Notes under the pieces: generated by a model
Databases searched by the model: none
Seen by the model: only the letters and a program-made list of their open reading frames with translations
What the model was told of the DNA's origin: nothing
Program-made: the position numbers and the translations under genes
IMG/VR virus record: IMGVR_UViG_3300033146_000407
Span: 1-64,000 of that record
From: a virus
Reading direction: 5' to 3' (one strand)
DNA: 64,000 nt
In this document: positions 1 to 64,000 of the stretch, in pieces
How the letters are laid out: each line of letters opens with the position of its first letter
How positions within the stretch are numbered: the first letter of the stretch is position 1

Positions 1-1226
1 GCAGTACCATCACCATCCCATGTTGGGTGGTCTTCAATAACAACAAACCCCCCACAGAGAGTATCCCCTGCTAATACCGCCGCATCATATTGAGCTGTCA
101 TCCAATCACCATTAGTCGTGTGACCTTTAACATTTGTATAATAATGTTTGACTGAATTGATCACATCCCAATCTATTTCAAGATCAGCCGGCTTATCAGG
201 CATATTTAAACTATCTAATAAATCCATTGTATTTTCATGGTAGAACGTTCCTTTATTATAACATATCTCTTCCATCCAGTCAGCAACAACGGTTCCGTTA
301 TCATACACACTACTAACAGAATGCAATTCTTGAAAATTTAAATCCCATCGTTTAGCCCAATCCATTTTCAATGCAGAATTTGTCCAGTCAGTTGTATGTC
401 TACCGTTGTGGTATATAGTTCCACCGAAGTATGGTTTTTTATTATGCCCTTTAATTCCACCCTCAAAGCCAACTTTTTTAGCAAAATATATAGAACTATT
501 CATATCCCAATGCCCACCGAGATATGCTATATCTCTAAAATGAACAGATCCACCATTAATTATAGTCTCACTTGAATTATAATCCTGATAAAATGGACCA
601 TTAAAATAAAAGTCACATGAATTAGTCGTAAGCTTCCCATTTATATAAGTGAACCCATCAATTTGTACATCCACGTTACTTTCGAAATCAGTATTTCCAC
701 CTAACTTAAATGCCGCCATTGGAGTGAATGTAGTATCAGGAACGGTATCATATACAGTATCTATTTTTATTTCAAGACCATCAAGATAATATAAACAAAC
801 ATTAGAGGATCTACCACCACCCTGAGATTCCCCAATAATTTCTATCTTAGCAATCATATATTGAGGATCGAATGCAGTTAATATTGCTTTATATTTATTT
901 TTACTACCACTCATAGACACATAATGAGTAGAATCTCCTAAAATATAATAATCTACAATATCACTATCATGTATAGCATTCATAGTAAGAGATAAGTGGC
1001 TTATGAGAGAATCAAATATATCCGATGTATCTTCAGATTCTATTAATTTAGTTGCATGATAAGCGGCATTAATAGTATTCATTCTCGCCTTTTCAGTAAG
1101 ACCCGAATACACACCAGACATTGCATCTGATCCTGCAAGTTTAATTAAATTCATTCCAATAAATGATACTGCTAGAAGTGCCATTAATACATATAGTAAA
1201 GTAACACCTTTTTTATTTCCCACCAT
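1..1226 (-). CDS. Secreted protein with type IV pilin/PilX-like N-terminus (3' end outside window)
   Basis: The frame is open from an ATG at 1226 to the window edge, so the C-terminus is missing (at least 408 residues are visible). The N-terminus reads MVGNKKG followed by VTLLYVLMALLAVSFIG. This is a short basic leader, a Gly before the predicted prepilin-peptidase cut and a hydrophobic helix, as in PilX-type minor pseudopilins; the usual Glu at mature position 5 is absent. The rest is a long Gly/Asn/Asp-rich extracellular-type region (for example YLGGHWDMNSSIYF) that could be a beta-solenoid. It overlaps the stop of the upstream FlgD-like gene by 14 bp, so translation is probably coupled. 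Processing and export would need host type IV pilus or type II secretion enzymes. The pilin-like call rests on the N-terminus only. Confidence 0.6.
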   Translation of the reverse strand, partial: MVGNKKGVTLLYVLMALLAVSFIGMNLIKLAGSDAMSGVYSGLTEKARMNTINAAYHATKLIESEDTSDIFDSLISHLSLTMNAIHDSDIVDYYILGDSTHYVSMSGSKNKYKAILTAFDPQYMIAKIEIIGESQGGGRSSNVCLYYLDGLEIKIDTVYDTVPDTTFTPMAAFKLGGNTDFESNVDVQIDGFTYINGKLTTNSCDFYFNGPFYQDYNSSETIINGGSVHFRDIAYLGGHWDMNSSIYFAKKVGFEGGIKGHNKKPYFGGTIYHNGRHTTDWTNSALKMDWAKRWDLNFQELHSVSSVYDNGTVVADWMEEICYNKGTFYHENTMDLLDSLNMPDKPADLEIDWDVINSVKHYYTNVKGHTTNGDWMTAQYDAAVLAGDTLCGGFVVIEDHPTWDGDGT

Positions 1227-1881
1227 ACTTAACACCAATCATCATCCGATACGAAACATGTTTAGTCTCTAAGACCGGACCGTTTTCTGTGAATATTTCA
1301 TAACGTAAGGTTGCATTTATAATGACTAGATATGCACCAGAACCAACAACTCTACCATTTAAATTCCTACCATCCCACACACCAACACCGACATTTTTTC
1401 CATCTGATGCGGTAACCCAATCCATATCCATATCAGATACTACACGATTACCAACAGCATCGAATATATTTATTATACCACTACAATCATTTAATGTCAA
1501 TGACAATCTAGTTCTTATTATTATAGCAGACCCATAATTATATTTATATGCGGATATATTAAGATAATCTAACACATCATAATTAATCGGAGCTGGAGTG
1601 TTGTTATGTATAATTAATGGGTTATCTATTATATGATAATCAATAGTTTCTTTAGGTATTACTATTATAGTGTAACGAGCAGTATCCATCATCCCATTAG
1701 CATCTTCTAGCTCAATAAAGAATGAATCGTATACAAAGCTCCCCCTAACTAAATTAGGATGCGTATAACTAACCATACCATCATCTATTGTAGCAACACC
1801 TTCCATAGGGTCAACCACAATAGATAATGTATACGGAAATATTGTAATGAACAGTAATACTATTAGTATTACCGATTTCAT
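1213..1881 (-). CDS. Secreted protein: half cadherin-like domain plus C-terminal FlgD-type Ig domain
   Basis: A clear signal peptide (MKSVILIVLLFITIFPYTLS) is followed at once by VVDPMEGVATIDDG and then DSFFIELEDANG. This is the second half of a tandem-95/cadherin-like beta-sandwich without its first strands. The C-terminal third has the FlgD Ig-like signature: IFDAVGNRV, then VWDGRNLNGRVVGSGAYLV, ending IGVKYGGK. That module is common in surface proteins of Fibrobacterota and related fibre-degrading bacteria. The start codon overlaps the upstream stop (TAATG), which implies coupled translation. A role as a surface or appendage subunit is inferred. Confidence 0.65.
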   Translation of the reverse strand: MKSVILIVLLFITIFPYTLSIVVDPMEGVATIDDGMVSYTHPNLVRGSFVYDSFFIELEDANGMMDTARYTIIVIPKETIDYHIIDNPLIIHNNTPAPINYDVLDYLNISAYKYNYGSAIIIRTRLSLTLNDCSGIINIFDAVGNRVVSDMDMDWVTASDGKNVGVGVWDGRNLNGRVVGSGAYLVIINATLRYEIFTENGPVLETKHVSYRMMIGVKYGGK

Positions 1882-2294
1882 TATGGTGCTACAGTATTAA
1901 CAACAGGTTTAAATGTAACAGTCTCCTGCTCAAATACCTTGACTGTAGTGTCGTTGATATTGAACAATAGATATTTTGGGTATATATTAACATACACAAA
2001 CGCAGAATCAGTAATAACTGAACTCATAGCATGATGCACATATACCGGAATAGTATCTTGGAGAATTCCATCCGACCCATCAGAATAAGCGATAGTGGAA
2101 TCTGAATATCCTACCACCGGACCAGCAACTGTAGTTGGTAGCCATGGGATATCCCCAGCAACAAATGTAATAGTTGAATCTGACACCGTAGCAGTACCAT
2201 TATGGATAGTAGAATTACCCTTTAATGATAGGTAATACTCATCAGCAAATAATGCGGTCACTGCAAATAATAATAATAATGTAAATTTTAACAT
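1881..2294 (-). CDS. Small secreted Ig-like protein
   Basis: 137 residues with a typical signal peptide (MLKFTLLLLFAVTALFA). The mature part begins like the later strands of a cadherin-like domain (STIHNGTATVSDSTITFVAG, later SAFVYVNIYP). It ends with NDTTVKVFEQETVTF and then VVNTVAP, which looks like the opening strands of another such domain. It has its own GGAGG ribosome-binding site (RBS) and is followed by an overlapping TAATG into the next secreted gene. No enzymatic motif is visible. It probably acts as an extracellular structural subunit; the family assignment is from the beta-strand pattern only. Confidence 0.6.
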   Translation of the reverse strand: MLKFTLLLLFAVTALFADEYYLSLKGNSTIHNGTATVSDSTITFVAGDIPWLPTTVAGPVVGYSDSTIAYSDGSDGILQDTIPVYVHHAMSSVITDSAFVYVNIYPKYLLFNINDTTVKVFEQETVTFKPVVNTVAP

Positions 2295-2310
2295 ACCAAA
2301 CCTCCATAGT

Positions 2311-2769
2311 TTATTGTATATCAGTATTTATATAAACTGTATCTAATCTATATACTTTAATTAGAGTATCATTCATATAAAACTTGTCACATTCATCATC
2401 ATCATAAATTGTTATAACAAAAGATTGTATGATATATGTTAAATTAAAATCATAAATATCTATTGTGAATTCTTTATCTATATTACAATCATCATTATCT
2501 ATAATAGTAAACTTTATATCTTTTTTAGGGTATACCTCAAATGCATTATACACCAATCTACCAACAGCCCGTGATGTAAAATCTACACCCCTAATGGCAG
2601 TCCCATCAACTACTTTATATTTATATCTCCTCTTGCTCCACGACCAACTATTAATTTTAACTATAAAATAATCTAATCCATGATCTTCATACACCTCAGT
2701 CGGCGACAAATCAAATGTAACTGAAAATACAGAAACACTCAATAATAATATTAAATATAAATTCTTCAT
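2311..2769 (-). CDS. Small secreted Calx-beta-like protein
   Basis: 152 residues. A signal peptide (MKNLYLILLLSVSVFS) leads into a single Calx-beta-like domain: VTFDLSPTEVYEDHG, GTAIRGVDF and FTIIDNDDCNIDKEFTI match the usual layout, with acidic residues that could bind Ca2+. The last 25 residues (NDTLIKVYRLDTVYI) extend beyond that domain and resemble the first strands of a cadherin-like domain. Its ATG overlaps the stop of the preceding gene (TAATG). It is probably exported together with its neighbours; function unknown. Confidence 0.6.
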   Translation of the reverse strand: MKNLYLILLLSVSVFSVTFDLSPTEVYEDHGLDYFIVKINSWSWSKRRYKYKVVDGTAIRGVDFTSRAVGRLVYNAFEVYPKKDIKFTIIDNDDCNIDKEFTIDIYDFNLTYIIQSFVITIYDDDECDKFYMNDTLIKVYRLDTVYINTDIQ

Positions 2770-4271
2770 TAGTCAGGATCAACTACATTTGGGGTATTAA
2801 TAATACTACCACCCTCTAAACAAGTTATAGTGTCCGATTGAATAACTGGATTGTGTGTGTTTTGATCATTCTCAAGAATTGTTATTGTCACTTGATATGG
2901 ATCTGTAGGTAATGTTATATTAGCGGTAGCATCATACAACTCAAGAATAAATGTTTCATTAGGTTCAGCTATAGCATCATCAACTATCGTTAATGGTATA
3001 AGCATCTCACTAGAACCAACGACGAAATGTAAAGTCCCTTGTAGAGTAGCAGTTATATCAGAATTTATAGACGCACTACCATCAACAAACTTCCAACTTA
3101 GCACCCCAGTACTATCTTCAGCAGGGGAATTTAATTTAACTTTGATATTAACATTACCATCAGTTTCATCGAATATTGTATTTTCAACCGAAACTCCTGT
3201 AGTGTGAAATTCTTTACCTGATGTAAGACCTGCAATCAATTCAAGAATATCATTATTACCTGAGTTATTACTTAATGCGTTATATATATCAGTAAACACA
3301 AACACTCTACCGTTTTGATATGCTGGTAATAAATTATTTTGATTATAAGCAATACCAACATAAGCACCATCTACTCCGGGCTTCACCCAAATATCAACAT
3401 CAACTGGTTCTGTGATCCAATTGGTTGCGGCATCAGCATCAAACACACCATCATCAATCCATAATGAACTAACTCCAGGTTCACTTGAACCATTAACCCA
3501 CTGTTTTGCTGTATATTTATGTCCATTATACGCAACTTCATCACCACCATTATAGGTGATGCTATTGTCCCATAATTCAATAATCCTATGAGTAGAGTCT
3601 ATGGTGATAGTATGCTTAACATATTTATCCCATTTTTCGGTATATGATGTATCAGGGGGTACTGGAGCCTCTGTTTGTAGTGCTGGAATACCAACACCCA
3701 TCAATGATTCTGTTGTATGTCCATAAGCAGAAGCTGTATATGAATTAGACCCTAATTTAGCAGCTAAACTAGGCTCAACATTTAGTCTTGGATCATTGGT
3801 ATATGTAATAGGACTTGTTCTAAAATCACTATAATTTGTAATAGTTATACCTTCACCACTAACCGTCTGTAGAAAGGTACTTATATGAGCATGAGTTTGT
3901 CCAGGACCATTAGTATATGAACCATTCTGGTCATGGTCTGTTAAAAACGCAACATTACCACCATTAGCTAAATAAGACGGTAATATATTAGTAACTGTAT
4001 TTGTTGATGGTTCATCGAAAGTACCATCAGCCATACCACCAGAAGTCCAATTTTTATAATCAGCAAACCATATTTGATCGTATTGAGATATATTAGCTGG
4101 GGTATGTTCTACAATAGTAACTTCAACATCACCTAGAGTCTCTAAATGAGCTTTCCAATCCGTTAATTGAGTTTCCCCTGAACCACCCCACTGTCTACCG
4201 ACTATAAGTATCTTCGTTTGAGAAAACGTAATCACAACAAACACCATAATAATCAAACTTAGTAGTTTCAT
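2769..4271 (-). CDS. Secreted multidomain protein: ThuA/GATase-like, CBM5/12-like and Calx-beta domains
   Basis: The start is taken at the ATG at 4271, with AGGAG 5 nt upstream. A signal peptide (LLSLIIMVFVVITFS) is followed by an alpha/beta region that begins KILIVGRQWGGSGE, with ANGGNVAFLTDHD further on, like the ThuA/GATase-type fold. Around residues 225-275 is a CBM5/12-type chitin/cellulose-binding signature (YNGGDEVAYNGHKYTAKQW). Around residues 365-470 is a Calx-beta domain (FDETDGNVNIKVKL to IDDAIAEPNETF-like strands). The last 30 residues (NPVIQSDTITCLEGG to VVDPD) are only the beginning of a cadherin-like domain. First gene of the exported set; role inferred as a surface or polysaccharide-binding component. 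Confidence 0.6.
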   Translation of the reverse strand: MKLLSLIIMVFVVITFSQTKILIVGRQWGGSGETQLTDWKAHLETLGDVEVTIVEHTPANISQYDQIWFADYKNWTSGGMADGTFDEPSTNTVTNILPSYLANGGNVAFLTDHDQNGSYTNGPGQTHAHISTFLQTVSGEGITITNYSDFRTSPITYTNDPRLNVEPSLAAKLGSNSYTASAYGHTTESLMGVGIPALQTEAPVPPDTSYTEKWDKYVKHTITIDSTHRIIELWDNSITYNGGDEVAYNGHKYTAKQWVNGSSEPGVSSLWIDDGVFDADAATNWITEPVDVDIWVKPGVDGAYVGIAYNQNNLLPAYQNGRVFVFTDIYNALSNNSGNNDILELIAGLTSGKEFHTTGVSVENTIFDETDGNVNIKVKLNSPAEDSTGVLSWKFVDGSASINSDITATLQGTLHFVVGSSEMLIPLTIVDDAIAEPNETFILELYDATANITLPTDPYQVTITILENDQNTHNPVIQSDTITCLEGGSIINTPNVVDPD

Positions 4272-4286
4272 ACCCACTCCTATATA

Positions 4287-4982
4287 TCAAAAATAAAATA
4301 AAATCTGAGGATCATTACCTATATAATAATCTCCAGTAAGAGAACTACAATTAACAAATGTAGTATCATTCACCATCTTCATACCATACCCTTCATGAAT
4401 ATGACCAAATACATGAACATCTGGCTTCACTCTATCAATAGCATGTAATAAATCACCATCACCAACAGACCCTTCATCTAATTCATCGCATATACCAAAT
4501 GGAGGTCCATGAGTTATTAATACATTAGTATCTTCTGGAATCATATCCCAATATTTATTGATAGCATCTCCAGGTCGTTCATTGAATGCCCAATCATAAA
4601 ACCATTTAGTAATCGGACTACCATAAAACTTAACTCCATCAATAACAATAGCACTATCCTCAAGATAAGTAACTCCTGGAAATAAAGCTAATACATCATC
4701 TATATCATCTTGAGTTCTTGCTATTGGTTGTTTATGATCTAACGGTCTATTAAAATCAAAAAAGAAATCATGATTACCTGCAATACATATCTTATGTTTA
4801 TTCGGTCTATCTTCAAACCACGATAGAAAAACCATAACATCATGCTGAGATCCTACATTAGTAAAATCACCAGCATGAATAATAACATCAGCTGAATCGA
4901 AATCATACTTAATATCATCACTTAAATTGTCATACCACTCATTATGTTTAGTGTGAGTGTCACTTATCATTGCTATTTTCAT
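4287..4982 (-). CDS. Calcineurin-like metallophosphoesterase
   Basis: 231 residues with the complete metallophosphoesterase motif set: SDTHTKH near the N-terminus, HAGDFTN, AGNHDFF, THGPP and GHIHEGYG. These supply the dinuclear metal ligands. The THGPP and GHIHEGYG spacing resembles the MPPED/UPF0046 branch of 2',3'-cyclic-nucleotide or nucleic-acid phosphoesterases. GGAG lies 6-7 nt upstream of the ATG. It is cytoplasmic (no signal peptide), although it sits beside the secreted operon. The substrate cannot be read from the sequence; RNA end-processing or nucleotide hydrolysis are plausible. Confidence 0.85.
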   Translation of the reverse strand: MKIAMISDTHTKHNEWYDNLSDDIKYDFDSADVIIHAGDFTNVGSQHDVMVFLSWFEDRPNKHKICIAGNHDFFFDFNRPLDHKQPIARTQDDIDDVLALFPGVTYLEDSAIVIDGVKFYGSPITKWFYDWAFNERPGDAINKYWDMIPEDTNVLITHGPPFGICDELDEGSVGDGDLLHAIDRVKPDVHVFGHIHEGYGMKMVNDTTFVNCSSLTGDYYIGNDPQILFYF

Positions 4983-5003
4983 AAAATCTCCAATCCATTA
5001 ATA

Positions 5004-7130
5004 TTAATGATATACAATACCCTCACCTCTTTCCCATTGGGTCTTAGTAACAACTGTCACATTTGGATGAGTATTCCCCAATTCAGTTCTCCACGCACCT
5101 AAACTATCAGTATCTGGTATTGTTAAATAAACCGGCTGACCGTCAAACCTCAACGCATAATCCCCTATATGTGGTATACCATCAGTACTCTTATAATGAT
5201 CAAAATGTATAACATGTAGATAAGGGAATCCATCATCAAATGCATGATTACCGATATATATAATAGACTTAGGGAATCTTAAATATCTTGATTCTTCTAT
5301 TACAGAGCCAGGTTCACATGATGAACTTCCCTTAGCCAAACTCCAACCATAAAATGCATAATCTCCTATAACTCTAACGCTATCATCATGATAATAATCA
5401 TCTGTTGGCACAGCAAATACAGGAAGTCCACGATATTTACGCCAACCATAAAATGCATAGCTCCCAATATTAACAGCATATTTTAACATTAGAGGTTCAT
5501 ATGAATATGCACCGATTGCATCTGTAAATGTCGTAGGATCAGTGTAACTATAATTACTAGCACGGTCGGGTGGTAAATACCCATCAATAGAATCATTACC
5601 ATATTCATAATACTCAGACGAATCCCAATCCCAAGGCTTTACCCCCTTATTCATATCACCACGATAATCACCGTCTTGCATCCATAGTAGAGATACCCAG
5701 TTATCTTCCTGTAAATGTTCATGAGCTTCCATACCAAATGAAATACCAAATCCACCTTCATACTTAGAATCACTATACCACCAACGTTGGATACGATACC
5801 CTTTATATTTAGCCTCATTATTACGCAGACTGCGATCATCGGTGGTTAATTGATTATAATAATATGCACCAGTCCCCGAATAATCAGTATTCAGAGAATA
5901 TGCTATGTATTTTTCAGGAGTAACCGCTCTACGTAGTTGTTTGATAACCTCCCTTCTAGCATAATAATAATCCCAACCATCAGACACAAACGCCTTAGCT
6001 AACGTATCAATCACTCCTTCCTCAGATATATAACCCATAGCACCCCATACCTTCTCACCTTCAAGACCCTTAAACACAACCCTTAATGGGCTACTACTAG
6101 AATCGAAAAATAAACCAAATATACGACCTTTATACGCAAATCCACCCATAACATATCGACTATTATCAGTCCTCTTAAAATTATTAGTATAAAGACTCCA
6201 ACCACTACTAGACCGAGAATAACTATTGTAATATCTACCATTTTGATCTTTAACGCTATCATCTCGTGTATAATACACGAATTCGGCAGCAGCCCTTGCA
6301 TTCTCCCATCCATAAAACGCATATGCACCAATATCAATCCTGTGTGATGCCCATATATTAATAGTCAACCCATACATAAAATTAGACCAACCAGAAAACG
6401 CAGCAGCCCCAATATCATCTCTAGTAGACACAAACAACCCACCACATCCAGTAACGTCATTAGGTATACATATAACAGAATTCCATCTACTAAAAGCAAA
6501 ATAATCTATTTCACCGTCTATATTAGATGAAAATCCAAATCTAGTACTTTCCCAACCTTCAAACACAGATCTATTATATTTTGACTGAGATGGTAATGTA
6601 ACAACACCGGGTAATAATGCAGATTTCCAATCACGAAAAGCATTACCACCAATAGTTATATTTGAATTTACGATATAACCACTTCTTCTAACGCTAATAC
6701 CAATACCCAATATATCACGGGAATGCCTATAAGAACCAGATGAATGCTCTCCTATAGGCTCGAATGTAACGGATGTAGATGATATCTCAATAACCTCACC
6801 TATAACACACACGCCAGTATTATCATTATCATCCCACTCAGCAATATATAAAATATCACCAACTATAAGTGGTGTATTAAATTTAGTATAATCTATATCG
6901 ATAAGTTTTTGTCCAGTATATTTACCAGTACTCAAACGAACCATACTATCGGGTAATTGATATCTATCATATACTTCCCCAAAAGTCACACCACCAGTAT
7001 AAGATTCCCAACCTCGAAATGATTCAGTACCTATAGTATTCACGCTACGTGGAACTTCTAAAGACTTATCAGAATTAGCATGACCCCAATCCTTAAATGT
7101 AGAATTACCAATATGTTTAATATTACTCAT
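5004..7130 (-). CDS. BspA-type leucine-rich-repeat protein, possible adhesin or tail-fibre component
   Basis: The start is taken at 7130 (MSNIKHIG), which has GGGAGG 4 nt upstream; an upstream in-frame ATG is less likely. The 708-residue protein has many irregular TpLRR/BspA repeats built on a phrase like IGxxAFYGW (FKDWGHA, SFRGWES, AFRDWKS, AFSGWSN, AFYGWEN, AFYGWRK, AFYGWSL). There is no signal peptide. The same AFxGW repeat occurs in the fibre-region genes at 41343 and 43321. This suggests a virion-displayed recognition module or exchange with them. It overlaps the preceding glycosyltransferase by 8 bp. A role in glycan or surface binding is inferred from the repeat class. Confidence 0.65.
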   Translation of the reverse strand: MSNIKHIGNSTFKDWGHANSDKSLEVPRSVNTIGTESFRGWESYTGGVTFGEVYDRYQLPDSMVRLSTGKYTGQKLIDIDYTKFNTPLIVGDILYIAEWDDNDNTGVCVIGEVIEISSTSVTFEPIGEHSSGSYRHSRDILGIGISVRRSGYIVNSNITIGGNAFRDWKSALLPGVVTLPSQSKYNRSVFEGWESTRFGFSSNIDGEIDYFAFSRWNSVICIPNDVTGCGGLFVSTRDDIGAAAFSGWSNFMYGLTINIWASHRIDIGAYAFYGWENARAAAEFVYYTRDDSVKDQNGRYYNSYSRSSSGWSLYTNNFKRTDNSRYVMGGFAYKGRIFGLFFDSSSSPLRVVFKGLEGEKVWGAMGYISEEGVIDTLAKAFVSDGWDYYYARREVIKQLRRAVTPEKYIAYSLNTDYSGTGAYYYNQLTTDDRSLRNNEAKYKGYRIQRWWYSDSKYEGGFGISFGMEAHEHLQEDNWVSLLWMQDGDYRGDMNKGVKPWDWDSSEYYEYGNDSIDGYLPPDRASNYSYTDPTTFTDAIGAYSYEPLMLKYAVNIGSYAFYGWRKYRGLPVFAVPTDDYYHDDSVRVIGDYAFYGWSLAKGSSSCEPGSVIEESRYLRFPKSIIYIGNHAFDDGFPYLHVIHFDHYKSTDGIPHIGDYALRFDGQPVYLTIPDTDSLGAWRTELGNTHPNVTVVTKTQWERGEGIVYH

Positions 7131-7935
7131 ATAACCTCCCACGCAACATAGTATATAGATCAGTATCAGTTAAATTAATAATAGATAATATATAATCTAT
7201 ATGAGTCGTTCCGTGTATAGCAACACTAGCATCAAAATGGTAGTGTAAATTAATAACTTTACTATTATTTATATATATAGTAGAATCATTGATACATAAA
7301 TCATTTATATCGTCTAATTTCCAAAAAGCAACATTCATCCCGTAATCTAACTCAGATATAATATAATCTCCGGACTCTAACACAACGCTAAGAGGCTTCT
7401 GTTCATAAAAATAATATTGGTTAGAGTCAATAACCAATCGCCAATCATTAATCAAATCAATATTAGTAGCACCAACCATACCAGCATTATATTTACCATA
7501 CATAATATCATCTTCTTCAGGTTGATCTTGAATAGATAATGCAATATCAAACTCTTTATGATATAAACTATTTAAAAATGATTGAGGAATCTCATTGACA
7601 AATACCATATCAGCATCTAACAAAAAACAATAACCATATGTAGATATAGATAATAACATTATATCTAATTTAGTTTGAACTAAAGCTCTATAATTATCCT
7701 TAGATGTTCTACGTTCATCAATACTCATCTTAGTACTATTAAATATAAAAGTACCACTATCACCAATAAGTAAATGCAAATCCATATCCAACTCATCTTT
7801 ATATATATCATATACATAAGAATCCACAGATAAAATCCATTTAATATTATGATATCGCTCGATAGAGTACTTTAAATAAGTAAACTCCTTATATATCCGC
7901 TCACTTACAACACAACATACTACCAAATAATCCAT
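7123..7935 (-). CDS. Glycosyltransferase (nucleotide-diphospho-sugar transferase-like, DxD motif)
   Basis: 270 residues. It contains LVQTKLDIM, then GYCFLLDADMVFV with a DAD metal/nucleotide-sugar motif, then YGKYNAGMVG and YFYEQKPLSVVLE. This matches phage and bacterial GT-A fold transferases of the nucleotide-diphospho-sugar transferase type. The C-terminal domain of the glycosyltransferase at 26526-29114 has the same order of blocks (VKTKLDIARM, AFIMDTDMIML, YGKYNVGMIV, FFEQKPFELAV), so the two are clear paralogues within one genome. The RBS (AGGGG) lies just after a GC-rich hairpin. It may glycosylate a structural protein or surface component. Confidence 0.75.
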   Translation of the reverse strand: MDYLVVCCVVSERIYKEFTYLKYSIERYHNIKWILSVDSYVYDIYKDELDMDLHLLIGDSGTFIFNSTKMSIDERRTSKDNYRALVQTKLDIMLLSISTYGYCFLLDADMVFVNEIPQSFLNSLYHKEFDIALSIQDQPEEDDIMYGKYNAGMVGATNIDLINDWRLVIDSNQYYFYEQKPLSVVLESGDYIISELDYGMNVAFWKLDDINDLCINDSTIYINNSKVINLHYHFDASVAIHGTTHIDYILSIINLTDTDLYTMLRGRLYE

Positions 7936-7948
7936 ACAGCCCCTGAAT

Positions 7949-7972
7949 GCGGACGACGAAACCGCCGCCCGC
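7949..7972 (-). promoter_or_regulatory. GC-rich RNA hairpin just upstream of the glycosyltransferase RBS
   Basis: In the minus-strand RNA, a 10-bp stem GCGGGCGGCG / CGTCGTCCGC encloses a 4-nt loop. Two of its pairs are G-U wobbles, which become A-C mismatches in the plus-strand RNA, so the fold is specific to the transcribed strand. It stands out in this AT-rich genome. No U-tract follows, so it is more likely a processing, stability or translation-control element than a terminator. Confidence 0.6.
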
Positions 7973-7981
7973 TATAAAAAC

Positions 7982-8488
7982 TTACTTAATCTGAATATTA
8001 TTAGAAACAACAACTTCAGCAAAAGCATCAACCCCATCAACCCCAGATTTAATAGCAGCAAGAAGTGCAGTCTTATCCGCTTCAATTTTAACCTTATGAT
8101 ATTCAGATGGAATATCATTAACATCAACACCATCTTTAAGAACAGTCTTTGTGCTCTTACGCCATGAGATAGACATCTTAGGAGTTTTGATCTGTTCACC
8201 TGAAGCAATAAACGCAGACAAATACTCTTTAATTCGTTTAGCTTCATTATCATAAGTCTTTTTTAGTTTATCGAGGCGTGCTTTTTCAGATTTAATAGTA
8301 TTAGAAAAAGCTAGAACATCTTTATATAAACATGCTAGTTGTTCCGCTTTATCTTCATATTCACCTTCAATTGACGTGATCATATCTTCAAGATAATCAG
8401 AAATCACACCATCATTTTCTTCAGCCTCATTAAAGGCAACTTCTCTGAGTTCATCGAGCTCATTTGTAATGTCATACATATTTCTCAT
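7982..8488 (-). CDS. Gp157-family protein (siphovirus Gp157-like)
   Basis: The ATG at 8488 is chosen because an AAGGAT-type RBS lies 7 nt upstream; a longer in-frame version would run into the promoter -10 box. The 168-residue protein begins MYDITNELDEL-like and has a long charged coiled-coil middle. It ends with a conserved beta-rich segment (KTPKMSISWRKSTKTV, then IPSEYHKVKIEADKTALLAA), which is the typical Siphovirus Gp157 architecture. The family has been linked with phage resistance and DNA replication modules, but its biochemical function is unknown. A consensus sigma70-type promoter directly upstream predicts early expression. Confidence 0.8.
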   Translation of the reverse strand: MRNMYDITNELDELREVAFNEAEENDGVISDYLEDMITSIEGEYEDKAEQLACLYKDVLAFSNTIKSEKARLDKLKKTYDNEAKRIKEYLSAFIASGEQIKTPKMSISWRKSTKTVLKDGVDVNDIPSEYHKVKIEADKTALLAAIKSGVDGVDAFAEVVVSNNIQIK

Positions 8489-8527
8489 TATATGCATCCT
8501 TTGGTTATAGTTTATAATTCCGTATAT

Positions 8528-8556
8528 AGTATATATCAATCCCAATCATATGTCAA
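8528..8556 (-). promoter_or_regulatory. Sigma70-type promoter for the Gp157-like gene
   Basis: On the minus strand: TTGACA (8556-8551), a 17-bp spacer, and TATACT (8533-8528). This is close to consensus and 40 bp upstream of the chosen start codon. Confidence 0.8.
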
Positions 8557-8602
8557 CTAATTTATATAAGTATCTATATATACAAACAACATCGGAGAGT
8601 TT

Positions 8603-10009
8603 ATGGCATATTTAGAATTTCTAGGAGCATGTGAAACAGTAACTGGTAGCAAATTTATAGTATCAAATTCAAAGAAAAAAATATTATTAGATTGTGGGAT
8701 GGTTCAAGGACATAAAGACGATGCTTATTTAGAAAATCTAGAATTCTCAAAAAACACCCCTGACGTTGACTACTGTATATTATCACATTCCCATATAGAC
8801 CACTCTGGTATGCTACCTTCATTAGTTAAGAACGGATACACAGGTCCTATATATTCAACACCAGCAACAAGAGATTTATGTTCTCATATGCTCAGAGATT
8901 CAGTTGCAGTATTCACTAAAGAACTTCCAGTGATAAACAGAATGTTGAAAAAGAAAAAGAAGCATATACAGACCTCTTTATTATATACGACTGATGACGT
9001 GGCTAACTGTATGGAACACTTCAAAACCATCCCATATGATACCCAGGAAGAGCTATCTGAAGGTATTAAAGTATCTTTACATGACTCATGTCATATACTA
9101 GGATCATCATCAATAAGAATGGATATCACTGAAGATAATGTAAACCATCGAGTTTGGTATACTTCTGATATAGGAGATGATGATTCTAAGTTGTCTCATA
9201 AACTAAAAACTCCACAAGATATAGATTATCTCATTATAGAATCAACATACGGAAATAAGAAGAAACGTGAAGATGAAGACATCCAACAATTAATGATGGA
9301 TTATATTATAGACGCATATAAACGAGGTGGTAAATTAATTATACCGGCTTTCTCAGTTGCTAGGATGCAAACTATAATAGTTATAATCCACAAATTACAT
9401 CTAATGGGTCTAATCCCAGATATCCCTGTTTATGTAGATAGTCCATTGGGAGTTAAAGTGACTAAACTATATACTAAATATGAAGACTTATTAAATACAG
9501 ATAATCTACGATACTTTACTGATACAAATATAGACCCATTCAACGGCGAAATGATTGAATATATATCATCTATGGATGAGTCAACCGCTATAGCACAACA
9601 AACAGAACCTTGTATTGTTATATCAGCATCAGGAATGTGTGAAGGTGGTCACATCAGAGAACATTTAAAGTATACAGTGGGTGATAAAAATTCAACTGTA
9701 TTATTTGTTGGGTATAATGCGGAAGGAACTCTCGGACGAAGACTCCAAGAAAGTAACGGACAAGCTACTATAGACGGAAAACAATATAGAGTTAGATGTA
9801 AGATTGAAACTATTAAAGGATTATCGGCTCATGCTGATATAGAATCATTAGTGAATTATGTAAGAGATGTTGTGTCTACTAATGACATAAAAAATATATT
9901 CTTAGTTCATGGAGAAGAAGATTCTATACATAACATGAAACATCGACTAAATAGTTTAGGGATAACCAATGTGATTATCCCTAAAATAAATACTAAATAC
10001 CAATTATAA
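8603..10009 (+). CDS. Metallo-beta-lactamase/beta-CASP RNA-processing nuclease-like protein
   Basis: 468 residues, one of only two plus-strand genes. The metal-binding motif HSHIDH is at residues 62-67, with further ligands at H163 and D189 (SDIG). The beta-CASP region carries ESTYGNK, IIPAFSVAR and SASGMCEGGH. The RMBL C-terminal part has GLSAHAD and FLVHGEE. This is the full CPSF73/RNase J/archaeal aCPSF-type layout, normally an RNA endonuclease or 5' exonuclease. GGAGAG lies 4-5 nt upstream of the ATG. In a phage it could degrade or process host or phage mRNA. The family call is firm; the biological target is unknown. Confidence 0.9.
   Translation: MAYLEFLGACETVTGSKFIVSNSKKKILLDCGMVQGHKDDAYLENLEFSKNTPDVDYCILSHSHIDHSGMLPSLVKNGYTGPIYSTPATRDLCSHMLRDSVAVFTKELPVINRMLKKKKKHIQTSLLYTTDDVANCMEHFKTIPYDTQEELSEGIKVSLHDSCHILGSSSIRMDITEDNVNHRVWYTSDIGDDDSKLSHKLKTPQDIDYLIIESTYGNKKKREDEDIQQLMMDYIIDAYKRGGKLIIPAFSVARMQTIIVIIHKLHLMGLIPDIPVYVDSPLGVKVTKLYTKYEDLLNTDNLRYFTDTNIDPFNGEMIEYISSMDESTAIAQQTEPCIVISASGMCEGGHIREHLKYTVGDKNSTVLFVGYNAEGTLGRRLQESNGQATIDGKQYRVRCKIETIKGLSAHADIESLVNYVRDVVSTNDIKNIFLVHGEEDSIHNMKHRLNSLGITNVIIPKINTKYQL
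9955..9985 (+). other. Perfect 11-bp inverted repeat at the 3' end of the beta-CASP gene
   Basis: TTTAGGGATAA and TTATCCCTAAA flank a 9-nt loop within the last codons of the gene, 24 bp before its stop. The convergent minus-strand gene ends at 10010, so there is no room for a separate terminator. This hairpin may serve as the 3' end or processing signal for one or both transcripts. No run of T follows. Confidence 0.45.
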
Positions 10010-11491
10010 TTATATCAAATAATTATCTATATAATATGATATAGATTCAGTCTTAGTTTTGGCAGCTGAATTGGCAGCTGCTACTTTGGCATTAAGATCC
10101 ATAGCAGACATAATACGAGTAAGCATAGCTCTACTCATTGGAGCAGAATTTCCTCTACCTCTAGTATGCTCAACACCAGGACCGTTCTTATACCTATCAG
10201 TCAACTCCTTCATAATAAGACGTAACTCATCTGTTGTAAAATCCATCTTAGACATAGCCTTAGCTTTTTTAAGAAATTCATTTTCAGTTTCTGTATTTCT
10301 CATGGTATCAGTTATAAGGGCATAGTTTGGTAATTTTTTAACATCATCATCATCTTCTTTTTCTTTACTAGGAATTATAGGGGATGGTTTAGGGTCCTCA
10401 TATCTAGTATTAGTCAATCCATCAGCACGAGCCTTTATAGCTCTTGCCATTTCAGGACCATATTTATCAATAACCTTATCATAGAAATGAATAGTAAATG
10501 CTGGCGATGAACCAATACTGGTTTTAAATACAGCATCTACAAAATTATTAAATACACCAAAATCGCCATCAATAAGTTTATCTACCCATTTATCCACAAT
10601 AGGTTCTTGTTCACTACCACGAACAAATTTCTTATTATCAGAATTCTTATTATCAACAACGGCTTGCTTCATCTCTTCTTTAAATTCATCAATCACGGAA
10701 TCATCAGACGGTTCATCACTATCTTCATCAGAATCCCCAAAATAATTATTTAAAAACTCGGAGTAATTAGACCCTAGTATATCACTATACTCAATATCAC
10801 CAGACTCTATCTTAGACCGTAAAGCCTCCATATATCTATTAACATATGTTAATGTTGGACCTAAATCAACTTTCTTTGATACTTTCTTTGATGCTGAGTC
10901 TAATCCTTCTTTCTGCTTATATACATTACTCATACTAGCAACATCTAATTCATCAGCAGCAGCATTCAACCATTTAACTAAACTAGCAGACCCCCTAATA
11001 GAATCATTGCCTGATAATATTTCACGACCAACCATAAACAATATAGGATACATCGGTGAAGTTTCTCGTAGTTGTTTCATCAATCTACTCTTAAACATAT
11101 TAAAACTATCTGGGTCATGAAGAGACATTACATTACCATTAGCATCAGACATGGCATCATTAACTAATCTAAGAAATAAATTTGCTAATCCTAGAGCACC
11201 TTTATGTCTATCATCTAATTTTAGTCTTTTAATACTAGCCTTTGAATTATTATGACTTTCGGCAAATTTTTTAAAATATCTAGCGAAAGCCGCTGCTATT
11301 GAATTAATATCACCTTTAGATTTAGCAGTATCAAATTTACTTTTGAATATAGTTGATTTTTTCTTACCATTGTATAAATCACCAGAATCTTTATGTACAT
11401 TAATAGCAGAATCTCTTGGAGACTTACCGTATGGTTTATATGGGGTTCTTTCTTTAGCTTCGTATATCATACTATAGGTATGTTTCTTCAT
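10010..11491 (-). CDS. Hypothetical late protein, possibly virion-associated
   Basis: 493 residues, hydrophilic and not recognised. It starts MKKHTYSMIYEAKERTPYKPYGKSPRD, has an acidic stretch near residues 250-270 (DSDEDSDEPSDD) and a helical C-terminus with ANSAAKTKTES. There is no signal peptide, membrane segment or catalytic motif. An exact TATAAATA late box lies about 37 bp upstream of the start, so it belongs to the late class and may be an internal virion or scaffold-type protein. Its 3' end abuts the convergent beta-CASP gene. Confidence 0.75.
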   Translation of the reverse strand: MKKHTYSMIYEAKERTPYKPYGKSPRDSAINVHKDSGDLYNGKKKSTIFKSKFDTAKSKGDINSIAAAFARYFKKFAESHNNSKASIKRLKLDDRHKGALGLANLFLRLVNDAMSDANGNVMSLHDPDSFNMFKSRLMKQLRETSPMYPILFMVGREILSGNDSIRGSASLVKWLNAAADELDVASMSNVYKQKEGLDSASKKVSKKVDLGPTLTYVNRYMEALRSKIESGDIEYSDILGSNYSEFLNNYFGDSDEDSDEPSDDSVIDEFKEEMKQAVVDNKNSDNKKFVRGSEQEPIVDKWVDKLIDGDFGVFNNFVDAVFKTSIGSSPAFTIHFYDKVIDKYGPEMARAIKARADGLTNTRYEDPKPSPIIPSKEKEDDDDVKKLPNYALITDTMRNTETENEFLKKAKAMSKMDFTTDELRLIMKELTDRYKNGPGVEHTRGRGNSAPMSRAMLTRIMSAMDLNAKVAAANSAAKTKTESISYYIDNYLI

Positions 11492-11527
11492 ATTAACACT
11501 CCGAAGTTATTATTTATTCTATATACA

Positions 11528-11535
11528 TATTTATA
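11528..11535 (-). promoter_or_regulatory. T4-type late promoter box (TATAAATA)
   Basis: Exact TATAAATA on the minus strand, 37 bp upstream of the start at 11491. It overlaps by two bases an identical box on the plus strand (11534-11541). Confidence 0.7.
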
Positions 11536-11541
11536 TAAATA
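11534..11541 (+). promoter_or_regulatory. Plus-strand TATAAATA late-promoter-like box
   Basis: Exact TATAAATA facing the ClpP-like gene, whose ATG is 92 bp downstream. It overlaps the minus-strand late box. It could give that gene late expression in addition to the sigma70-type promoter nearby. Confidence 0.45.
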
Positions 11542-11562
11542 TCAAATATATCATATTAAGCC

Positions 11563-11591
11563 TTGACATACGAAAGGTATTGGTATATATT
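11563..11591 (+). promoter_or_regulatory. Sigma70-type promoter for the ClpP-like protease
   Basis: TTGACA (11563-11568), a 17-bp spacer, TATATT (11586-11591). It is 42 bp upstream of the ATG at 11634. Confidence 0.8.
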
Positions 11592-11633
11592 AGTATGGGA
11601 TTCAAAGTATAAACTTAGAAAAAGGATGTTTCA

Positions 11634-12626
11634 ATGGTGATTAACCATAGAATCAACTCAGACGACAGCGATAAGCTACAGCAACAGATTCAGCAACAAC
11701 TCGAAGAACAGCAATCTGATGGTAAAATTATGATATCTGGTGAGTATCATACACTATTCATTGAAGAAGAAGCTCCTACATACGAAAACATTACTGTTGA
11801 AATTGATGGGAAACCGTTCCTTCTTGAGGATAACCCTCTAGTATTAAACAAAGAAGCTATCCCTAAACATAAAAAGTTCACTCTCTTTGTTGAAATGTTC
11901 GGTCATGAAAAAACACAACTACACCATGTACTCTACGCATTACGTAAAGGTGAAGAAAACGATACATTTGAAATTCGCATCGATTCTCCTGGTGGGTATA
12001 TGAAAGAAGGACTCACTCTGTATAATATCATGAGAGAAAAATTCACAAACCGAACAGTTACCTATTTAGATTCTAGTGCCTATAGTATGGGAGCTCTTCT
12101 ATTTAGTATGGGTGACCAGCGTATTGTATATGAGCATAGTTCTCTTATGTATCATAACTATTCATCTGGTGCGTTTGGTAAAGGTGATAACCTAAAAACA
12201 TACATTGAACATGAAGAAAAAAATACCCATAACTTCTTTAAGAATGTTATTGTTGATAAGGGATTCCTTACAATGGCAGAATTTGATGAGATGCTTATCG
12301 GTCGTGACTTCTGGTTTGATTGTACTGAATTAGCCCAACGAGGTATTGCTACTCATGTTATGGTTGATGGATTTCTTCTTGAGGGTGCTGATTATCTAGA
12401 ATATAAAGATTCTGAACTAGATATTGAAACATACATCACTATCAAGATTAATGAAATTATGAATGAAGAGGACTTAGAGGTTATCGAAGAACCTAAACCT
12501 AAAAAGAAAAAGAAGAAGACTGAAAAGAAAAAGTCTGCTCCTAAAAAGAAGAAGACTGAAAAGAAAACAGAAAAGAAGTCTACTAAAAAGACTACTAAGA
12601 AAAAGAAATCTACTACTAAGAAATGA
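11634..12626 (+). CDS. ClpP/S14-like serine protease with lysine-rich tail
   Basis: 330 residues. The ClpP core is present: IRIDSPGGYM, then a catalytic Ser151 in SSAYSMGALL, His174 in SLMYHNYS and Asp225 in IGRDFWFD. The Ser-His and His-Asp spacing is close to E. coli ClpP. The first 80 residues are unlike ClpP. The last 50 are low-complexity Lys/Thr/Ser (KKKKKKTEKKK pattern), which could bind nucleic acid or act as a localisation tail. Phage ClpP-fold proteins often serve as prohead proteases. Here the gene is far from recognisable head genes and has an early-type promoter, so proteolysis of host or regulatory proteins is also possible. Confidence 0.85.
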   Translation: MVINHRINSDDSDKLQQQIQQQLEEQQSDGKIMISGEYHTLFIEEEAPTYENITVEIDGKPFLLEDNPLVLNKEAIPKHKKFTLFVEMFGHEKTQLHHVLYALRKGEENDTFEIRIDSPGGYMKEGLTLYNIMREKFTNRTVTYLDSSAYSMGALLFSMGDQRIVYEHSSLMYHNYSSGAFGKGDNLKTYIEHEEKNTHNFFKNVIVDKGFLTMAEFDEMLIGRDFWFDCTELAQRGIATHVMVDGFLLEGADYLEYKDSELDIETYITIKINEIMNEEDLEVIEEPKPKKKKKKTEKKKSAPKKKKTEKKTEKKSTKKTTKKKKSTTKK

Positions 12627-12648
12627 TTAGTAGTACGATAAATAAAAA

Positions 12649-12677
12649 GGAGTTGGTGAAAACCAACTCCTTTTTTT
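12649..12677. terminator. Bidirectional rho-independent terminator
   Basis: A perfect 9-bp stem GGAGTTGGT / ACCAACTCC with a GAAA tetraloop. It is preceded by AAAAA and followed by TTTTTTT, so it works on both strands. It sits between the convergent ClpP-like and endolysin genes; the endolysin stop codon overlaps the T-run. Confidence 0.9.
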
Positions 12678-13338
12678 ATATCATAGATATGAAAACATCC
12701 ATACTATCAAGACGATTTAACCAACCATCCTCATATTTAGAGTATACATCATTATATACGACTAGATTTTTATAATAAGTCTTACGTGTATATCTCATTT
12801 TATTATAAATTTCTTCATCAGTCAATTCAGATGAATCCAAATACAATAATGTTAATGAATCTATTCGACCAGTCCTTTTAGATTCAGGCATACCTAATAT
12901 ACGCTGAAACATCTTATTGGCTCTATATGGTCCTATATTTACTTCGCTGTCCATAAGTATTGATGCTGATGCATTATACCCACGAGTAACAAGCGAGTCC
13001 AAATTATTTCTATCCCAAAACATATATTTGTAGATTTCAACAGCTTCATGTTTCTTTAAATTAACAATAGACTTAGAATCAATTCTACCAAAATACGCCT
13101 TGTATGCATGATTAGTTATCCCCATGCGAGATTCCTCCTTAATAGTAGGATCGTTCACATAAGAATTACCTTCACACATAATAACAAAACTGATAACCGA
13201 ATCGGGCAACCACGACATATCATCATAGAGAGTATACTCTCCTGTGATAATAGAATCACCTACATATAAATCGGTAACACCCACCGGAGTTAATGTAGCA
13301 TATAACAACGATGCGTATACAAAATATTTTTTTAAGAT
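12676..13338 (-). CDS. Secreted GH108-type endolysin
   Basis: The body has the glycoside hydrolase 108/PG-binding-3 layout. A catalytic-type Glu sits in MCEGNSYVNDP, followed by MGITNHAYKAYFG, YKYMFWDRNNLDSL and a C-terminal region with MDSEVNIGPYRANKMFQR. No ATG gives a full N-terminus. A TTG at 13308 has no RBS. An in-frame ATC at 13338 has a strong TAAGGGGGT RBS 4 nt away and yields (M)LKKYFVYASLLYATLTPVG, a good signal or signal-anchor peptide. I therefore extend the gene to an AUC start. An exact late box at 13387-13394 fits late lysis timing. It would cleave host peptidoglycan after export or membrane release. Confidence 0.75.
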   Translation of the reverse strand: MLKKYFVYASLLYATLTPVGVTDLYVGDSIITGEYTLYDDMSWLPDSVISFVIMCEGNSYVNDPTIKEESRMGITNHAYKAYFGRIDSKSIVNLKKHEAVEIYKYMFWDRNNLDSLVTRGYNASASILMDSEVNIGPYRANKMFQRILGMPESKRTGRIDSLTLLYLDSSELTDEEIYNKMRYTRKTYYKNLVVYNDVYSKYEDGWLNRLDSMDVFISMI

Positions 13339-13353
13339 AACACCCCCTTAATC

Positions 13354-13383
13354 AAAAAAAGACAGCCAGATAACCTGACTGCC
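13354..13383 (-). terminator. Terminator after groES
   Basis: In the minus-strand RNA, GGCAGTCAG / CTGGCTGTC pair over 9 bp (two G-U) around a GTTAT loop, followed by seven U. It ends the GroES transcript just before the endolysin RBS. Confidence 0.85.
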
Positions 13384-13386
13384 TTT

Positions 13387-13394
13387 TATTTATA
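13387..13394 (-). promoter_or_regulatory. Late promoter box (TATAAATA) for the endolysin
   Basis: Exact TATAAATA on the minus strand, directly before the groES terminator stem and 48 bp upstream of the proposed endolysin start. Transcription would begin within or just after the hairpin sequence. Confidence 0.6.
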
Positions 13395-13398
13395 CATT

Positions 13399-13695
13399 TT
13401 ACTCATGTTCTATAGCAAACACAGAACCTTCTGAAATTAAGAACAGCTCATCTCCACCTGGGTTATTTAATGAAATCTCTGTCATCTTGCGATACAATAC
13501 GATATCACCAACCTTAACTGTTAATGGGACCACTGATTCCCCTGCAATTCTACCCTGACCCACAGCAAGCACCTCTCCACGAGAATACTCTAACGCAGTA
13601 TCAGCATCAGGAATATAGAGACCACCTATAGTAGTCTCCTTTGCTTTTCTTGGAATGATAATAATATTATCATACATTGGTGTATATTCAATCAT
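13399..13695 (-). CDS. groES: GroES-family co-chaperonin
   Basis: 98 residues matching Cpn10 along its length: MYDNIIIIPRKAKETTIGGLYIP (mobile-loop region shortened here), then RGEVLAVGQG, VKVGDIVLYRK and FLISEGSVFAIE. Canonical GroES is about 97 residues, so it is full length. A near-perfect AAGGAGG RBS precedes the ATG. It would cap the host GroEL chamber, as T4 gp31 does for capsid protein folding. Unlike gp31, this one is recognisably GroES-like in sequence. It is closely followed by a terminator. Confidence 0.93.
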   Translation of the reverse strand: MIEYTPMYDNIIIIPRKAKETTIGGLYIPDADTALEYSRGEVLAVGQGRIAGESVVPLTVKVGDIVLYRKMTEISLNNPGGDELFLISEGSVFAIEHE

Positions 13696-13704
13696 ACATC
13701 CTCC

Positions 13705-14925
13705 TTAAATAATTATTTCCATAATTGTTTTCTTATTTTTAATCTTACCAACAGACTTAGTATTATAAGCCTCTAAATCTTTATCAATATCATAAGTATA
13801 TGGATAATCATCAACATTCTGTAAGTCTAACTTCATTGCATCCATAGTACCATCACTATTAATAAAATAAAAGTTTTGTGATGCATGACTATGAAGATTA
13901 AGTCCTACATCAGAATATGCGTTATTACCAACTAAAGATCCGCTACGGAGCAATGTATCAGTAATATTAACTTCATGTAGATGACCACACATAATATAAT
14001 GAACTAGAATACCCCGTTTTGCCCACTTACTAATAGACTTACTTAAATCAGTACCAGACATCTTACCTAACCGATGCCCATGTACAATCAAAATAGTAAC
14101 ACCATGAACATCTAACAAATATTCAAAAGTATTGCCAGATACAAATTCAATAGCATTACCAGCATCCTCTAAATACAATTGAAGCATCTCATAAATAACA
14201 AAATCAAAATTATCAGTAGCCATTGAATCTAATTGAGTGTACTCTTCACGAATACGACTTTCATTACCAGTAACTGAAATAACCTTAACATTAGCAATCG
14301 TAGCAATCTCAGCAATAAACTGGGCTAATAGTTTAACTGCTAAAAATGAAGCCATTGCTCTATTGGTCGCCATTGATAGTAACTCATCTAATCGTCTATC
14401 AGAATTAAGAAGATCTCCAGTGAGTACAATATACATAGTTTCAATATTTCTATTATTAGTATTAGTGATAACCTTATTAGCCATCATCTTTAATCGTTTT
14501 GCGGCAACATTAAAATCATACTTATTGCCAATAACATCAACTAACTCATTCAAGTGTAGGTCAGATAAATGAACAACACCAATAGTACCATCAACGTAAT
14601 TAGTTTTATGAGATAAATCGAGATTGCTTAAATCAATCTTCTTCGCTTTAACAACCTCACGCAACTCAGTAACATACTCAATCACCGCATTATCACCCCG
14701 TGCATGTTCCCGGAACGATTTATTAGCGATTCTATTCTTATCTCTATACTTCTGAGTAGTTTTAGCCATCTTAACATTTTCAGTTAAGATATCACTAAAA
14801 TCATCAGTGTCTATAGGCTGACGTTCAGTCCCACATGTATTACACCGATAGCGTTGTTTATTACGTCTCCATCCAGCAGTTCGTATATCGTGACTGCGAC
14901 AATCAGGATTTGCACATATTAACAT
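13705..14925 (-). CDS. Zinc-ribbon metallophosphoesterase
   Basis: 406 residues. The N-terminus is a transposase/InsA-like zinc ribbon: CANPDC and, about 22 residues later, CNTCG. From about residue 110 there is a calcineurin-like phosphoesterase core: HLSDLHLNE, LTGDLLNSD, VTGNESR (Asn-Glu instead of the usual Asn-His), IVHGHRLG and CGHLHEV. The combination suggests a DNA-targeted nuclease or phosphatase, related to SbcD/Mre11-type enzymes. It sits between the RecD-like helicase and groES. The GNES change at the usual GNHD motif may alter metal use or activity. Confidence 0.8.
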   Translation of the reverse strand: MLICANPDCRSHDIRTAGWRRNKQRYRCNTCGTERQPIDTDDFSDILTENVKMAKTTQKYRDKNRIANKSFREHARGDNAVIEYVTELREVVKAKKIDLSNLDLSHKTNYVDGTIGVVHLSDLHLNELVDVIGNKYDFNVAAKRLKMMANKVITNTNNRNIETMYIVLTGDLLNSDRRLDELLSMATNRAMASFLAVKLLAQFIAEIATIANVKVISVTGNESRIREEYTQLDSMATDNFDFVIYEMLQLYLEDAGNAIEFVSGNTFEYLLDVHGVTILIVHGHRLGKMSGTDLSKSISKWAKRGILVHYIMCGHLHEVNITDTLLRSGSLVGNNAYSDVGLNLHSHASQNFYFINSDGTMDAMKLDLQNVDDYPYTYDIDKDLEAYNTKSVGKIKNKKTIMEIII

Positions 14926-14951
14926 ACGTATCCCCCATTCAAACTAACCAT
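14919..14951 (-). CDS. Possible 10-codon leader peptide
   Basis: ATG GTT AGT ... TGT TAA encodes MVSLNGGYVC. It has a good AGGAG RBS 5 nt upstream, and its stop overlaps the ATG of the zinc-ribbon phosphoesterase. It could couple or tune translation of that gene. It may also be fortuitous. Confidence 0.3.
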   Translation of the reverse strand: MVSLNGGYVC

Positions 14952-14975
14952 AAACTCTCCTGTTATGTGTTATTA

Positions 14976-16880
14976 TCAACTATTCAATTCTGTATATCTA
15001 GGCACATCAATAGACATTTTAAAACTATCCATTGGTGTAAAAATCTTCAAATTCTTACGTGCTCTAGTGATAGCAGTATATATCAATCGTTTAGACTCGT
15101 ATATGTTATTACTATGTATATAAATTACATAATCAGCTTCACTACCCTGAGATTTAAATACAGTTAGAGCAAATGCGAGTTTAACACTTTCGTATGTATT
15201 AGATAGAAAAAACACAGTATCATCATCAAGACTACGCACCTGAGCAAACCCACGACCAACACTGATAACTTCAGCGACAGTTCCATTATTAACTCTAACG
15301 GTTCCCTCATTCTTATCATCTTCGATTCGGTCATTCATTGTGAACACTATCTTAGAACCAACCCAAAACACAGGAATACTTTCCCATTTAATCTCTTCTT
15401 CATCCTCAGTAGCATCATCGAATAAAACTTCATACCAGTCAATAGTTTTGTTTTGAAGGCGTTTATAGCATAGGTAATTGATGTAGTCTATGTATTTATT
15501 AGTATGAGCCAACATAATACATTTATTATCCTTATACCATCCAATATCATTCTTAAATAATCTATCAACTAGTGATTCTAAAAAGACCTCTTTATTATGA
15601 TGATCATACCCACCAAAAAATTTCTTATGATCTGCTGGAGATATTTGAGGTTTATTAAGAACTGCCCCATATAATGATAATAAATCTTCATCCGTAGTTC
15701 TGAAAATTTCAGTCAACTCATGAACTGGAAATAAATTACCAACAATAATATCTTCGAAAATCTGACCACCACCGATTGGAGGTAACTGATTTTTATCACC
15801 AACTAATAAATATTTAACTCGTCTTGGGTCACTAATTATAGAATCAACAGCACGAACCAAATCATTAAACAAATCACTAGACATTGTTGAGGCTTCATCA
15901 ATAATGATAATATCAGCATCAACTAATCCATTCAAACTCTGAACCTTTAATGTTGAAATCATACTATGTATTGTTTTTGGGGGCATAATCAATTTTTCAA
16001 TATCAATATCAGACTGCTCCATACGAGAAGCGGCTTTACCTGTAAACGAACAACATAAAATATTTTTACCCTGCATATGAGCATTATCCACAATCTCAGA
16101 CACCACAAAAGATTTACCACTACCAGCAGGACCAGTAATGCATTCAATCTTTGAATTAGACGTTATAACATTAACAACCGCAGACCGTTGAATATCACTT
16201 ACAGGTTTTGTTATAATTACATGATCAGGATTAGACATTATAGGTGGTATTGTTTTATTTCTACAATCTAGAATAAACTTCTCACCATAAAAAGCACCCT
16301 TACTCATATAATACCCATCATCATCAATAGCAACAATATCACCTTTCTTTTCCACATATTTAATGAGATTATCGAATGGAGTGGTGAATTGTTCTATTTT
16401 TGAATGCATTCGCATATCTGCAATATAAACCGCAGATGATCCAGAAAATGATGGTTTCCGTAAAAAGAAACCATTAGCATTATACATAGTAGTAAAGAAT
16501 GGTTTTTCTTCATTACGTAAACTACGATACCCAGAATCGCAAAACTTAGTAAGTAAATAAGACTCAACAACAATAGGAGGGAGTTCTGTGTTAGTAACAG
16601 CTTTATATAATAAGTGTAATACAGGCATATTCACATAGGGAACCGCTAAATACGACACTATATCATCCATATCAATACCCCAAATATCTTTAGATGAGTA
16701 TTTAATGAAATGATGAATACGAGAAAATATCTTCTCAGTCACACTCCGCCTATAAATATCAGGTAGATCCAACCCTTTAATTGCTGTGATATCCATAAGA
16801 ATACCACCTAAACCTGGAATAATATTTTTGTGGGTATCATTAACTGCATTAGTTAAGCAGTTATTACTACCAATAATCAT
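14976..16880 (-). CDS. RecD/Dda-like superfamily 1B DNA helicase
   Basis: Start chosen at 16880 (MIIGSNN), 6 nt after GTGAG; an in-frame TTG lies further upstream. The SF1 motifs are complete: Walker A GPAGSGKS (about residues 250-257), SFTGKAASRM (Ia), TIHSMI, Walker B IIIDEASTM, VGDKNQLPP (III), TEIFRT (IV), VFKSQGSEADYV (V) and YTAITRARKN (VI). The first 240 residues are a divergent N-terminal domain, as in RecD2-type proteins. It probably unwinds DNA 5' to 3' in phage replication or recombination, like T4 Dda. A consensus sigma70-type promoter lies just upstream. Confidence 0.92.
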   Translation of the reverse strand: MIIGSNNCLTNAVNDTHKNIIPGLGGILMDITAIKGLDLPDIYRRSVTEKIFSRIHHFIKYSSKDIWGIDMDDIVSYLAVPYVNMPVLHLLYKAVTNTELPPIVVESYLLTKFCDSGYRSLRNEEKPFFTTMYNANGFFLRKPSFSGSSAVYIADMRMHSKIEQFTTPFDNLIKYVEKKGDIVAIDDDGYYMSKGAFYGEKFILDCRNKTIPPIMSNPDHVIITKPVSDIQRSAVVNVITSNSKIECITGPAGSGKSFVVSEIVDNAHMQGKNILCCSFTGKAASRMEQSDIDIEKLIMPPKTIHSMISTLKVQSLNGLVDADIIIIDEASTMSSDLFNDLVRAVDSIISDPRRVKYLLVGDKNQLPPIGGGQIFEDIIVGNLFPVHELTEIFRTTDEDLLSLYGAVLNKPQISPADHKKFFGGYDHHNKEVFLESLVDRLFKNDIGWYKDNKCIMLAHTNKYIDYINYLCYKRLQNKTIDWYEVLFDDATEDEEEIKWESIPVFWVGSKIVFTMNDRIEDDKNEGTVRVNNGTVAEVISVGRGFAQVRSLDDDTVFFLSNTYESVKLAFALTVFKSQGSEADYVIYIHSNNIYESKRLIYTAITRARKNLKIFTPMDSFKMSIDVPRYTELNS

Positions 16881-16918
16881 AAACATCTCACTTTTCAATT
16901 TTATAGTAATATAATACT

Positions 16919-16947
16919 AATATACACTAAGACTCTACATCTGTCAA
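16919..16947 (-). promoter_or_regulatory. Sigma70-type promoter for the helicase gene
   Basis: Minus strand: TTGACA (16947-16942), 17-bp spacer, TATATT (16924-16919), in the 92-bp gap upstream of the helicase start. Confidence 0.85.
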
Positions 16948-16972
16948 TGTATTATTTTATATAATCAATTTT

Positions 16973-17467
16973 TTATTTGTAATGTTTATTATACGCATCG
17001 ACATATGCATATAATATACGTTTGGTAGTTTTATATATGAATTTGGTCATAGTGTCAGTTTTTCCGGAATTACCAGCAACATTTAATGTTGATACATTAT
17101 TATCCTCAAAAAATAACATAACATCAAATATGAATGACCCATATGAATCTTTTATATCAACAAGCATATAAGGTTTATTATACTTCTTACAACTATTAAC
17201 AGTCAGTATAGTACCAGGACTATTGAAATTAGTAGCAAATATCATAGTAGCATCAGAGTTCTTAACATTCCATATTGTACGTGGACGATAAGACTCGCTG
17301 GAGGGATGTTCAACAAGACCTAATTTAGCAAGCTCAGGTCGTGGTCCTAGCTTAGTTTTCCACCCTAATGGGACCATACCCCCAGTAGATAAACCAAGAT
17401 CCATAGCAACCTTTAAACCAGCAACATCAGCACCAATCTGACCGCCAGAAATTATTTTAGAAATCAT
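16973..17467 (-). CDS. Putative molybdenum carrier-like / SLOG-superfamily protein
   Basis: Start set at 17467 (MISKIISGGQIGADVAG), which overlaps the preceding stop as TAATG. The 164-residue protein has the family signature: SGGQIGAD near the N-terminus, GGMVPLGWKT, then YRPRTIWNV, SDATMIFATNFNSPGT and LNVAGN-like blocks. This is the putative molybdenum carrier family, a Rossmann-like SLOG fold that binds nucleotide-type ligands. Despite the name, cofactor binding is not well proven. Phage copies are widespread but unexplained. It could bind or hydrolyse a nucleotide signal. Confidence 0.85.
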   Translation of the reverse strand: MISKIISGGQIGADVAGLKVAMDLGLSTGGMVPLGWKTKLGPRPELAKLGLVEHPSSESYRPRTIWNVKNSDATMIFATNFNSPGTILTVNSCKKYNKPYMLVDIKDSYGSFIFDVMLFFEDNNVSTLNVAGNSGKTDTMTKFIYKTTKRILYAYVDAYNKHYK

Positions 17468-17949
17468 TATTCGTATAACCCCACAGAAGTTATAACACAC
17501 CTAATAAATTCATCAGAACTATTTACGAATGGTATAGAGTATGCGTCTCTATCAACACCCAAATATGGGTTATTTTGATTAGTAATCTCAGCATCTCCTA
17601 CTTGTATAATCTCATATACATAGTCACCAGACTCACCATCCCATTCACGTTTCTTAATAAACACTATATAATTATCTAAATTTTCATCATCCCATTCCCA
17701 TTGAACGGAATCCTTTTGTATTTTATCCGCACCTAAACTAACTTTAGTACTAAAATAATCTAATTCAAGTTCATCAAAATCAACATACTTCCCAAGATGA
17801 CCACTAAGAACATCCTTATCATCAATAACACATGAACTATCAATCTTAATAGGGGAATCTGTAATGTCTAAACTCGCATCTACATCAGAAGGAGTCATTC
17901 TGGGATTAACGGTGCTTTCATACATAGATAAATATTTTAATATAGACAT
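17467..17949 (-). CDS. Hypothetical protein
   Basis: 160 residues, acidic and soluble, not recognised. It starts MSILKYLSMYESTVNPRMTP and has a predicted beta-rich middle (IVFIKKREWDGESGDYVYEIIQVGDAEI). No catalytic motif, signal or membrane segment is seen. It is translationally coupled to the SLOG-like gene (TAATG) and 4 bp after the gene upstream, so all belong to one early-gene operon. Confidence 0.75.
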   Translation of the reverse strand: MSILKYLSMYESTVNPRMTPSDVDASLDITDSPIKIDSSCVIDDKDVLSGHLGKYVDFDELELDYFSTKVSLGADKIQKDSVQWEWDDENLDNYIVFIKKREWDGESGDYVYEIIQVGDAEITNQNNPYLGVDRDAYSIPFVNSSDEFIRCVITSVGLYE

Positions 17950-17953
17950 GATG

Positions 17954-18208
17954 TTACTCGCCCAACTCTACGTTTTTATAAAAAGAAACAGTGCTGATAT
18001 CTGGAGTTACATACTCAGTAGTTATTTTATATTTAACCAATACCTGATGTTTCATTTTATTAGATTTAACTGGATCAGTCACTCTGATAACAACATCTTT
18101 ATATGGATCATCCTCAGTGACATCTAACGTGTCAATTTTCATAGCCTTTGAAAAAGAAGCCCAATTAATATGGTCGGGGGTTACATCTATCATTTGCCAA
18201 TTACTCAT
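17954..18208 (-). CDS. Hypothetical small protein
   Basis: 84 residues. The ATG at 18208 has GGAG 6 nt upstream and overlaps the end of the zinc-binding gene by 8 bp. The sequence (MSNWQMIDVTPDHINWASF, then RVTDPVKSNKMKHQVLVKY) has no known motif. The pattern of alternating hydrophobic residues suggests a small beta-rich domain. Confidence 0.7.
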   Translation of the reverse strand: MSNWQMIDVTPDHINWASFSKAMKIDTLDVTEDDPYKDVVIRVTDPVKSNKMKHQVLVKYKITTEYVTPDISTVSFYKNVELGE

Positions 18209-18569
18209 CAATATCTCCGTTTAATTTCGTAAACATTTCTCGTTTAAAGTGGTTCCTGTGTTCAGGACAATATTTAGTATATTCATATAATCTCGGTAGT
18301 AGTGTAATAGTAAATTCATTTTCACAACCATCTAATCCACATACACATGTTTGTTGAGTAGCCTGTTTATGATTATGTTTTATTATGGTATTAGTCTCAC
18401 CGTTATTATCGTTTCGTTTATATAGCTCTTTTCGATACTTAGGTTGTCTGTGTTCATCACAATACTTTGCTTTACCCACACCCATAAAAGATACACCACA
18501 ACCAGGAAATGCACAAAACTTTTCCTTGATCTTCTGTGGTGGTTTTTTCTTACCTTGATCTTCGCTCAC
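18201..18569 (-). CDS. Small protein with two Cys/His zinc-binding repeats
   Basis: 122 residues containing an internal duplication. Repeat one is CAFPGCGVSFMG then YCDEH; repeat two is CGLDGCENEFTI then YCPEH. Each gives a C-x4-C ... C-x2-H set, spaced like small treble-clef or HNH-adjacent zinc fingers. The ends are strongly basic (KKPPQKIKEK, RKELYKRNDN, HFKREMF). A nucleic-acid-binding or adaptor role is likely but not shown. It is part of the same minus-strand run of small genes. Confidence 0.75.
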   Translation of the reverse strand: MSEDQGKKKPPQKIKEKFCAFPGCGVSFMGVGKAKYCDEHRQPKYRKELYKRNDNNGETNTIIKHNHKQATQQTCVCGLDGCENEFTITLLPRLYEYTKYCPEHRNHFKREMFTKLNGDIDE

Positions 18570-18588
18570 GAATACTCCTCAATTAAAT

Positions 18589-18795
18589 TTATTTATTTTC
18601 TACGTAATCTTGCCAATATGTATCAGCCATATCATCATCGATATCACAGGCATCATCATTAACATCTAATGTATCATCTAAAGTCTCATCGTATTCATAT
18701 AAATCTTCTTCTCTAATACGAACACTATTCCTATTCCCAGAATTCTTATTTCTTTTAATAACAGCACCGTCATAATTACGAATGGTCTTTCCCAC
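18589..18795 (-). CDS. Hypothetical small acidic-tailed protein
   Basis: 68 residues. A basic N-terminus (MGKTIRNYDGAVIKRNKNSGNR) is followed by a very acidic C-terminal half (DETLDDTLDVNDDACDIDDD). This charge split resembles small phage proteins that mimic DNA or bind basic partners, but no family was recognised. It has a GGAG RBS and lies within the early-type operon. Confidence 0.6.
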   Translation of the reverse strand: MGKTIRNYDGAVIKRNKNSGNRNSVRIREEDLYEYDETLDDTLDVNDDACDIDDDMADTYWQDYVENK

Positions 18796-18809
18796 TTTTA
18801 TTCTCCAAC

Positions 18810-19115
18810 CTAAAGTTCTTTATTCCGTTTATATGTATTCATGATAATATCTTTAATTCTTCCCCAGAACGCAAAAATATTATCAGAAGTTAAAGAAGTG
18901 TTTCTATTACCTTTAACAGAAGCTTCCTTTCCTTTATTTATATTTAGTTCAATTCTCTTAATAATTTTAGAAAAATCCACACCAACATTTAACATGTTAA
19001 TTATATCATTGAGTTCACGTTTCATTTTCGATGATGGCATATGTTTATGTATATACACCAACTCACTCATCATATCTATAACATTCTCTCGTATTTCTCT
19101 TTGATTTCTACTCAT
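18810..19115 (-). CDS. Hypothetical small helical protein
   Basis: 101 residues, predicted mostly alpha-helical (MSRNQREIRENVIDMMSELVYIH, later FSKIIKRIELNINKGKEA). No motif recognised. First gene after a sigma70-type promoter (19134-19162), so it is probably expressed early and leads the run of small genes that follows. Confidence 0.7.
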   Translation of the reverse strand: MSRNQREIRENVIDMMSELVYIHKHMPSSKMKRELNDIINMLNVGVDFSKIIKRIELNINKGKEASVKGNRNTSLTSDNIFAFWGRIKDIIMNTYKRNKEL

Positions 19116-19133
19116 ATCAACCCCACGCTAATA

Positions 19134-19162
19134 AGTATACTATAAATATAAATAATAGTCAA
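19134..19162 (-). promoter_or_regulatory. Sigma70-type promoter
   Basis: Minus strand: TTGACT (19162-19157), 17-bp spacer, TATACT (19139-19134); 18 bp upstream of the start at 19115. Confidence 0.75.
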
Positions 19163-19164
19163 CA

Positions 19165-19755
19165 TCAATCAAATAAATTATTATAAAATAATGACATCAA
19201 TCTAAAAGTTTCATTACGATCTTCTTCACTTACGGTATTATCAAAATCAGACAAATCAAAAAAACCAACAGATATTCTTTTAAGTATAGCCTTCCACAAC
19301 AATAATCCCTCATCAGAAGAACCATATTGTTCCAGATTATTAGATTTCACCCAATCAGCATCACCGAGCATCACTGGATACCCATAAACCTTATCAGATA
19401 AATAATCAACACGCAGGTGTATGTAATCACTAATATGACTAGATAAATCCCATATATCTTCAAGATTAAACCCATATCTAATTCTACCACCAATATTATT
19501 AAGTAGAAAAGATCTAATATTATAATAAATGTGTTTAATATTAAATAATTTCTGACCGAAGAATGATCGTATTTTATACCCTAATGTTTTTTTCACAAAA
19601 AACGAACAAGACCCATCAGACGATTTAACATCTGATGGGTCTTTAAGTTCAAAATATTCCTCATCGTCAATAGATGAAGTTCCTAGAGCATACGGAACAC
19701 CACACATAGTGATACCCATATAACGAGTACATTCTTTACATTCAACTCTACTCAT
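19165..19755 (-). CDS. Hypothetical protein with N-terminal Cys cluster
   Basis: 196 residues. The N-terminus MSRVECKECTRYMGITMCG has a CxxC plus a later Cys that may bind metal. The remainder is a long region with aromatic, amphipathic segments (IRSFFGQKLFNIKHIYYNIRSF) and a helical end. No family recognised. It has its own sigma70-type promoter and an AAGG RBS, so early expression is likely. Confidence 0.7.
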   Translation of the reverse strand: MSRVECKECTRYMGITMCGVPYALGTSSIDDEEYFELKDPSDVKSSDGSCSFFVKKTLGYKIRSFFGQKLFNIKHIYYNIRSFLLNNIGGRIRYGFNLEDIWDLSSHISDYIHLRVDYLSDKVYGYPVMLGDADWVKSNNLEQYGSSDEGLLLWKAILKRISVGFFDLSDFDNTVSEEDRNETFRLMSLFYNNLFD

Positions 19756-19786
19756 ACCATAACCTTACTTTAAATTTATTATGCTT

Positions 19787-19815
19787 AATATATATTACGA
19801 TTAATAATATATCAA
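19787..19815 (-). promoter_or_regulatory. Sigma70-type promoter
   Basis: Minus strand: TTGATA (19815-19810), 17-bp spacer, TATATT (19792-19787), 31 bp upstream of the start at 19755. Confidence 0.7.
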
Positions 19816-19818
19816 GGG

Positions 19819-20076
19819 TTATTTTATACGAGAGCTGATATCATCAAGAAGACTGTATGGATTAACCCCATCTTTATTTAAATAAAGGGCTTCTTCTTTA
19901 TATTTACCAACTTTAATATCACTGTATGCTTTTAATTCATCATCAATGTCCTGCATACTCTCTTTAAGTCTATCGGCAAATGCATCAGCATCCATCTTAG
20001 TCATTGGTCGAGATAAAATACGACCCTTTTCACCAAACACAGTAGCCTTAACTACATACATATCATTTTCAGCCAT
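19819..20076 (-). CDS. Hypothetical small protein
   Basis: 85 residues starting MAENDMYVVKATVFGEKGR, then a helix (MTKMDADAFADRLKESMQDID) and a short C-terminus. It has a strong GGAGG RBS and lies 11 bp after the SWIM-domain gene, so the two are probably co-transcribed. No known motif; it looks like a small alpha/beta domain. Confidence 0.7.
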   Translation of the reverse strand: MAENDMYVVKATVFGEKGRILSRPMTKMDADAFADRLKESMQDIDDELKAYSDIKVGKYKEEALYLNKDGVNPYSLLDDISSRIK

Positions 20077-20087
20077 AAATCCTCCGT

Positions 20088-21191
20088 TTATTCTTCTTCA
20101 TTTGTATCTTCGGTATCATCTACCACTTCAGTTGGCTCTTCTTGAGCCGTTGTATCTTTTTTAGGAGACTGTTTTCTCTTCTTAGTTCCTGCCTGAGTAA
20201 TACTACTACCAGCTTTACCACGATATAATCGACCATACTTCTTCTGGAATTCAGTAGACATTGAATTTTCATCATCTTCTGAATAGTCACCGAAGAACTT
20301 AGTCACAGTATCCTCTATCTCATCATCACTTAATTCGCTATTACCTTTTGTTCCAGTAACATAGTATGCGATAAATGCCCACAAATGTTTACACAAGAAC
20401 AATTTACCTTCAGGATTAGTTTTATCAGTCCATGTATTGATCGGAGTTTTTCCATTAGTAGATTTTATATTTTTATTCCGATTAGTTTTAAACCTTTTTG
20501 GGAGATCCCATGTAGCCAATCCAGCAGCGATGAACGGTGCATATAACCGATAATAAAAATCTTTACAAGTACAATATAGTTCTTTAACATAAACTTTATC
20601 TTTACTTATATCAGCATATCCCCACTGTCGTCTAAACTCTTTTGAGGGTGAAGATTTAAAATTATACTCGGCTCTAAAATACTTAGTACCAGCCAATTCA
20701 CTAGCACCCGTAATAACAGGAGGTTTGGTTCTAACATCTTTCATTGCTCTATCTACTCTATCCGGAGATAGTTTTCCAGTATTTTTTAATAGAACTTCAG
20801 CTTTAATACCCTTAGCAGGTGCTTTTGATCTCTCATCTAATCTATTGAATTCTATACGAGCCATATTTAATGCTGGAATATCAAATTTAATATAGTTACA
20901 ATCAATACCATTTTCAATGATAACAGAATCATATCCATGTTCAACCGCATATCCAACACATTGAGTTTCAAAATAACCGTCACCAACATCATAATTCAAT
21001 GAATTGATAACTAATGGTTTATTAAGATGTATTGTCGCTTCAATCATAGTATCTGATAATTTATAATCAGACCAAAATGATATAGTATTATAATCTGAAT
21101 TAACTCCATACACAGACACGGATTTAGATATACCACTCTCTGATATATTTATGGAATCTTCTATACTATTATAATGACTCGAAAAACACAT
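20088..21191 (-). CDS. SWIM-type zinc-finger protein
   Basis: 367 residues. A SWIM-like zinc site is seen as YCTCKDFYYRLYAP and, about 60 residues on, FLCKHLWAF, giving CxC ... CxH with a longer insert than usual. The C-terminus is low complexity, basic then acidic (KKRKQSPKKD to DDTEDTNEEE). SWIM domains bind DNA or protein partners. An exact TATAAATA late box 18 bp upstream predicts late expression, so a role in DNA packaging or virion assembly is possible. Function not established. Confidence 0.7.
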   Translation of the reverse strand: MCFSSHYNSIEDSINISESGISKSVSVYGVNSDYNTISFWSDYKLSDTMIEATIHLNKPLVINSLNYDVGDGYFETQCVGYAVEHGYDSVIIENGIDCNYIKFDIPALNMARIEFNRLDERSKAPAKGIKAEVLLKNTGKLSPDRVDRAMKDVRTKPPVITGASELAGTKYFRAEYNFKSSPSKEFRRQWGYADISKDKVYVKELYCTCKDFYYRLYAPFIAAGLATWDLPKRFKTNRNKNIKSTNGKTPINTWTDKTNPEGKLFLCKHLWAFIAYYVTGTKGNSELSDDEIEDTVTKFFGDYSEDDENSMSTEFQKKYGRLYRGKAGSSITQAGTKKRKQSPKKDTTAQEEPTEVVDDTEDTNEEE

Positions 21192-21209
21192 ATACCCTCT
21201 TTTTATTAT

Positions 21210-21217
21210 TATTTATA
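21210..21217 (-). promoter_or_regulatory. Late promoter box (TATAAATA)
   Basis: Exact minus-strand box, 18 bp upstream of the SWIM-type gene start. Confidence 0.65.
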
Positions 21218-21230
21218 TATTTATGCACAT

Positions 21231-21263
21231 AAAAGAATAGCACCATTACGATGCTATTCTTTT
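21231..21263 (-). terminator. Probable terminator after the acidic repeat gene
   Basis: AAAAGAATAGCA and TGCTATTCTTTT form a perfect 12-bp inverted repeat around a 9-nt loop, 20 bp after the stop of the gene at 21284. The U-tract is short (UUUU). Confidence 0.7.
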
Positions 21264-21283
21264 ATTAATAGTTATAGGATATC

Positions 21284-21880
21284 CTATAAATAACAATTAG
21301 CAGTACTAACATATACAGACTCTTGAATTTCTTCTTTGTCTGCTTTAGCTTTCTTAGCTTTCTTAGCTGGTTTTTTCTTAGCTTTAGGCTCTACTGATTC
21401 ATCACATTCGCTCTCAGCTTCGTCGTCACCGTACCACTCTTCTTCAAGCTCTTCATCTTCCTCATCTAATTGATCTTTTTTAGATTTAGATTTAGATTCA
21501 GAACAACCATCATCTTCTTCTTCGTCGTCACCGTACCACTCTTCTTCAAGCTCTTCATCTTCTTCGCCTTCAAGCTCTTCGTCGTCACCTTCAGGCACTT
21601 CTTCACCAGCTTCAGCAATAGCAGCATCAAGAGCCTCTTGAGCATCTTCAAAGTCACCTTCTTTATATTTTTCCATAGCATCAAGAACTACATCAATGGC
21701 AATAGACTCATCGCCCATTTCATCATCTTCAAGTTCATCCTCAAGACCAAGATCATCTAACTCAACATCACCGTCAAGTTCCTCAACCTCATCTGTTGCT
21801 ACTTCATCTTCTTCTTTAATATCTTCAACATCTAAGCTGTCATATAGATATCTTCCTGCTTCACTTAATAAATTACCCAT
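21284..21880 (-). CDS. Highly acidic low-complexity protein with internal repeat
   Basis: 198 residues, mostly Glu/Asp (EELEGDVELDDLGLEDELE style), with a basic Lys/Ala segment (KAKKKPAKKAKKAKADK) near the C-terminus. A block EDEELEEEWYGDDE occurs twice, from a 42-bp exact DNA repeat. Charge-segregated acidic proteins of this kind are often scaffold, internal head or DNA-mimic proteins in phages. Start overlaps the upstream stop (TAATG). It shares the paired late promoters upstream of the 205-residue gene. Confidence 0.7.
   Translation of the reverse strand: MGNLLSEAGRYLYDSLDVEDIKEEDEVATDEVEELDGDVELDDLGLEDELEDDEMGDESIAIDVVLDAMEKYKEGDFEDAQEALDAAIAEAGEEVPEGDDEELEGEEDEELEEEWYGDDEEEDDGCSESKSKSKKDQLDEEDEELEEEWYGDDEAESECDESVEPKAKKKPAKKAKKAKADKEEIQESVYVSTANCYL
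21419..21460. repeat. 42-bp direct repeat, copy 1
   Basis: Identical to 21521-21562, offset 102 bp (34 codons). Both copies lie in the acidic gene and encode the same Glu/Asp-Trp-Tyr block. Confidence 0.9.
21521..21562. repeat. 42-bp direct repeat, copy 2
   Basis: Second copy of the exact repeat at 21419-21460; identity at the nucleotide level suggests a recent duplication. Confidence 0.9.
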
Positions 21881-22497
21881 TAGTAACCACCTTCATTATA
21901 ATTATAATATTTTAAAAATCCCTCTGTAACATCACCGCCCGATTCCATATTATCGGCATCGGTAGATACTTCTATAACATCAAGATAAGGGGATAGATCT
22001 AATTGAAACATAGTGTATCCACCAAACTTAACTTTTTCCATCTTCTTATCATCATCCATATCAGCAAAAGAATCTACCTGTATATCTGAATAGTCTACAC
22101 CATCTTTTAACTCTTTGGGATATACACCAGAAACAATAGCTTCTAATGGAACCTTATTCAAGTTAACAACAGATAAATCATCATCAAATAGAGTAATAAC
22201 ATCATTTCCACTGTTAGTGGCTAATGTCAACTCCCCTTCTTTGATATTGTCTATGTCATCTACATCATCCATACCAATAAAAAATTTAAATAAACCAGGA
22301 GGTCCTGAATTTCCAGTATCCTGCATCTCTTCTTGTTCTTTACTAGTAGCACCCATACTTGACATTTTAGCAAACCGATTAGGATTAAACTTTTGTTGTT
22401 CTTCTGCTGGTAAACTAGAAATTTTAACTCTAGTCATTTTACCACCAGGAGTTTTATGGACAACTCGTCTAGCTCTCCAGTCTTGTTCAAAAGGCAT
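21880..22497 (-). CDS. Hypothetical late acidic protein
   Basis: 205 residues beginning MPFEQDWRARRVVHKTPGGKMTR, then a Gln/Met-rich linker and an acidic, beta-rich C-terminal half (FKFFIGMDDVDDIDN, MFQLDLSPYLDVIEV). No family recognised. Two tandem TATAAATA boxes lie directly upstream. It is translationally coupled to the acidic repeat protein. The pair are probably virion-assembly proteins. Confidence 0.7.
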   Translation of the reverse strand: MPFEQDWRARRVVHKTPGGKMTRVKISSLPAEEQQKFNPNRFAKMSSMGATSKEQEEMQDTGNSGPPGLFKFFIGMDDVDDIDNIKEGELTLATNSGNDVITLFDDDLSVVNLNKVPLEAIVSGVYPKELKDGVDYSDIQVDSFADMDDDKKMEKVKFGGYTMFQLDLSPYLDVIEVSTDADNMESGGDVTEGFLKYYNYNEGGY

Positions 22498-22515
22498 AAA
22501 AACGCTCCAATGTCT

Positions 22516-22533
22516 TATTTATATGTATTTATA
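22516..22533 (-). promoter_or_regulatory. Tandem late promoter boxes
   Basis: Two exact minus-strand TATAAATA boxes at 22523-22516 and 22533-22526, 10 bp apart, upstream of the start at 22497. They allow late transcription of the two acidic genes independent of the upstream glycan cassette. Confidence 0.7.
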
Positions 22534-22540
22534 TAAATTA

Positions 22541-23449
22541 TTAACTTTCTATTAATTTAACTACATTCTCTAAATCTTCCATGTTAATTACAAACGAACC
22601 TTCATGTTCATTACCAGAAACTACATCGGCTTGTATATAGTAATAATCTAGATCCAAATCAGATGCTAATGAGAAAAAACAATTACGATGAGAATCTCCC
22701 CGAACTCTAATCTCAACAACAGAACCACCACTAGGCATCCATAACATATTAGTTAATCCAGCACCATGTAAAGATATAACACTAGCCGCATTTTGCATCA
22801 TACTAACCTGATCTTCCCATACAAAATCTTCGAAATATACGGTACGATACCCATAAGCAGATAAACAAGATATAATAGAATCTTCATTGACCATGAAGCG
22901 TCTACTAGCTACACGCCGCCCTATGTAAATTTTATCGCTTGGATTATTAGTAGTGCTAGAAAATCTATCCCTGATATTACACATAAAACTCTTAATATAA
23001 TTACCACTATCTATTAAGGTACTAACGCATAACACATTAGTATATATCTCAGTAGAATCAGACGGATCATAATACTTCACTCTGAATGGATATTTACCAA
23101 TAGACTCAACAACATATGATAATCCCTTCCACCCTATAGGCATAACTATAACATAGTCTAATATAGCATCAACATATGTTAATAACAATTCCAATTTAGG
23201 GATGATATCACAAAACCAATGAAAATAATTAACATAACTAGAGTTTGCTGGGGTATTATCCCCCCATATATATATAATCATATCACCTTTAGTTCTAACT
23301 TCTACCGATTCGGTTACGGTAGATATATTATATTTATTATATTTAACTACCTCATTAACCATAAATAATCTATTATATTCGTGAGAAAATAATAGATTAT
23401 CAGAATCAATTATATTTACTGGGGGTGTTCTATTAGCAATAATATCCAA
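22541..23449 (-). CDS. GT61-family (DUF563-like) glycosyltransferase
   Basis: 302 residues. Starts at TTG (23449) with GAGG 7 nt upstream. The family pattern is present: NYFHWFCDIIPKLELL (His-Trp-x-x-Asp-x-x-Pro near the donor site), DKIYIGRRVASRRF, and the C-terminal ASVISLHGAGLTNMLWMPSG followed by VVEIR. GT61 enzymes transfer xylose, arabinose or GlcNAc in other organisms; the sugar here is unknown. Last gene of the cassette. It follows the methyltransferase by 9 bp. Confidence 0.85.
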   Translation of the reverse strand: MDIIANRTPPVNIIDSDNLLFSHEYNRLFMVNEVVKYNKYNISTVTESVEVRTKGDMIIYIWGDNTPANSSYVNYFHWFCDIIPKLELLLTYVDAILDYVIVMPIGWKGLSYVVESIGKYPFRVKYYDPSDSTEIYTNVLCVSTLIDSGNYIKSFMCNIRDRFSSTTNNPSDKIYIGRRVASRRFMVNEDSIISCLSAYGYRTVYFEDFVWEDQVSMMQNAASVISLHGAGLTNMLWMPSGGSVVEIRVRGDSHRNCFFSLASDLDLDYYYIQADVVSGNEHEGSFVINMEDLENVVKLIES

Positions 23450-23458
23450 AATACAACC

Positions 23459-23992
23459 TCACTTAATAGCTTCTACATTCAAACTCATAAGCATTCCGCA
23501 GTCTTTATCCATATGAGGTAGGTATGCTTGGGAGTAATCATCAACATCACTATGCTCAGTATCACTCCAATCGTACTCACACACCCCAACAAAACCTACA
23601 CTTAATAGTACTGAATACAATAACCTCTTAGTAAATACCATATAATGATGATCATACTCATTTTTTTGCCCCCCAACCAAAAAACCTAATAGATAAGTTA
23701 TATCATCATCAATATTAGTATAATAATCAACGACAGCATCAAAACTAGGAACTGATACTCTAAGAATACCGTTTGGTTTTAATACTCGATACCACTCACG
23801 TAAAACATCCTCATAATCATTCCTACCTATATGTTCTAATACATGACAAGCGTATATCAACTCAACGCTATTATCATCAATGAAATGTAAATCTGTTATA
23901 GATTCTTGATAATCTATATGGTCAAATTCCTGTAAATCTATATGAACAAACCCATCGATGTATTTATCACCACAACCTAAATGTAATTTCAT
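23459..23992 (-). CDS. Class I SAM-dependent methyltransferase
   Basis: 177 residues. Motif I is LHLGCGDKYIDGFVHIDL. This is followed by SVELIYACHVLEHIGRND and WYRVLKPNGILRVSVPSFD, the type-11 methyltransferase/WcaE-like arrangement found in O-antigen and polysaccharide clusters. ATGA overlap couples it to the upstream fucosyltransferase-like gene. It probably methylates a sugar of the cassette product. Confidence 0.88.
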   Translation of the reverse strand: MKLHLGCGDKYIDGFVHIDLQEFDHIDYQESITDLHFIDDNSVELIYACHVLEHIGRNDYEDVLREWYRVLKPNGILRVSVPSFDAVVDYYTNIDDDITYLLGFLVGGQKNEYDHHYMVFTKRLLYSVLLSVGFVGVCEYDWSDTEHSDVDDYSQAYLPHMDKDCGMLMSLNVEAIK

Positions 23993-24759
23993 ACAATATC
24001 TCCTTTATTATATAACAATAAATCAACACAACCTATATGCGATGCCGCCGTAGAATAACTACTACCAAAACTACCATAAATTTTAGAGCATCTAGACAAA
24101 CACAACATATCTATTATACCAGATTTTAAGTAATTAGCATCACTTCGAATATAACTAGTTTTTTTATATACTACAACCCTACCAGGAAACATAGAAATTA
24201 TATCACGTTCAGTGTTATTATCATCAGTAGCTAGAAAAAATATAACATTAGAATTTAATAAAATCTCTTTATTCATACTATCAATAAAGAACTGAATTGG
24301 TGTCATATTTGAGCTACCAGTAAAATCCCCTCTCCTAATATGAATGCCTATAAATAAATCAACACCAGACGATATAATATTAGAAGCCTTTATCATATAT
24401 TCGTCTCTAAAATGCAACAAACTAAAATTATAATTATAATCATAAGGCAACGTCATAATAGATATACCACAAGACCTAATAACTATATCATTATTCCCAC
24501 CAATCATAGATTTTAACATATCAACAGTATCAATACTAGGTATCTCATCATAAACAACAGCATCACTAGGTAAGCTATATACAATATCCATTAATCTATC
24601 AGAAAATATAGAATCATAAGATAAAGGTATATACGACATAGTATTATGACGATCCCAATATAATGAAACTTCCTCATCAGCAATACGACATAAATAATAC
24701 ACAGATAACATAACACGAATCATATTAGAAAACCCACCAAAAGGATTTATATACACCAT
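23989..24759 (-). CDS. Fucosyltransferase-like glycosyltransferase (HxRRGD motif)
   Basis: Start set to the ATG at 24759 (GGGAG 5 nt upstream); 256 residues. The N-terminus NPFGGFSNMIRVMLS resembles the GG-GNQ motif of GT11-type alpha-1,2-fucosyltransferases. The donor motif GIHIRRGDF is clear. Near the C-terminus IYGSFGSSYSTAASHI fits the conserved Ser-rich motif. It probably adds fucose or a related deoxysugar from a GDP-sugar. It is the second such enzyme in the cassette, next to the one at 24769. Confidence 0.75.
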   Translation of the reverse strand: MVYINPFGGFSNMIRVMLSVYYLCRIADEEVSLYWDRHNTMSYIPLSYDSIFSDRLMDIVYSLPSDAVVYDEIPSIDTVDMLKSMIGGNNDIVIRSCGISIMTLPYDYNYNFSLLHFRDEYMIKASNIISSGVDLFIGIHIRRGDFTGSSNMTPIQFFIDSMNKEILLNSNVIFFLATDDNNTERDIISMFPGRVVVYKKTSYIRSDANYLKSGIIDMLCLSRCSKIYGSFGSSYSTAASHIGCVDLLLYNKGDIV

Positions 24760-24768
24760 AAACACTCC

Positions 24769-25674
24769 CTAAAATTGACTAAACACATCTTGTATATATC
24801 CCCCATCACACGCATCTTGTATATATCCCCCAGAACCCGTACCATCATACAAATACATATCAGTACCAAATACAACTCCAGCAGTCGTAGCAAATGAAGT
24901 TGATGTAGTAAAAGCAAACTTAGATTTTCCTATAGTAACCCAATCAGATATAGACTCTAAATCAACAAAATAAGCAGAATGCCTCATAGGATAGGCACTC
25001 AATATAATATTAAAATTAGATAATCTGTCAATAAGAATACGAACAACTTCTTCGGAATCCGAGGTAATGAATACATTACCAGATAATATTCCCTTATCCA
25101 ACAACACAGAATCTAACCTATCCATAAACATACTAAGTTTTGATAAATTACTATAATTTGAATCATAAAACGATCTAAACTGAACACTAATGTAATCAAC
25201 TGAGTCATAATCAACGGTCTTCTTAGCTATATTATCTAATTTAGAATTAATACGAATTAAAGGAGACCAATAATATATAAGATAATCATAATAAGAAGAA
25301 CCACCAATACTAGAAAGCATAGACTCATATAAATCAGTGTAATTTTTATTATTTATTAAGTAATTACCACCCATATCAGTGCCATCACCACACACAATAA
25401 TATCCTCATCAAAATCAAGAATATTATACATTGCTGTTGGTATCATAGCTGAAGTAAAATTATTAGCTTCTGACGGGGAAAACTTTATAGAAGATAACTC
25501 CGATATATCAACACTAGCATCTATAAAATCAAACCCATTAACCATATACCAATCAGTAACTATTAAAGATCTTCCAGTAAACACAGATAGCATACAAACT
25601 CCAGCAAATGACCGTAATTGATTACCAAACCCACACCCACCTGGATTATTATATAATATATACTTAGTGCTAAT
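24769..25674 (-). CDS. Fucosyltransferase-like glycosyltransferase with apparent AUU start
   Basis: The first ATG (25593) would drop the family's N-terminal signature. The open frame upstream encodes NNPGGCGFGNQLRSFAG, the expected GG-GNQ donor-fold motif. Reading back, a GGAG RBS lies 7 nt before an ATT at 25674, and this ATT overlaps the stop of the exostosin-like gene (ATTAG). I therefore propose AUU initiation, giving 301 residues. Other motifs are DYISVQFRSFYDS, VFITSDSEEVV and FTTSTSFATTAG. The C-terminus has a duplicated GGYIQD segment. A frameshift or sequencing error at the start is the main alternative. Confidence 0.65.
   Translation of the reverse strand: MSTKYILYNNPGGCGFGNQLRSFAGVCMLSVFTGRSLIVTDWYMVNGFDFIDASVDISELSSIKFSPSEANNFTSAMIPTAMYNILDFDEDIIVCGDGTDMGGNYLINNKNYTDLYESMLSSIGGSSYYDYLIYYWSPLIRINSKLDNIAKKTVDYDSVDYISVQFRSFYDSNYSNLSKLSMFMDRLDSVLLDKGILSGNVFITSDSEEVVRILIDRLSNFNIILSAYPMRHSAYFVDLESISDWVTIGKSKFAFTTSTSFATTAGVVFGTDMYLYDGTGSGGYIQDACDGGYIQDVFSQF
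24786..24832. repeat. 20-bp direct repeat pair in the 3' end of the fucosyltransferase-like gene
   Basis: CATCTTGTATATATCCCCCA occurs at 24786-24805 and 24813-24832, 27 bp apart, so the reading frame is kept. It encodes the doubled GGYIQD segment near the C-terminus. Confidence 0.9.
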
Positions 25675-26539
25675 AACAAAACTCCTTTAAATACAAATAC
25701 ACACATTTATACATATTATCTGAATTAAAATATGTATAAAACACTTCCTTAGCCCTCTCAGACATCTTCAACACATCTTCATCGCTAAATGAATTTAATA
25801 TTTCTGGTATCTTATCAACATCAGCCTCATTTATTGTAACCGAAAACTCATTCCAATCAAGCATAAAACTTAATGGTGGTTGCCAATCATCCGATATAAT
25901 AACTGGAATAGTACCAACCATCATACTTTCATATAATCTATAGGACGTTCTACCATAACCTCTAGGACATAAACTAAACTTAGAACGTTTTATAGTTTTA
26001 ATATAATTAGACCTAAACTCAATATCATTATTATCAACACCCCAACCGGAATACCCCTCACATTCATTAGGATACAAATCTATTATTGTTTTCCGTATAG
26101 AATGAGTCCAATTAGCACCTTTAAATGAAAATAATAAATCCTTAACAACATCACCATCAATATCAGAAGCGACCGTAGTTCTAGGTATACCAATAAAATT
26201 TTTTAATGTATATGATGATTCAGGAGAAAATACTAAACTATCATCACCAAAATCATAAAAACAATCTAAATTATCAAAATTAACTATGTATACAGGATTA
26301 GATATTCCCACTCTAGCCTCATCGATAGTATCTTGAACTTCCTGTGAATAATTAACTCCACCAGCATACTTCTGCATATTATCAAAAATAGTAAAATCAA
26401 GAATATTCACATCAAAATCTTTATACATATCAATATTATCATATATATGATTTATGATTGTAGTTGTTATCGCATCACCAGTCCATAAACTATCAGTTAT
26501 ATCTTTGTTTATTGGATACTTCGTTTTAATTATTTCCAT
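25670..26539 (-). CDS. Exostosin-like (GT47-type) glycosyltransferase
   Basis: 289 residues. The exostosin-family core is visible: IKRSKFSLCPRGYGRTSYRL, then YESMMVGTIPVIISDDWQPP and FSVTINEADVDKIPEIL. These match the GT-B C-terminal donor-binding half of GT47 enzymes. There is no membrane anchor. AAGG RBS upstream; the start lies inside the end of the three-domain glycosyltransferase, so translation is coupled. Sugar specificity is unknown. Confidence 0.85.
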   Translation of the reverse strand: MEIIKTKYPINKDITDSLWTGDAITTTIINHIYDNIDMYKDFDVNILDFTIFDNMQKYAGGVNYSQEVQDTIDEARVGISNPVYIVNFDNLDCFYDFGDDSLVFSPESSYTLKNFIGIPRTTVASDIDGDVVKDLLFSFKGANWTHSIRKTIIDLYPNECEGYSGWGVDNNDIEFRSNYIKTIKRSKFSLCPRGYGRTSYRLYESMMVGTIPVIISDDWQPPLSFMLDWNEFSVTINEADVDKIPEILNSFSDEDVLKMSERAKEVFYTYFNSDNMYKCVYLYLKEFCY

Positions 26540-29114
26540 TATTCAACCTTTTTATTATCCGATATAAAGATTTATGATTATTGTTTGTGGATTCCTCTAA
26601 AAACTTCATTATAACATCTCTATGTCTATTATTATCTACATCTCTCACCGTACTAGCATCGTTAATGAGATGTACGTGAGCATTCACAATCTCTTTTCCA
26701 CTAATACATATCATATCATCACTACCAAAATGAATAGATAAATTAGGATTATTATTCATCTTCCAGTAAGCAACATTAAACACATCCTCAAGTTCACCAA
26801 AAGTATAGTTACAAGTATCAACAGCTAACTCAAATGGTTTCTGTTCGAAGAATAAATCATCACTCATATAAGACTCCCACTCATCAATAAACTCATCAGA
26901 TCGAATTACTATCATACCAACATTATATTTGCCATACTTCTCTTCAGCAACCTTATCTATAAGATTATGACTAGTAGCCATAACATCAATAGAGCTATTT
27001 GTAATATAGTCTAAAAACGTTTTACCAAAAGGAGACAACATTATCATGTCAGTATCCATAATAAAAGCATACCCATGTCTATCCATAGACATTCGAGCGA
27101 TATCCAATTTAGTCTTAACTAAATTATAAAATTTACGGTCTTCATTGGCATCAGCAAATCTATGAGATCCTTGTTCTTCAACTAATACATTACATTCAAC
27201 ATCACTGAATATAGGATCAGATAAAACTTCAGCGGTTTTAGCATCAGTAGATAATATCCATTTACAATTTTGATGATACTGTAACATTGATAATCTAAAT
27301 AATAAAAATTCATTTATCACATTCTCAGTAACAACAGAACACACGTAAATATCATCATCCTTATAATCAACATTAATATATGGGTTATAAGCGTAAGCAT
27401 TATGAACGATGATGTTATCCTCCACTTTGTGATAAGAATAACACGAATTAACTAATAAATAAGGAGAAGGCAATTTAGTACTTTCATCATAATTCCTAAT
27501 AGCCGACTTATGATTGTGATATAATATAACATCATTAACAGGATTTAATACCGTATATCCAGCCTCTTTTATCAATAAAGCAATCTTATTGTCACAGCCA
27601 AGAATACCCATAGTAAAATCTCCCGATATATCCTTAATTTTACCTTTAAATAACCAAGCATCTTGAGACCCGGCAGGATTTATATCCTGAACCCATGTTA
27701 AATTATCAGTAGATATAAGTTCTTTTCTACTAAGAACCCAAGACTCACCATAATCAATATAAGTTTTAATACGTTTCACGCTATCTTCTAATAAAAAACA
27801 ATCAGAATTGATAATCATATTAATATCATCTTCATATGTCCTATCATTAATCATATCAAACATATGCGAATATGTAGGTCTATCATCAACAGAAATTAAT
27901 TTAACTTTTTTAATATTTAATATGGGATCATTTACTAATTTTTTATCATCTATAACTAAATATATATTATCAATCTCTTTATTTTCTATCAATTTATTCA
28001 ATGAAAATTTTAACTCTTCATTACGATTATCATCAGAATCAATATAATAATTATAATAAACATTAAATTTACCATTAAAATCAACCCCCTCAGATATAAT
28101 ATGTCTGATATGATGTTCTTGCCAATCAGCATCAGTCCGCAATTCAATTATTTCATAATTAGATAAATTTCTATTAATATTAAATCTAGGTATGGCTCCA
28201 TCTAATAGATGCTTATTACGAACACCTTCAGGATCACTAATAATAAACTTATCAGGATCTATTATATCATAAACACTTTCTCTATTAGACCGACAACCAA
28301 CCATTACTTTATCAAATAAATGATCTTTTAAATAATCAGCAACATAATTAGCCCACATACGTTCATATTTAAGTTCACCTAACCAAGGACCAACCATAAG
28401 AACTTTCTCTATATGGTTTGGTTTGTTTGGATGATCGTTAAACATAACAACACTACACTTCTCTGAATATGTAAATAAAAGAATATTATCTTTAAAATCA
28501 TTCTTCCACATACAATAATCAAATACTAATTGATCCCGCTTGGTATTATTCTTCGGTGAGATTTCTCCCCATACAGAATCACTAAACTTAATTAAATTTT
28601 CATCCTTAAATTTACGAACAGACAATCCAGTTTCAACCATAATAGTATATTCATCAGGATATCCAGAATTAAAATACCCCTCAACCTGATTAATCATATC
28701 AGATTTAATATCTTTATTCAATGCTATATTAGCACCTAATTCTTCTTTAAGAGTTGATCTACTAGGATGTTTTTCAATATATAACGATTTATCGGATTTA
28801 GATAAAGTATCAATAAACTTAACCAAATTTTTAGTATTAAATTTAGTAAAACTACAATCAACCCAAACCATAATATCATATTTATCATGATCTAAATAAA
28901 CATGAGGTTGCCATTTATAATAATATGAAGATCTAGCATTATCACCAGGAACTTCCATATCTTCAACATATCGAATATCCCACACACTAGACTCTAAACG
29001 CTTCATATTAGTATAGCATATCACATCAAACTTATCAATATCATAATCAAATGATGGTAGTATTGAATCGTAAGCCCCCATAATAGACGTTACAATAGCA
29101 ATCTTCTTATCCAT
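26526..29114 (-). CDS. Three-domain glycosyltransferase
   Basis: Start set to the ATG at 29114 (GGAG 7 nt upstream), giving 862 residues. Domain 1 (about 1-230) has IAIVTSIMGAYDSILP, DVICYTN and MVWVDCSFTKF, as in DUF616/TOD1-like transferases. Domain 2 (about 285-560) has INSDCFLLEDS and AGSQDAWLFKG, a GT2-like core. Domain 3 (about 600-850) has VKTKLDIARM, AFIMDTDMIML with a DTD motif, and FFEQKPFELAV, and is paralogous to the separate enzyme at 7123. Such a fusion would add several sugars in sequence. It overlaps the GT2 gene upstream by 8 bp. Confidence 0.8.
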   Translation of the reverse strand: MDKKIAIVTSIMGAYDSILPSFDYDIDKFDVICYTNMKRLESSVWDIRYVEDMEVPGDNARSSYYYKWQPHVYLDHDKYDIMVWVDCSFTKFNTKNLVKFIDTLSKSDKSLYIEKHPSRSTLKEELGANIALNKDIKSDMINQVEGYFNSGYPDEYTIMVETGLSVRKFKDENLIKFSDSVWGEISPKNNTKRDQLVFDYCMWKNDFKDNILLFTYSEKCSVVMFNDHPNKPNHIEKVLMVGPWLGELKYERMWANYVADYLKDHLFDKVMVGCRSNRESVYDIIDPDKFIISDPEGVRNKHLLDGAIPRFNINRNLSNYEIIELRTDADWQEHHIRHIISEGVDFNGKFNVYYNYYIDSDDNRNEELKFSLNKLIENKEIDNIYLVIDDKKLVNDPILNIKKVKLISVDDRPTYSHMFDMINDRTYEDDINMIINSDCFLLEDSVKRIKTYIDYGESWVLSRKELISTDNLTWVQDINPAGSQDAWLFKGKIKDISGDFTMGILGCDNKIALLIKEAGYTVLNPVNDVILYHNHKSAIRNYDESTKLPSPYLLVNSCYSYHKVEDNIIVHNAYAYNPYINVDYKDDDIYVCSVVTENVINEFLLFRLSMLQYHQNCKWILSTDAKTAEVLSDPIFSDVECNVLVEEQGSHRFADANEDRKFYNLVKTKLDIARMSMDRHGYAFIMDTDMIMLSPFGKTFLDYITNSSIDVMATSHNLIDKVAEEKYGKYNVGMIVIRSDEFIDEWESYMSDDLFFEQKPFELAVDTCNYTFGELEDVFNVAYWKMNNNPNLSIHFGSDDMICISGKEIVNAHVHLINDASTVRDVDNNRHRDVIMKFLEESTNNNHKSLYRIIKRLNNGNN

Positions 29115-29826
29115 AAACCCGCTCCAAATCAATTTTGTATTCATATAATGGTATGTCAATTAACATAGATTTATTGTATTTATATAACGTTTCTAAACAA
29201 AAATCATAGTCCTCCCCAGTACCATCACCTTTTCTACATAAAGAGACATTATAGGGCTCTTTCCATTCAATATCATCTAATACCTCCCTACGAATACAAA
29301 CAACCCCTGTACCTATCCTAAAACCAAATTCAGCACCATAATACCGAGTATAATTCCACACACTAGCTAAATCTCCGAAAGGTAAATATCGTTTTGTTAA
29401 TTCATCGGATGTAACTACTCTAATCTTTGAGTAATCTATATCCAACATAGGGACGGGTCTATTAAAATTTATAGTATGATTCAATGCAACAATATCATAT
29501 TCTTCAAAATAATGCTTAACAACTTCCACTCGTTGAGGTGAGGGTATATCGTCATCATCTTGATATATAATTAAATCACCAGAAGTTAACTCTTTTGTAT
29601 GTGATCTATTATTTCCGGCACTAACCATTAATTTCTGAACATACAGCTTAACATTATCCATCTTCTGTATATCTATAAGTTTATCTATAGATTCTTGAGT
29701 ATCTACACCAGAAGCATTAATAACTATCTCATCAGGAACAACAGTGCCGGAATTATAAATATTAACGATATTTTTTAAATTATCAAAACTTCTTGGTATA
29801 GAAGGTATATAAACACTAATTTTCAT
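29107..29826 (-). CDS. GT2-family glycosyltransferase
   Basis: Start at the ATG at 29826 with AAGG 8 nt upstream; a longer in-frame TTG start would fall within the promoter. 239 residues. The N-terminal KISVYIPSIPRSFDNL and the metal-binding IIYQDDDDIPSPQRV are typical GT-A/GT2 motifs. DYDFCLETLYKYNKS near the C-terminus fits the acceptor-side ED-like motif. First gene of the seven-gene cassette and directly behind the sigma70-type promoter. Confidence 0.88.
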   Translation of the reverse strand: MKISVYIPSIPRSFDNLKNIVNIYNSGTVVPDEIVINASGVDTQESIDKLIDIQKMDNVKLYVQKLMVSAGNNRSHTKELTSGDLIIYQDDDDIPSPQRVEVVKHYFEEYDIVALNHTINFNRPVPMLDIDYSKIRVVTSDELTKRYLPFGDLASVWNYTRYYGAEFGFRIGTGVVCIRREVLDDIEWKEPYNVSLCRKGDGTGEDYDFCLETLYKYNKSMLIDIPLYEYKIDLERVYG

Positions 29827-29855
29827 CAATACAACCTTAATAATAAATATCAACT

Positions 29856-29884
29856 AGTATATAACAAATATAATAATTTGTCAA
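29856..29884 (-). promoter_or_regulatory. Sigma70-type promoter of the glycan cassette
   Basis: Minus strand: TTGACA (29884-29879), 17-bp spacer, TATACT (29861-29856); 29 bp upstream of the GT2 start. No other promoter of this quality is seen within the next seven genes. Confidence 0.85.
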
Positions 29885-29885
29885 T

Positions 29886-29921
29886 AAAAAAGAGTGGAAA
29901 ATTTCTCTTCCACTCTTTTAC
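29886..29921 (-). terminator. Terminator after the large acidic gene
   Basis: In minus-strand RNA, AAAGAGTGGAA and TTCCACTCTTT form a perfect 11-bp stem around an 8-10 nt loop, followed by a short U-run. It separates the acidic gene from the glycan-cassette promoter. Confidence 0.85.
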
Positions 29922-29941
29922 TTATATATATTTTAATATAT

Positions 29942-31324
29942 CTATTTAGTATCACCAAACTTGGATGGAGCATTAGCACCAATAGCAGATGATAATCTAA
30001 ATAAAGGAGTAGCATCTTCATTATCAATAATGGTATTCACCCATTCTAATGAATCATCAACTGGTCCTCTATTAGCAGTCTCTACATGTGCATCAATCTC
30101 TTTAATTGGAGCCTTAGATACCCAATCACTAATATACTTAATAGCATCATCTATCATGTATTTAGAAGCAACCTCACCAAGTTCACCTTTTTGATCACCT
30201 TCTTGGTCTAACTCATTAGCCATAGCTTTACCTTTAGGTTTCATTTCTATTGGATCATTGCTTTCAGAAAAAAAACTAAGACCATCAATATACTTACGAC
30301 CTTCACCGATAGAAGGTTCTTCTTCATCTTCTAACTCTTTAGATTTTTTGTTAGTAGAAAAATCTTCATCTTCGTCTTCATCAGAATCACTCTTGTCGTC
30401 AAGCTTGGCTAACAGATCTTCAATATCGCTCCACACAACATCGTCATCGTTTGAATCATCTACCTCATCAAGAGATTCTTTATCACCCTTACCTTTTTTA
30501 AGAAAAAGCTTATCTTCTTCAACTTCAGATTCATCAATTTCCTCTTCTTCAGATTCGATAAGTTTATCTAAAACTCCCTCATAAAGACTAACGTCTTCAG
30601 TATAACCAAAGGACTCCTCAAGATCTTCTTCAGATTCTTCTTCAATAGGACCCATACGATCAGTATGCTTCTTAATAGCTTCGATATCATCACTAGTAGC
30701 TTCATCCACATCTTCACGCTCTTTGTTCTTATCCATTTTAGATTTAAACTCTTTAGAGTCGTAATAAGCCATAAGTTCTTCATATTCCTGATCAGTCAGT
30801 CCACCCTCAGATTCATCAAGATCTTCCGATTCAGTATCCTCTTCATCAAGAACAACCGAAGGCTCTTTCGGTAAACTCTTCTTTTTTGATTTACGAGTTT
30901 TCTTTTTCTTTTTAGGAGTAGCAGCTTCAAGTTCTAATAAATCATCCTCATCCTCTTCAACATCAACACTCATAGCTGGAATATCAATAGATTCTTTACC
31001 TGGTGCATGTTTACTTTTATCAATAGGAGAATTCTCATGAGTATGAATCACGATTTTAATATCACCCTCATTCATATTATTAATAGATTTAACTAAACTA
31101 TTAATATTCTCATTAACATAATCAACATCAATACCATCAGGTGCTGTTGATTCGTTAGTGAAGTATTCTTTTAAATTAAGAATAGCTTCTTTTTTACTCG
31201 TATACATACCATTAAACGCCATAGCAATAGTATGATTCTTCTTTTGTTCCATAGCCTCTGCTACTTGACGAACTCCGTCAACATTAACATTACTATAGCC
31301 TTCTAATAATTCTAGAAAATCCAT
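29942..31324 (-). CDS. Large acidic low-complexity late protein
   Basis: 460 residues. A short folded-looking N-terminus (MDFLELLEGYSNVNVDGVRQ) is followed by long Glu/Asp/Ser-rich stretches, interrupted by a Lys block (PKKKKKTRKSKKKS) near residue 140. A more ordered helical C-terminus follows (MIDDAIKYISDWVSKAP to SAIGANAPSKFGD). No family recognised. The exact late promoter and a dedicated terminator make it a single late unit. Composition fits a scaffold, prohead-core or internal virion protein, but this is inference. Confidence 0.75.
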   Translation of the reverse strand: MDFLELLEGYSNVNVDGVRQVAEAMEQKKNHTIAMAFNGMYTSKKEAILNLKEYFTNESTAPDGIDVDYVNENINSLVKSINNMNEGDIKIVIHTHENSPIDKSKHAPGKESIDIPAMSVDVEEDEDDLLELEAATPKKKKKTRKSKKKSLPKEPSVVLDEEDTESEDLDESEGGLTDQEYEELMAYYDSKEFKSKMDKNKEREDVDEATSDDIEAIKKHTDRMGPIEEESEEDLEESFGYTEDVSLYEGVLDKLIESEEEEIDESEVEEDKLFLKKGKGDKESLDEVDDSNDDDVVWSDIEDLLAKLDDKSDSDEDEDEDFSTNKKSKELEDEEEPSIGEGRKYIDGLSFFSESNDPIEMKPKGKAMANELDQEGDQKGELGEVASKYMIDDAIKYISDWVSKAPIKEIDAHVETANRGPVDDSLEWVNTIIDNEDATPLFRLSSAIGANAPSKFGDTK

Positions 31325-31346
31325 AAGGAACTCCCTTTTAATTTTT

Positions 31347-31354
31347 TATTTATA
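31347..31354 (-). promoter_or_regulatory. Late promoter box (TATAAATA)
   Basis: Exact minus-strand box, 22 bp upstream of the acidic gene start at 31324. Confidence 0.7.
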
Positions 31355-31362
31355 AACAGATC

Positions 31363-31506
31363 TTAAAAAAAAAGTTCTGTTATTGTTTCGTCATCATCGT
31401 CATCGTCTTCGTCATCATTTAAATCATAATACGAAATATATTCTTCAAAATCTTCAATATCATTTTCATCATATTGATAATCATCATAGTTAGATCTAAT
31501 AGTCAT
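31363..31506 (-). CDS. Very small acidic protein
   Basis: 47 residues from ATG 31506 to TAA 31363, beginning MTIRSNYDDYQYDEN and ending in an Asp run and ETITELFF. It fits tightly between regA and the acidic gene in the same orientation, which supports a real gene. No clear Shine-Dalgarno is visible, so translation may be coupled to regA upstream. Function unknown; extreme acidity suggests a partner-binding or DNA-mimic role. Confidence 0.5.
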   Translation of the reverse strand: MTIRSNYDDYQYDENDIEDFEEYISYYDLNDDEDDDDDDETITELFF

Positions 31507-31518
31507 ATAATACCACCA

Positions 31519-31911
31519 TCACACATTTAAATTATGTCTACTTCTAAGAGTAAACAAATTAATTTTATGATGAATTGACCAATCGTCTTTATCATCGTGA
31601 GGTAATACAAAAACAAAACTATCATGAGGTTCTATGAATTTATCTTCAATATCAATAAGACCCCAATTTTTCAAACAAAACGCTATGCTATTACGCCTAA
31701 GTATATCCTGTTCATCAATATTATCATAAGCATCATCTCTACTCATCATAAACAACTGCTTAAAATGAACTAAATAAGAATGATCATCATCCTCATAAAC
31801 ATAACAGCTAGGGAATAACACTTTATCTTTTTTATTAGCTATACCCATTCGATTCAACGTCTCTTGTATAACCTTTTTATCTACTAGCAATTTAACTTTC
31901 AATAGCTTCAT
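31519..31911 (-). CDS. regA: RegA translational repressor
   Basis: 130 residues from the ATG at 31911 (GGAG 7 nt upstream; an ATG two codons earlier is possible). Alignment by eye to T4 RegA is strong: ETLNRMGIANKKDKVLFPSC, then YLVHFKQLF, ILRRNSIAFCLKNWGLIDI. T4 RegA is 122 residues, so it is full length. RegA binds the initiation regions of many early mRNAs, including its own, and blocks translation. An exact late-type promoter lies 40 bp upstream. It ties this genome to the T4 superfamily. Confidence 0.95.
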   Translation of the reverse strand: MKLLKVKLLVDKKVIQETLNRMGIANKKDKVLFPSCYVYEDDDHSYLVHFKQLFMMSRDDAYDNIDEQDILRRNSIAFCLKNWGLIDIEDKFIEPHDSFVFVLPHDDKDDWSIHHKINLFTLRSRHNLNV

Positions 31912-31951
31912 ATACATTCTCCAATATTTGTCACACTTTATAATTCTAAAC

Positions 31952-31959
31952 TATTTATA
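31952..31959 (-). promoter_or_regulatory. Late promoter box (TATAAATA) upstream of regA
   Basis: Exact minus-strand box, 40 bp upstream of the chosen regA start. Confidence 0.6.
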
Positions 31960-31971
31960 TAAATTAATAGT

Positions 31972-32508
31972 TTATTCCAACATCAAACCAATACCATCCT
32001 CTGTCGTTAGATTAAAGGCACAGTCTTCAGTTAATATAAATAATATATCCTCATCTTGATATTTAGGGACCCATACACCAGCACAGTAGTATTCACATTG
32101 AACTGATGTTGCTGATGTAGGACAACAAGTCCGAACACCAATTTTAGCCACTCCAGAAGTTGGTCCACATAAACCAACACCAATTTCAGCAGTAGGTATA
32201 GTACAATCGAAATCATAATCAGTCACAAATTGATGAGTCAATCCAAAAACTCTTGAACCATATATAACATACGAATGATCAATCTTATGATAGATAAATA
32301 CATCTTCAGCAACAATACGGAACCAACAAGGTACAGACCACTCACTCTCTTGTCCTGTTTGGGGGTTTTTCGCTTTAACTCGCCACCAATACACCGTATA
32401 GTGCTCTAAACCCTTTTCGAGCTCAGATTGTGTCACATTTTGAACTACTTTATTTACTGTTAGTTCATGAAAATCCTCATATAATGATACTTGTAATATA
32501 TAATACAT
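31972..32508 (-). CDS. Fibronectin type III-like small protein
   Basis: 178 residues. An FnIII-type domain occupies the first 70 or so: YILQVSLYEDFHELTV, then HYTVYWWRVKAKNPQTGQESEW, with the typical W-R-V-x-A core. The rest is Gly/Cys-rich and repetitive (IGVGLCGP, IGVRTCCPTS). It is 9 bp after the tube-like gene and probably co-transcribed with it. A virion decoration or fibre-attachment role is likely by context. Confidence 0.6.
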   Translation of the reverse strand: MYYILQVSLYEDFHELTVNKVVQNVTQSELEKGLEHYTVYWWRVKAKNPQTGQESEWSVPCWFRIVAEDVFIYHKIDHSYVIYGSRVFGLTHQFVTDYDFDCTIPTAEIGVGLCGPTSGVAKIGVRTCCPTSATSVQCEYYCAGVWVPKYQDEDILFILTEDCAFNLTTEDGIGLMLE

Positions 32509-32517
32509 ATAGTTTCC

Positions 32518-33147
32518 TTATTCTGGCTGATCCCAATCGAGATCCGGATTGATTGGGACTCCACTAGTACCACATTCAGTAATATTAATAGGAGCTTTAA
32601 TAACATCAACTTCATTATGATTGATAGGCTTATATATAATTTCTTCATATGCAAATTGAGTCATAAAAGATAATTCTTCAGATGAACCAAAAGATAAATC
32701 CAACGAACCAAGATCCATTAGAAATAAATTAGTAAATATTAATTCAGCTATAGGTCGTTTTTGATTATCTAACATTTGAACTGTAATACGCTTAATATTA
32801 TATTCCCGAAATAATCCATCATGATTAGGATTAATCTGTCCGTGTCGTAATTGTTGCATCCAAATAAATAACAATAAATAATTATACATATCTTCGGATA
32901 ACTTAAATGTTATACCTAATTGACCCAAATCTTGGTTCTTTTTCATACCACCTAAAGGATGTCTAACTTGAAACCCTAACGGCACTTGTGATATAATTTC
33001 ACCCATTGTATAGTTAGGTATGGTGCAAGTTTTAACATAATTTTCAAAATACCTCATCTCTGACATATCATCAAGTGTAGGGATATTTGATATAATAATC
33101 CGCCACTTGTCATTATGCATTGTATTTGGAAATCCACTATAGTCCAT
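32518..33147 (-). CDS. Tail-tube-fold (gp19-like) structural protein
   Basis: 209 residues. The pattern KWRIIISNIP, ENYVKTCTIPNYTMGEI, DMYNYLLLFIWMQQL and PIAELIFTNLFLMDLGSLDLSF fits the T4 gp19/Hcp-like tube fold: two strands, a 'CTIP' turn, an aliphatic helix, then C-terminal strands. It lies far from the main tube gene, next to fibre genes, so it may be a collar, neck or tail-terminator-like component. An exact late box lies upstream. Confidence 0.55.
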   Translation of the reverse strand: MDYSGFPNTMHNDKWRIIISNIPTLDDMSEMRYFENYVKTCTIPNYTMGEIISQVPLGFQVRHPLGGMKKNQDLGQLGITFKLSEDMYNYLLLFIWMQQLRHGQINPNHDGLFREYNIKRITVQMLDNQKRPIAELIFTNLFLMDLGSLDLSFGSSEELSFMTQFAYEEIIYKPINHNEVDVIKAPINITECGTSGVPINPDLDWDQPE

Positions 33148-33179
33148 ATATCATCTCGATCTTTTAATTTATATACTAT

Positions 33180-33187
33180 TATTTATA
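33180..33187 (-). promoter_or_regulatory. Late promoter box (TATAAATA)
   Basis: Exact minus-strand box, 32 bp upstream of the start at 33147, just after the terminator of the preceding gene. Confidence 0.65.
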
Positions 33188-33196
33188 TTAATTATA

Positions 33197-33226
33197 AAAA
33201 AGGAAGAGATAAATCTCTTCCTTTTT
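33197..33226. terminator. Bidirectional terminator
   Basis: GGAAGAGAT and ATCTCTTCC form a perfect stem with a 2-nt core loop, flanked by A- and T-runs. It lies 20 bp after the stop of the gene at 33247. Confidence 0.85.
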
Positions 33227-33246
33227 CAGTTCTAAATATTTAAAAT

Positions 33247-33741
33247 TTAGTCAATCATTGGCGACAATAACTTCATTAGATGGATACGCTCCCCTATGTA
33301 ATCAGGAACGTCGGCTAAAGAAATAGTCATTAAATTAACCTCAACTTCATCCTCTAATATTTTATTATATTCATCGACCTCGGCAGTACGACCATCAACC
33401 AACTCTTTATGTTCTTCAATAAGATCATCAATTTCAGATTTAGCTAAATCAGCTTCACCATCTTTAAACTCAACCCATTTATCATCACGAACAACCATAA
33501 CACCATTATCATCATACTTAGCGTACTTAGCAATAATAGCCTCTCGTTTAATTTCAAATTCTTGAAATTCTGGTGATGGTTTTGCAATATCAATAAGTGC
33601 CTTTTTGTTCGGAGCTAAAGTACCCTCATTAATAATAACTGCATAACTAAATCCCTTAGTCGATTTAAAATTTAAACCTTCAATCTGACTGTACACATCT
33701 AACAAATTTAAAATTTGATAGTTCTTCAATTTCATTAACAT
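33247..33741 (-). CDS. DUF1617-like phage protein
   Basis: 164 residues, MKLKNYQILNLLDVYSQI at the N-terminus, then a helix with KREAIIAKYAKYDDNGVMVV and an acidic coiled-coil C-terminus. This is the pattern of small DUF1617-like phage proteins (MKLKN..., AI...KYG..DE.G). Function of that family is unknown. AGGAG RBS; flanked by a terminator downstream and the collar-fibre gene upstream. The family call is by recall of the pattern only. Confidence 0.55.
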   Translation of the reverse strand: MLMKLKNYQILNLLDVYSQIEGLNFKSTKGFSYAVIINEGTLAPNKKALIDIAKPSPEFQEFEIKREAIIAKYAKYDDNGVMVVRDDKWVEFKDGEADLAKSEIDDLIEEHKELVDGRTAEVDEYNKILEDEVEVNLMTISLADVPDYIGERIHLMKLLSPMID

Positions 33742-33782
33742 AAAAATCTCCTATTATGTTTAATGGTTATTTATTATCACTT

Positions 33783-36700
33783 TTATGAACACGAATCATC
33801 TTTATAAAATATATCAGGTATAAACTGACTTGGGTTTGTAAACTCCAAGTAAATTCTATTATTATTTGGTCTAATAAGGAAATTATCAGGAACTGAATAC
33901 CAATCAGTATCTTTAGCTGATATATTTATTGTGGCATCTCCAACCTCAACATAACAAAACCTAGAGACATATTCCTCATTACAAGCAGGACGTTTCTTAT
34001 CAATATAAAACGAATTAGGACCTTTTGCTCCAGTTAACTGATAAGACCCTGTAGTGAATCCTATAGCATTCATTATGACATCCTTATTAACACGTAAATA
34101 GTCATAGTTAGTACGAACGCCTTTATTACCACTACTACACAACTGACTACCATTCGATTGGAATGAAGAATCGCTAGTAACATTAAACGATACAGTCCAT
34201 TTACCATCAGGAAGAATAGGTCGTGATAATTCAAGATCAGTAACCCAACCATCGGCATCTGAAAAAGAATACCGATATTTCCTTTTTTCAGTTGAACTAC
34301 CAGAAACACCAGTCCAAGTAAATTTAGGAGCTTCTTCAGATTTATATAAATCATACACCGAATCGATAGATATACGACCAACATGTATAGTTTCAAACTC
34401 ACCATGATATGCCATTATATTTTCTGTTGATACTGTATTATTATTTATATAAGTCCCATTATCACCAAACCCAATATGACCTTGACCGTGAAATTGTAAA
34501 TGACCTTTACTACCCTTAGAATCCTCACGCATATCTAATCTATGAGTATTAAAGTTTGTAATATATCCACGATCACACCAATCTTTATCATTACCAATAG
34601 AATCAGCATTCATTTCAGCCCATCTAAAATTAGTAGTTTTGTTTCTACCAATGACTGATTGATTTAAATCTGGATACACATCACCATGTAACATTAAATG
34701 TCGTGGTATATCAGCATACTGACCTTCTTGCCAGTCACCCATAATACGACGAACGTGTAAATCTCGGAATCCCTTACCAGAAGATCCTAAATTATTAAAC
34801 CCATCAATTACAGGTAGAATATCTCCATTAGTATGAATAAATCTACTAGATATCAAATTAATATCTCTACCAACACCTTTACCTACACGAGAATATTTAT
34901 CATCTCCCCATAAACCAAGATCAATCTCACCATACATAGTCAATCGTAATTCATCTAAACTAGTTATTGATTCTACTATATCATCATCACTCACACTAAA
35001 AAACTTCTTAAATATTGTTGGGTGTAATACCCCATCAACTTCTTTACCGACAATAGCATTTCTAATAAAAACAGCATCATCTATTTCATTACCACGATCA
35101 CCATTAGCAATCATACGAATGATACTATCACTAACATCTTTAGCGGAATCATTATTAGTACCAAACCCACTACCAAACTCATCAATAGATAATTGATTAC
35201 CAGCTAAAGTAAACATAAAAATATCAGCAGAACTTCTAACTGTTAATGGGTGCATTACAGATAAATTTTCACCTGTACTAGGATCAATTACTATAGGAAT
35301 ATAATTAGATATATTGCTATATGTATAAAAATTATTAGATTTTGGATATACTTGTTTGAACTCAAATCCACCTGGTGTTTGTATAGGTACAATATCACGA
35401 TCATCATAATGAGGACCAACATAAATAGAAGTATTACCAAAATGAGCTAACCCATAAGACTCATCAACTAAATCATTTTCCCTAATAACAATATATCCAG
35501 TATTATATCGATCTTCAATATAATTCCATCTAGTCCCACTATTCACAGAATCTAAATCTGGATTTCTATCAGGACCATCATATAAATCATAATCACCAAA
35601 ATTATATTCTGTTGATGTACCTAAGTATAATGATCGCCATCTATTTGAAGGCTTACCTAAACTAAGAGTATTATCATATAATGGCATAAACGAATAATAC
35701 CCATCAGTATTACAAGCACCATACATATCTATTTCGCAATGACCTAATTGATTTGTACGCATAGTTGTTCTTATGCGATATGCTACTTGATTAGACCCAG
35801 TATCGAATGTATTATTTAAATCAGCTGGATACGATACATGCTGTAGACATAATTGTGGAAGGTCCTGCTCTTCTATTGGATTCGGCTTATTAACAACATC
35901 ATACGTAGCAACAAATAATTTACTAACACCTATATCATCTGGATTAGATGTAACTATTGTATTACGATCTTCAACACCTAACGTATTGGTGATAAACACG
36001 GAACCCGCAGTAGCTAATCCGTATTGACCTGATGCATTAGTAGCACGATGCCAATAGTCAGCACTAGTACCATAAAACACCTCATTAAAATTAGTATCTA
36101 CTGAAGAAAACGCAATTTGATAATCTAAAACTAAACTAGTAACAGCAGAATTATTATTACTAGCAGTTGAAGGAGCAACAATAGTTTGAGCTTCTGGTAT
36201 AATAACCTGACCGAATAAAAATGGTTCTGTTGTAATAAGACCTACTGCATCTCGAACTACACCATATAGCCCAATTTTATTAAATTTAATAGACCCCTCA
36301 TCAATAGCTAATGTTATCTCAAAATTAGCTCTACGGCACTCATATGACGCACTACAATCGCCATTAATCTCAGATATATAACTAACACCACGATATAGAT
36401 TTGCTTGATCTGGGTGATCTATCTGATCTGGAAATCCTAATCCATTAGACATATACATCTCTAATTCATTAACACCACCAACAAATCTCCATTCAGTACC
36501 TTGTGAGCCGGGAGTCTGTACATCACTGCCCCATAAATATGAACTACCGATAGCATATTTAGAAGTTCCATCATTAAACATAACAGGACTAGCAGTATCT
36601 CGATGTAGGAAATTAGTAACAACATCATCAGATCCATCAGGAGTTACTACAGTATCTATAGCAGATACTAAATATTTATTGGTTGTTGTGTCCTCAATAG

Positions 36701-36938
36701 TATAATACCCTGACCCTGAAGTATTCCAAAAAATATCACCTGATGGAAATGTATCTCCTGATGTAGTCACCGTAGTTATATCATTATGGTCATATGCACT
36801 ACCAGATACACCCAATTGAGGGTCTATACGATAATCATAAACAGGAACCCAATAAGCAATCTCAATATAAGACCCACTAGGTTTAGCTGCTGTTATTTGT
36901 TGAAGCCCTGCTTCAGTAATCATTGAAAATTGAGCCAT
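33783..36938 (-). CDS. Tail collar/fibre-type virion protein
   Basis: 1051 residues. The N-terminus MAQFSMITEAGLQQITAAKP is the hallmark of phage tail-collar fibre attachment domains (gpH-like). IKFNKIGLYGVV and PFLFGQVIIPEAQ match the continuation of that domain. The middle is repetitive with Asp/Asn/Gly beta-structure (LGKPSNRWRSLYLGTS and NNLGSSGKGFRDLHV are repeated phrases typical of fibre shafts). The C-terminus has Cys residues and a beta-rich tip. GGAG RBS and an exact late promoter. It probably forms a trimeric fibre with a receptor-binding tip. Confidence 0.85.
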   Translation of the reverse strand: MAQFSMITEAGLQQITAAKPSGSYIEIAYWVPVYDYRIDPQLGVSGSAYDHNDITTVTTSGDTFPSGDIFWNTSGSGYYTIEDTTTNKYLVSAIDTVVTPDGSDDVVTNFLHRDTASPVMFNDGTSKYAIGSSYLWGSDVQTPGSQGTEWRFVGGVNELEMYMSNGLGFPDQIDHPDQANLYRGVSYISEINGDCSASYECRRANFEITLAIDEGSIKFNKIGLYGVVRDAVGLITTEPFLFGQVIIPEAQTIVAPSTASNNNSAVTSLVLDYQIAFSSVDTNFNEVFYGTSADYWHRATNASGQYGLATAGSVFITNTLGVEDRNTIVTSNPDDIGVSKLFVATYDVVNKPNPIEEQDLPQLCLQHVSYPADLNNTFDTGSNQVAYRIRTTMRTNQLGHCEIDMYGACNTDGYYSFMPLYDNTLSLGKPSNRWRSLYLGTSTEYNFGDYDLYDGPDRNPDLDSVNSGTRWNYIEDRYNTGYIVIRENDLVDESYGLAHFGNTSIYVGPHYDDRDIVPIQTPGGFEFKQVYPKSNNFYTYSNISNYIPIVIDPSTGENLSVMHPLTVRSSADIFMFTLAGNQLSIDEFGSGFGTNNDSAKDVSDSIIRMIANGDRGNEIDDAVFIRNAIVGKEVDGVLHPTIFKKFFSVSDDDIVESITSLDELRLTMYGEIDLGLWGDDKYSRVGKGVGRDINLISSRFIHTNGDILPVIDGFNNLGSSGKGFRDLHVRRIMGDWQEGQYADIPRHLMLHGDVYPDLNQSVIGRNKTTNFRWAEMNADSIGNDKDWCDRGYITNFNTHRLDMREDSKGSKGHLQFHGQGHIGFGDNGTYINNNTVSTENIMAYHGEFETIHVGRISIDSVYDLYKSEEAPKFTWTGVSGSSTEKRKYRYSFSDADGWVTDLELSRPILPDGKWTVSFNVTSDSSFQSNGSQLCSSGNKGVRTNYDYLRVNKDVIMNAIGFTTGSYQLTGAKGPNSFYIDKKRPACNEEYVSRFCYVEVGDATINISAKDTDWYSVPDNFLIRPNNNRIYLEFTNPSQFIPDIFYKDDSCS

Positions 36939-36967
36939 TTTTTACTCTCCGTTATTCAGTTTAATAC

Positions 36968-36975
36968 TATTTATA
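36968..36975 (-). promoter_or_regulatory. Late promoter box (TATAAATA)
   Basis: Exact minus-strand box, 29 bp upstream of the collar-fibre start at 36938. Confidence 0.65.
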
Positions 36976-36987
36976 TATATTTAAGAC

Positions 36988-39900
36988 TCACGAAGTAAAT
37001 GTATATTGTTTACGTAATCTCATATATGATGTTGCGTATATAGTATTCTTAGTTCCGAAATATACACTAACACCATCAAATACAGTATTAATTGGTTTTA
37101 TTGCTCGTATAGATTCACTTATCATTTGTTGTTTATGTTTATCTGCTGAGTAATTACTATTAGAATCTAATATATCAATCCACAACCTAAAGTGTGGTGT
37201 AGCGAAATAATCATCAGTTATATCTGGATTAGATATATCTTCAAACACAGAGGTCTTATCATTACGAGTAAGAACCCAATCTTTGTTATCATCTTTAGTT
37301 ACTTGATCAACTACCTTTGAAAACTCTTCACTATTATATATATCACCGCTATCATATAAACAACATTTTATTTTTTCTAACTCATTAGGCGTAATGTAAT
37401 CAAGATTTCTATCATCACCATTAATAGCACAACTATCATTTGATCCGCCAGGAGTATTACCTGATGTAGAAGGTCCAGTATTATCACCAATACAATTAAA
37501 ATTAAATAAAGAATCTCTCCTAGTCAACGCATACCCATTAGAATCGCAATAAGACTTAGTATAATAATAAACAAAACTACCAACAAGACCAAATGAATAT
37601 AACATAATTTTAACAGAAGCCCTATTAGTTTTTAATTTATACCATGTAGGGAGATTTCTGACCATAAATCTCAAGTATCGTCTTTGTTCTATTTCTATAG
37701 ACTTAACATCAGTAGATGAATATGCCATAGCCTCTCTACTAATACCAACATTATATCCTAAGTTTTGAGCATAAAACTGAATCAATTCAATTGGAATTAA
37801 ATCAGGATCAAACATATCAGTTATTCTAAATATTTTATCGAGTATTGATATTTTATCATTACCCATACCACAATCATCATTAGGTATTCCGCATATATCA
37901 TTGATGAATACATCACCGACTGGGGTATATGACGGTGTATTTATAATAGATGAACCAACATTATATGTATTATCAATAGCTGAGGTTGAACATGAAGCCA
38001 TAGAACATTCATGCAAATCTAATAAATTTTCACCTAAGTTATATCCACGTTCACCTTCAAACATATTATTGAGATAACATTCAAAAACTTCAACCAATTC
38101 TCTAGTACCAGTACCTCTAATATATTCAGGAATATAATTAACTAAATTAATATCTCTATTCTTACTATACCGTATCTCATCAGCTCCATAAGTTTTAATA
38201 TATTTTTCTTTTTCTTTACATATAATAATCTCTTTAGGAGTACCATCTGGATTATATGCACTATCATATACACCAGTTATTGTCTTAGTTATTAAATCTG
38301 CTGATGTATTATATGCAGATATTGTATATGAATACACACCTTCTGGTAATAATAAATCACGATTTCCATATTTATACAAGGAATTACCAATACCATTATC
38401 AATATCAACATGAGTAGCCCCATCAGTACTCCAATATAGTGTAGTAGGAATTAGTATATTTGGATATCCAACCACATAGTCAGGTGTTAATGAGAAATCA
38501 ATAATCGTGATAGTTGCACCATGTACAGAAAAATCTACAGTGGATTGATGAGACTTACATGTAGTTGAAGCATCAGTAACAGTTAATGTTGCTATATGAT
38601 GCCCAACACCTAATGAATTTATTGTAGGAAATTGACCAGACTTATTGTATGGAGCTTCACCATCAATAGCAATCTCCCAATCATACACAGGATTCTGTAC
38701 GTTACTATAACCACTCAATGTAGTAGATGTGAATGTCTCTCCATGATTTAATGTAGTGATATCTGCATATGCTGATATTAAAGGAGCCACATTAACATTA
38801 ACATCAACATAATCCATATCAACAAGACCAGTATCAGCAGACACTGTTAATGAGGCAGTACGACTACCAGCAGGAATATTATATAAATCAATTTGTATAT
38901 CATCGCTACCAGAAACCACACCAGACACATCAGGAATACCAAACTCAAACAATCCCCAATTATACCATACAATGTTAAATAATCCACTAGGATCATATGA
39001 TGGTAAACTGTTAGATCCATCTAAATGAGCTGATGTTGTATATGTATTATTTATGATACAGGAATTGTAATCAGGACCAGCATCAGCAGAAGGACTAAAT
39101 ATTTCAGTAGCAATAAATATCTCAGAGGCATTATCAATTAATCCGTCATTATCAGTAACCTCTAATGATATATCATGTATACCATAACTAGTTATATTAT
39201 AATCAAAAGCGGACGTTGTATTTACTAAATTACCATCAACTCTCCACTTATAAGAAACAATAGTACCATCAATATCACTACTACCAGAACTAGATATATT
39301 TATAGTATATGGTACAATATTTAAAAATGGAGGATTTATTGATATGTCGGCTATAGGAGAATGTTTTTCATGAACATGAACATCCACACTATCCATAGCA
39401 GAATTACCACATTTATTTGTGACTATCATATCAACTACATAATCACCACCACTTAAATTAGTAGTATATAAAGGACCACTACCAGTAGCAGAAGTACCAT
39501 CCAAGAACCAAGAATAAGTTAATAGCTGTCCTTGTGGATCAGTACTACCAGAACCATCAATCTCAATATAAGCAGGTCCATCAACAGAACTTGCAGAAAT
39601 ATCAGGACCAGCATTAGCAATAGGAGTAGAATTCAATATATATGCTTCAGCAATTCTAATATTAACATCACCCTGTGCATTATAAGCCGATATAGTATAC
39701 ATAGTATATGAGTCGTTATTTTGTGGTATAGCACCAGAAGTATCACCAGCACTCATAACCCACCCTATACCATTGTCTATGAATGCACTAGTAGCACCAG
39801 AAGTGCTCCATATAACATCATAACCAACACCAGAACATACACCAACGGGATATACTGATAAAGAAGAATCTAATACTACATCAGAAACTTGGACCGTTAT

Positions 39901-40791
39901 AGATCTACTATCGCTACCTAAATTATTATAAGCTGATAATGTATATGTAGTGGTGGCTGATAATGTGTTAGGTATAGTCCCAGTAAGTCCTACATTTGTA
40001 TTAGTATACCCATCGTATAATGTAACATCAGTAGCTGAAACTTCACCATTATAAACAGACCACGAAATATCTACAGTATCTCCTGGTGATATATTATAAT
40101 CAGTAGAATCTAATGATATGATTGATGGTGGAGATAATATTAAATCAGACCCACTTATATTAACCCAATCCCAACCAACAATGTTAGCATTCCATTTAGT
40201 AGTATGAGCGAATCCAAAACGACCATCATGGACTCCTAAATGATCATGGTCTACATATGTACCACTAGCCAAGAAAGCAGAAGTTTCAGTATATAAAGTA
40301 ACATCGTATGTATTATTTGTATAAGTAAAATTAACAATTCCAGTTTCTGGAATACGAGTTCGATCTCCCCAAGGCTCATCGCTTAATAATCCACCAGCAG
40401 AGTTTACTAATGGTATATTACCAACTTCGAGCTGAGATATAGTATCAAAACCGACACTAACACCACGAGCATCATCTAAACCAGGTTGTATTGATATGAA
40501 TGTAAAATCATTATATGCTCGGTATCTAAAAACTATTAAGTTATCAGTTCCATGATATAAATCTAAACCGTTATAACCAACAACCATATTTCCATTAGCG
40601 GTATTATATGTATTATCGTATAATACAAGACCAGCAGCATCAGAAACAGCGTCTTGGGGTTTAAGATATCCATCTTCAATATACCAATTCCTAATGATAC
40701 CTTCATTAGCTGATGTTATTATGTGCCATGTCGCACTTGGGGCTGGAGTCAATACTCCTGATGAACTAAAATCTTCCTGTATAATTGCCAT
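36988..40791 (-). CDS. Baseplate wedge/gpI-like protein fused to lectin-like and PKD/Ig domains
   Basis: 1267 residues. Residues 1-215 look like a jelly-roll/LamG-type domain. Then two Ig-like units occur, each with WSxxGATxAxIDNGIG-type phrases (one more near residue 800), and several PKD domains (PIANAGPDISASS, GSGSTDPQGQLLTYSW, SSDIDGTIVSYKWRVDG, LEVTDNDG). From about residue 870 the C-terminus is a P2 gpI/T4 gp7-like tail domain: ILDKIFRITDMFDPDLIP, RRYLRFMVRNLPTWYKLK, IKPINTVFDGVSVYF. It is thus a wedge component carrying an unusually large exposed adhesin-like arm. Confidence 0.75.
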   Translation of the reverse strand: MAIIQEDFSSSGVLTPAPSATWHIITSANEGIIRNWYIEDGYLKPQDAVSDAAGLVLYDNTYNTANGNMVVGYNGLDLYHGTDNLIVFRYRAYNDFTFISIQPGLDDARGVSVGFDTISQLEVGNIPLVNSAGGLLSDEPWGDRTRIPETGIVNFTYTNNTYDVTLYTETSAFLASGTYVDHDHLGVHDGRFGFAHTTKWNANIVGWDWVNISGSDLILSPPSIISLDSTDYNISPGDTVDISWSVYNGEVSATDVTLYDGYTNTNVGLTGTIPNTLSATTTYTLSAYNNLGSDSRSITVQVSDVVLDSSLSVYPVGVCSGVGYDVIWSTSGATSAFIDNGIGWVMSAGDTSGAIPQNNDSYTMYTISAYNAQGDVNIRIAEAYILNSTPIANAGPDISASSVDGPAYIEIDGSGSTDPQGQLLTYSWFLDGTSATGSGPLYTTNLSGGDYVVDMIVTNKCGNSAMDSVDVHVHEKHSPIADISINPPFLNIVPYTINISSSGSSDIDGTIVSYKWRVDGNLVNTTSAFDYNITSYGIHDISLEVTDNDGLIDNASEIFIATEIFSPSADAGPDYNSCIINNTYTTSAHLDGSNSLPSYDPSGLFNIVWYNWGLFEFGIPDVSGVVSGSDDIQIDLYNIPAGSRTASLTVSADTGLVDMDYVDVNVNVAPLISAYADITTLNHGETFTSTTLSGYSNVQNPVYDWEIAIDGEAPYNKSGQFPTINSLGVGHHIATLTVTDASTTCKSHQSTVDFSVHGATITIIDFSLTPDYVVGYPNILIPTTLYWSTDGATHVDIDNGIGNSLYKYGNRDLLLPEGVYSYTISAYNTSADLITKTITGVYDSAYNPDGTPKEIIICKEKEKYIKTYGADEIRYSKNRDINLVNYIPEYIRGTGTRELVEVFECYLNNMFEGERGYNLGENLLDLHECSMASCSTSAIDNTYNVGSSIINTPSYTPVGDVFINDICGIPNDDCGMGNDKISILDKIFRITDMFDPDLIPIELIQFYAQNLGYNVGISREAMAYSSTDVKSIEIEQRRYLRFMVRNLPTWYKLKTNRASVKIMLYSFGLVGSFVYYYTKSYCDSNGYALTRRDSLFNFNCIGDNTGPSTSGNTPGGSNDSCAINGDDRNLDYITPNELEKIKCCLYDSGDIYNSEEFSKVVDQVTKDDNKDWVLTRNDKTSVFEDISNPDITDDYFATPHFRLWIDILDSNSNYSADKHKQQMISESIRAIKPINTVFDGVSVYFGTKNTIYATSYMRLRKQYTFTS

Positions 40792-40802
40792 AAACTATTC
40801 CC

Positions 40803-41288
40803 CTAAATTGACTTGTATACTACACATAAACGTACATCATACTCTTGTAAATATCCACCACAATACATATGAACTGCTGTATCAGTAGCACACGACACAT
40901 AATCATTTGGTCCATTATAATTTTCATAATCAAACCACCATCTAAATTCAGAAGCTTCATATTTACCTTCAAATGGACCCATAGGGTCATAATTATAAGC
41001 ATGGAAATCAACATACAGAGGAGACCCACCATTTCTAGGGGTCCCACTAAAATCAAATGGGAAATTATCGTTAGCATTGGCATATACACCACTATAAGGT
41101 TCAATTACTAAATCGCTATATGATGATACATTAGCGAATGCACTAACATCAACATCAAGTGGTTCTATATCTAAATAAATAGGAGGCATATGAATTTCAG
41201 CATTGGTATAATCACCACCAAAATAAAAAGCCCCCACTGTTCCGCTTGTAGCAGATGACGGGTAATGTATATACCTAAAATCGTCCAT
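40803..41288 (-). CDS. Hypothetical fibre-region protein
   Basis: 161 residues, aromatic and beta-rich (MDDFRYIHYPSSATSGTVGAF, then PSGVYANANDNFPFDF-like and CGGYLQEYDVRLCVVY). The segment with PLYVDFHAYNYDPMG and EFRWWFDYENYNG looks like one Ig/PKD-type sandwich (volume of Tyr/Trp, final DVRLCVVY strand). A late box lies 36 bp upstream. It sits 11 bp before the gpI-like gene and probably adds to the same baseplate periphery. Confidence 0.6.
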   Translation of the reverse strand: MDDFRYIHYPSSATSGTVGAFYFGGDYTNAEIHMPPIYLDIEPLDVDVSAFANVSSYSDLVIEPYSGVYANANDNFPFDFSGTPRNGGSPLYVDFHAYNYDPMGPFEGKYEASEFRWWFDYENYNGPNDYVSCATDTAVHMYCGGYLQEYDVRLCVVYKSI

Positions 41289-41324
41289 CTATAGTATCCT
41301 TCGATTAGTATTATTTTATAGTAT

Positions 41325-41332
41325 TATTTATA
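41325..41332 (-). promoter_or_regulatory. Late promoter box (TATAAATA)
   Basis: Exact minus-strand box, 36 bp upstream of the start at 41288. Confidence 0.65.
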
Positions 41333-41342
41333 TAAATTGATG

Positions 41343-41786
41343 TTATTCAAAAATTAAACCGTGCGTAGTATCCCAACCATAAAAAGCATTGTCACCTATA
41401 GCACTAACTTCCGCTGGTATAATAACATCAGATACCATATTAGGACCCCAATCATAAAAAGCATATCCCTCAATTTCACGTAGATTATGATCAGTACTAA
41501 ACGTTAAATCGGTGGTATTGTCATATGAATTAGACCCACCACCACTAAACGCATCCTGACCAATAACAACAGTTGCTGGTAATATAGTAACTGTAGATAT
41601 ATCACTTGTTGGGTTGCTTCCACGGAACTGAGTGACCTCAGACTCGTCAACGACTAAATTCTTATCAGTCATATCATATACAGTAGTAACCATAGGTATA
41701 GAATTATAAGTCAATTCTGCTAATGGCTCACCTGGTGGTTCCGTGTATGTAGTCATTAAAAATTTTATATATGTATTTCTATTCAT
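41343..41786 (-). CDS. Short BspA-type LRR protein
   Basis: 147 residues. A 45-residue N-terminal part (MNRNTYIKFLMTTYTEPPGE) is followed by three BspA/TpLRR repeats: VVIGQDAFSGGG, EIEGYAFYDWGP and AIGDNAFYGWDTTHG. The AFYGW repeat phrase is shared with the genes at 5004 and 43321. It follows the YadA-head-like fibre gene with one base between stop and start region, so it may be a fibre tip or chaperone. Confidence 0.65.
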   Translation of the reverse strand: MNRNTYIKFLMTTYTEPPGEPLAELTYNSIPMVTTVYDMTDKNLVVDESEVTQFRGSNPTSDISTVTILPATVVIGQDAFSGGGSNSYDNTTDLTFSTDHNLREIEGYAFYDWGPNMVSDVIIPAEVSAIGDNAFYGWDTTHGLIFE

Positions 41787-41787
41787 A

Positions 41788-43278
41788 TTATGACCAATTC
41801 ACACTTCCTGCTACGACACTAGGAGTAGATACGACATAAACACCGCCAGCATTAGATATAGTTAATAGATATTTACCAGTAGTACCACCATCATCAATAT
41901 CCAATGTAGTTGATTCTATTTTAACTTTTAATGTATAAGATCCAGTATTATCAACACCAACAACCATAGCATATCCATCACTTAAATTGGTAATAGTTAA
42001 TATTGTATTAGATGAAATAGAACCAAACCAAGCATCCGCCGTGGTATAATCAAGAGTACTATCATTTGTATATACATTTTTATGTAGAGTGTCGCCGTCA
42101 TCTACATAGGATTTAGGAACAATAGAGTTATTAGTAGTATATGTACAATTATGCAACTCAAACCGTTTAAATGACGCATAAAAGTATAGATATGAAGCCG
42201 TAAGATCAGCAGCATACCCTTTATTACCTATATACACATCATTTTTAGAATCCAAATATATATTCTTAATCTTATCAGTAGTAAGAACCAAATGATCGTT
42301 AGTAGTTGATAAACCAACATACATTGTTCCCGAATTATTTATACTAACACCACTTTCAGCCCATGACCCACTGGTTGCCCCAACAACATCAACCGTATAC
42401 TGAGCACCAACACTACCAACACCAGAAGGAACCCACGTACTTAAATACCCCAATGTTATAACATCAGCATTCTCAGAAATAGACGTTGATGTTATTTGAG
42501 TAGGAGCCTGAACTTTACCAGTAGCGGTAACTAATAATCCATTTTTTCTAGTACTAGAAGTTCCAGCACCAACAACGAACGCACCAGCACTCTTTATATT
42601 ATATGCACCAACGACACATTGACCTGTAGTAATGTCACCCAATAATGAATACCCATAAGTGAATCCAGCAGGAGCATATGAACTAGACTCATGACCACCA
42701 CTCATAGAAGAATTTCCGGAAGCTGATGTTGCATTACCAACAGCAACGGTATAGTCACTTTTAGCGAAGCTAGAACCAAATGCAGTTGCATGTGTAGCAG
42801 ATGCATTACCATTATTGAATGAGGCGGCATAATCACCAGACGCTATTGAATTAGATACAGAAAATGAATAATCGCCAGTAGCACCACCAACATTCGCATA
42901 TGTAGTAAGATCTATAGCATTAGTACCAATATTACCAGGTTTACTAGCTCTATTAATACCTTTAATACAATATCCAGTATTACCACCCTCAGTGACAGTA
43001 ATTAATCTACCAAATGACCCAGCATCAATAAATTGAAGTGACTTTTCATCATTAGCAACACACACCACACTATTAGCAGCATTAGAATAATCATTAGGAG
43101 TATCTTGTAGTGCAATAAAAGTAGCCGTGCCATCAGGTGTAAATTTACGTATAGCTCCTGTATTATCCTTATATCCCATCACCAAGTCAGCAGTATCCCA
43201 CCCAAGCTGAGTGAAATCAAGATCAGCTAAATCTGCCGTTTCTATATGTAGTATTTTTCTTTCTGATTTATCAGCCAT
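41788..43278 (-). CDS. Tail fibre with YadA-head-like repeats
   Basis: 496 residues. The middle contains short alternating repeats (YAASFNNGNASATHATAFGSS, then SDYTVAVGNATSASGNSS), the left-handed parallel beta-roll pattern of trimeric autotransporter heads. The C-terminal part (SYVDDGDTLHKNVYTN, LTITNLSDGYAMVVGVDNTG) resembles fibre shaft/tip regions of other phages. GGAG RBS and an exact late box upstream. It probably forms a trimeric receptor-binding fibre. Confidence 0.75.
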   Translation of the reverse strand: MADKSERKILHIETADLADLDFTQLGWDTADLVMGYKDNTGAIRKFTPDGTATFIALQDTPNDYSNAANSVVCVANDEKSLQFIDAGSFGRLITVTEGGNTGYCIKGINRASKPGNIGTNAIDLTTYANVGGATGDYSFSVSNSIASGDYAASFNNGNASATHATAFGSSFAKSDYTVAVGNATSASGNSSMSGGHESSSYAPAGFTYGYSLLGDITTGQCVVGAYNIKSAGAFVVGAGTSSTRKNGLLVTATGKVQAPTQITSTSISENADVITLGYLSTWVPSGVGSVGAQYTVDVVGATSGSWAESGVSINNSGTMYVGLSTTNDHLVLTTDKIKNIYLDSKNDVYIGNKGYAADLTASYLYFYASFKRFELHNCTYTTNNSIVPKSYVDDGDTLHKNVYTNDSTLDYTTADAWFGSISSNTILTITNLSDGYAMVVGVDNTGSYTLKVKIESTTLDIDDGGTTGKYLLTISNAGGVYVVSTPSVVAGSVNWS

Positions 43279-43308
43279 ATTAAACTCCGTTATCTATATG
43301 TTTATTAG

Positions 43309-43316
43309 TATTTATA
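43309..43316 (-). promoter_or_regulatory. Late promoter box (TATAAATA)
   Basis: Exact minus-strand box, 30 bp upstream of the start at 43278. Confidence 0.65.
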
Positions 43317-43320
43317 TATA

Positions 43321-45852
43321 CTATGGAATAGCATCCCATAGTGTACCATTAATCGAATGTATCTTATCAGCTCTATCAATCAACGCAACTTTCCACTCAG
43401 ACAATGAAGCACACCCAGCCCCGGTAGGATCGGGAACAGTAACCTTAATACCACCAGCAGCAGTAGCAGCTGACCATCCACCAAACGCCCTCTCTAATTG
43501 GCTACAACAATGAGCACTCATACGTGGAGGTTGTTTTGTTTTAAATAATATACCACCCATCATTTTCTTCCAATAAGGAAAAGCGGCATCTATATCAGTA
43601 ACATTCTCAGGAATAATCAACGGATGCTGATCGGCGGTATTATTATCTACATAAGCCTGACCAGCATTTTCCCAATATCTAAATGACTCATATCTGATAT
43701 ATACTAATTTATCACAATTAGAAAAATCAACAATATAATGAGTACCAAACTGTTGAAACCCAGAAGCTGAATGTATATTGGGATAAATCAAATCAGACTC
43801 TAACCTAATATCAACTAAAAACGCAAAAGCTCTCCAAGAAATTGAATCGAGTATAGTAGATTTGCTAAAATCTATAACAGATATACCTGCACCCCTCGCA
43901 AACGAAGAACCAGAAAAACCACCATACGAATAACCAGAAAACGCATATCTATTAATACGAACGGCATTTGGTAAAATCTCTATTGTATGAGGGACCCCAT
44001 TACCAGTATAAGCAGCAATGGTAGCCTTAACCGATTCTGGTTTGATAATTTTTGAATTATCAAGATCAACCACACGAGCAGCATAATCAGGAACACCAGA
44101 CTCAACAAATGTTATAATTGCTAATGTTCTAAGAAACTCAGGACCAGTATATAAATCTTCACATGGAGGATGTACATGATCCTGTATTTCTAATGCTGAC
44201 TGGTTAACAGTATCTTCATACCCTTGAACATCAGACACAGTATCTTGAATAATACAAGTAAAGTCACACCCATTAGCATACCCTAAACGTTCATATCCAA
44301 AAACACCAGATTCATATTCTTTATAAATAGACCACCCATACCCAGGATTAGCAGGACACGTTATACCGTCAAATGGAGCAATAGTACCTTTGTTTTTTAA
44401 TAATTCAATAAATCCATCACCATATAATATACCACCATCAGCTAATGGAAACCCATCAATTGATGTAAAATTCCACCCAAATTGACAATCGTAATTAGGA
44501 TAAGTATCTGTTCCATATTTATAAATAGTATTCATCTCTAAGGCACTCTCAGTGAACACATCAGCCTGAAATGATACTATAGTTCTATCCATATCAGCTT
44601 TTATATCACCTAACTCATAGGTAAGAGTATCCATAATAGATACTATTTCCTTAGAAGTTCCACGATAACCAACGCCTATATTATGTTGGTCCTTTCCTGA
44701 ACCCACAAGAGCACTATCATCAGTAGAATAATACGATTTAATATCAGTACGATCGATACTGAAATCCTTAGATATAAACATATGAGGCGGTTCTAATATA
44801 TTTCTATGTCCAAACTTAATAAGAGCCGGATCTCCATTATTATAATATATATTAGTAAATTTAAACCCATAGAAATTATTATAATCTATCTCACCATTAA
44901 TAATATTAACATTCAAGGCGATACTATCATTAAGTTCAAGTTCTATACTATACGAAGTAATCATACTCTCATAAAAAATAAAACTATTGCTGACAATACT
45001 AAATACTTCAGTTTGTGACGATCCAGCATAAGGAATAGTGATACCAGAACACCCAGCATCATCATCAACAATAATTAATGTGTTATTTGCTATAATTTCA
45101 TTACTAATAGATACTCCATTATTAATAAGAGTTATACAAGATGAACCAACCCCAGACGAATATACTACATTATTCTCTATGGTGGTATATACAGATTCAT
45201 TAACATAAACACCTGTAGTATTTATGTCTCTCATATTACCTATAACATTACGACGTACTGTATTATATTTACTACCATTATGTATAATAATAGAAGATGA
45301 ATGTAATCCTAAATCGTTAAATATATTATCCTCAATAAGACATCCGGTAGCACCTGTCAACGCAACACCATACATATCACTAGCAGTAGAAATTTCAGTA
45401 GTAAATATATTATTCGATATTAAACATTCCGTAACACCGACAAACTCAGCATATATACCACCAGAACCAGCATTAGTTGTAGTGAACTCACATCCACTAA
45501 TAGTAACAGAATTACCATGAACAGAAATAAATGAGCCTATAGTAGAAGTATCTCTTTGAAAATGAATATTAGTAACATTACTCGAATCACCATGAATAAC
45601 AAATCCTCTGGATGGAGGTAATAATACAGTTGGCGTATCAATACCCACAATTTCCATTATAGTAATATTTCTAACAAAATCAAAATCATTAGATGCTGAA
45701 CTTTCATCAACAACACCACCTACACAGATAACATCACCATCAACTAAATCTACATTAGCCATCAACATTGTAAATGATGATGCTGCATTATGAGTTGAAT
45801 CATATGGTACTGCCGGTGTCGTAGACGACCCATGTATAAAATATCTAGACAT
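43321..45852 (-). CDS. Parallel beta-helix plus BspA LRR virion protein
   Basis: 843 residues. The N-terminal third is a right-handed beta-helix with repeated NNIF/NNTL/NNVVY turns (ECLISNNIFTTEIS, GCLIEDNIFNDLG, YTTIENNVVYSSG). A middle region contains PGYGWSIYKEYESGVFG-type beta structure. The last third contains BspA-like LRRs (RINRYAFSGYSYGGF, SISWRAFAFLVDIRL, YIRYESFRYWENAG). Beta-helices often carry depolymerase or receptor-binding activity, but no catalytic residues are evident. AGAGG RBS; 2 bp after the next beta-helix gene. Confidence 0.7.
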   Translation of the reverse strand: MSRYFIHGSSTTPAVPYDSTHNAASSFTMLMANVDLVDGDVICVGGVVDESSASNDFDFVRNITIMEIVGIDTPTVLLPPSRGFVIHGDSSNVTNIHFQRDTSTIGSFISVHGNSVTISGCEFTTTNAGSGGIYAEFVGVTECLISNNIFTTEISTASDMYGVALTGATGCLIEDNIFNDLGLHSSSIIIHNGSKYNTVRRNVIGNMRDINTTGVYVNESVYTTIENNVVYSSGVGSSCITLINNGVSISNEIIANNTLIIVDDDAGCSGITIPYAGSSQTEVFSIVSNSFIFYESMITSYSIELELNDSIALNVNIINGEIDYNNFYGFKFTNIYYNNGDPALIKFGHRNILEPPHMFISKDFSIDRTDIKSYYSTDDSALVGSGKDQHNIGVGYRGTSKEIVSIMDTLTYELGDIKADMDRTIVSFQADVFTESALEMNTIYKYGTDTYPNYDCQFGWNFTSIDGFPLADGGILYGDGFIELLKNKGTIAPFDGITCPANPGYGWSIYKEYESGVFGYERLGYANGCDFTCIIQDTVSDVQGYEDTVNQSALEIQDHVHPPCEDLYTGPEFLRTLAIITFVESGVPDYAARVVDLDNSKIIKPESVKATIAAYTGNGVPHTIEILPNAVRINRYAFSGYSYGGFSGSSFARGAGISVIDFSKSTILDSISWRAFAFLVDIRLESDLIYPNIHSASGFQQFGTHYIVDFSNCDKLVYIRYESFRYWENAGQAYVDNNTADQHPLIIPENVTDIDAAFPYWKKMMGGILFKTKQPPRMSAHCCSQLERAFGGWSAATAAGGIKVTVPDPTGAGCASLSEWKVALIDRADKIHSINGTLWDAIP

Positions 45853-45854
45853 TT

Positions 45855-48746
45855 CTACCTCTCTTCAGTCAATACACCATTAATAGACCGTAAAACACAC
45901 CCTCGCACGTCAACTCTGCTATCATTACCAGTATACTTCCATTTATTTTTTCTTAAACGAATAACACCATCACCGTTCCATACAATATACATATCAATAG
46001 CCCTAGATATTATCAAATCCGATTTAGGTTTCTTTATATTATAAATAACCCCATCCTTAATAGTAACTCCACTAAAATCATTATCACTATTGAATACATT
46101 AAATGTAAGCATCCAAGGACCATATTTTTTAGGATTCCATGCTCCTATAGTGAAATAAGTATCAGGTTTAGTTGTTATTGCTTTGGTAACAACTCTTGAA
46201 TTTCTACATAGAAAATTTGAATTCTTTCTAATGGTATTACTATCAACATCTAATAATTCATAAAACTTATTATAATCAAATGGGAATTCTTCAGACCCCC
46301 AAATATCAACTGGAATTGTTGATTGATCGTTTAATTCTGAATGCTGAATCTTTATATAACCATACCCAGAATGAGTAGAACATGCAGATTTAACTAATAT
46401 ATAATCAAAATCACCAACAGGAATATCATCAACTACAACAGTCCAATCGGAATCAATTGATGTTTTATATGATATAGAAGCCATATTATCTTCAAAATCT
46501 TCAAAAATATCACCAGAAATTCTAATATATAAACTACGAACCGATTCCTCACAAGTTAAATCTAAAGTGTTATAATCGTATGGGATCTTATATTTTCGTT
46601 TATTATATAGCACATTTAACCTAGATTTAGTATAATCCCATTCAATAGAAATTGAGCCGTCAGGAGTACCACTACTATAACTCATGGTGTTAATTATTAT
46701 TGAAGGTTCATCGTGTCTATTATCTCTAACCATAGATAATTCAATTGAAAATGAACCATATCCAATAGCATCATGCATATCATATTCACCAGAACCGACT
46801 GCTGTATGATCATTATAATATTCCTCTACAACACAATTAGTTCTGAAATCATGTAGTAATTTATTAGAAATTACACCAGATTCAAAATCATCATAAATAC
46901 CATAAGTGTATTCGTATATTGAATTATAGTCAGGAGACAAATCCACATAATAATCATCACCAACAGCATCAATGATAGATATAGGTTTATATGAGAATAA
47001 CCGAGACCCATCAGTCATAAGAGAATAAAACTTAACTATATAATCACCAACAGCATTATATATATGAGAATCCCTATAAGAATTATATGAAGTAAATCCA
47101 AAAAGATCACCTCGTTCTATTAATGATGTAGTATCGTCATCACCATAATCAACACCAGCAGTAAATGATGTAGGATACGGCATACTAGTATAATTAGTTG
47201 CTGATAAATATACAGTGTCAAATACACGAAACATATCAGTCTCAACACCATCAGAATTATACACAACAACATTTAAATTATTCATAGAATCAATATTTAA
47301 TAACACCGAATCTTCTACATAATACCAGCCATTATACGATGTAGCACGTAATTTAATATAATGGACACCAGCCATTTTTATTACATAAGTAACTCCAGTA
47401 TAACTTGAAGATTTTCCATCAGGAGTATCGACCCCTATATCATAGCTAGAAGGTTTATATATTACATCATAATTAGGAGCAATATTACTTACAGTGATAG
47501 TATCTCCTATATCAGGAGTACCAGGAGACACACTAGGGACGAGATCACCCATATCATCAAAATATAACGCACCAACACCATCTCTAACCCCCCAAGCAGT
47601 ATAAGCATGACCACGACTTCTTCTGTTACCATGTATACTTATCCCTATCCAATCAGAAGATAAATACGAATAATCCACTCTCGGTATATTAGCTAAATCA
47701 GCCCACCCAAGAGAAGGTCTAACAAATTCAAATTCATCCACAACTAAATGATCATTACTATCTTCTAATACCAAATTACGAACACGACCATCAATATCCA
47801 ATGGATACAACACTGTAGATGATTCTGCGGTAAATACATTATTATTAACATCAGCGGAAGTAAATGAACGCATATCACTAGTAACTACTGATTCTATTCT
47901 AGATACGTCTAAAAATATATTATTAGTTATATTATACGAAATGTAGTCAGACTGTTTACGATCAATAAATACCAACGCATTTTCAGCACCAATACTCATA
48001 GCAACAAATAAATTTCCCTGAACAATAGTTCGAGCATAATTAGACACTAATACTGACAGACTACTAATATCTTCACCTTCTGGTATAGAATATACACCAC
48101 CACCATAAGTAACAATCCTATTATTAACCAATGATATATTATTTAACTGATCATTTCCATTACTAATACATTCAAATATAATATGAGATATGTTTTTAGC
48201 TGGATCAGATCCAATAGTATATTCTTCGAGCTGAATGTTTCCATTTTCAATGGTAACATTAACGTTAGCGGTTGATAAGAACACAATACCCAATTCAGAG
48301 TTATATACCCCACCAGCTCCACCAGCATTATAACTATCCGTCTTTTTATTTATTATTATATTATACGGTTCAAGATCTACCCAATTAGTCATAGTAACAT
48401 TAATAATACGCTCATCAGAATAAAACATACGAATTATAGGAGTATACCAAGTTTCATCGGTATAAACAAAAGTGTGATCATACACACCTTTAAATTTAAA
48501 AACACGATTAATATCTCCTGATGTTTTTCTACCAACAGATTCTAATCTATACTTAACGTATGTCAAAAATTGAGTAAACGATATAGGTCTATATTCAGTA
48601 CCAATATTATCTCCATGAGCAGCTAATGAAGACTCCCCACATAAAGGAGCCCCATTACTATCTAATTTAGCATCAACTTTAGAAATCCCCAAATCTACAT
48701 ATATAGTATATGGATCATCATGATATTTTGGATTATCGTATCTCAT
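45855..48746 (-). CDS. Large baseplate-associated protein with beta-helix and PKD domains
   Basis: 963 residues. N-terminal 130 residues may attach to the baseplate (MRYDNPKYHDDPYTIYVDLG, ISFTQFLTYVKYRLESVG). Residues 130-340 look like a beta-helix (NNISLVNNRIVTYGGGVY, YNITNNIFLDVSR). Two PKD-like domains follow (PDIGDTITVSNIAPN ... HYIKLRATSYNGW and FTAGVDYGDDDTTSL ... VGDYIVKFYSL). The C-terminal part is lectin-like beta-sandwich (SIELSMVRDNRHDEPSI). Start overlaps the gp6-like stop (TAATG). Position just after gp6 suggests a wedge/fibre-anchor role like T4 gp7-gp10. Confidence 0.65.
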   Translation of the reverse strand: MRYDNPKYHDDPYTIYVDLGISKVDAKLDSNGAPLCGESSLAAHGDNIGTEYRPISFTQFLTYVKYRLESVGRKTSGDINRVFKFKGVYDHTFVYTDETWYTPIIRMFYSDERIINVTMTNWVDLEPYNIIINKKTDSYNAGGAGGVYNSELGIVFLSTANVNVTIENGNIQLEEYTIGSDPAKNISHIIFECISNGNDQLNNISLVNNRIVTYGGGVYSIPEGEDISSLSVLVSNYARTIVQGNLFVAMSIGAENALVFIDRKQSDYISYNITNNIFLDVSRIESVVTSDMRSFTSADVNNNVFTAESSTVLYPLDIDGRVRNLVLEDSNDHLVVDEFEFVRPSLGWADLANIPRVDYSYLSSDWIGISIHGNRRSRGHAYTAWGVRDGVGALYFDDMGDLVPSVSPGTPDIGDTITVSNIAPNYDVIYKPSSYDIGVDTPDGKSSSYTGVTYVIKMAGVHYIKLRATSYNGWYYVEDSVLLNIDSMNNLNVVVYNSDGVETDMFRVFDTVYLSATNYTSMPYPTSFTAGVDYGDDDTTSLIERGDLFGFTSYNSYRDSHIYNAVGDYIVKFYSLMTDGSRLFSYKPISIIDAVGDDYYVDLSPDYNSIYEYTYGIYDDFESGVISNKLLHDFRTNCVVEEYYNDHTAVGSGEYDMHDAIGYGSFSIELSMVRDNRHDEPSIIINTMSYSSGTPDGSISIEWDYTKSRLNVLYNKRKYKIPYDYNTLDLTCEESVRSLYIRISGDIFEDFEDNMASISYKTSIDSDWTVVVDDIPVGDFDYILVKSACSTHSGYGYIKIQHSELNDQSTIPVDIWGSEEFPFDYNKFYELLDVDSNTIRKNSNFLCRNSRVVTKAITTKPDTYFTIGAWNPKKYGPWMLTFNVFNSDNDFSGVTIKDGVIYNIKKPKSDLIISRAIDMYIVWNGDGVIRLRKNKWKYTGNDSRVDVRGCVLRSINGVLTEER

Positions 48747-51700
48747 TATGCCCTACCATCATAGGTAAAATTAATATATTCAGCATTGACTTGAATTATT
48801 TCAGTATTAAGAGAATACCCACCTCTAATATAGCGACCATTAGAATCATATTTAGATTGAATATTACCATCACCATCTAACATATTGGACATTATTAAAT
48901 AACTTAAATCGGTATGTATTTCCGATAATACCTTTGAAAATGAAGTTGACACTACATCATCAAAAATATTAGAACTATTATATTCATCTTCAACTGGATT
49001 ATATCCTATAAATTTTCTATAATTCGGAACTTCAATTCTATTGCCACTACCATCAAGCTCCCAACAAGTATACGAATCATAATCACATGAAGTGGTTTGC
49101 ATTTTAGCCTTATTCAAAAAATTAGAATATAATAAAGAAGCAAAATCAATATAAAATGTACGCTCATTTATAAAATTATTTATATTGTAATAGGACTCTT
49201 CTAATGTTACAACATTATCTTCATTTTCTTTATGGTCATATGAGCTACTAGGTCTAACATTATATTTAATAGCAAAAAATCTACTCCATGAGTCTGGTAT
49301 ATATGAACTATTACTCAAATATACTTGTAATGCTTCACTGATATCATCAAATATTGGATTCTTTCCACCAGCAACTGAATACTTCTTTAGTATAGGATGT
49401 AATATTCTAAGAGTTTTAATCTTACCTCCATACGAATACGCTGTATAATAATCACTATCATAATTCTTATTACGATCATTGACATTCCCATGATCAGCTG
49501 GAATGGTAGAATCCCCTATATGTGAATATTTCCCTATAGTACGATCTTCAGGTTCCAATTTAACATTAGCATACATAACCGCAGGATGTTTTTCAATAAT
49601 CTCAATTAAATTTGATATATAGAGAGGTTTATTAAAATCATTATCTAAATCTAAAAACTCATATAATAAATTATTAATCTCCACTTTAGTCTGTTCTCTA
49701 TCAAATAAAGATTTTATTTGTATATCACCAACTAAATTAAATCTATGTATAATAGGACTTATGTATATATGCTTAACACTAATTTGAGATCTAGTTTCTA
49801 AGTCATTAACTAATGTGGTTATTTTGGTGCTTATATGACCACGTTCACCCTCAGATACACCTAATATCTTTTCACCGGCTAAACCAATAGCAGACGAAAA
49901 TCCAGTATCAAGAATCTCTTTTATATAACACGGAGATTCTTTATGGTTATACCTAAGTTTCTCATTGAATGTTAATTCAAATCTACGAGCTTCAATATTC
50001 CATATAATAATCTTAGGGTCTTGTTGAGGATTTGCAGTATCAAAATATCTACCAATAAATGCTGGTTTATTATAATTAGCATTATCAGAAGCATTAGCTC
50101 TACGATCTAACGTAGTAATTAAAGCATCATTTATAGCTTGAGCTAACAAAACCATACCAGAATCAGAATCAGTACTAGCATCCGGAAGTGCTGACATATC
50201 AATAACCAGAGAGTTATCATAAGTATCATTATTTAATTTTTTACCATCTACATTAGACGCATTAGCGTAATCATCACTACCATATATAATCTCAAGGTAT
50301 GCTGCATTATCACCATATGTATTTTTTATATCAGACCATACATTCTTCGAATATAATGGATCACCCTTAATAGCATTATATTCAGTATCCACTACATATC
50401 TACGTAATTGAGCTACTTGTTCTTTGGTAATAAAAACATTAAAATACCCCTGAGTATTGAACCCATAAGCATCATAATTATTATCTAATAACGCATCTTC
50501 CAAATCTTCATCATTCTTAGGCAACATTCTATCATTAATAGAATAGTAAAGCGAACCCGCAACTGTAAACAATACAGTATTGAACATACGAGCAATAGCA
50601 AACTTATTGTACCGATCACGCTCTTCTTGTTCTCCCCAAGCAACAGCATTACGAACAACAATAGGAGTCTTAACTGATGTTAAATACGCCATATAGTCAT
50701 CTTTAGATACTAATCTATCTAAAGAATAATAAATCTTAGGAGAATAATATTTAATAGAATCGATACTCTCCATACCGAACCCACCAACAATATTAGACTT
50801 AAACTCAAATGAAACATACTGAGATATATTTACTCCGGTATTAGTGTATATATTACCTGAATGTGATAATCTATCACCAACAACCCCAATTTTATTAGCA
50901 TTAGCACCTTTAGTTGAAAGATATTGTATGTATATGTTCTCTCGTGATGTTATAGGACCCTTTTTAGCGTATCTATCATCACCAAAGAGCAATTCCACCC
51001 CTTCATCGTTAGACGTGCGTATAAGACACACTTTAGATGGGTTATCTAGATTAGCAGATACCATACTCTCCCAGTCCAATAAAGACTTTCGTTCTATTCG
51101 ATATCTATTATCTGGAGTTTTTTGTTCACCAACATACACCTGCGTTACTTTATTAAAGAAATAATCTTTATCTCCATAAATATTACTAAATGTAGTATCA
51201 TCTAATTTATATATCTGAAATGGTGCATTAGTTTGAGTATTACCGACACCAGAAATAATCTTTTCTCTAATCTCACCCTCAATCAAAGTAACATCATTAC
51301 CCCAAGAATCAGAATTAAAGGTTTGAATATAATCAGGTCCAACACTCATAGCATTCCAAATATCATAAGATATATTTAGAGTATAAGTGTCTAGTAAAAC
51401 AAAATTACTACCACCACCGCTAAATTTAGAATAATATGGTATCTGGATTGAAATAGACGGACCAATCACCATTTTGTAATTTGGATCAGTTGGATCAGTT
51501 ACAAACTTAGGATCAGACCCAGCATCAATAAGTGCCTTCTTAATATCACCACGCAACACCAACGTTATAGTAGTCTTTGCTGGTGTATATCTTGTGATAT
51601 CATAAGCAAGTTCACGAGATTTACTAATAACAGAACTTTTTAATTTTGCGGTATCAAAAAAACATTCCTCGGCACGACGCTGGATGTAGTAGTTCATTAT

Positions 51701-51853
51701 GTCAGTACTACCAGCAAATAGTTCTACTAACATCTGAGTTATAGAAGACTCTCGGAAATTGTCGAATTTAGGATCAGATTCTATTAAATCATTTACCTGT
51801 GTTAATATATCGGTATACGTTAGTCCCGAATATTTAAGTTTATTTTCTTTCAC
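48746..51853 (-). CDS. Baseplate wedge protein, gp6/J-like
   Basis: 1035 residues, GTG start with AAGGTGG upstream. The N-terminus YTDILTQVNDLIESDPKFDNF followed by ITQMLVELFAGSTDIMNYYIQRRAEECFFDTA is the conserved T4 gp6/P2 gpJ dimerisation region. LVSKDDYMAYLTSVKTPIVVRNAVAWGEQE matches the core J-like domain, and HIYISPIIHRFNLVGDIQIKS and the C-terminal part fit the gp6 C-terminal domain. It would form the wedge ring around the hub. Gene order gp25-gp6 is as in T4. Exact late box upstream. Confidence 0.88.
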   Translation of the reverse strand: MKENKLKYSGLTYTDILTQVNDLIESDPKFDNFRESSITQMLVELFAGSTDIMNYYIQRRAEECFFDTAKLKSSVISKSRELAYDITRYTPAKTTITLVLRGDIKKALIDAGSDPKFVTDPTDPNYKMVIGPSISIQIPYYSKFSGGGSNFVLLDTYTLNISYDIWNAMSVGPDYIQTFNSDSWGNDVTLIEGEIREKIISGVGNTQTNAPFQIYKLDDTTFSNIYGDKDYFFNKVTQVYVGEQKTPDNRYRIERKSLLDWESMVSANLDNPSKVCLIRTSNDEGVELLFGDDRYAKKGPITSRENIYIQYLSTKGANANKIGVVGDRLSHSGNIYTNTGVNISQYVSFEFKSNIVGGFGMESIDSIKYYSPKIYYSLDRLVSKDDYMAYLTSVKTPIVVRNAVAWGEQEERDRYNKFAIARMFNTVLFTVAGSLYYSINDRMLPKNDEDLEDALLDNNYDAYGFNTQGYFNVFITKEQVAQLRRYVVDTEYNAIKGDPLYSKNVWSDIKNTYGDNAAYLEIIYGSDDYANASNVDGKKLNNDTYDNSLVIDMSALPDASTDSDSGMVLLAQAINDALITTLDRRANASDNANYNKPAFIGRYFDTANPQQDPKIIIWNIEARRFELTFNEKLRYNHKESPCYIKEILDTGFSSAIGLAGEKILGVSEGERGHISTKITTLVNDLETRSQISVKHIYISPIIHRFNLVGDIQIKSLFDREQTKVEINNLLYEFLDLDNDFNKPLYISNLIEIIEKHPAVMYANVKLEPEDRTIGKYSHIGDSTIPADHGNVNDRNKNYDSDYYTAYSYGGKIKTLRILHPILKKYSVAGGKNPIFDDISEALQVYLSNSSYIPDSWSRFFAIKYNVRPSSSYDHKENEDNVVTLEESYYNINNFINERTFYIDFASLLYSNFLNKAKMQTTSCDYDSYTCWELDGSGNRIEVPNYRKFIGYNPVEDEYNSSNIFDDVVSTSFSKVLSEIHTDLSYLIMSNMLDGDGNIQSKYDSNGRYIRGGYSLNTEIIQVNAEYINFTYDGRA

Positions 51854-51876
51854 GCAAATCCACCTTAGTAATTTAT

Positions 51877-51884
51877 TATTTATA
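51877..51884 (-). promoter_or_regulatory. Late promoter box (TATAAATA)
   Basis: Exact minus-strand box, 23 bp upstream of the gp6-like GTG start at 51853. Confidence 0.65.
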
Positions 51885-51900
51885 CTACTATTTATCTATT

Positions 51901-52296
51901 TTACTCACTTACCACTTTAACAAACTTACCTTTTACAATAGTTCCGTTAATACTATACGGAATAACTATAGTAACCGTATGTAAATCATCATTAATAATC
52001 AACTGAGAATGTGTAGTATCAATAGTAATTCTATCTTCCCATCTTCCTATTTCTTCTATAATTGTACTAAGTAGTGTTTCAAATGAGGAATCGGTGGTAA
52101 GTGAAAATAAAATTCTAGATAACACAGAACCATAAGATGGAAGAAATAACCGCTCACCATAATTAGTAGTAAGAATCAATTCTATACTTTGATTGATAAC
52201 ATCTACATCATACAACTCACCACGCAACACCATATCCTTAGATAAATCTCTAGCCCAATTCAATCTAATATTATTAATCTCTTCTAAATTATACAT
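51901..52296 (-). CDS. Baseplate wedge protein, gp25-like
   Basis: 131 residues, the usual gp25 length. Family features: SIELILTTNYGERLFLPSYGS (the conserved 'GER-x-x-x-P-x-x-G' motif), then TIIEEIGRWEDRITIDTT (the EPRI-like segment) and a final beta strand pair. gp25 is the sheath-initiator wedge protein of contractile tails. It lies directly upstream of the gp6-like gene in the direction of transcription, as in T4 and P2-like phages. Confidence 0.92.
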   Translation of the reverse strand: MYNLEEINNIRLNWARDLSKDMVLRGELYDVDVINQSIELILTTNYGERLFLPSYGSVLSRILFSLTTDSSFETLLSTIIEEIGRWEDRITIDTTHSQLIINDDLHTVTIVIPYSINGTIVKGKFVKVVSE

Positions 52297-52304
52297 ACAC
52301 CCAC

Positions 52305-52916
52305 CTATTTTATATGTATAGTCTGAATCACACCATCGACCATACCAGTTTCATTTTTTAATTTAAGTGCCTCAGTTGTAACAGACCTAGTAGCCCCTCC
52401 ACCCTGAGTAACCGCTGATAATAAACTAGCACCAGCCGTAGCCCCAAGAAGAAATCCTGGTGGTGTTGGGGATGCACTATAAGTTGCAGCTGCTGTAGCT
52501 AATCCGACTAACAAATTATTATAATCAGATTCTAACTTATCCATACGCTCCTTCATAGTAATTTGAGCATTAGATACTATATGAGTCAGCATCTCTTTAG
52601 ATATAACAATCATCTGATGCTCAGATCCTGTTAACTTCTGAGAAATATAAGGATTCGAAAAATCTGGATTATCTGGAATTCCTTTTCCAGAAAAATCTTG
52701 CTGTCTAACATCAACCATATCATCTTTATCTTTATCTGCATTATATTTATTATTTAAATCATCAGCATCAAACGGAAATAAATCAGAATGACTAACAGTT
52801 CCATCATCAGGATCAACAACAATCCATTGGTCTGGTGATGTTACTTTATTTAAAGCTTTTTGTATATTTTCATATAAATCTAAATCAGTATTAGTTATAC
52901 CCTGTGGTTCTTTCAT
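52305..52916 (-). CDS. Hypothetical baseplate-cluster protein
   Basis: 203 residues, not recognised. The N-terminal part is acidic (MKEPQGITNTDLDLYENIQK). A helical middle (MIVISKEMLTHIVSNAQITM) is followed by a hydrophobic Ala/Gly segment (LVGLATAAATYSASPTPPGF, then AGASLLSAVTQGGG) that might insert in a membrane or pack in the hub. Lying between the gp5-like spike and gp25, it may be a hub or spike-associated protein. Confidence 0.7.
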   Translation of the reverse strand: MKEPQGITNTDLDLYENIQKALNKVTSPDQWIVVDPDDGTVSHSDLFPFDADDLNNKYNADKDKDDMVDVRQQDFSGKGIPDNPDFSNPYISQKLTGSEHQMIVISKEMLTHIVSNAQITMKERMDKLESDYNNLLVGLATAAATYSASPTPPGFLLGATAGASLLSAVTQGGGATRSVTTEALKLKNETGMVDGVIQTIHIK

Positions 52917-52924
52917 ATAAACTC

Positions 52925-53638
52925 CTATTTAGGTCCCGGTGAACATTTTTGCCCTGTTAATACCATACCACTAAATGGGCATGTTGGTAACGCCATATAT
53001 GGTCCTACACCAGAAGGTATCACAAAACCACCATCATCTTCTAAAAATAATCCATGTTCTTTTTTAATACTACCAACACTAGATATTGTTATATCACCCT
53101 TTTCATCCATAGTTATAATAGACCCACTAGAATGTTCTATTATAACTTCATTATCATTAAATTCAACCTTACTCCCATTAGCATGAGTGAATTTAGCGGT
53201 ACGCTTAACTGTATTAATTTCAGCAATATCCCCATTATCAGTTTCAAAAAATACTAAATTATTAGGATAATCTTCCATTCGACTATCGGGTAATTGATCT
53301 AAGTTTAAAACTTTATTCATATATACTGGCAAATATATCTCATCATCAGTGAAATAAACATAAACCACCGTATTAATAGGTGGTACTAAAAATGAACCAG
53401 TATTACTACCAATAAACGAAAATTCCGGTATAGCCCACGGCAAATCAGAATCAGCAACATTATCACCAAATACCCCATGAACTCGAACTCGAACCCTACC
53501 TATCTTTTCTGGATCATTAACATCAACAACAACACCAACAAATTTACCACTAAACTTAGTTAAGTTGGAATCCCTATTCAGCGATTCAACCATGATATCA
53601 TTGATATCATCGGATGTAGTATTTTTATCATAAATCAT
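52925..53638 (-). CDS. Baseplate central spike protein, gp5/gpV-like
   Basis: 237 residues from the ATG at 53638. The N-terminal OB-fold is clear: FVGVVVDVNDPEKIGRVRVRVHGVFG and DLPWAIPEFSFIG. The following region has short repeats (AKFTHANGSKVEFNDNEVIIEH, ITMDEKGDITISS) that form the triple-stranded spike helix. The end contains PTCPFSGMVLTGQKCSPG, which could bind a tip metal or a PAAR-like cap. No lysozyme domain is present, unlike T4 gp5; the peptidase domain of the tape-measure protein may replace it. Confidence 0.88.
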   Translation of the reverse strand: MIYDKNTTSDDINDIMVESLNRDSNLTKFSGKFVGVVVDVNDPEKIGRVRVRVHGVFGDNVADSDLPWAIPEFSFIGSNTGSFLVPPINTVVYVYFTDDEIYLPVYMNKVLNLDQLPDSRMEDYPNNLVFFETDNGDIAEINTVKRTAKFTHANGSKVEFNDNEVIIEHSSGSIITMDEKGDITISSVGSIKKEHGLFLEDDGGFVIPSGVGPYMALPTCPFSGMVLTGQKCSPGPK

Positions 53639-53640
53639 AA

Positions 53641-54840
53641 TCAAACAACCCCTTCAATCGGAACACTACCCTCATTAACACCATATCTACCCACTAATAT
53701 TCTCTTATTATAAACGCCTTTAAATAAAAAACTTCTACTAATACTCAATATCACATACTTACCTGAATAAGGAGAACTATAACCAGGAGCTATTGTAGCT
53801 TTAACTCTAACATCTATAACATCAAATAATTTAACGTCATGAACATTACTTATATTGAACAACACGGTCACCGTTGATAATAAATACTTATAATATGAAT
53901 TCCACAATCTACCACGATATAAGGTATCTCTATATGAAAAATCACCAATAGGACCCATAACAGTCAACGAAGAAGTAGCAGAGTCAACATAATCTTTATC
54001 CATATTAGCATACTCAGTGTTCTTAGAACTAACTGAACATTTATCAATTACCATATCTTCTAAATCATAATAAATCAATGTGTCATTATAATTTGATTTA
54101 TTATTTAATATATGAGACGAATCTACTACTTTAAAATCATCATAATAAACTATATTAGATTCAGTTTTTTCTGATAATTTTTCTAAAAGAACTCTATCAT
54201 CATCATGAGTCATTAACCATTTAGGTTCGTTAGAAATTTCAGTCTTAAATGATGTATACACCATAGCACCATCAACTCCACAATAAACAAACACACCATC
54301 CTCATTTATATAAGATCTATCAGCTACATGCTGAATGAATGATAATGGAGTTCCAACATTATACCATACGGTAGATTCTTCACCTGATGCACGAGAATCG
54401 AACGTAATACCCATAGACCGAGCAACTTCACCCAAAACATAGTCAGATGATCCCCTAATAGCCCCTAAACTGTTTATAGACAACAGCCCATCAATAAACA
54501 TATACCCTGAAACTACAACCATATTAGATTTGTTCTTGGTAGTACCAATACCTTCACTCGATATTGAAGAAATTGCAAACTCTAACGATTTAACATCATC
54601 AGATCGCCCATTAGTACCCATAGTTACAATTAATGTATCACCATCAGTAACAGGACGATCGTCTAATATTAAGTTAACATCTATAAATTTTAGAGATAAT
54701 GTTGGTACTGTAGAGAATATAGATTCTGAAACCCTAAGATATTGTATAGCGTCTCCGTAAATATGATAAGATACATCGGACCCATTAGTAGACTTCCGAG
54801 AGATAGTAATAGTAGCATCATACCGTTTATTATTTAACAT
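53641..54840 (-). CDS. Baseplate hub protein, gp27/gpD-like
   Basis: 399 residues. The tube-like first domain (VSYHIYGDAIQYLRVSESIF, SLKFIDVNLILDDRPVTDGD) is followed by the gpD-type LGEVARSMGITFDSRAS and PLSFIQHVADRSYINEDGVF, the late-control-D signature. The C-terminal SVTVLFNISNVHDVKLFDVIDV-like strands complete the two-tube-domain hub. It sits directly before the gp5-like spike gene, as expected of a hub-spike pair. Overlaps neighbours by a few bases at both ends. Confidence 0.88.
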   Translation of the reverse strand: MLNNKRYDATITISRKSTNGSDVSYHIYGDAIQYLRVSESIFSTVPTLSLKFIDVNLILDDRPVTDGDTLIVTMGTNGRSDDVKSLEFAISSISSEGIGTTKNKSNMVVVSGYMFIDGLLSINSLGAIRGSSDYVLGEVARSMGITFDSRASGEESTVWYNVGTPLSFIQHVADRSYINEDGVFVYCGVDGAMVYTSFKTEISNEPKWLMTHDDDRVLLEKLSEKTESNIVYYDDFKVVDSSHILNNKSNYNDTLIYYDLEDMVIDKCSVSSKNTEYANMDKDYVDSATSSLTVMGPIGDFSYRDTLYRGRLWNSYYKYLLSTVTVLFNISNVHDVKLFDVIDVRVKATIAPGYSSPYSGKYVILSISRSFLFKGVYNKRILVGRYGVNEGSVPIEGVV

Positions 54841-55163
54841 TATTTTTTATTATCCATATCTAATCTTCTATAATAAGCCTCAATATCTTTAATAGATGGA
54901 ACTAATAAATTCATACCAACGTATAAATCATTCCACCAATCATCAATATCATTAAATTTAGCAATAACCCACCAATAACTCATATTGTTGTATAATCGCA
55001 ACGACATCATATCAGGTCGTTGAATATCAGAAACACGAACAACATCAAACCCTATAGGATAATTAACTTCAAATAAATCCCACCGTATTGTTAATAAATC
55101 AACTTCTAATACACCGTCAACATCAACCTCATCGCTATATATATATCTACCATACTTACTCAT
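54840..55163 (-). CDS. Baseplate wedge protein, gp53-like (LysM-type)
   Basis: 107 residues. The core RPDMMSLRLYNNMSYWWVIAKFN with LYVGMNLLVPSIKDIEAYY is the compact wedge/LysM-like fold of gp53 and similar short baseplate proteins that dock between the sheath initiator and hub. T4 gp53 is longer (196 residues), so this is the minimal form. TAATG overlap with the hub gene. Confidence 0.75.
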   Translation of the reverse strand: MSKYGRYIYSDEVDVDGVLEVDLLTIRWDLFEVNYPIGFDVVRVSDIQRPDMMSLRLYNNMSYWWVIAKFNDIDDWWNDLYVGMNLLVPSIKDIEAYYRRLDMDNKK

Positions 55164-55177
55164 AAATCCACCTACGA

Positions 55178-56242
55178 TTATACACGACTAACACGTTTAG
55201 CGTCAGATAAAAATGAATGTAGACCAGTATCACCTAAACTAGAAACTATATGTCTACTTTCGAGAGTTAAATCAAAATCCACATATAATGGACCAGAAGC
55301 TGTTTGTTCTTTAGAAAATGTCATTGTCACATTAGTCAATATCATATCTGGATGACTAAATACTTTACCCCATTTTACAGATAAAACAGGAGGAGATTCT
55401 CTAATAGTAAATAAATCAGTAAATAAATCCATATATTCTTCAGCGTTCCTAGAAGCAACAGTACCAATAAAATCTAATAAAGATTTACCTTCTGATATAA
55501 ATGAATTCAGTGTTTCTTTATCCACACCCATCGCATCAATAACTTCTTTTAGTACAGTATCAAACATAGTTTTAGATTTCTTACCAGCATCAGACTCAGA
55601 AGCACCATCCACAAGATCAGTAGCTTTATCAATAAGAAACTTCTTACCTTCTTCATACAACTTCGTTAATAAATTCTTCATATCTTCTGACATAATGTCA
55701 GAAGTCCTAATAGATGTAGCATATGATGCTAATATCAACGCACTAAGGATACTTACCCCAGACCCATCCCAATCAACAACACGAACGCTAGGACTTATTG
55801 TAATTGGTCCGTTATTAGTCCAGTACTTACGAGAACGATACTTAGCACCAAGCTCACCTATACCAGCCAATTCACCTTGAGCACCAAACGATATTATCTT
55901 CATTCGGTCAGCCATAGTACTAGTCCAATTACTAGTTAATGTATATGTGAACGCATTCTGAACTACACCAGAGAACCCAAAATTCATAAGATTAGATAAC
56001 CCTTGACTATAATCAGTACGTTCACCCTTAAAATCCTTACCTAATGACTCAAAGAATAATGTTTTTTCGTTAGGATATATTGTAATAACATTATAAGCTA
56101 ATGAAGCAACATCAGCATGTTTATTAGGATCATCTGAATTGTATTGTGTTTGAGGCATACCCTCGTCATTACGACCATCAGTAACCTTAGCACTAGCCCA
56201 CATGTCCTGCCCTATTAATGAATAATCTTTATTTATAGCCAT
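55178..56242 (-). CDS. Baseplate tube-junction protein, gp48/gp54-like
   Basis: 354 residues. It begins like gp48/54-type proteins and ends with a tube-fold segment: LSVKWGKVFSHPDMILTNVTMTF and PLYVDFDLTLESRHIVSSL. These match proteins that sit between hub and tube and start tube polymerisation. Between them is a helical linker (SDIMSEDMKNLLTKLYEEGKKFL). It follows the tape-measure-like genes and precedes the gp53-like gene, the expected T4 order. Exact late box upstream. Confidence 0.7.
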   Translation of the reverse strand: MAINKDYSLIGQDMWASAKVTDGRNDEGMPQTQYNSDDPNKHADVASLAYNVITIYPNEKTLFFESLGKDFKGERTDYSQGLSNLMNFGFSGVVQNAFTYTLTSNWTSTMADRMKIISFGAQGELAGIGELGAKYRSRKYWTNNGPITISPSVRVVDWDGSGVSILSALILASYATSIRTSDIMSEDMKNLLTKLYEEGKKFLIDKATDLVDGASESDAGKKSKTMFDTVLKEVIDAMGVDKETLNSFISEGKSLLDFIGTVASRNAEEYMDLFTDLFTIRESPPVLSVKWGKVFSHPDMILTNVTMTFSKEQTASGPLYVDFDLTLESRHIVSSLGDTGLHSFLSDAKRVSRV

Positions 56243-56269
56243 ATACCCTCATTTATTGTTTTATATCTA

Positions 56270-56277
56270 TATTTATA
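56270..56277 (-). promoter_or_regulatory. Late promoter box (TATAAATA)
   Basis: Exact minus-strand box, 27 bp upstream of the start at 56242. Confidence 0.65.
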
Positions 56278-56284
56278 TAAAATA

Positions 56285-58048
56285 TTAATCACTATGTATA
56301 GAATAAAACGCATCAGATGGAGCACTAGACCCATCTGTCTTCGCAGGACCAAGCGTATCAATCAACAAACTAAACGAGGCATCATCCAATACACTAGTAG
56401 ATGTACCAGAAGGAGTAGATGGTAATACCGCAGAAGGAATGGGAGCATAATAATAAATACTAGGAGACATAACCTTAGCTTGATCTTCCGAAGTATCTAA
56501 CGTACCAGCAACAGGGTTACCATAGCCAACGCTATTCTGTATAGTAGGAGATTTTGATTGCTGTTTCTTACGATACGCAATAACATCATCCTCTGTTATA
56601 TTATTACTTATCATTTTAATCCTAGTTAATGAGCTTTTTGGATTGAAATTCGGATCAGTAGCTAATGCTTTTAAAGCAGCATCCCTATTAGCCGCCTGTT
56701 TCTTTTTATACTGATCCGCCTGAGAAACTATTCCACCACTAGCAATATATTTATCCCACATAACATCCGGGGAATTTGCATCACCTTTTTTTCTTGCTTC
56801 ATAATGATATTGAAGCGTAGTGCCACTAGACACTCCTTTAGGAGTATGAACAGACCCTTTTAATTTTAACATATCTTCTAATTTTTCATAAACATCATTA
56901 TAATGTTTCCATTCTGCTGTGTTTGCGGGAAGACTGTTCCTAGTCTTTAGCATTTTATCTCTAAGTTCTGATACCTTTTTCTGATAAACAGCAGCCTTAT
57001 CATCAGGAATAGTAATAAACTTAAACAGTTCATTCTCAGACGGATCGTATATTTCAGGACCATTACCTTTAAGTTTAATACCAAGATCCTTCATATCATC
57101 CTGCAAAGTATTAAATTCCTCATATATTTGAGATTTAATACTTTTACCAGATATAAACATATCAACCGTCGATTGAATTAACGCATTAATTTCTCTATTT
57201 GCAGCAAACGCAGCAGGAGCTTGTTGTTCTAAATATATCAAGGTTGCTTGTTGAATTATATCCCCAACAGAACCAAATACGGATTTCATACCAGCAATAA
57301 AGGGTGGTAATATATTACCAAACATACCACCCAACACCGGCATAAGCCAATCAAATACAGGTTCTAGTATCGATTTCAATATCTTAGCAATAGGCTTCAA
57401 TAAGTTATCATAAAATGCCTCCGGTCCGCCCATAAGAGTAGATAAAATTAAACCACCAGCACCCAATAACAATCCTATTTTAGTAAGACCTCCACCAGGC
57501 AATGATTTAGCCAATTTACCCATAGACCCTAAAAAGGTCCCTAAACTAGCAGTGGGCTCTTGTACTTCAGACTCCTCTTTTCTCTTTGTCATATCACGTA
57601 TATTCAAAATTGATATTATCTCATCTAAATTATCCCTAATACTAATTGTCTCTTTATAGGATTCTAATATCTGTTCTCTATTTAATCCTTCATTATCATC
57701 CGATTTCTCTGACATAACACCTTTAACATCATCAACTACATCAGATATTGATTTATTTAACCCAGATATAGTATCACTCATATTAGAAACAACATCGGAT
57801 AATATATCTCCCTGTTTCCTAATCGCTTTATTTATATCACCCATATAAGAATTAGAAGAATTAGTTATAGATACTAATGATACGACACTATCCCCTATAA
57901 TACCCATAGATTGTGATATACCAGAGATATTCTTTTTTTGGTCTTTTGTTGAATCTGATATAGTCTTACTAAATATATTAAGATTTGAATTAATAATATT
58001 AGTAATCATAGTATCATCTAAAAATGTATTTTTATTTTTTTCATTCAT
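56285..58048 (-). CDS. Tape-measure-like protein 2
   Basis: 587 residues. The N-terminal 140 residues are coiled-coil with many Ser/Asn (IINSNLNIFSKTISDSTKD). A hydrophobic Gly-rich stretch follows around residues 175-270 (GGLTKIGLLLGAGGLILSTL, KPIAKILKSILEPVFDWLMP), as in tape-measure transmembrane segments. The C-terminus is helical and then Ser/Pro/Thr-rich. Layout parallels the gene immediately upstream, so the two may together form the tape measure or a measure plus a hub-core protein. No enzymatic motif is seen. Confidence 0.65.
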   Translation of the reverse strand: MNEKNKNTFLDDTMITNIINSNLNIFSKTISDSTKDQKKNISGISQSMGIIGDSVVSLVSITNSSNSYMGDINKAIRKQGDILSDVVSNMSDTISGLNKSISDVVDDVKGVMSEKSDDNEGLNREQILESYKETISIRDNLDEIISILNIRDMTKRKEESEVQEPTASLGTFLGSMGKLAKSLPGGGLTKIGLLLGAGGLILSTLMGGPEAFYDNLLKPIAKILKSILEPVFDWLMPVLGGMFGNILPPFIAGMKSVFGSVGDIIQQATLIYLEQQAPAAFAANREINALIQSTVDMFISGKSIKSQIYEEFNTLQDDMKDLGIKLKGNGPEIYDPSENELFKFITIPDDKAAVYQKKVSELRDKMLKTRNSLPANTAEWKHYNDVYEKLEDMLKLKGSVHTPKGVSSGTTLQYHYEARKKGDANSPDVMWDKYIASGGIVSQADQYKKKQAANRDAALKALATDPNFNPKSSLTRIKMISNNITEDDVIAYRKKQQSKSPTIQNSVGYGNPVAGTLDTSEDQAKVMSPSIYYYAPIPSAVLPSTPSGTSTSVLDDASFSLLIDTLGPAKTDGSSAPSDAFYSIHSD

Positions 58049-58066
58049 AATATACCATTTAACCTT

Positions 58067-60079
58067 TTACTGCACACCTTGCACACCAGACATCATAGTC
58101 CACTCACTAGAAGGTTCTTGTGTAGACTCTGCCTTTATCTTTTTTAATTTATCTATCTGACTAGCGGTAAAACTAACTATAACAGGCTCTTCCTCTTGAG
58201 GTTGAGGCTGAGGAGCCATTGGTATAGGTACTGGTGTAGACGCTGGAGGACTACCAACATTACCACCCCAAGTATGACCAGGATGTTCAATCTCCCACCG
58301 CTCAGGTTCAAATTCTATATGAAAATGCCACCCCTTACCTACACTATGCCCGAACACATCATACCATATGGGTAATTTTTCTTTAACTTTAGCTAAAATA
58401 GCTTCCCTATCTTCTATTGAAAATTGACTGTTATCTTTATATCTAGTTTTAACATCAATAGCATGACCAGACCCATGCCGTTTAGCATCTGAGTTTCGTC
58501 GACCTGAAGATATATATACACCAGAATAATCAGACCCTAGAACATCTTTATAAGCTTCCATTAATATTTTAGGAAGATCCCTTTCTTGGGGACCTAAATC
58601 AATATTAAGTAAACTTGCTCTATCAACAGAACTGATATTTAAATGGTCTGTTGTGGCTGTTGGGTATGAGTTTGTATCCCCTACTAATTCGGTAGACGAA
58701 GAAACAATAGAACTAACATCAACAATACCCTGGTCACCATAACCGGGAGTAGATAACGGAAAAGACCCATCATATTGAGGTTTTGAATTATCAACAGTAG
58801 TAGCATCATACGATGCATAAGTCACCCCTAAACGGTCAGTTGATGGTACTCCATTATAAATATCAGATGAATCGTTCGGATTAGGAGCATCACCGGAAGA
58901 CGGACCTGCGGTTGCCCCACTAGGTATCACAAATCGACCTGCTTGTTGAGGTATTGGTGTAGGAGTACCACTACCTTGCTTCTTTGACCGAGCCTTACTA
59001 GTATGAGAACCTGTTGATTTTGATTTAGTTCCATGGCTCTTTATAGCAGATTCAATACCAGTCAAGGCATCATATATATGCCGACCAACACTACCTTCTT
59101 TACCCATATCAACATCTTTTAATATAGAAGTGATTCCTAATAACCCAGCAGGGATAGGATCTCCCTTAATACCAGCAGATACCATAGTTCCAATATCAGT
59201 AGCTACATTTTTACCAATAATCGTCATATTTATAAGAGACCATCCAATAATTTCACTTACTTTTTTCTCTATTGGAGCTTTCAACTCTTTCTCATAATAG
59301 TCAGTCATAGACGATACTAAAGGTTTTAATTTATTAAAAATCTCGTCAGAATCACCGAATAATAATTGACTGATTGCTGATACGGCAACATAAGCTGCTG
59401 CTATATATGGTATAGCTTTCCCTATAACACTAAACCCAAACCCAAATACAGGTCCAACGATAGCACCCAATACAGGTCCTATTCCAGGTATAAATGCTGT
59501 AAGAGTACCTAACATATTACCTAAAGCACTTCCAGCTTTAGACCCTAACTTAGACATTCCACCTAAACCTGAACCTAAGAGGCTCTTCATCTTTGAAGCT
59601 GAAGCTGACATAACAGCTTTAACTTTATCAACCAATTTAGCTTTTTTATGTTTAATGCTAATATCAGACTCATCTTCATCAGATAATATAGTAGAAATAA
59701 ACCAAACACTAGTAGCAATCTCAGATTTAACCTGACGCATCTCGTTAGCTTGTTCCCTATTCATATATTTTGACTTAGATTTAGTATCAGGCATATCACT
59801 AGACACATCGACTGGATTAGTCTTCATTAACAGACCAACAGACCCCACACTATTACCATATAAAGACAGAGTGTCCTTTAATAATTTATTAGTTTTAGTC
59901 GCAGAGTCTTCTAAATCTTTAAAAGATTTAGTTATAGATTTAGTTAATGAATCATAACTAGCAAAAAAAGAGGAGGTGCTTGATACAGCACCCCCTATTA
60001 TATTTGATATATCAGAGCTACTATTTGATAATAATTTATCAATTTTATTCCGATGTAAAAAACCATTATCTTGCGTCAT
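58067..60079 (-). CDS. Tape-measure-like protein with M15-type murein peptidase domain
   Basis: 670 residues. N-terminal coiled-coil; a long Gly/Ala-rich hydrophobic region around 170-240 (GSGLGGMSKLGSKAGSALGN, GIGPVLGAIVGPVFGFGFSV); a low-complexity linker; then at about residues 525-595 a D-Ala-D-Ala/M15-type zinc peptidase core (YISSGRRNSDAKRHGSGHAID and KGWHFHIEFEP; ligands His, Asp, His). A Pro-rich tail follows (PVPIPMAPQPQP). The hydrophobic region could insert in the membrane and the peptidase could open the wall on ejection, replacing gp5 lysozyme. It overlaps the shifted ORF upstream (TTATGA). Confidence 0.82.
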   Translation of the reverse strand: MTQDNGFLHRNKIDKLLSNSSSDISNIIGGAVSSTSSFFASYDSLTKSITKSFKDLEDSATKTNKLLKDTLSLYGNSVGSVGLLMKTNPVDVSSDMPDTKSKSKYMNREQANEMRQVKSEIATSVWFISTILSDEDESDISIKHKKAKLVDKVKAVMSASASKMKSLLGSGLGGMSKLGSKAGSALGNMLGTLTAFIPGIGPVLGAIVGPVFGFGFSVIGKAIPYIAAAYVAVSAISQLLFGDSDEIFNKLKPLVSSMTDYYEKELKAPIEKKVSEIIGWSLINMTIIGKNVATDIGTMVSAGIKGDPIPAGLLGITSILKDVDMGKEGSVGRHIYDALTGIESAIKSHGTKSKSTGSHTSKARSKKQGSGTPTPIPQQAGRFVIPSGATAGPSSGDAPNPNDSSDIYNGVPSTDRLGVTYASYDATTVDNSKPQYDGSFPLSTPGYGDQGIVDVSSIVSSSTELVGDTNSYPTATTDHLNISSVDRASLLNIDLGPQERDLPKILMEAYKDVLGSDYSGVYISSGRRNSDAKRHGSGHAIDVKTRYKDNSQFSIEDREAILAKVKEKLPIWYDVFGHSVGKGWHFHIEFEPERWEIEHPGHTWGGNVGSPPASTPVPIPMAPQPQPQEEEPVIVSFTASQIDKLKKIKAESTQEPSSEWTMMSGVQGVQ

Positions 60080-60309
60080 AACATACCTGCTCCACCTAGT
60101 GATTGTTGACTTTGCTGCCTCTTCGCAGCTTCATTTTCCTTTTTACGCTCATAAACAACCCTATCAAACAGCCATGTCAATTCATAGTAATCCATATCAT
60201 TATAATCAAATGGAAGATGTAAATGATATGTCAACTGAAATTCTAATTCTAATATATCATCTAACTTTATACTTGGGAAGAAAGAATTCTTCTCGAAACG
60301 TAACGCCCA
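60076..60309 (-). CDS. Start-less overlapping ORF, probable frameshift extension of the gp26-like gene
   Basis: This frame is open between a TAG (60310-60312) and a TGA (60076-60078). It encodes KLDDILELEFQLTYHLHLPF, then MDYYELTWLFDRVVYERKKE and a Gln-rich end. It continues for 60 codons past the stop of the gp26-like gene, but has no ATG, GTG or TTG until an internal ATG with no RBS. It is one base forward (+1, or -2) of the upstream frame. Position between tube and tape-measure genes is that of the tail assembly chaperone frameshift pair (G/GT, E/E+E'). A CTT CCC AAG stretch in the overlap is a possible slip site. Confidence 0.6.
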   Translation of the reverse strand, partial: WALRFEKNSFFPSIKLDDILELEFQLTYHLHLPFDYNDMDYYELTWLFDRVVYERKKENEAAKRQQSQQSLGGAGML

Positions 60310-61141
60310 CTAAGGACTCACCTCCACATTTCTCACATTTAGCAGAAATAACAGGACTAACCCCAATACTAAATTCTTTAACATAACTAATAAGATATGA
60401 ATATTGTTCCGGAGACATATTATAGACGTATAAATATCTATCATAATCAATAAGAGCTTTACCGTTAACACTTCTAATAATATAAGAAAGACTAAGTAAA
60501 TCCTCATCAACTTCTATATCATCATTAGTCAACATAGCATCAAACTTACCAGCAAACGTAGAACTAGCTAATTCATCTTTAACTGTAAGATAATCAATAA
60601 CAACCTCATCGCCGTTAGGCAATTTAACATTCGGATTAAAATCATCAGACAATTTAGTAATATTCAAAGTATCAACATCAAAATGATACGACGAATCATT
60701 ACCACAATTTTGACATGTATAATCTACCACATAATTAGGATCTTTGAATGATTGAGATCTGAGCCAAAAAATCAAAAAGATTTTATCAGCAATATATAAA
60801 TCAGCAATATCAATACCACGAGTAGCACTACGAAGAATATCATTAATAACATAATTAGCAGTATCTTCCGATAGAGATGATAATTTTTTAATCTCAATAA
60901 CTTTTAATGGGCGAGCTCGAATAACAGTACCTTCAGGGTATAATTTACCACGACTAGGTAGATCTACAATAATATCAAACCCTTGAGCTTCCTCTAATCC
61001 AGTAGTCCCTTTATTTCCAGCTGTGGCAGGATCAATGATACCGGTTTTAACCTTTTCCATATAATCAGCTACAGTAGAAATAGCATCCGCATCAGCAACA
61101 TCAGACTTCTTTTCAACTTCATTAACATCTTGCATTAACAT
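60257..61141 (-). CDS. gp26-like baseplate/tail assembly protein with zinc ribbon
   Basis: Start set to the ATG at 61141 (GGAG 6 nt upstream); 294 residues. The PF12322-like signature LPSRGKLYPEGTVIRARPL is present with IADKIFLIFWLRSQSF, and two zinc-ribbon Cys pairs follow (CQNCG and CEKCGG). It lies between the tube and tape-measure genes. In T4, gp26 is a hub assembly factor; the same position in other phages is held by tail assembly chaperones. Its last codons overlap the start-less ORF, and the two may give a longer fusion by frameshift. Exact late box upstream. Confidence 0.78.
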   Translation of the reverse strand: MLMQDVNEVEKKSDVADADAISTVADYMEKVKTGIIDPATAGNKGTTGLEEAQGFDIIVDLPSRGKLYPEGTVIRARPLKVIEIKKLSSLSEDTANYVINDILRSATRGIDIADLYIADKIFLIFWLRSQSFKDPNYVVDYTCQNCGNDSSYHFDVDTLNITKLSDDFNPNVKLPNGDEVVIDYLTVKDELASSTFAGKFDAMLTNDDIEVDEDLLSLSYIIRSVNGKALIDYDRYLYVYNMSPEQYSYLISYVKEFSIGVSPVISAKCEKCGGESLVGVTFREEFFLPKYKVR

Positions 61142-61184
61142 ACAATTCTCCAATTTATAAACATAACAATTTAACTATTTCAGG

Positions 61185-61192
61185 TATTTATA
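61185..61192 (-). promoter_or_regulatory. Late promoter box (TATAAATA)
   Basis: Exact minus-strand box, 43 bp upstream of the gp26-like start at 61141. Confidence 0.65.
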
Positions 61193-61204
61193 TAAAATAC
61201 AATT

Positions 61205-61921
61205 CTATTCAGAATTAGTATTATCTTTAACTTTTTCCTCTACGATATGTTGCCTCAATTCACTATAAGCTACTCCAGCAGCTCTCCTAGAAGCAGCCAA
61301 TGAATATTGCCCTATCCTAATACCAATAGGCACTATTGGTTTGTTTTGATTAACAGGATCATTAACCGATGCATATTCTATACGATCAACGCCGAAATGT
61401 AAAGTATATTTAATAGCCTCTCCTTGAGCATAACTAAAAGTTATGTCATCAGCACCCATAAATAAAACATTACCAAATTTATACTGAGATACGGTATACC
61501 CCTGATCGTCTAACACATCCAGATACATAGTATCTATATATTGAGTGCTAGGTGGTCTATAATACCCAGCTCTAGACACAATAGTCTGTTGTAACAAAGC
61601 AATCAATTTAGCAACATTACCATACCGATCTTCTTCGATTGTAGCAGTAACATTTAGATTTTGCTCTGCTGGTAACGTAACAAAAGACCTCTGAGCAGTT
61701 CCGAATTGCATAGAGGTCCGTTCAAAATTATAAGTTGGTATACTGACATCCGTAAAATACCAACTCTCTATAGTACTCACCATTAAATCTGAAATTTCAT
61801 TCAGTATTGTATCAGACGAACCTCCAAAAGACCCAAACCAAAATTTAAAATTATACGATTTTAATAAACTCTTACGTTCATTCCACGCCATCATATCCAG
61901 TTTTGGATCAAGAAAAGACAT
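61205..61921 (-). CDS. Tail-tube-fold protein (second tube paralogue)
   Basis: 238 residues. The tube fold is suggested by YNFKFWFGSFGG, then WYFTDVSIPTYNFERTSMQF, LNVTATIEEDRYGNVAKLIA and YTLHFGVDRIEYASV. These correspond to the strand-turn-strand, helix and C-terminal strand order of gp19/Hcp-like proteins. It follows the main tube gene by 8 bp with GGAGGG RBS. It could be a tube cap, tail terminator or baseplate-side tube protein. Confidence 0.65.
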   Translation of the reverse strand: MSFLDPKLDMMAWNERKSLLKSYNFKFWFGSFGGSSDTILNEISDLMVSTIESWYFTDVSIPTYNFERTSMQFGTAQRSFVTLPAEQNLNVTATIEEDRYGNVAKLIALLQQTIVSRAGYYRPPSTQYIDTMYLDVLDDQGYTVSQYKFGNVLFMGADDITFSYAQGEAIKYTLHFGVDRIEYASVNDPVNQNKPIVPIGIRIGQYSLAASRRAAGVAYSELRQHIVEEKVKDNTNSE

Positions 61922-61929
61922 AATCCCTC

Positions 61930-62529
61930 CTATACAGCTGTAGTGTCAGGAACCAAAGTCCAATAATCAAATTGAAAAGTAACACTATACTTAACAGAAC
62001 TAGAGCCTTCATAAGTTAATGAAACCTCAGATACACCTTGAACCCATGCATTATGAAACATAATAGACTTATCAATTAAAGTTCCATCATATTTATACAT
62101 AAGTAAGCTGATAGGTAATACGTAACCATCACCACCAGGAAAACCAGTTTTACTAGCTCTCTGAGATTTACCAGCAGTCAGTGGTGATTTTGGGTTGATG
62201 TTGAAAATAGCTTGTTGCCACTCGTAAAATATACTAGCAATCAGCATATCTTCAGTGTCCTCAAACTCAATAGTAACAGTTCCACCAGGAGTAACTCGAC
62301 CAGCGAAAAACTGTTCGGTTCCCATGAAACTAGATTTGATCGCTTCAGTTGTTCTTCCTGGTATAGACACAGATCTACAACGTATTAATAGATCTTCTAA
62401 ATCTAATGTAGCTGAAGGTGCTACCTTAGAAATACCTGGGATTAAAACCTGCCACATGAAATCCTTTTGGATATCAGGTAATGCTGCGGTTCTATGCCCT
62501 ATTGTAAAATTAATTGGACTACCTGGCAT
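61930..62529 (-). CDS. Tail tube protein, gp19-like
   Basis: 199 residues. The sequence FMWQVLIPGISKV, LLIRCRSVSIPGRTTEAIKS, GRVTPGGTVTIEFEDTEDML and the C-terminal VSEVSLTYEGSSSVKYSVTFQFDYW is typical of gp19-type tail tube proteins, which are usually 160-200 residues. It stacks as hexameric rings around the tape measure. AAGGAG RBS, exact late box upstream, next to the sheath gene as in most myoviruses. Confidence 0.9.
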   Translation of the reverse strand: MPGSPINFTIGHRTAALPDIQKDFMWQVLIPGISKVAPSATLDLEDLLIRCRSVSIPGRTTEAIKSSFMGTEQFFAGRVTPGGTVTIEFEDTEDMLIASIFYEWQQAIFNINPKSPLTAGKSQRASKTGFPGGDGYVLPISLLMYKYDGTLIDKSIMFHNAWVQGVSEVSLTYEGSSSVKYSVTFQFDYWTLVPDTTAV

Positions 62530-62567
62530 ATGAGTCTCCTTATATTATATATTTATTATTACTCTAT

Positions 62568-62575
62568 TATTTATA
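62568..62575 (-). promoter_or_regulatory. Late promoter box (TATAAATA)
   Basis: Exact minus-strand box, 38 bp upstream of the tube gene start at 62529. Confidence 0.65.
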
Positions 62576-62577
62576 TA

Positions 62578-62610
62578 AGTTTTCAACGAGATACTATCCC
62601 GTTGAAAACT
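62578..62610 (-). terminator. Hairpin between sheath and tube genes
   Basis: AGTTTTCAACG and CGTTGAAAACT form a perfect 11-bp stem with an 11-nt loop, 8 bp after the sheath stop. Only a weak U-run follows, so it could be a partial terminator or an mRNA processing site that lets tube mRNA exceed sheath mRNA. Confidence 0.6.
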
Positions 62611-62618
62611 ATAATAGA

Positions 62619-64000
62619 TTAAGCGTATTTAAGTTTAACGTCACCAAAACTAACACCTGTACGTGTTATAATAGTAGTGAACTGGATAAACTCCGCAGTT
62701 TTAGTTGGTTGAAGATATAAATCAACATTTAATTGATTCTTATCGATAACATCTGGAGTGTTATTACTCTCATCACAAACAAGAGTATAATCATACACAC
62801 CACCACCAGCAAGAACACCATCCATAAATGATTCAATCAATGAAGTCACACGAGCACGAGTGAGCTGATTGTTATTCTCAAATATAAATTGATTAAGATC
62901 TTGCTCAATATTATATTCTACATAAATAAGTAAACGTCTAACATTGATACGATCTAAAGCTGAAGATTTAAGCTGTGCTGTTTTTTGACCCCACATAGCA
63001 AATACACCATTACCAGGTATATATTTAACAGAATTAATATTCCGATCATACATAAACCCAATAGCATCCGAACTATATGACTTGTTCTGATCTAAAACAC
63101 TCATAGTTCCACGAGTGATACCAGATGGAGCAAACCACGGTTGTGCTATATTATCAACACGAGCCATTAAACTAGCACCATAAATAGAATTAGGAAGATA
63201 TACATCCTTATCATTATATTTATCATACACACGAGAATACCCACTATATAAAGCTACAAATGATGGATTAACATAACCATATTTCTCAGCATTTAATACA
63301 TCACGGAAATCTACCATAGTAACATCACCAACCTGATTACACGCAATAGCATTCATTGTACCAGCAGCAATATTACCAACAGTCATCTTAGATACATCAT
63401 CAAAATAAGTATTGATTAATATATTAACAGGAACGTTATCACTATCCTTAAAATACTCCCAGAATAATGAATCTTGACTAGAACCATCTTCACCGAAGTC
63501 AGCCATATCAGCAGACCCACCACCATTTAAATTATTAAAAGCTGATGTATTGTATGTAAATGATCCATTAGCATCAATGCCATATGGTAATTTATTAGAA
63601 GTGACAATACTACAACCAGGACCATCAGCTGATGTACATAACGACCCAGTGACCCCACAAGAGGTATCCCGTTTACACCAATTATTAGAATCGAAGTCCC
63701 ATGATGTGTCTAGGTTAAACTCAGAATTAGATTTAACGTAGATATATTTAGAATGTCCATTAATGCGACGTTCAATAAATAAATCATTACCGTCAGCGTC
63801 ATGATCTTGACCCATACTACCATAGAACACTTCAATTGGTTCAGTTCTTAACTTAGGAGCAGATGCTGAAGTACATAATTGTTCATTATATCTATCATCA
63901 TTACTTGAATAGAAATCTTCCCATATTTTATCATCAGGTTTGTTATAAATAGAAACTTTAACAACTTTACTAGCAATAGGAAGCATTTCCTTAACAGCAG
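62619..64000 (-). CDS. Tail sheath protein (N-terminus outside window)
   Basis: The frame stays open to the window edge, so the true start lies beyond it; the ATG at 63986 (MLPIASKVV) is internal to AVKEMLPIAS. 460 residues are visible, against about 660 in T4 gp18. The conserved sheath C-terminal domain is clear: RINVRRLLIYVEYNIEQDL, FENNNQLTRARVTSLIESF, YTLVCDESNNTPDVIDKNQL and VDLYLQPTKTAEFIQF. Upstream, an insertion-type domain (CSADGPGCSIV-like segments and GGGSADMADFG) may face outward. The sheath contracts to drive the tube into the host. Confidence 0.93.
   Translation of the reverse strand, partial: AVKEMLPIASKVVKVSIYNKPDDKIWEDFYSSNDDRYNEQLCTSASAPKLRTEPIEVFYGSMGQDHDADGNDLFIERRINGHSKYIYVKSNSEFNLDTSWDFDSNNWCKRDTSCGVTGSLCTSADGPGCSIVTSNKLPYGIDANGSFTYNTSAFNNLNGGGSADMADFGEDGSSQDSLFWEYFKDSDNVPVNILINTYFDDVSKMTVGNIAAGTMNAIACNQVGDVTMVDFRDVLNAEKYGYVNPSFVALYSGYSRVYDKYNDKDVYLPNSIYGASLMARVDNIAQPWFAPSGITRGTMSVLDQNKSYSSDAIGFMYDRNINSVKYIPGNGVFAMWGQKTAQLKSSALDRINVRRLLIYVEYNIEQDLNQFIFENNNQLTRARVTSLIESFMDGVLAGGGVYDYTLVCDESNNTPDVIDKNQLNVDLYLQPTKTAEFIQFTTIITRTGVSFGDVKLKYA

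Follow-up and report, generated by a model that had tools for sequence, protein, structure and literature searches.

Five ORFs with export signals at the end of a phage contig

The window examined here comprises bases 1-64,000 of a viral record of 69,188 bases, a fragment of about 69 kb that carries T4-like phage genes, including a tail sheath, a ClpP-type head-maturation protease and what we take, from its similarity to sister phages and from general knowledge, to be the large terminase. The very end of the contig is occupied by a cassette of five open reading frames, ORFs A-E, all on the minus strand. ORF A (2769-4277) encodes 502 residues from a GTG at 4277, an ATG at 4271 being an equally possible start, and is made up of a signal peptide, an N-terminal domain without a known family, a CBM_5_12 module, a Calx-beta domain and a 33-residue tail. 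ORF B (2311-2769; 152 residues) has a signal peptide, a complete Calx-beta domain and a 29-residue tail, ORF C (1881-2294; 137 residues) a signal peptide, what may be the later half of a cadherin-like domain and a tail, and ORF D (1213-1881; 222 residues) a signal peptide, the second part of a tandem-95/Big_9 domain and a FlgD-Ig-like C-terminal domain. ORF E (3-1226) begins at an ATG at 1226 and is cut by the contig end. The start of B overlaps the stop of A, and that of D the stop of C, in each case through the sequence TAATG; B and C are separated by 16 bases, with a GGAGG ribosome-binding site preceding C, and the first 14 nt of E coincide with the end of D. TAATG overlaps are found at six junctions of the contig, two in the cassette and four elsewhere, and are thus ordinary on this DNA, which rules out a special translational coupling of the cassette genes.

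The initial annotation had described A to D, at about these coordinates, as four consecutive proteins each with a signal peptide of its own rather than as fragments of one broken gene. The signal peptides are real: each of the four minus-strand ORFs has a hydrophobic, signal-peptide-like N-terminus, and a frameshift or stop-codon error is ruled out because every ORF has its own. When 65 non-overlapping ORFs of the contig were screened for hydrophobicity and charge, convincing export signals were confined to the contiguous ORFs A-E, with two further ORFs scoring weakly from internal methionines. The codon-position composition of A-E is like that of the other genes of the phage, so that these ORFs look like maintained coding sequence.

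The cassette is adjoined by a gene for a 712-residue protein with BspA-type leucine-rich repeats (LRR_5; 5004-7142, minus strand) that is without a signal peptide. Two further minus-strand genes (7123-7935 and 26526-29159) encode proteins that are related to each other at 30% identity and that have, by eye only, the look of glycosyltransferases; the second of these also matches a gene of the sister phage G003. On the strand opposite to most genes lies a gene for a protein of the metallo-beta-lactamase fold (8603-10009, plus strand; PHROG 36352, E 1.3e-95), which gave no match when used as a pointer to the host.

Complete and incomplete domains in A, B, D and E

The best-defined parts of the cassette are in ORF A. 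The CBM_5_12 chitin/cellulose-binding module (3459-3572, minus strand; residues 236-273) matches Pfam PF02839 at E 2e-8 and, in the PDB, the module of chitinase C at E 1.5e-6. It is followed by the Calx-beta domain (2865-3194, minus strand; residues 362-471), which covers positions 8-119 of the 119 of Pfam PF03160 (E 3.7e-12; 46.7 bits against a cut-off of 27) and has PDB matches to Na/Ca exchangers. The N-terminal domain of A has no Pfam match. In ORF B the Calx-beta domain scores 22 bits on PF03160 (E 1.8e-4), below the same cut-off of 27, and is supported by a match of residues 18-120 to NCX1 (E 4.7e-4); the Calx-beta domains of A and B are clearly related to each other (score 64, reached by 0 of 2000 shuffles). 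With the Calx-beta domain complete at the beginning of B, no domain is divided across the A/B junction, contrary to what had been proposed. The N-terminus of ORF E, KKG-VTLLYVLMALLAVSF, is like that of a type IV (pseudo)pilin by eye only, with the usual glutamate 5 missing, and this ORF has no match in Pfam, NCBIfam or the PDB.

ORF D is of a different kind. A tandem-95 HMM of 83 positions was built from ten plasmid proteins, without any sequence from the window; the plasmid search that collected these proteins used a joined A and D sequence with an inserted consensus bridge, and served for that purpose only, not as evidence. On this model the head of D (1654-1833, minus strand), taken alone, scores 25.7 bits over positions 27-83, matched by none of 1000 shuffles, the best of which reached 8.2. 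For the whole ORF the match begins at residue 17, inside the signal peptide, and aligns residues 17-76 of D with positions 26-83 of 83, the last five strands of the domain. Pfam Big_9 likewise covers the head of D with profile positions 36-88 of 89 only, at 17.2 bits against a curated cut-off of 23.6, as a partial domain would. Among 16 comparison ORFs with tandem-95 domains, none has a domain running out of the signal peptide in this manner. An AlphaFold model of D, from nine aligned sequences, builds five strands over residues 18-75, mostly at pLDDT 75-88, while residues 1-13 stay below 50, with no confident strand contributed by the signal peptide, even though the alignment placed complete domains against these residues; the remainder of the model is poor. 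Taken together, the HMM match, the comparison ORFs and the AlphaFold model indicate that D really does begin mid-domain, inside or directly after its signal peptide, and the proposal that it starts with the later strands only is confirmed. The FlgD-Ig-like region at its other end (1309-1473, minus strand; residues 137-191) is weakly defined, by Pfam FlgD_ig at E 0.043 and 0.025 and by NCBIfam FlgD-type and PorZ models that match the same stretch at E 0.03-0.11. A fold search with the D model gave nothing below E 0.001, with cadherin and Rib domains among the weak matches.

Tails and heads, singly and joined

If D lacks the first strands of its domain, these must come from somewhere, and it had been suggested that the tails of A, B and C are such first strands and that C, like D, begins with later ones. 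Taken singly, these segments give a mixed picture. The 33-residue tail of A (2772-2870, minus strand), which ends in VVDPD and is the candidate for the first strands of a tandem-95/Big_9 domain, aligns with HMM positions 2-22 at 3.4 bits, a marginal score that 54 of 1000 shuffles equal or better. The tails of B (2314-2400, minus strand) and C (1884-1988, minus strand) are homologues (Smith-Waterman score 45, reached by none of 2000 shuffles), and neither aligns significantly with the tail of A. The B tail does not match the tandem-95 HMM when set against shuffles, and that of C, covering positions 3-16 at 1.0 bit, is equalled or bettered by 227 of 1000. The head of C alone does no better on this HMM than shuffles do; it resembles the head of D by eye, although in direct alignment 371 of 2000 shuffles are as good. 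ORF C has no Pfam match, and its AlphaFold model, made without an alignment, is uninformative (pLDDT 46). The suggestion thus holds marginally for the A tail and, through a joined match described below, for the C head, and is not confirmed for the tails of B and C; the half-domain character of the ends of A, B and C is weak or unsupported.

Joining tails to heads bears directly on whether separately exported chains complete one another, the tails of A, B and C supplying first strands and the heads of C and D the remaining strands of a cadherin-like domain; C, which has both segments, could then polymerise, with A or B as the tip and D as the base. The tail of A joined to the head of D exceeds the Pfam Big_9 cut-off of 23.6 with 27.8 bits, whereas seven controls with shuffled tails gave 18.4-25.1; the same head joined to the tails of C (22.0) and B (19.7) stays inside this control range. 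With the local tandem-95 HMM and 500 shuffled tails per pair, the most favourable join is that of the A tail to the C head, which only 2-3 of 500 shuffles (p about 0.005) and none of 461 natural phage tails equal, and which, at only 8.4 bits and as one of several comparisons on short segments, is suggestive only. The tail and head of C itself are matched by 10-14 of 500 shuffles, and the A tail with the D head by 38-47 (p about 0.03-0.09). The neighbours fare worse: C with D lies within the shuffle range (70-72 of 500, p about 0.15), B with C gives no signal (about half of the shuffles as good) and B with D is equalled by about half or more.

The best-scoring pairs are therefore non-neighbours, and B, the gene flanked by A and C, offers no head that could complement a tail. 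This runs against the expectation of the initial annotation that the joined halves of neighbours would match a single Ig-family profile, since neither C with D nor B with C does better than shuffled tails. Of the broader proposal that the subunits complete each other's domains, the truncated start of D and the Pfam Big_9 score of A with D speak in favour, and what does not stand is a pairing that follows gene order. Completion between chains is possible, as D needs first strands and subunits that donate a strand to one another after separate secretion, with no usher, are known in TasA (PMC9674648). With neighbours not favoured, no half-domain head on B, no profile match of the B and C tails alone and C modelled at so low a confidence, completion in trans is nevertheless a somewhat unlikely account of the cassette as a whole. 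That neighbouring proteins do so to build a filament is at best weakly indicated; a filament is speculation that no test here supports. It is highly doubtful that the proteins assemble on the infected cell through mutual cadherin-like completion, with A as a carbohydrate-binding tip, C as a self-polymerising middle and D as the base.

The same segments may have no need of a partner, the tails of B and C being short C-terminal tags for anchoring or sorting and the heads of C and D small beta domains that close on themselves. The B and C tails are indeed alike without matching the start of a domain, both kinds of segment occur together in the chain of C, and the strand-exchange monomer of TasA can complete itself with a strand of its own (PMC9674648). 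Such an explanation is unlikely, however, in view of the head of D, which matches tandem-95 strongly from position 26 with only the signal peptide before it to supply the missing strands; from that peptide AlphaFold builds no confident strand.

Origin of the cassette and likeness to known systems

Sister phages, retrieved with the sheath and terminase, have many genes in common with this phage from 13.4 kb to the end of the contig, structural genes included, and match no gene between 1 and 13.3 kb. As the structural genes are common to them and the cassette is absent, the block looks gained. Small proteins with signal peptides are also encoded by the sister phage G002 (L025:4253-4513 and L025:16724-17476, minus strand), and no relation between these and the cassette was detected.

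The domain content of the cassette is of the adhesin type, and our tentatively preferred explanation, likelier in our judgement than the others though by no means assured, is that of an accessory cassette whose parts come from bacterial surface adhesins that were broken up and rearranged. The five exported proteins comprise Calx-beta, CBM5/12, cadherin-like tandem-95 and FlgD-Ig-like parts and a pilin-like protein, and would most likely stem from one or two long surface proteins with tandem domains, each piece having kept or gained a signal peptide. Such cuts would account for the half domain with which D opens and, probably, for shorter scars where A, B and C end. Breakage and rearrangement are favoured by the kinship among the pieces and by the failure of the cut ends to pair in the order of the genes; if one repeat protein had been cut up or duplicated, related Calx-beta domains in A and B and homologous tails on B and C would be expected. 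Against this, four separate signal peptides are hard to obtain by simple breakage. Each piece would undergo export on its own in the infected cell and act at the cell surface, a putative role taken from the domain names only, perhaps with polysaccharide binding by the CBM of A, and the missing first strands of D may be supplied by the tail of a partner, that of A fitting best.

The presumed unbroken ancestor was not seen in viral contigs, in annotated phages or, for A, in species genomes. No relatives were found for A, C, D and E in viral contigs, for A, B, D and E in annotated phages, for D and E in plasmids or for A in species genomes, the one exception being the CBM of A, which recurs in records of Listeria phages. 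The viral and genome scans require exact short peptide matches and so reach close relatives only, and distant ones may exist; within this reach, no locus with the same split arrangement was found. A chimeric contig end, or a cassette of host DNA unconnected with the phage, is very unlikely: A-E do lie at the very end, inside the stretch that sister phages lack, the nearest clear phage gene being the head-maturation protease at 11634-12626, but the cassette continues the phage in base composition, strand and gene packing, and TAATG overlaps recur at the four junctions outside the cassette.

Several known systems offer points of comparison. The CBM, FlgD-like and pilin-like parts recall polymer degraders of the Fibrobacterota type, whose reported attachment genes include CBMs, type IV pili and a fibro-slime protein with a FlgD domain (PMC4704652). 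This is a resemblance only, and no homologue was found in Fibrobacterota. The closest likeness of the D head, at 25.7 bits, is to the second part of the domains of tandem-95/Big_9/cadherin-like bacterial surface adhesins, which differ in that they carry complete domains in tandem on one long chain, whereas in D, a protein of 222 residues, the domain starts inside the signal peptide. Should mutual completion of the pieces prove real, the cassette would represent a novel mode of extracellular assembly and a structure made by a phage on the surface of the cells it infects. Otherwise it is still an unusual phage case of an adhesin broken up into several exported proteins, one that illustrates how the dismantling of multidomain surface proteins may proceed in viral genomes. 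With the fibres formed by donor-strand exchange, namely chaperone-usher pili, TasA and archaeal threads, the cassette would share the idea of an exported subunit that is completed by another. In chaperone-usher pili a single strand is exchanged, and it comes from an N-terminal extension. The same holds for TasA (PMC9674648). The present arrangement would differ from these fibres in that the first two strands of the domain would have to come from a C-terminal tail.
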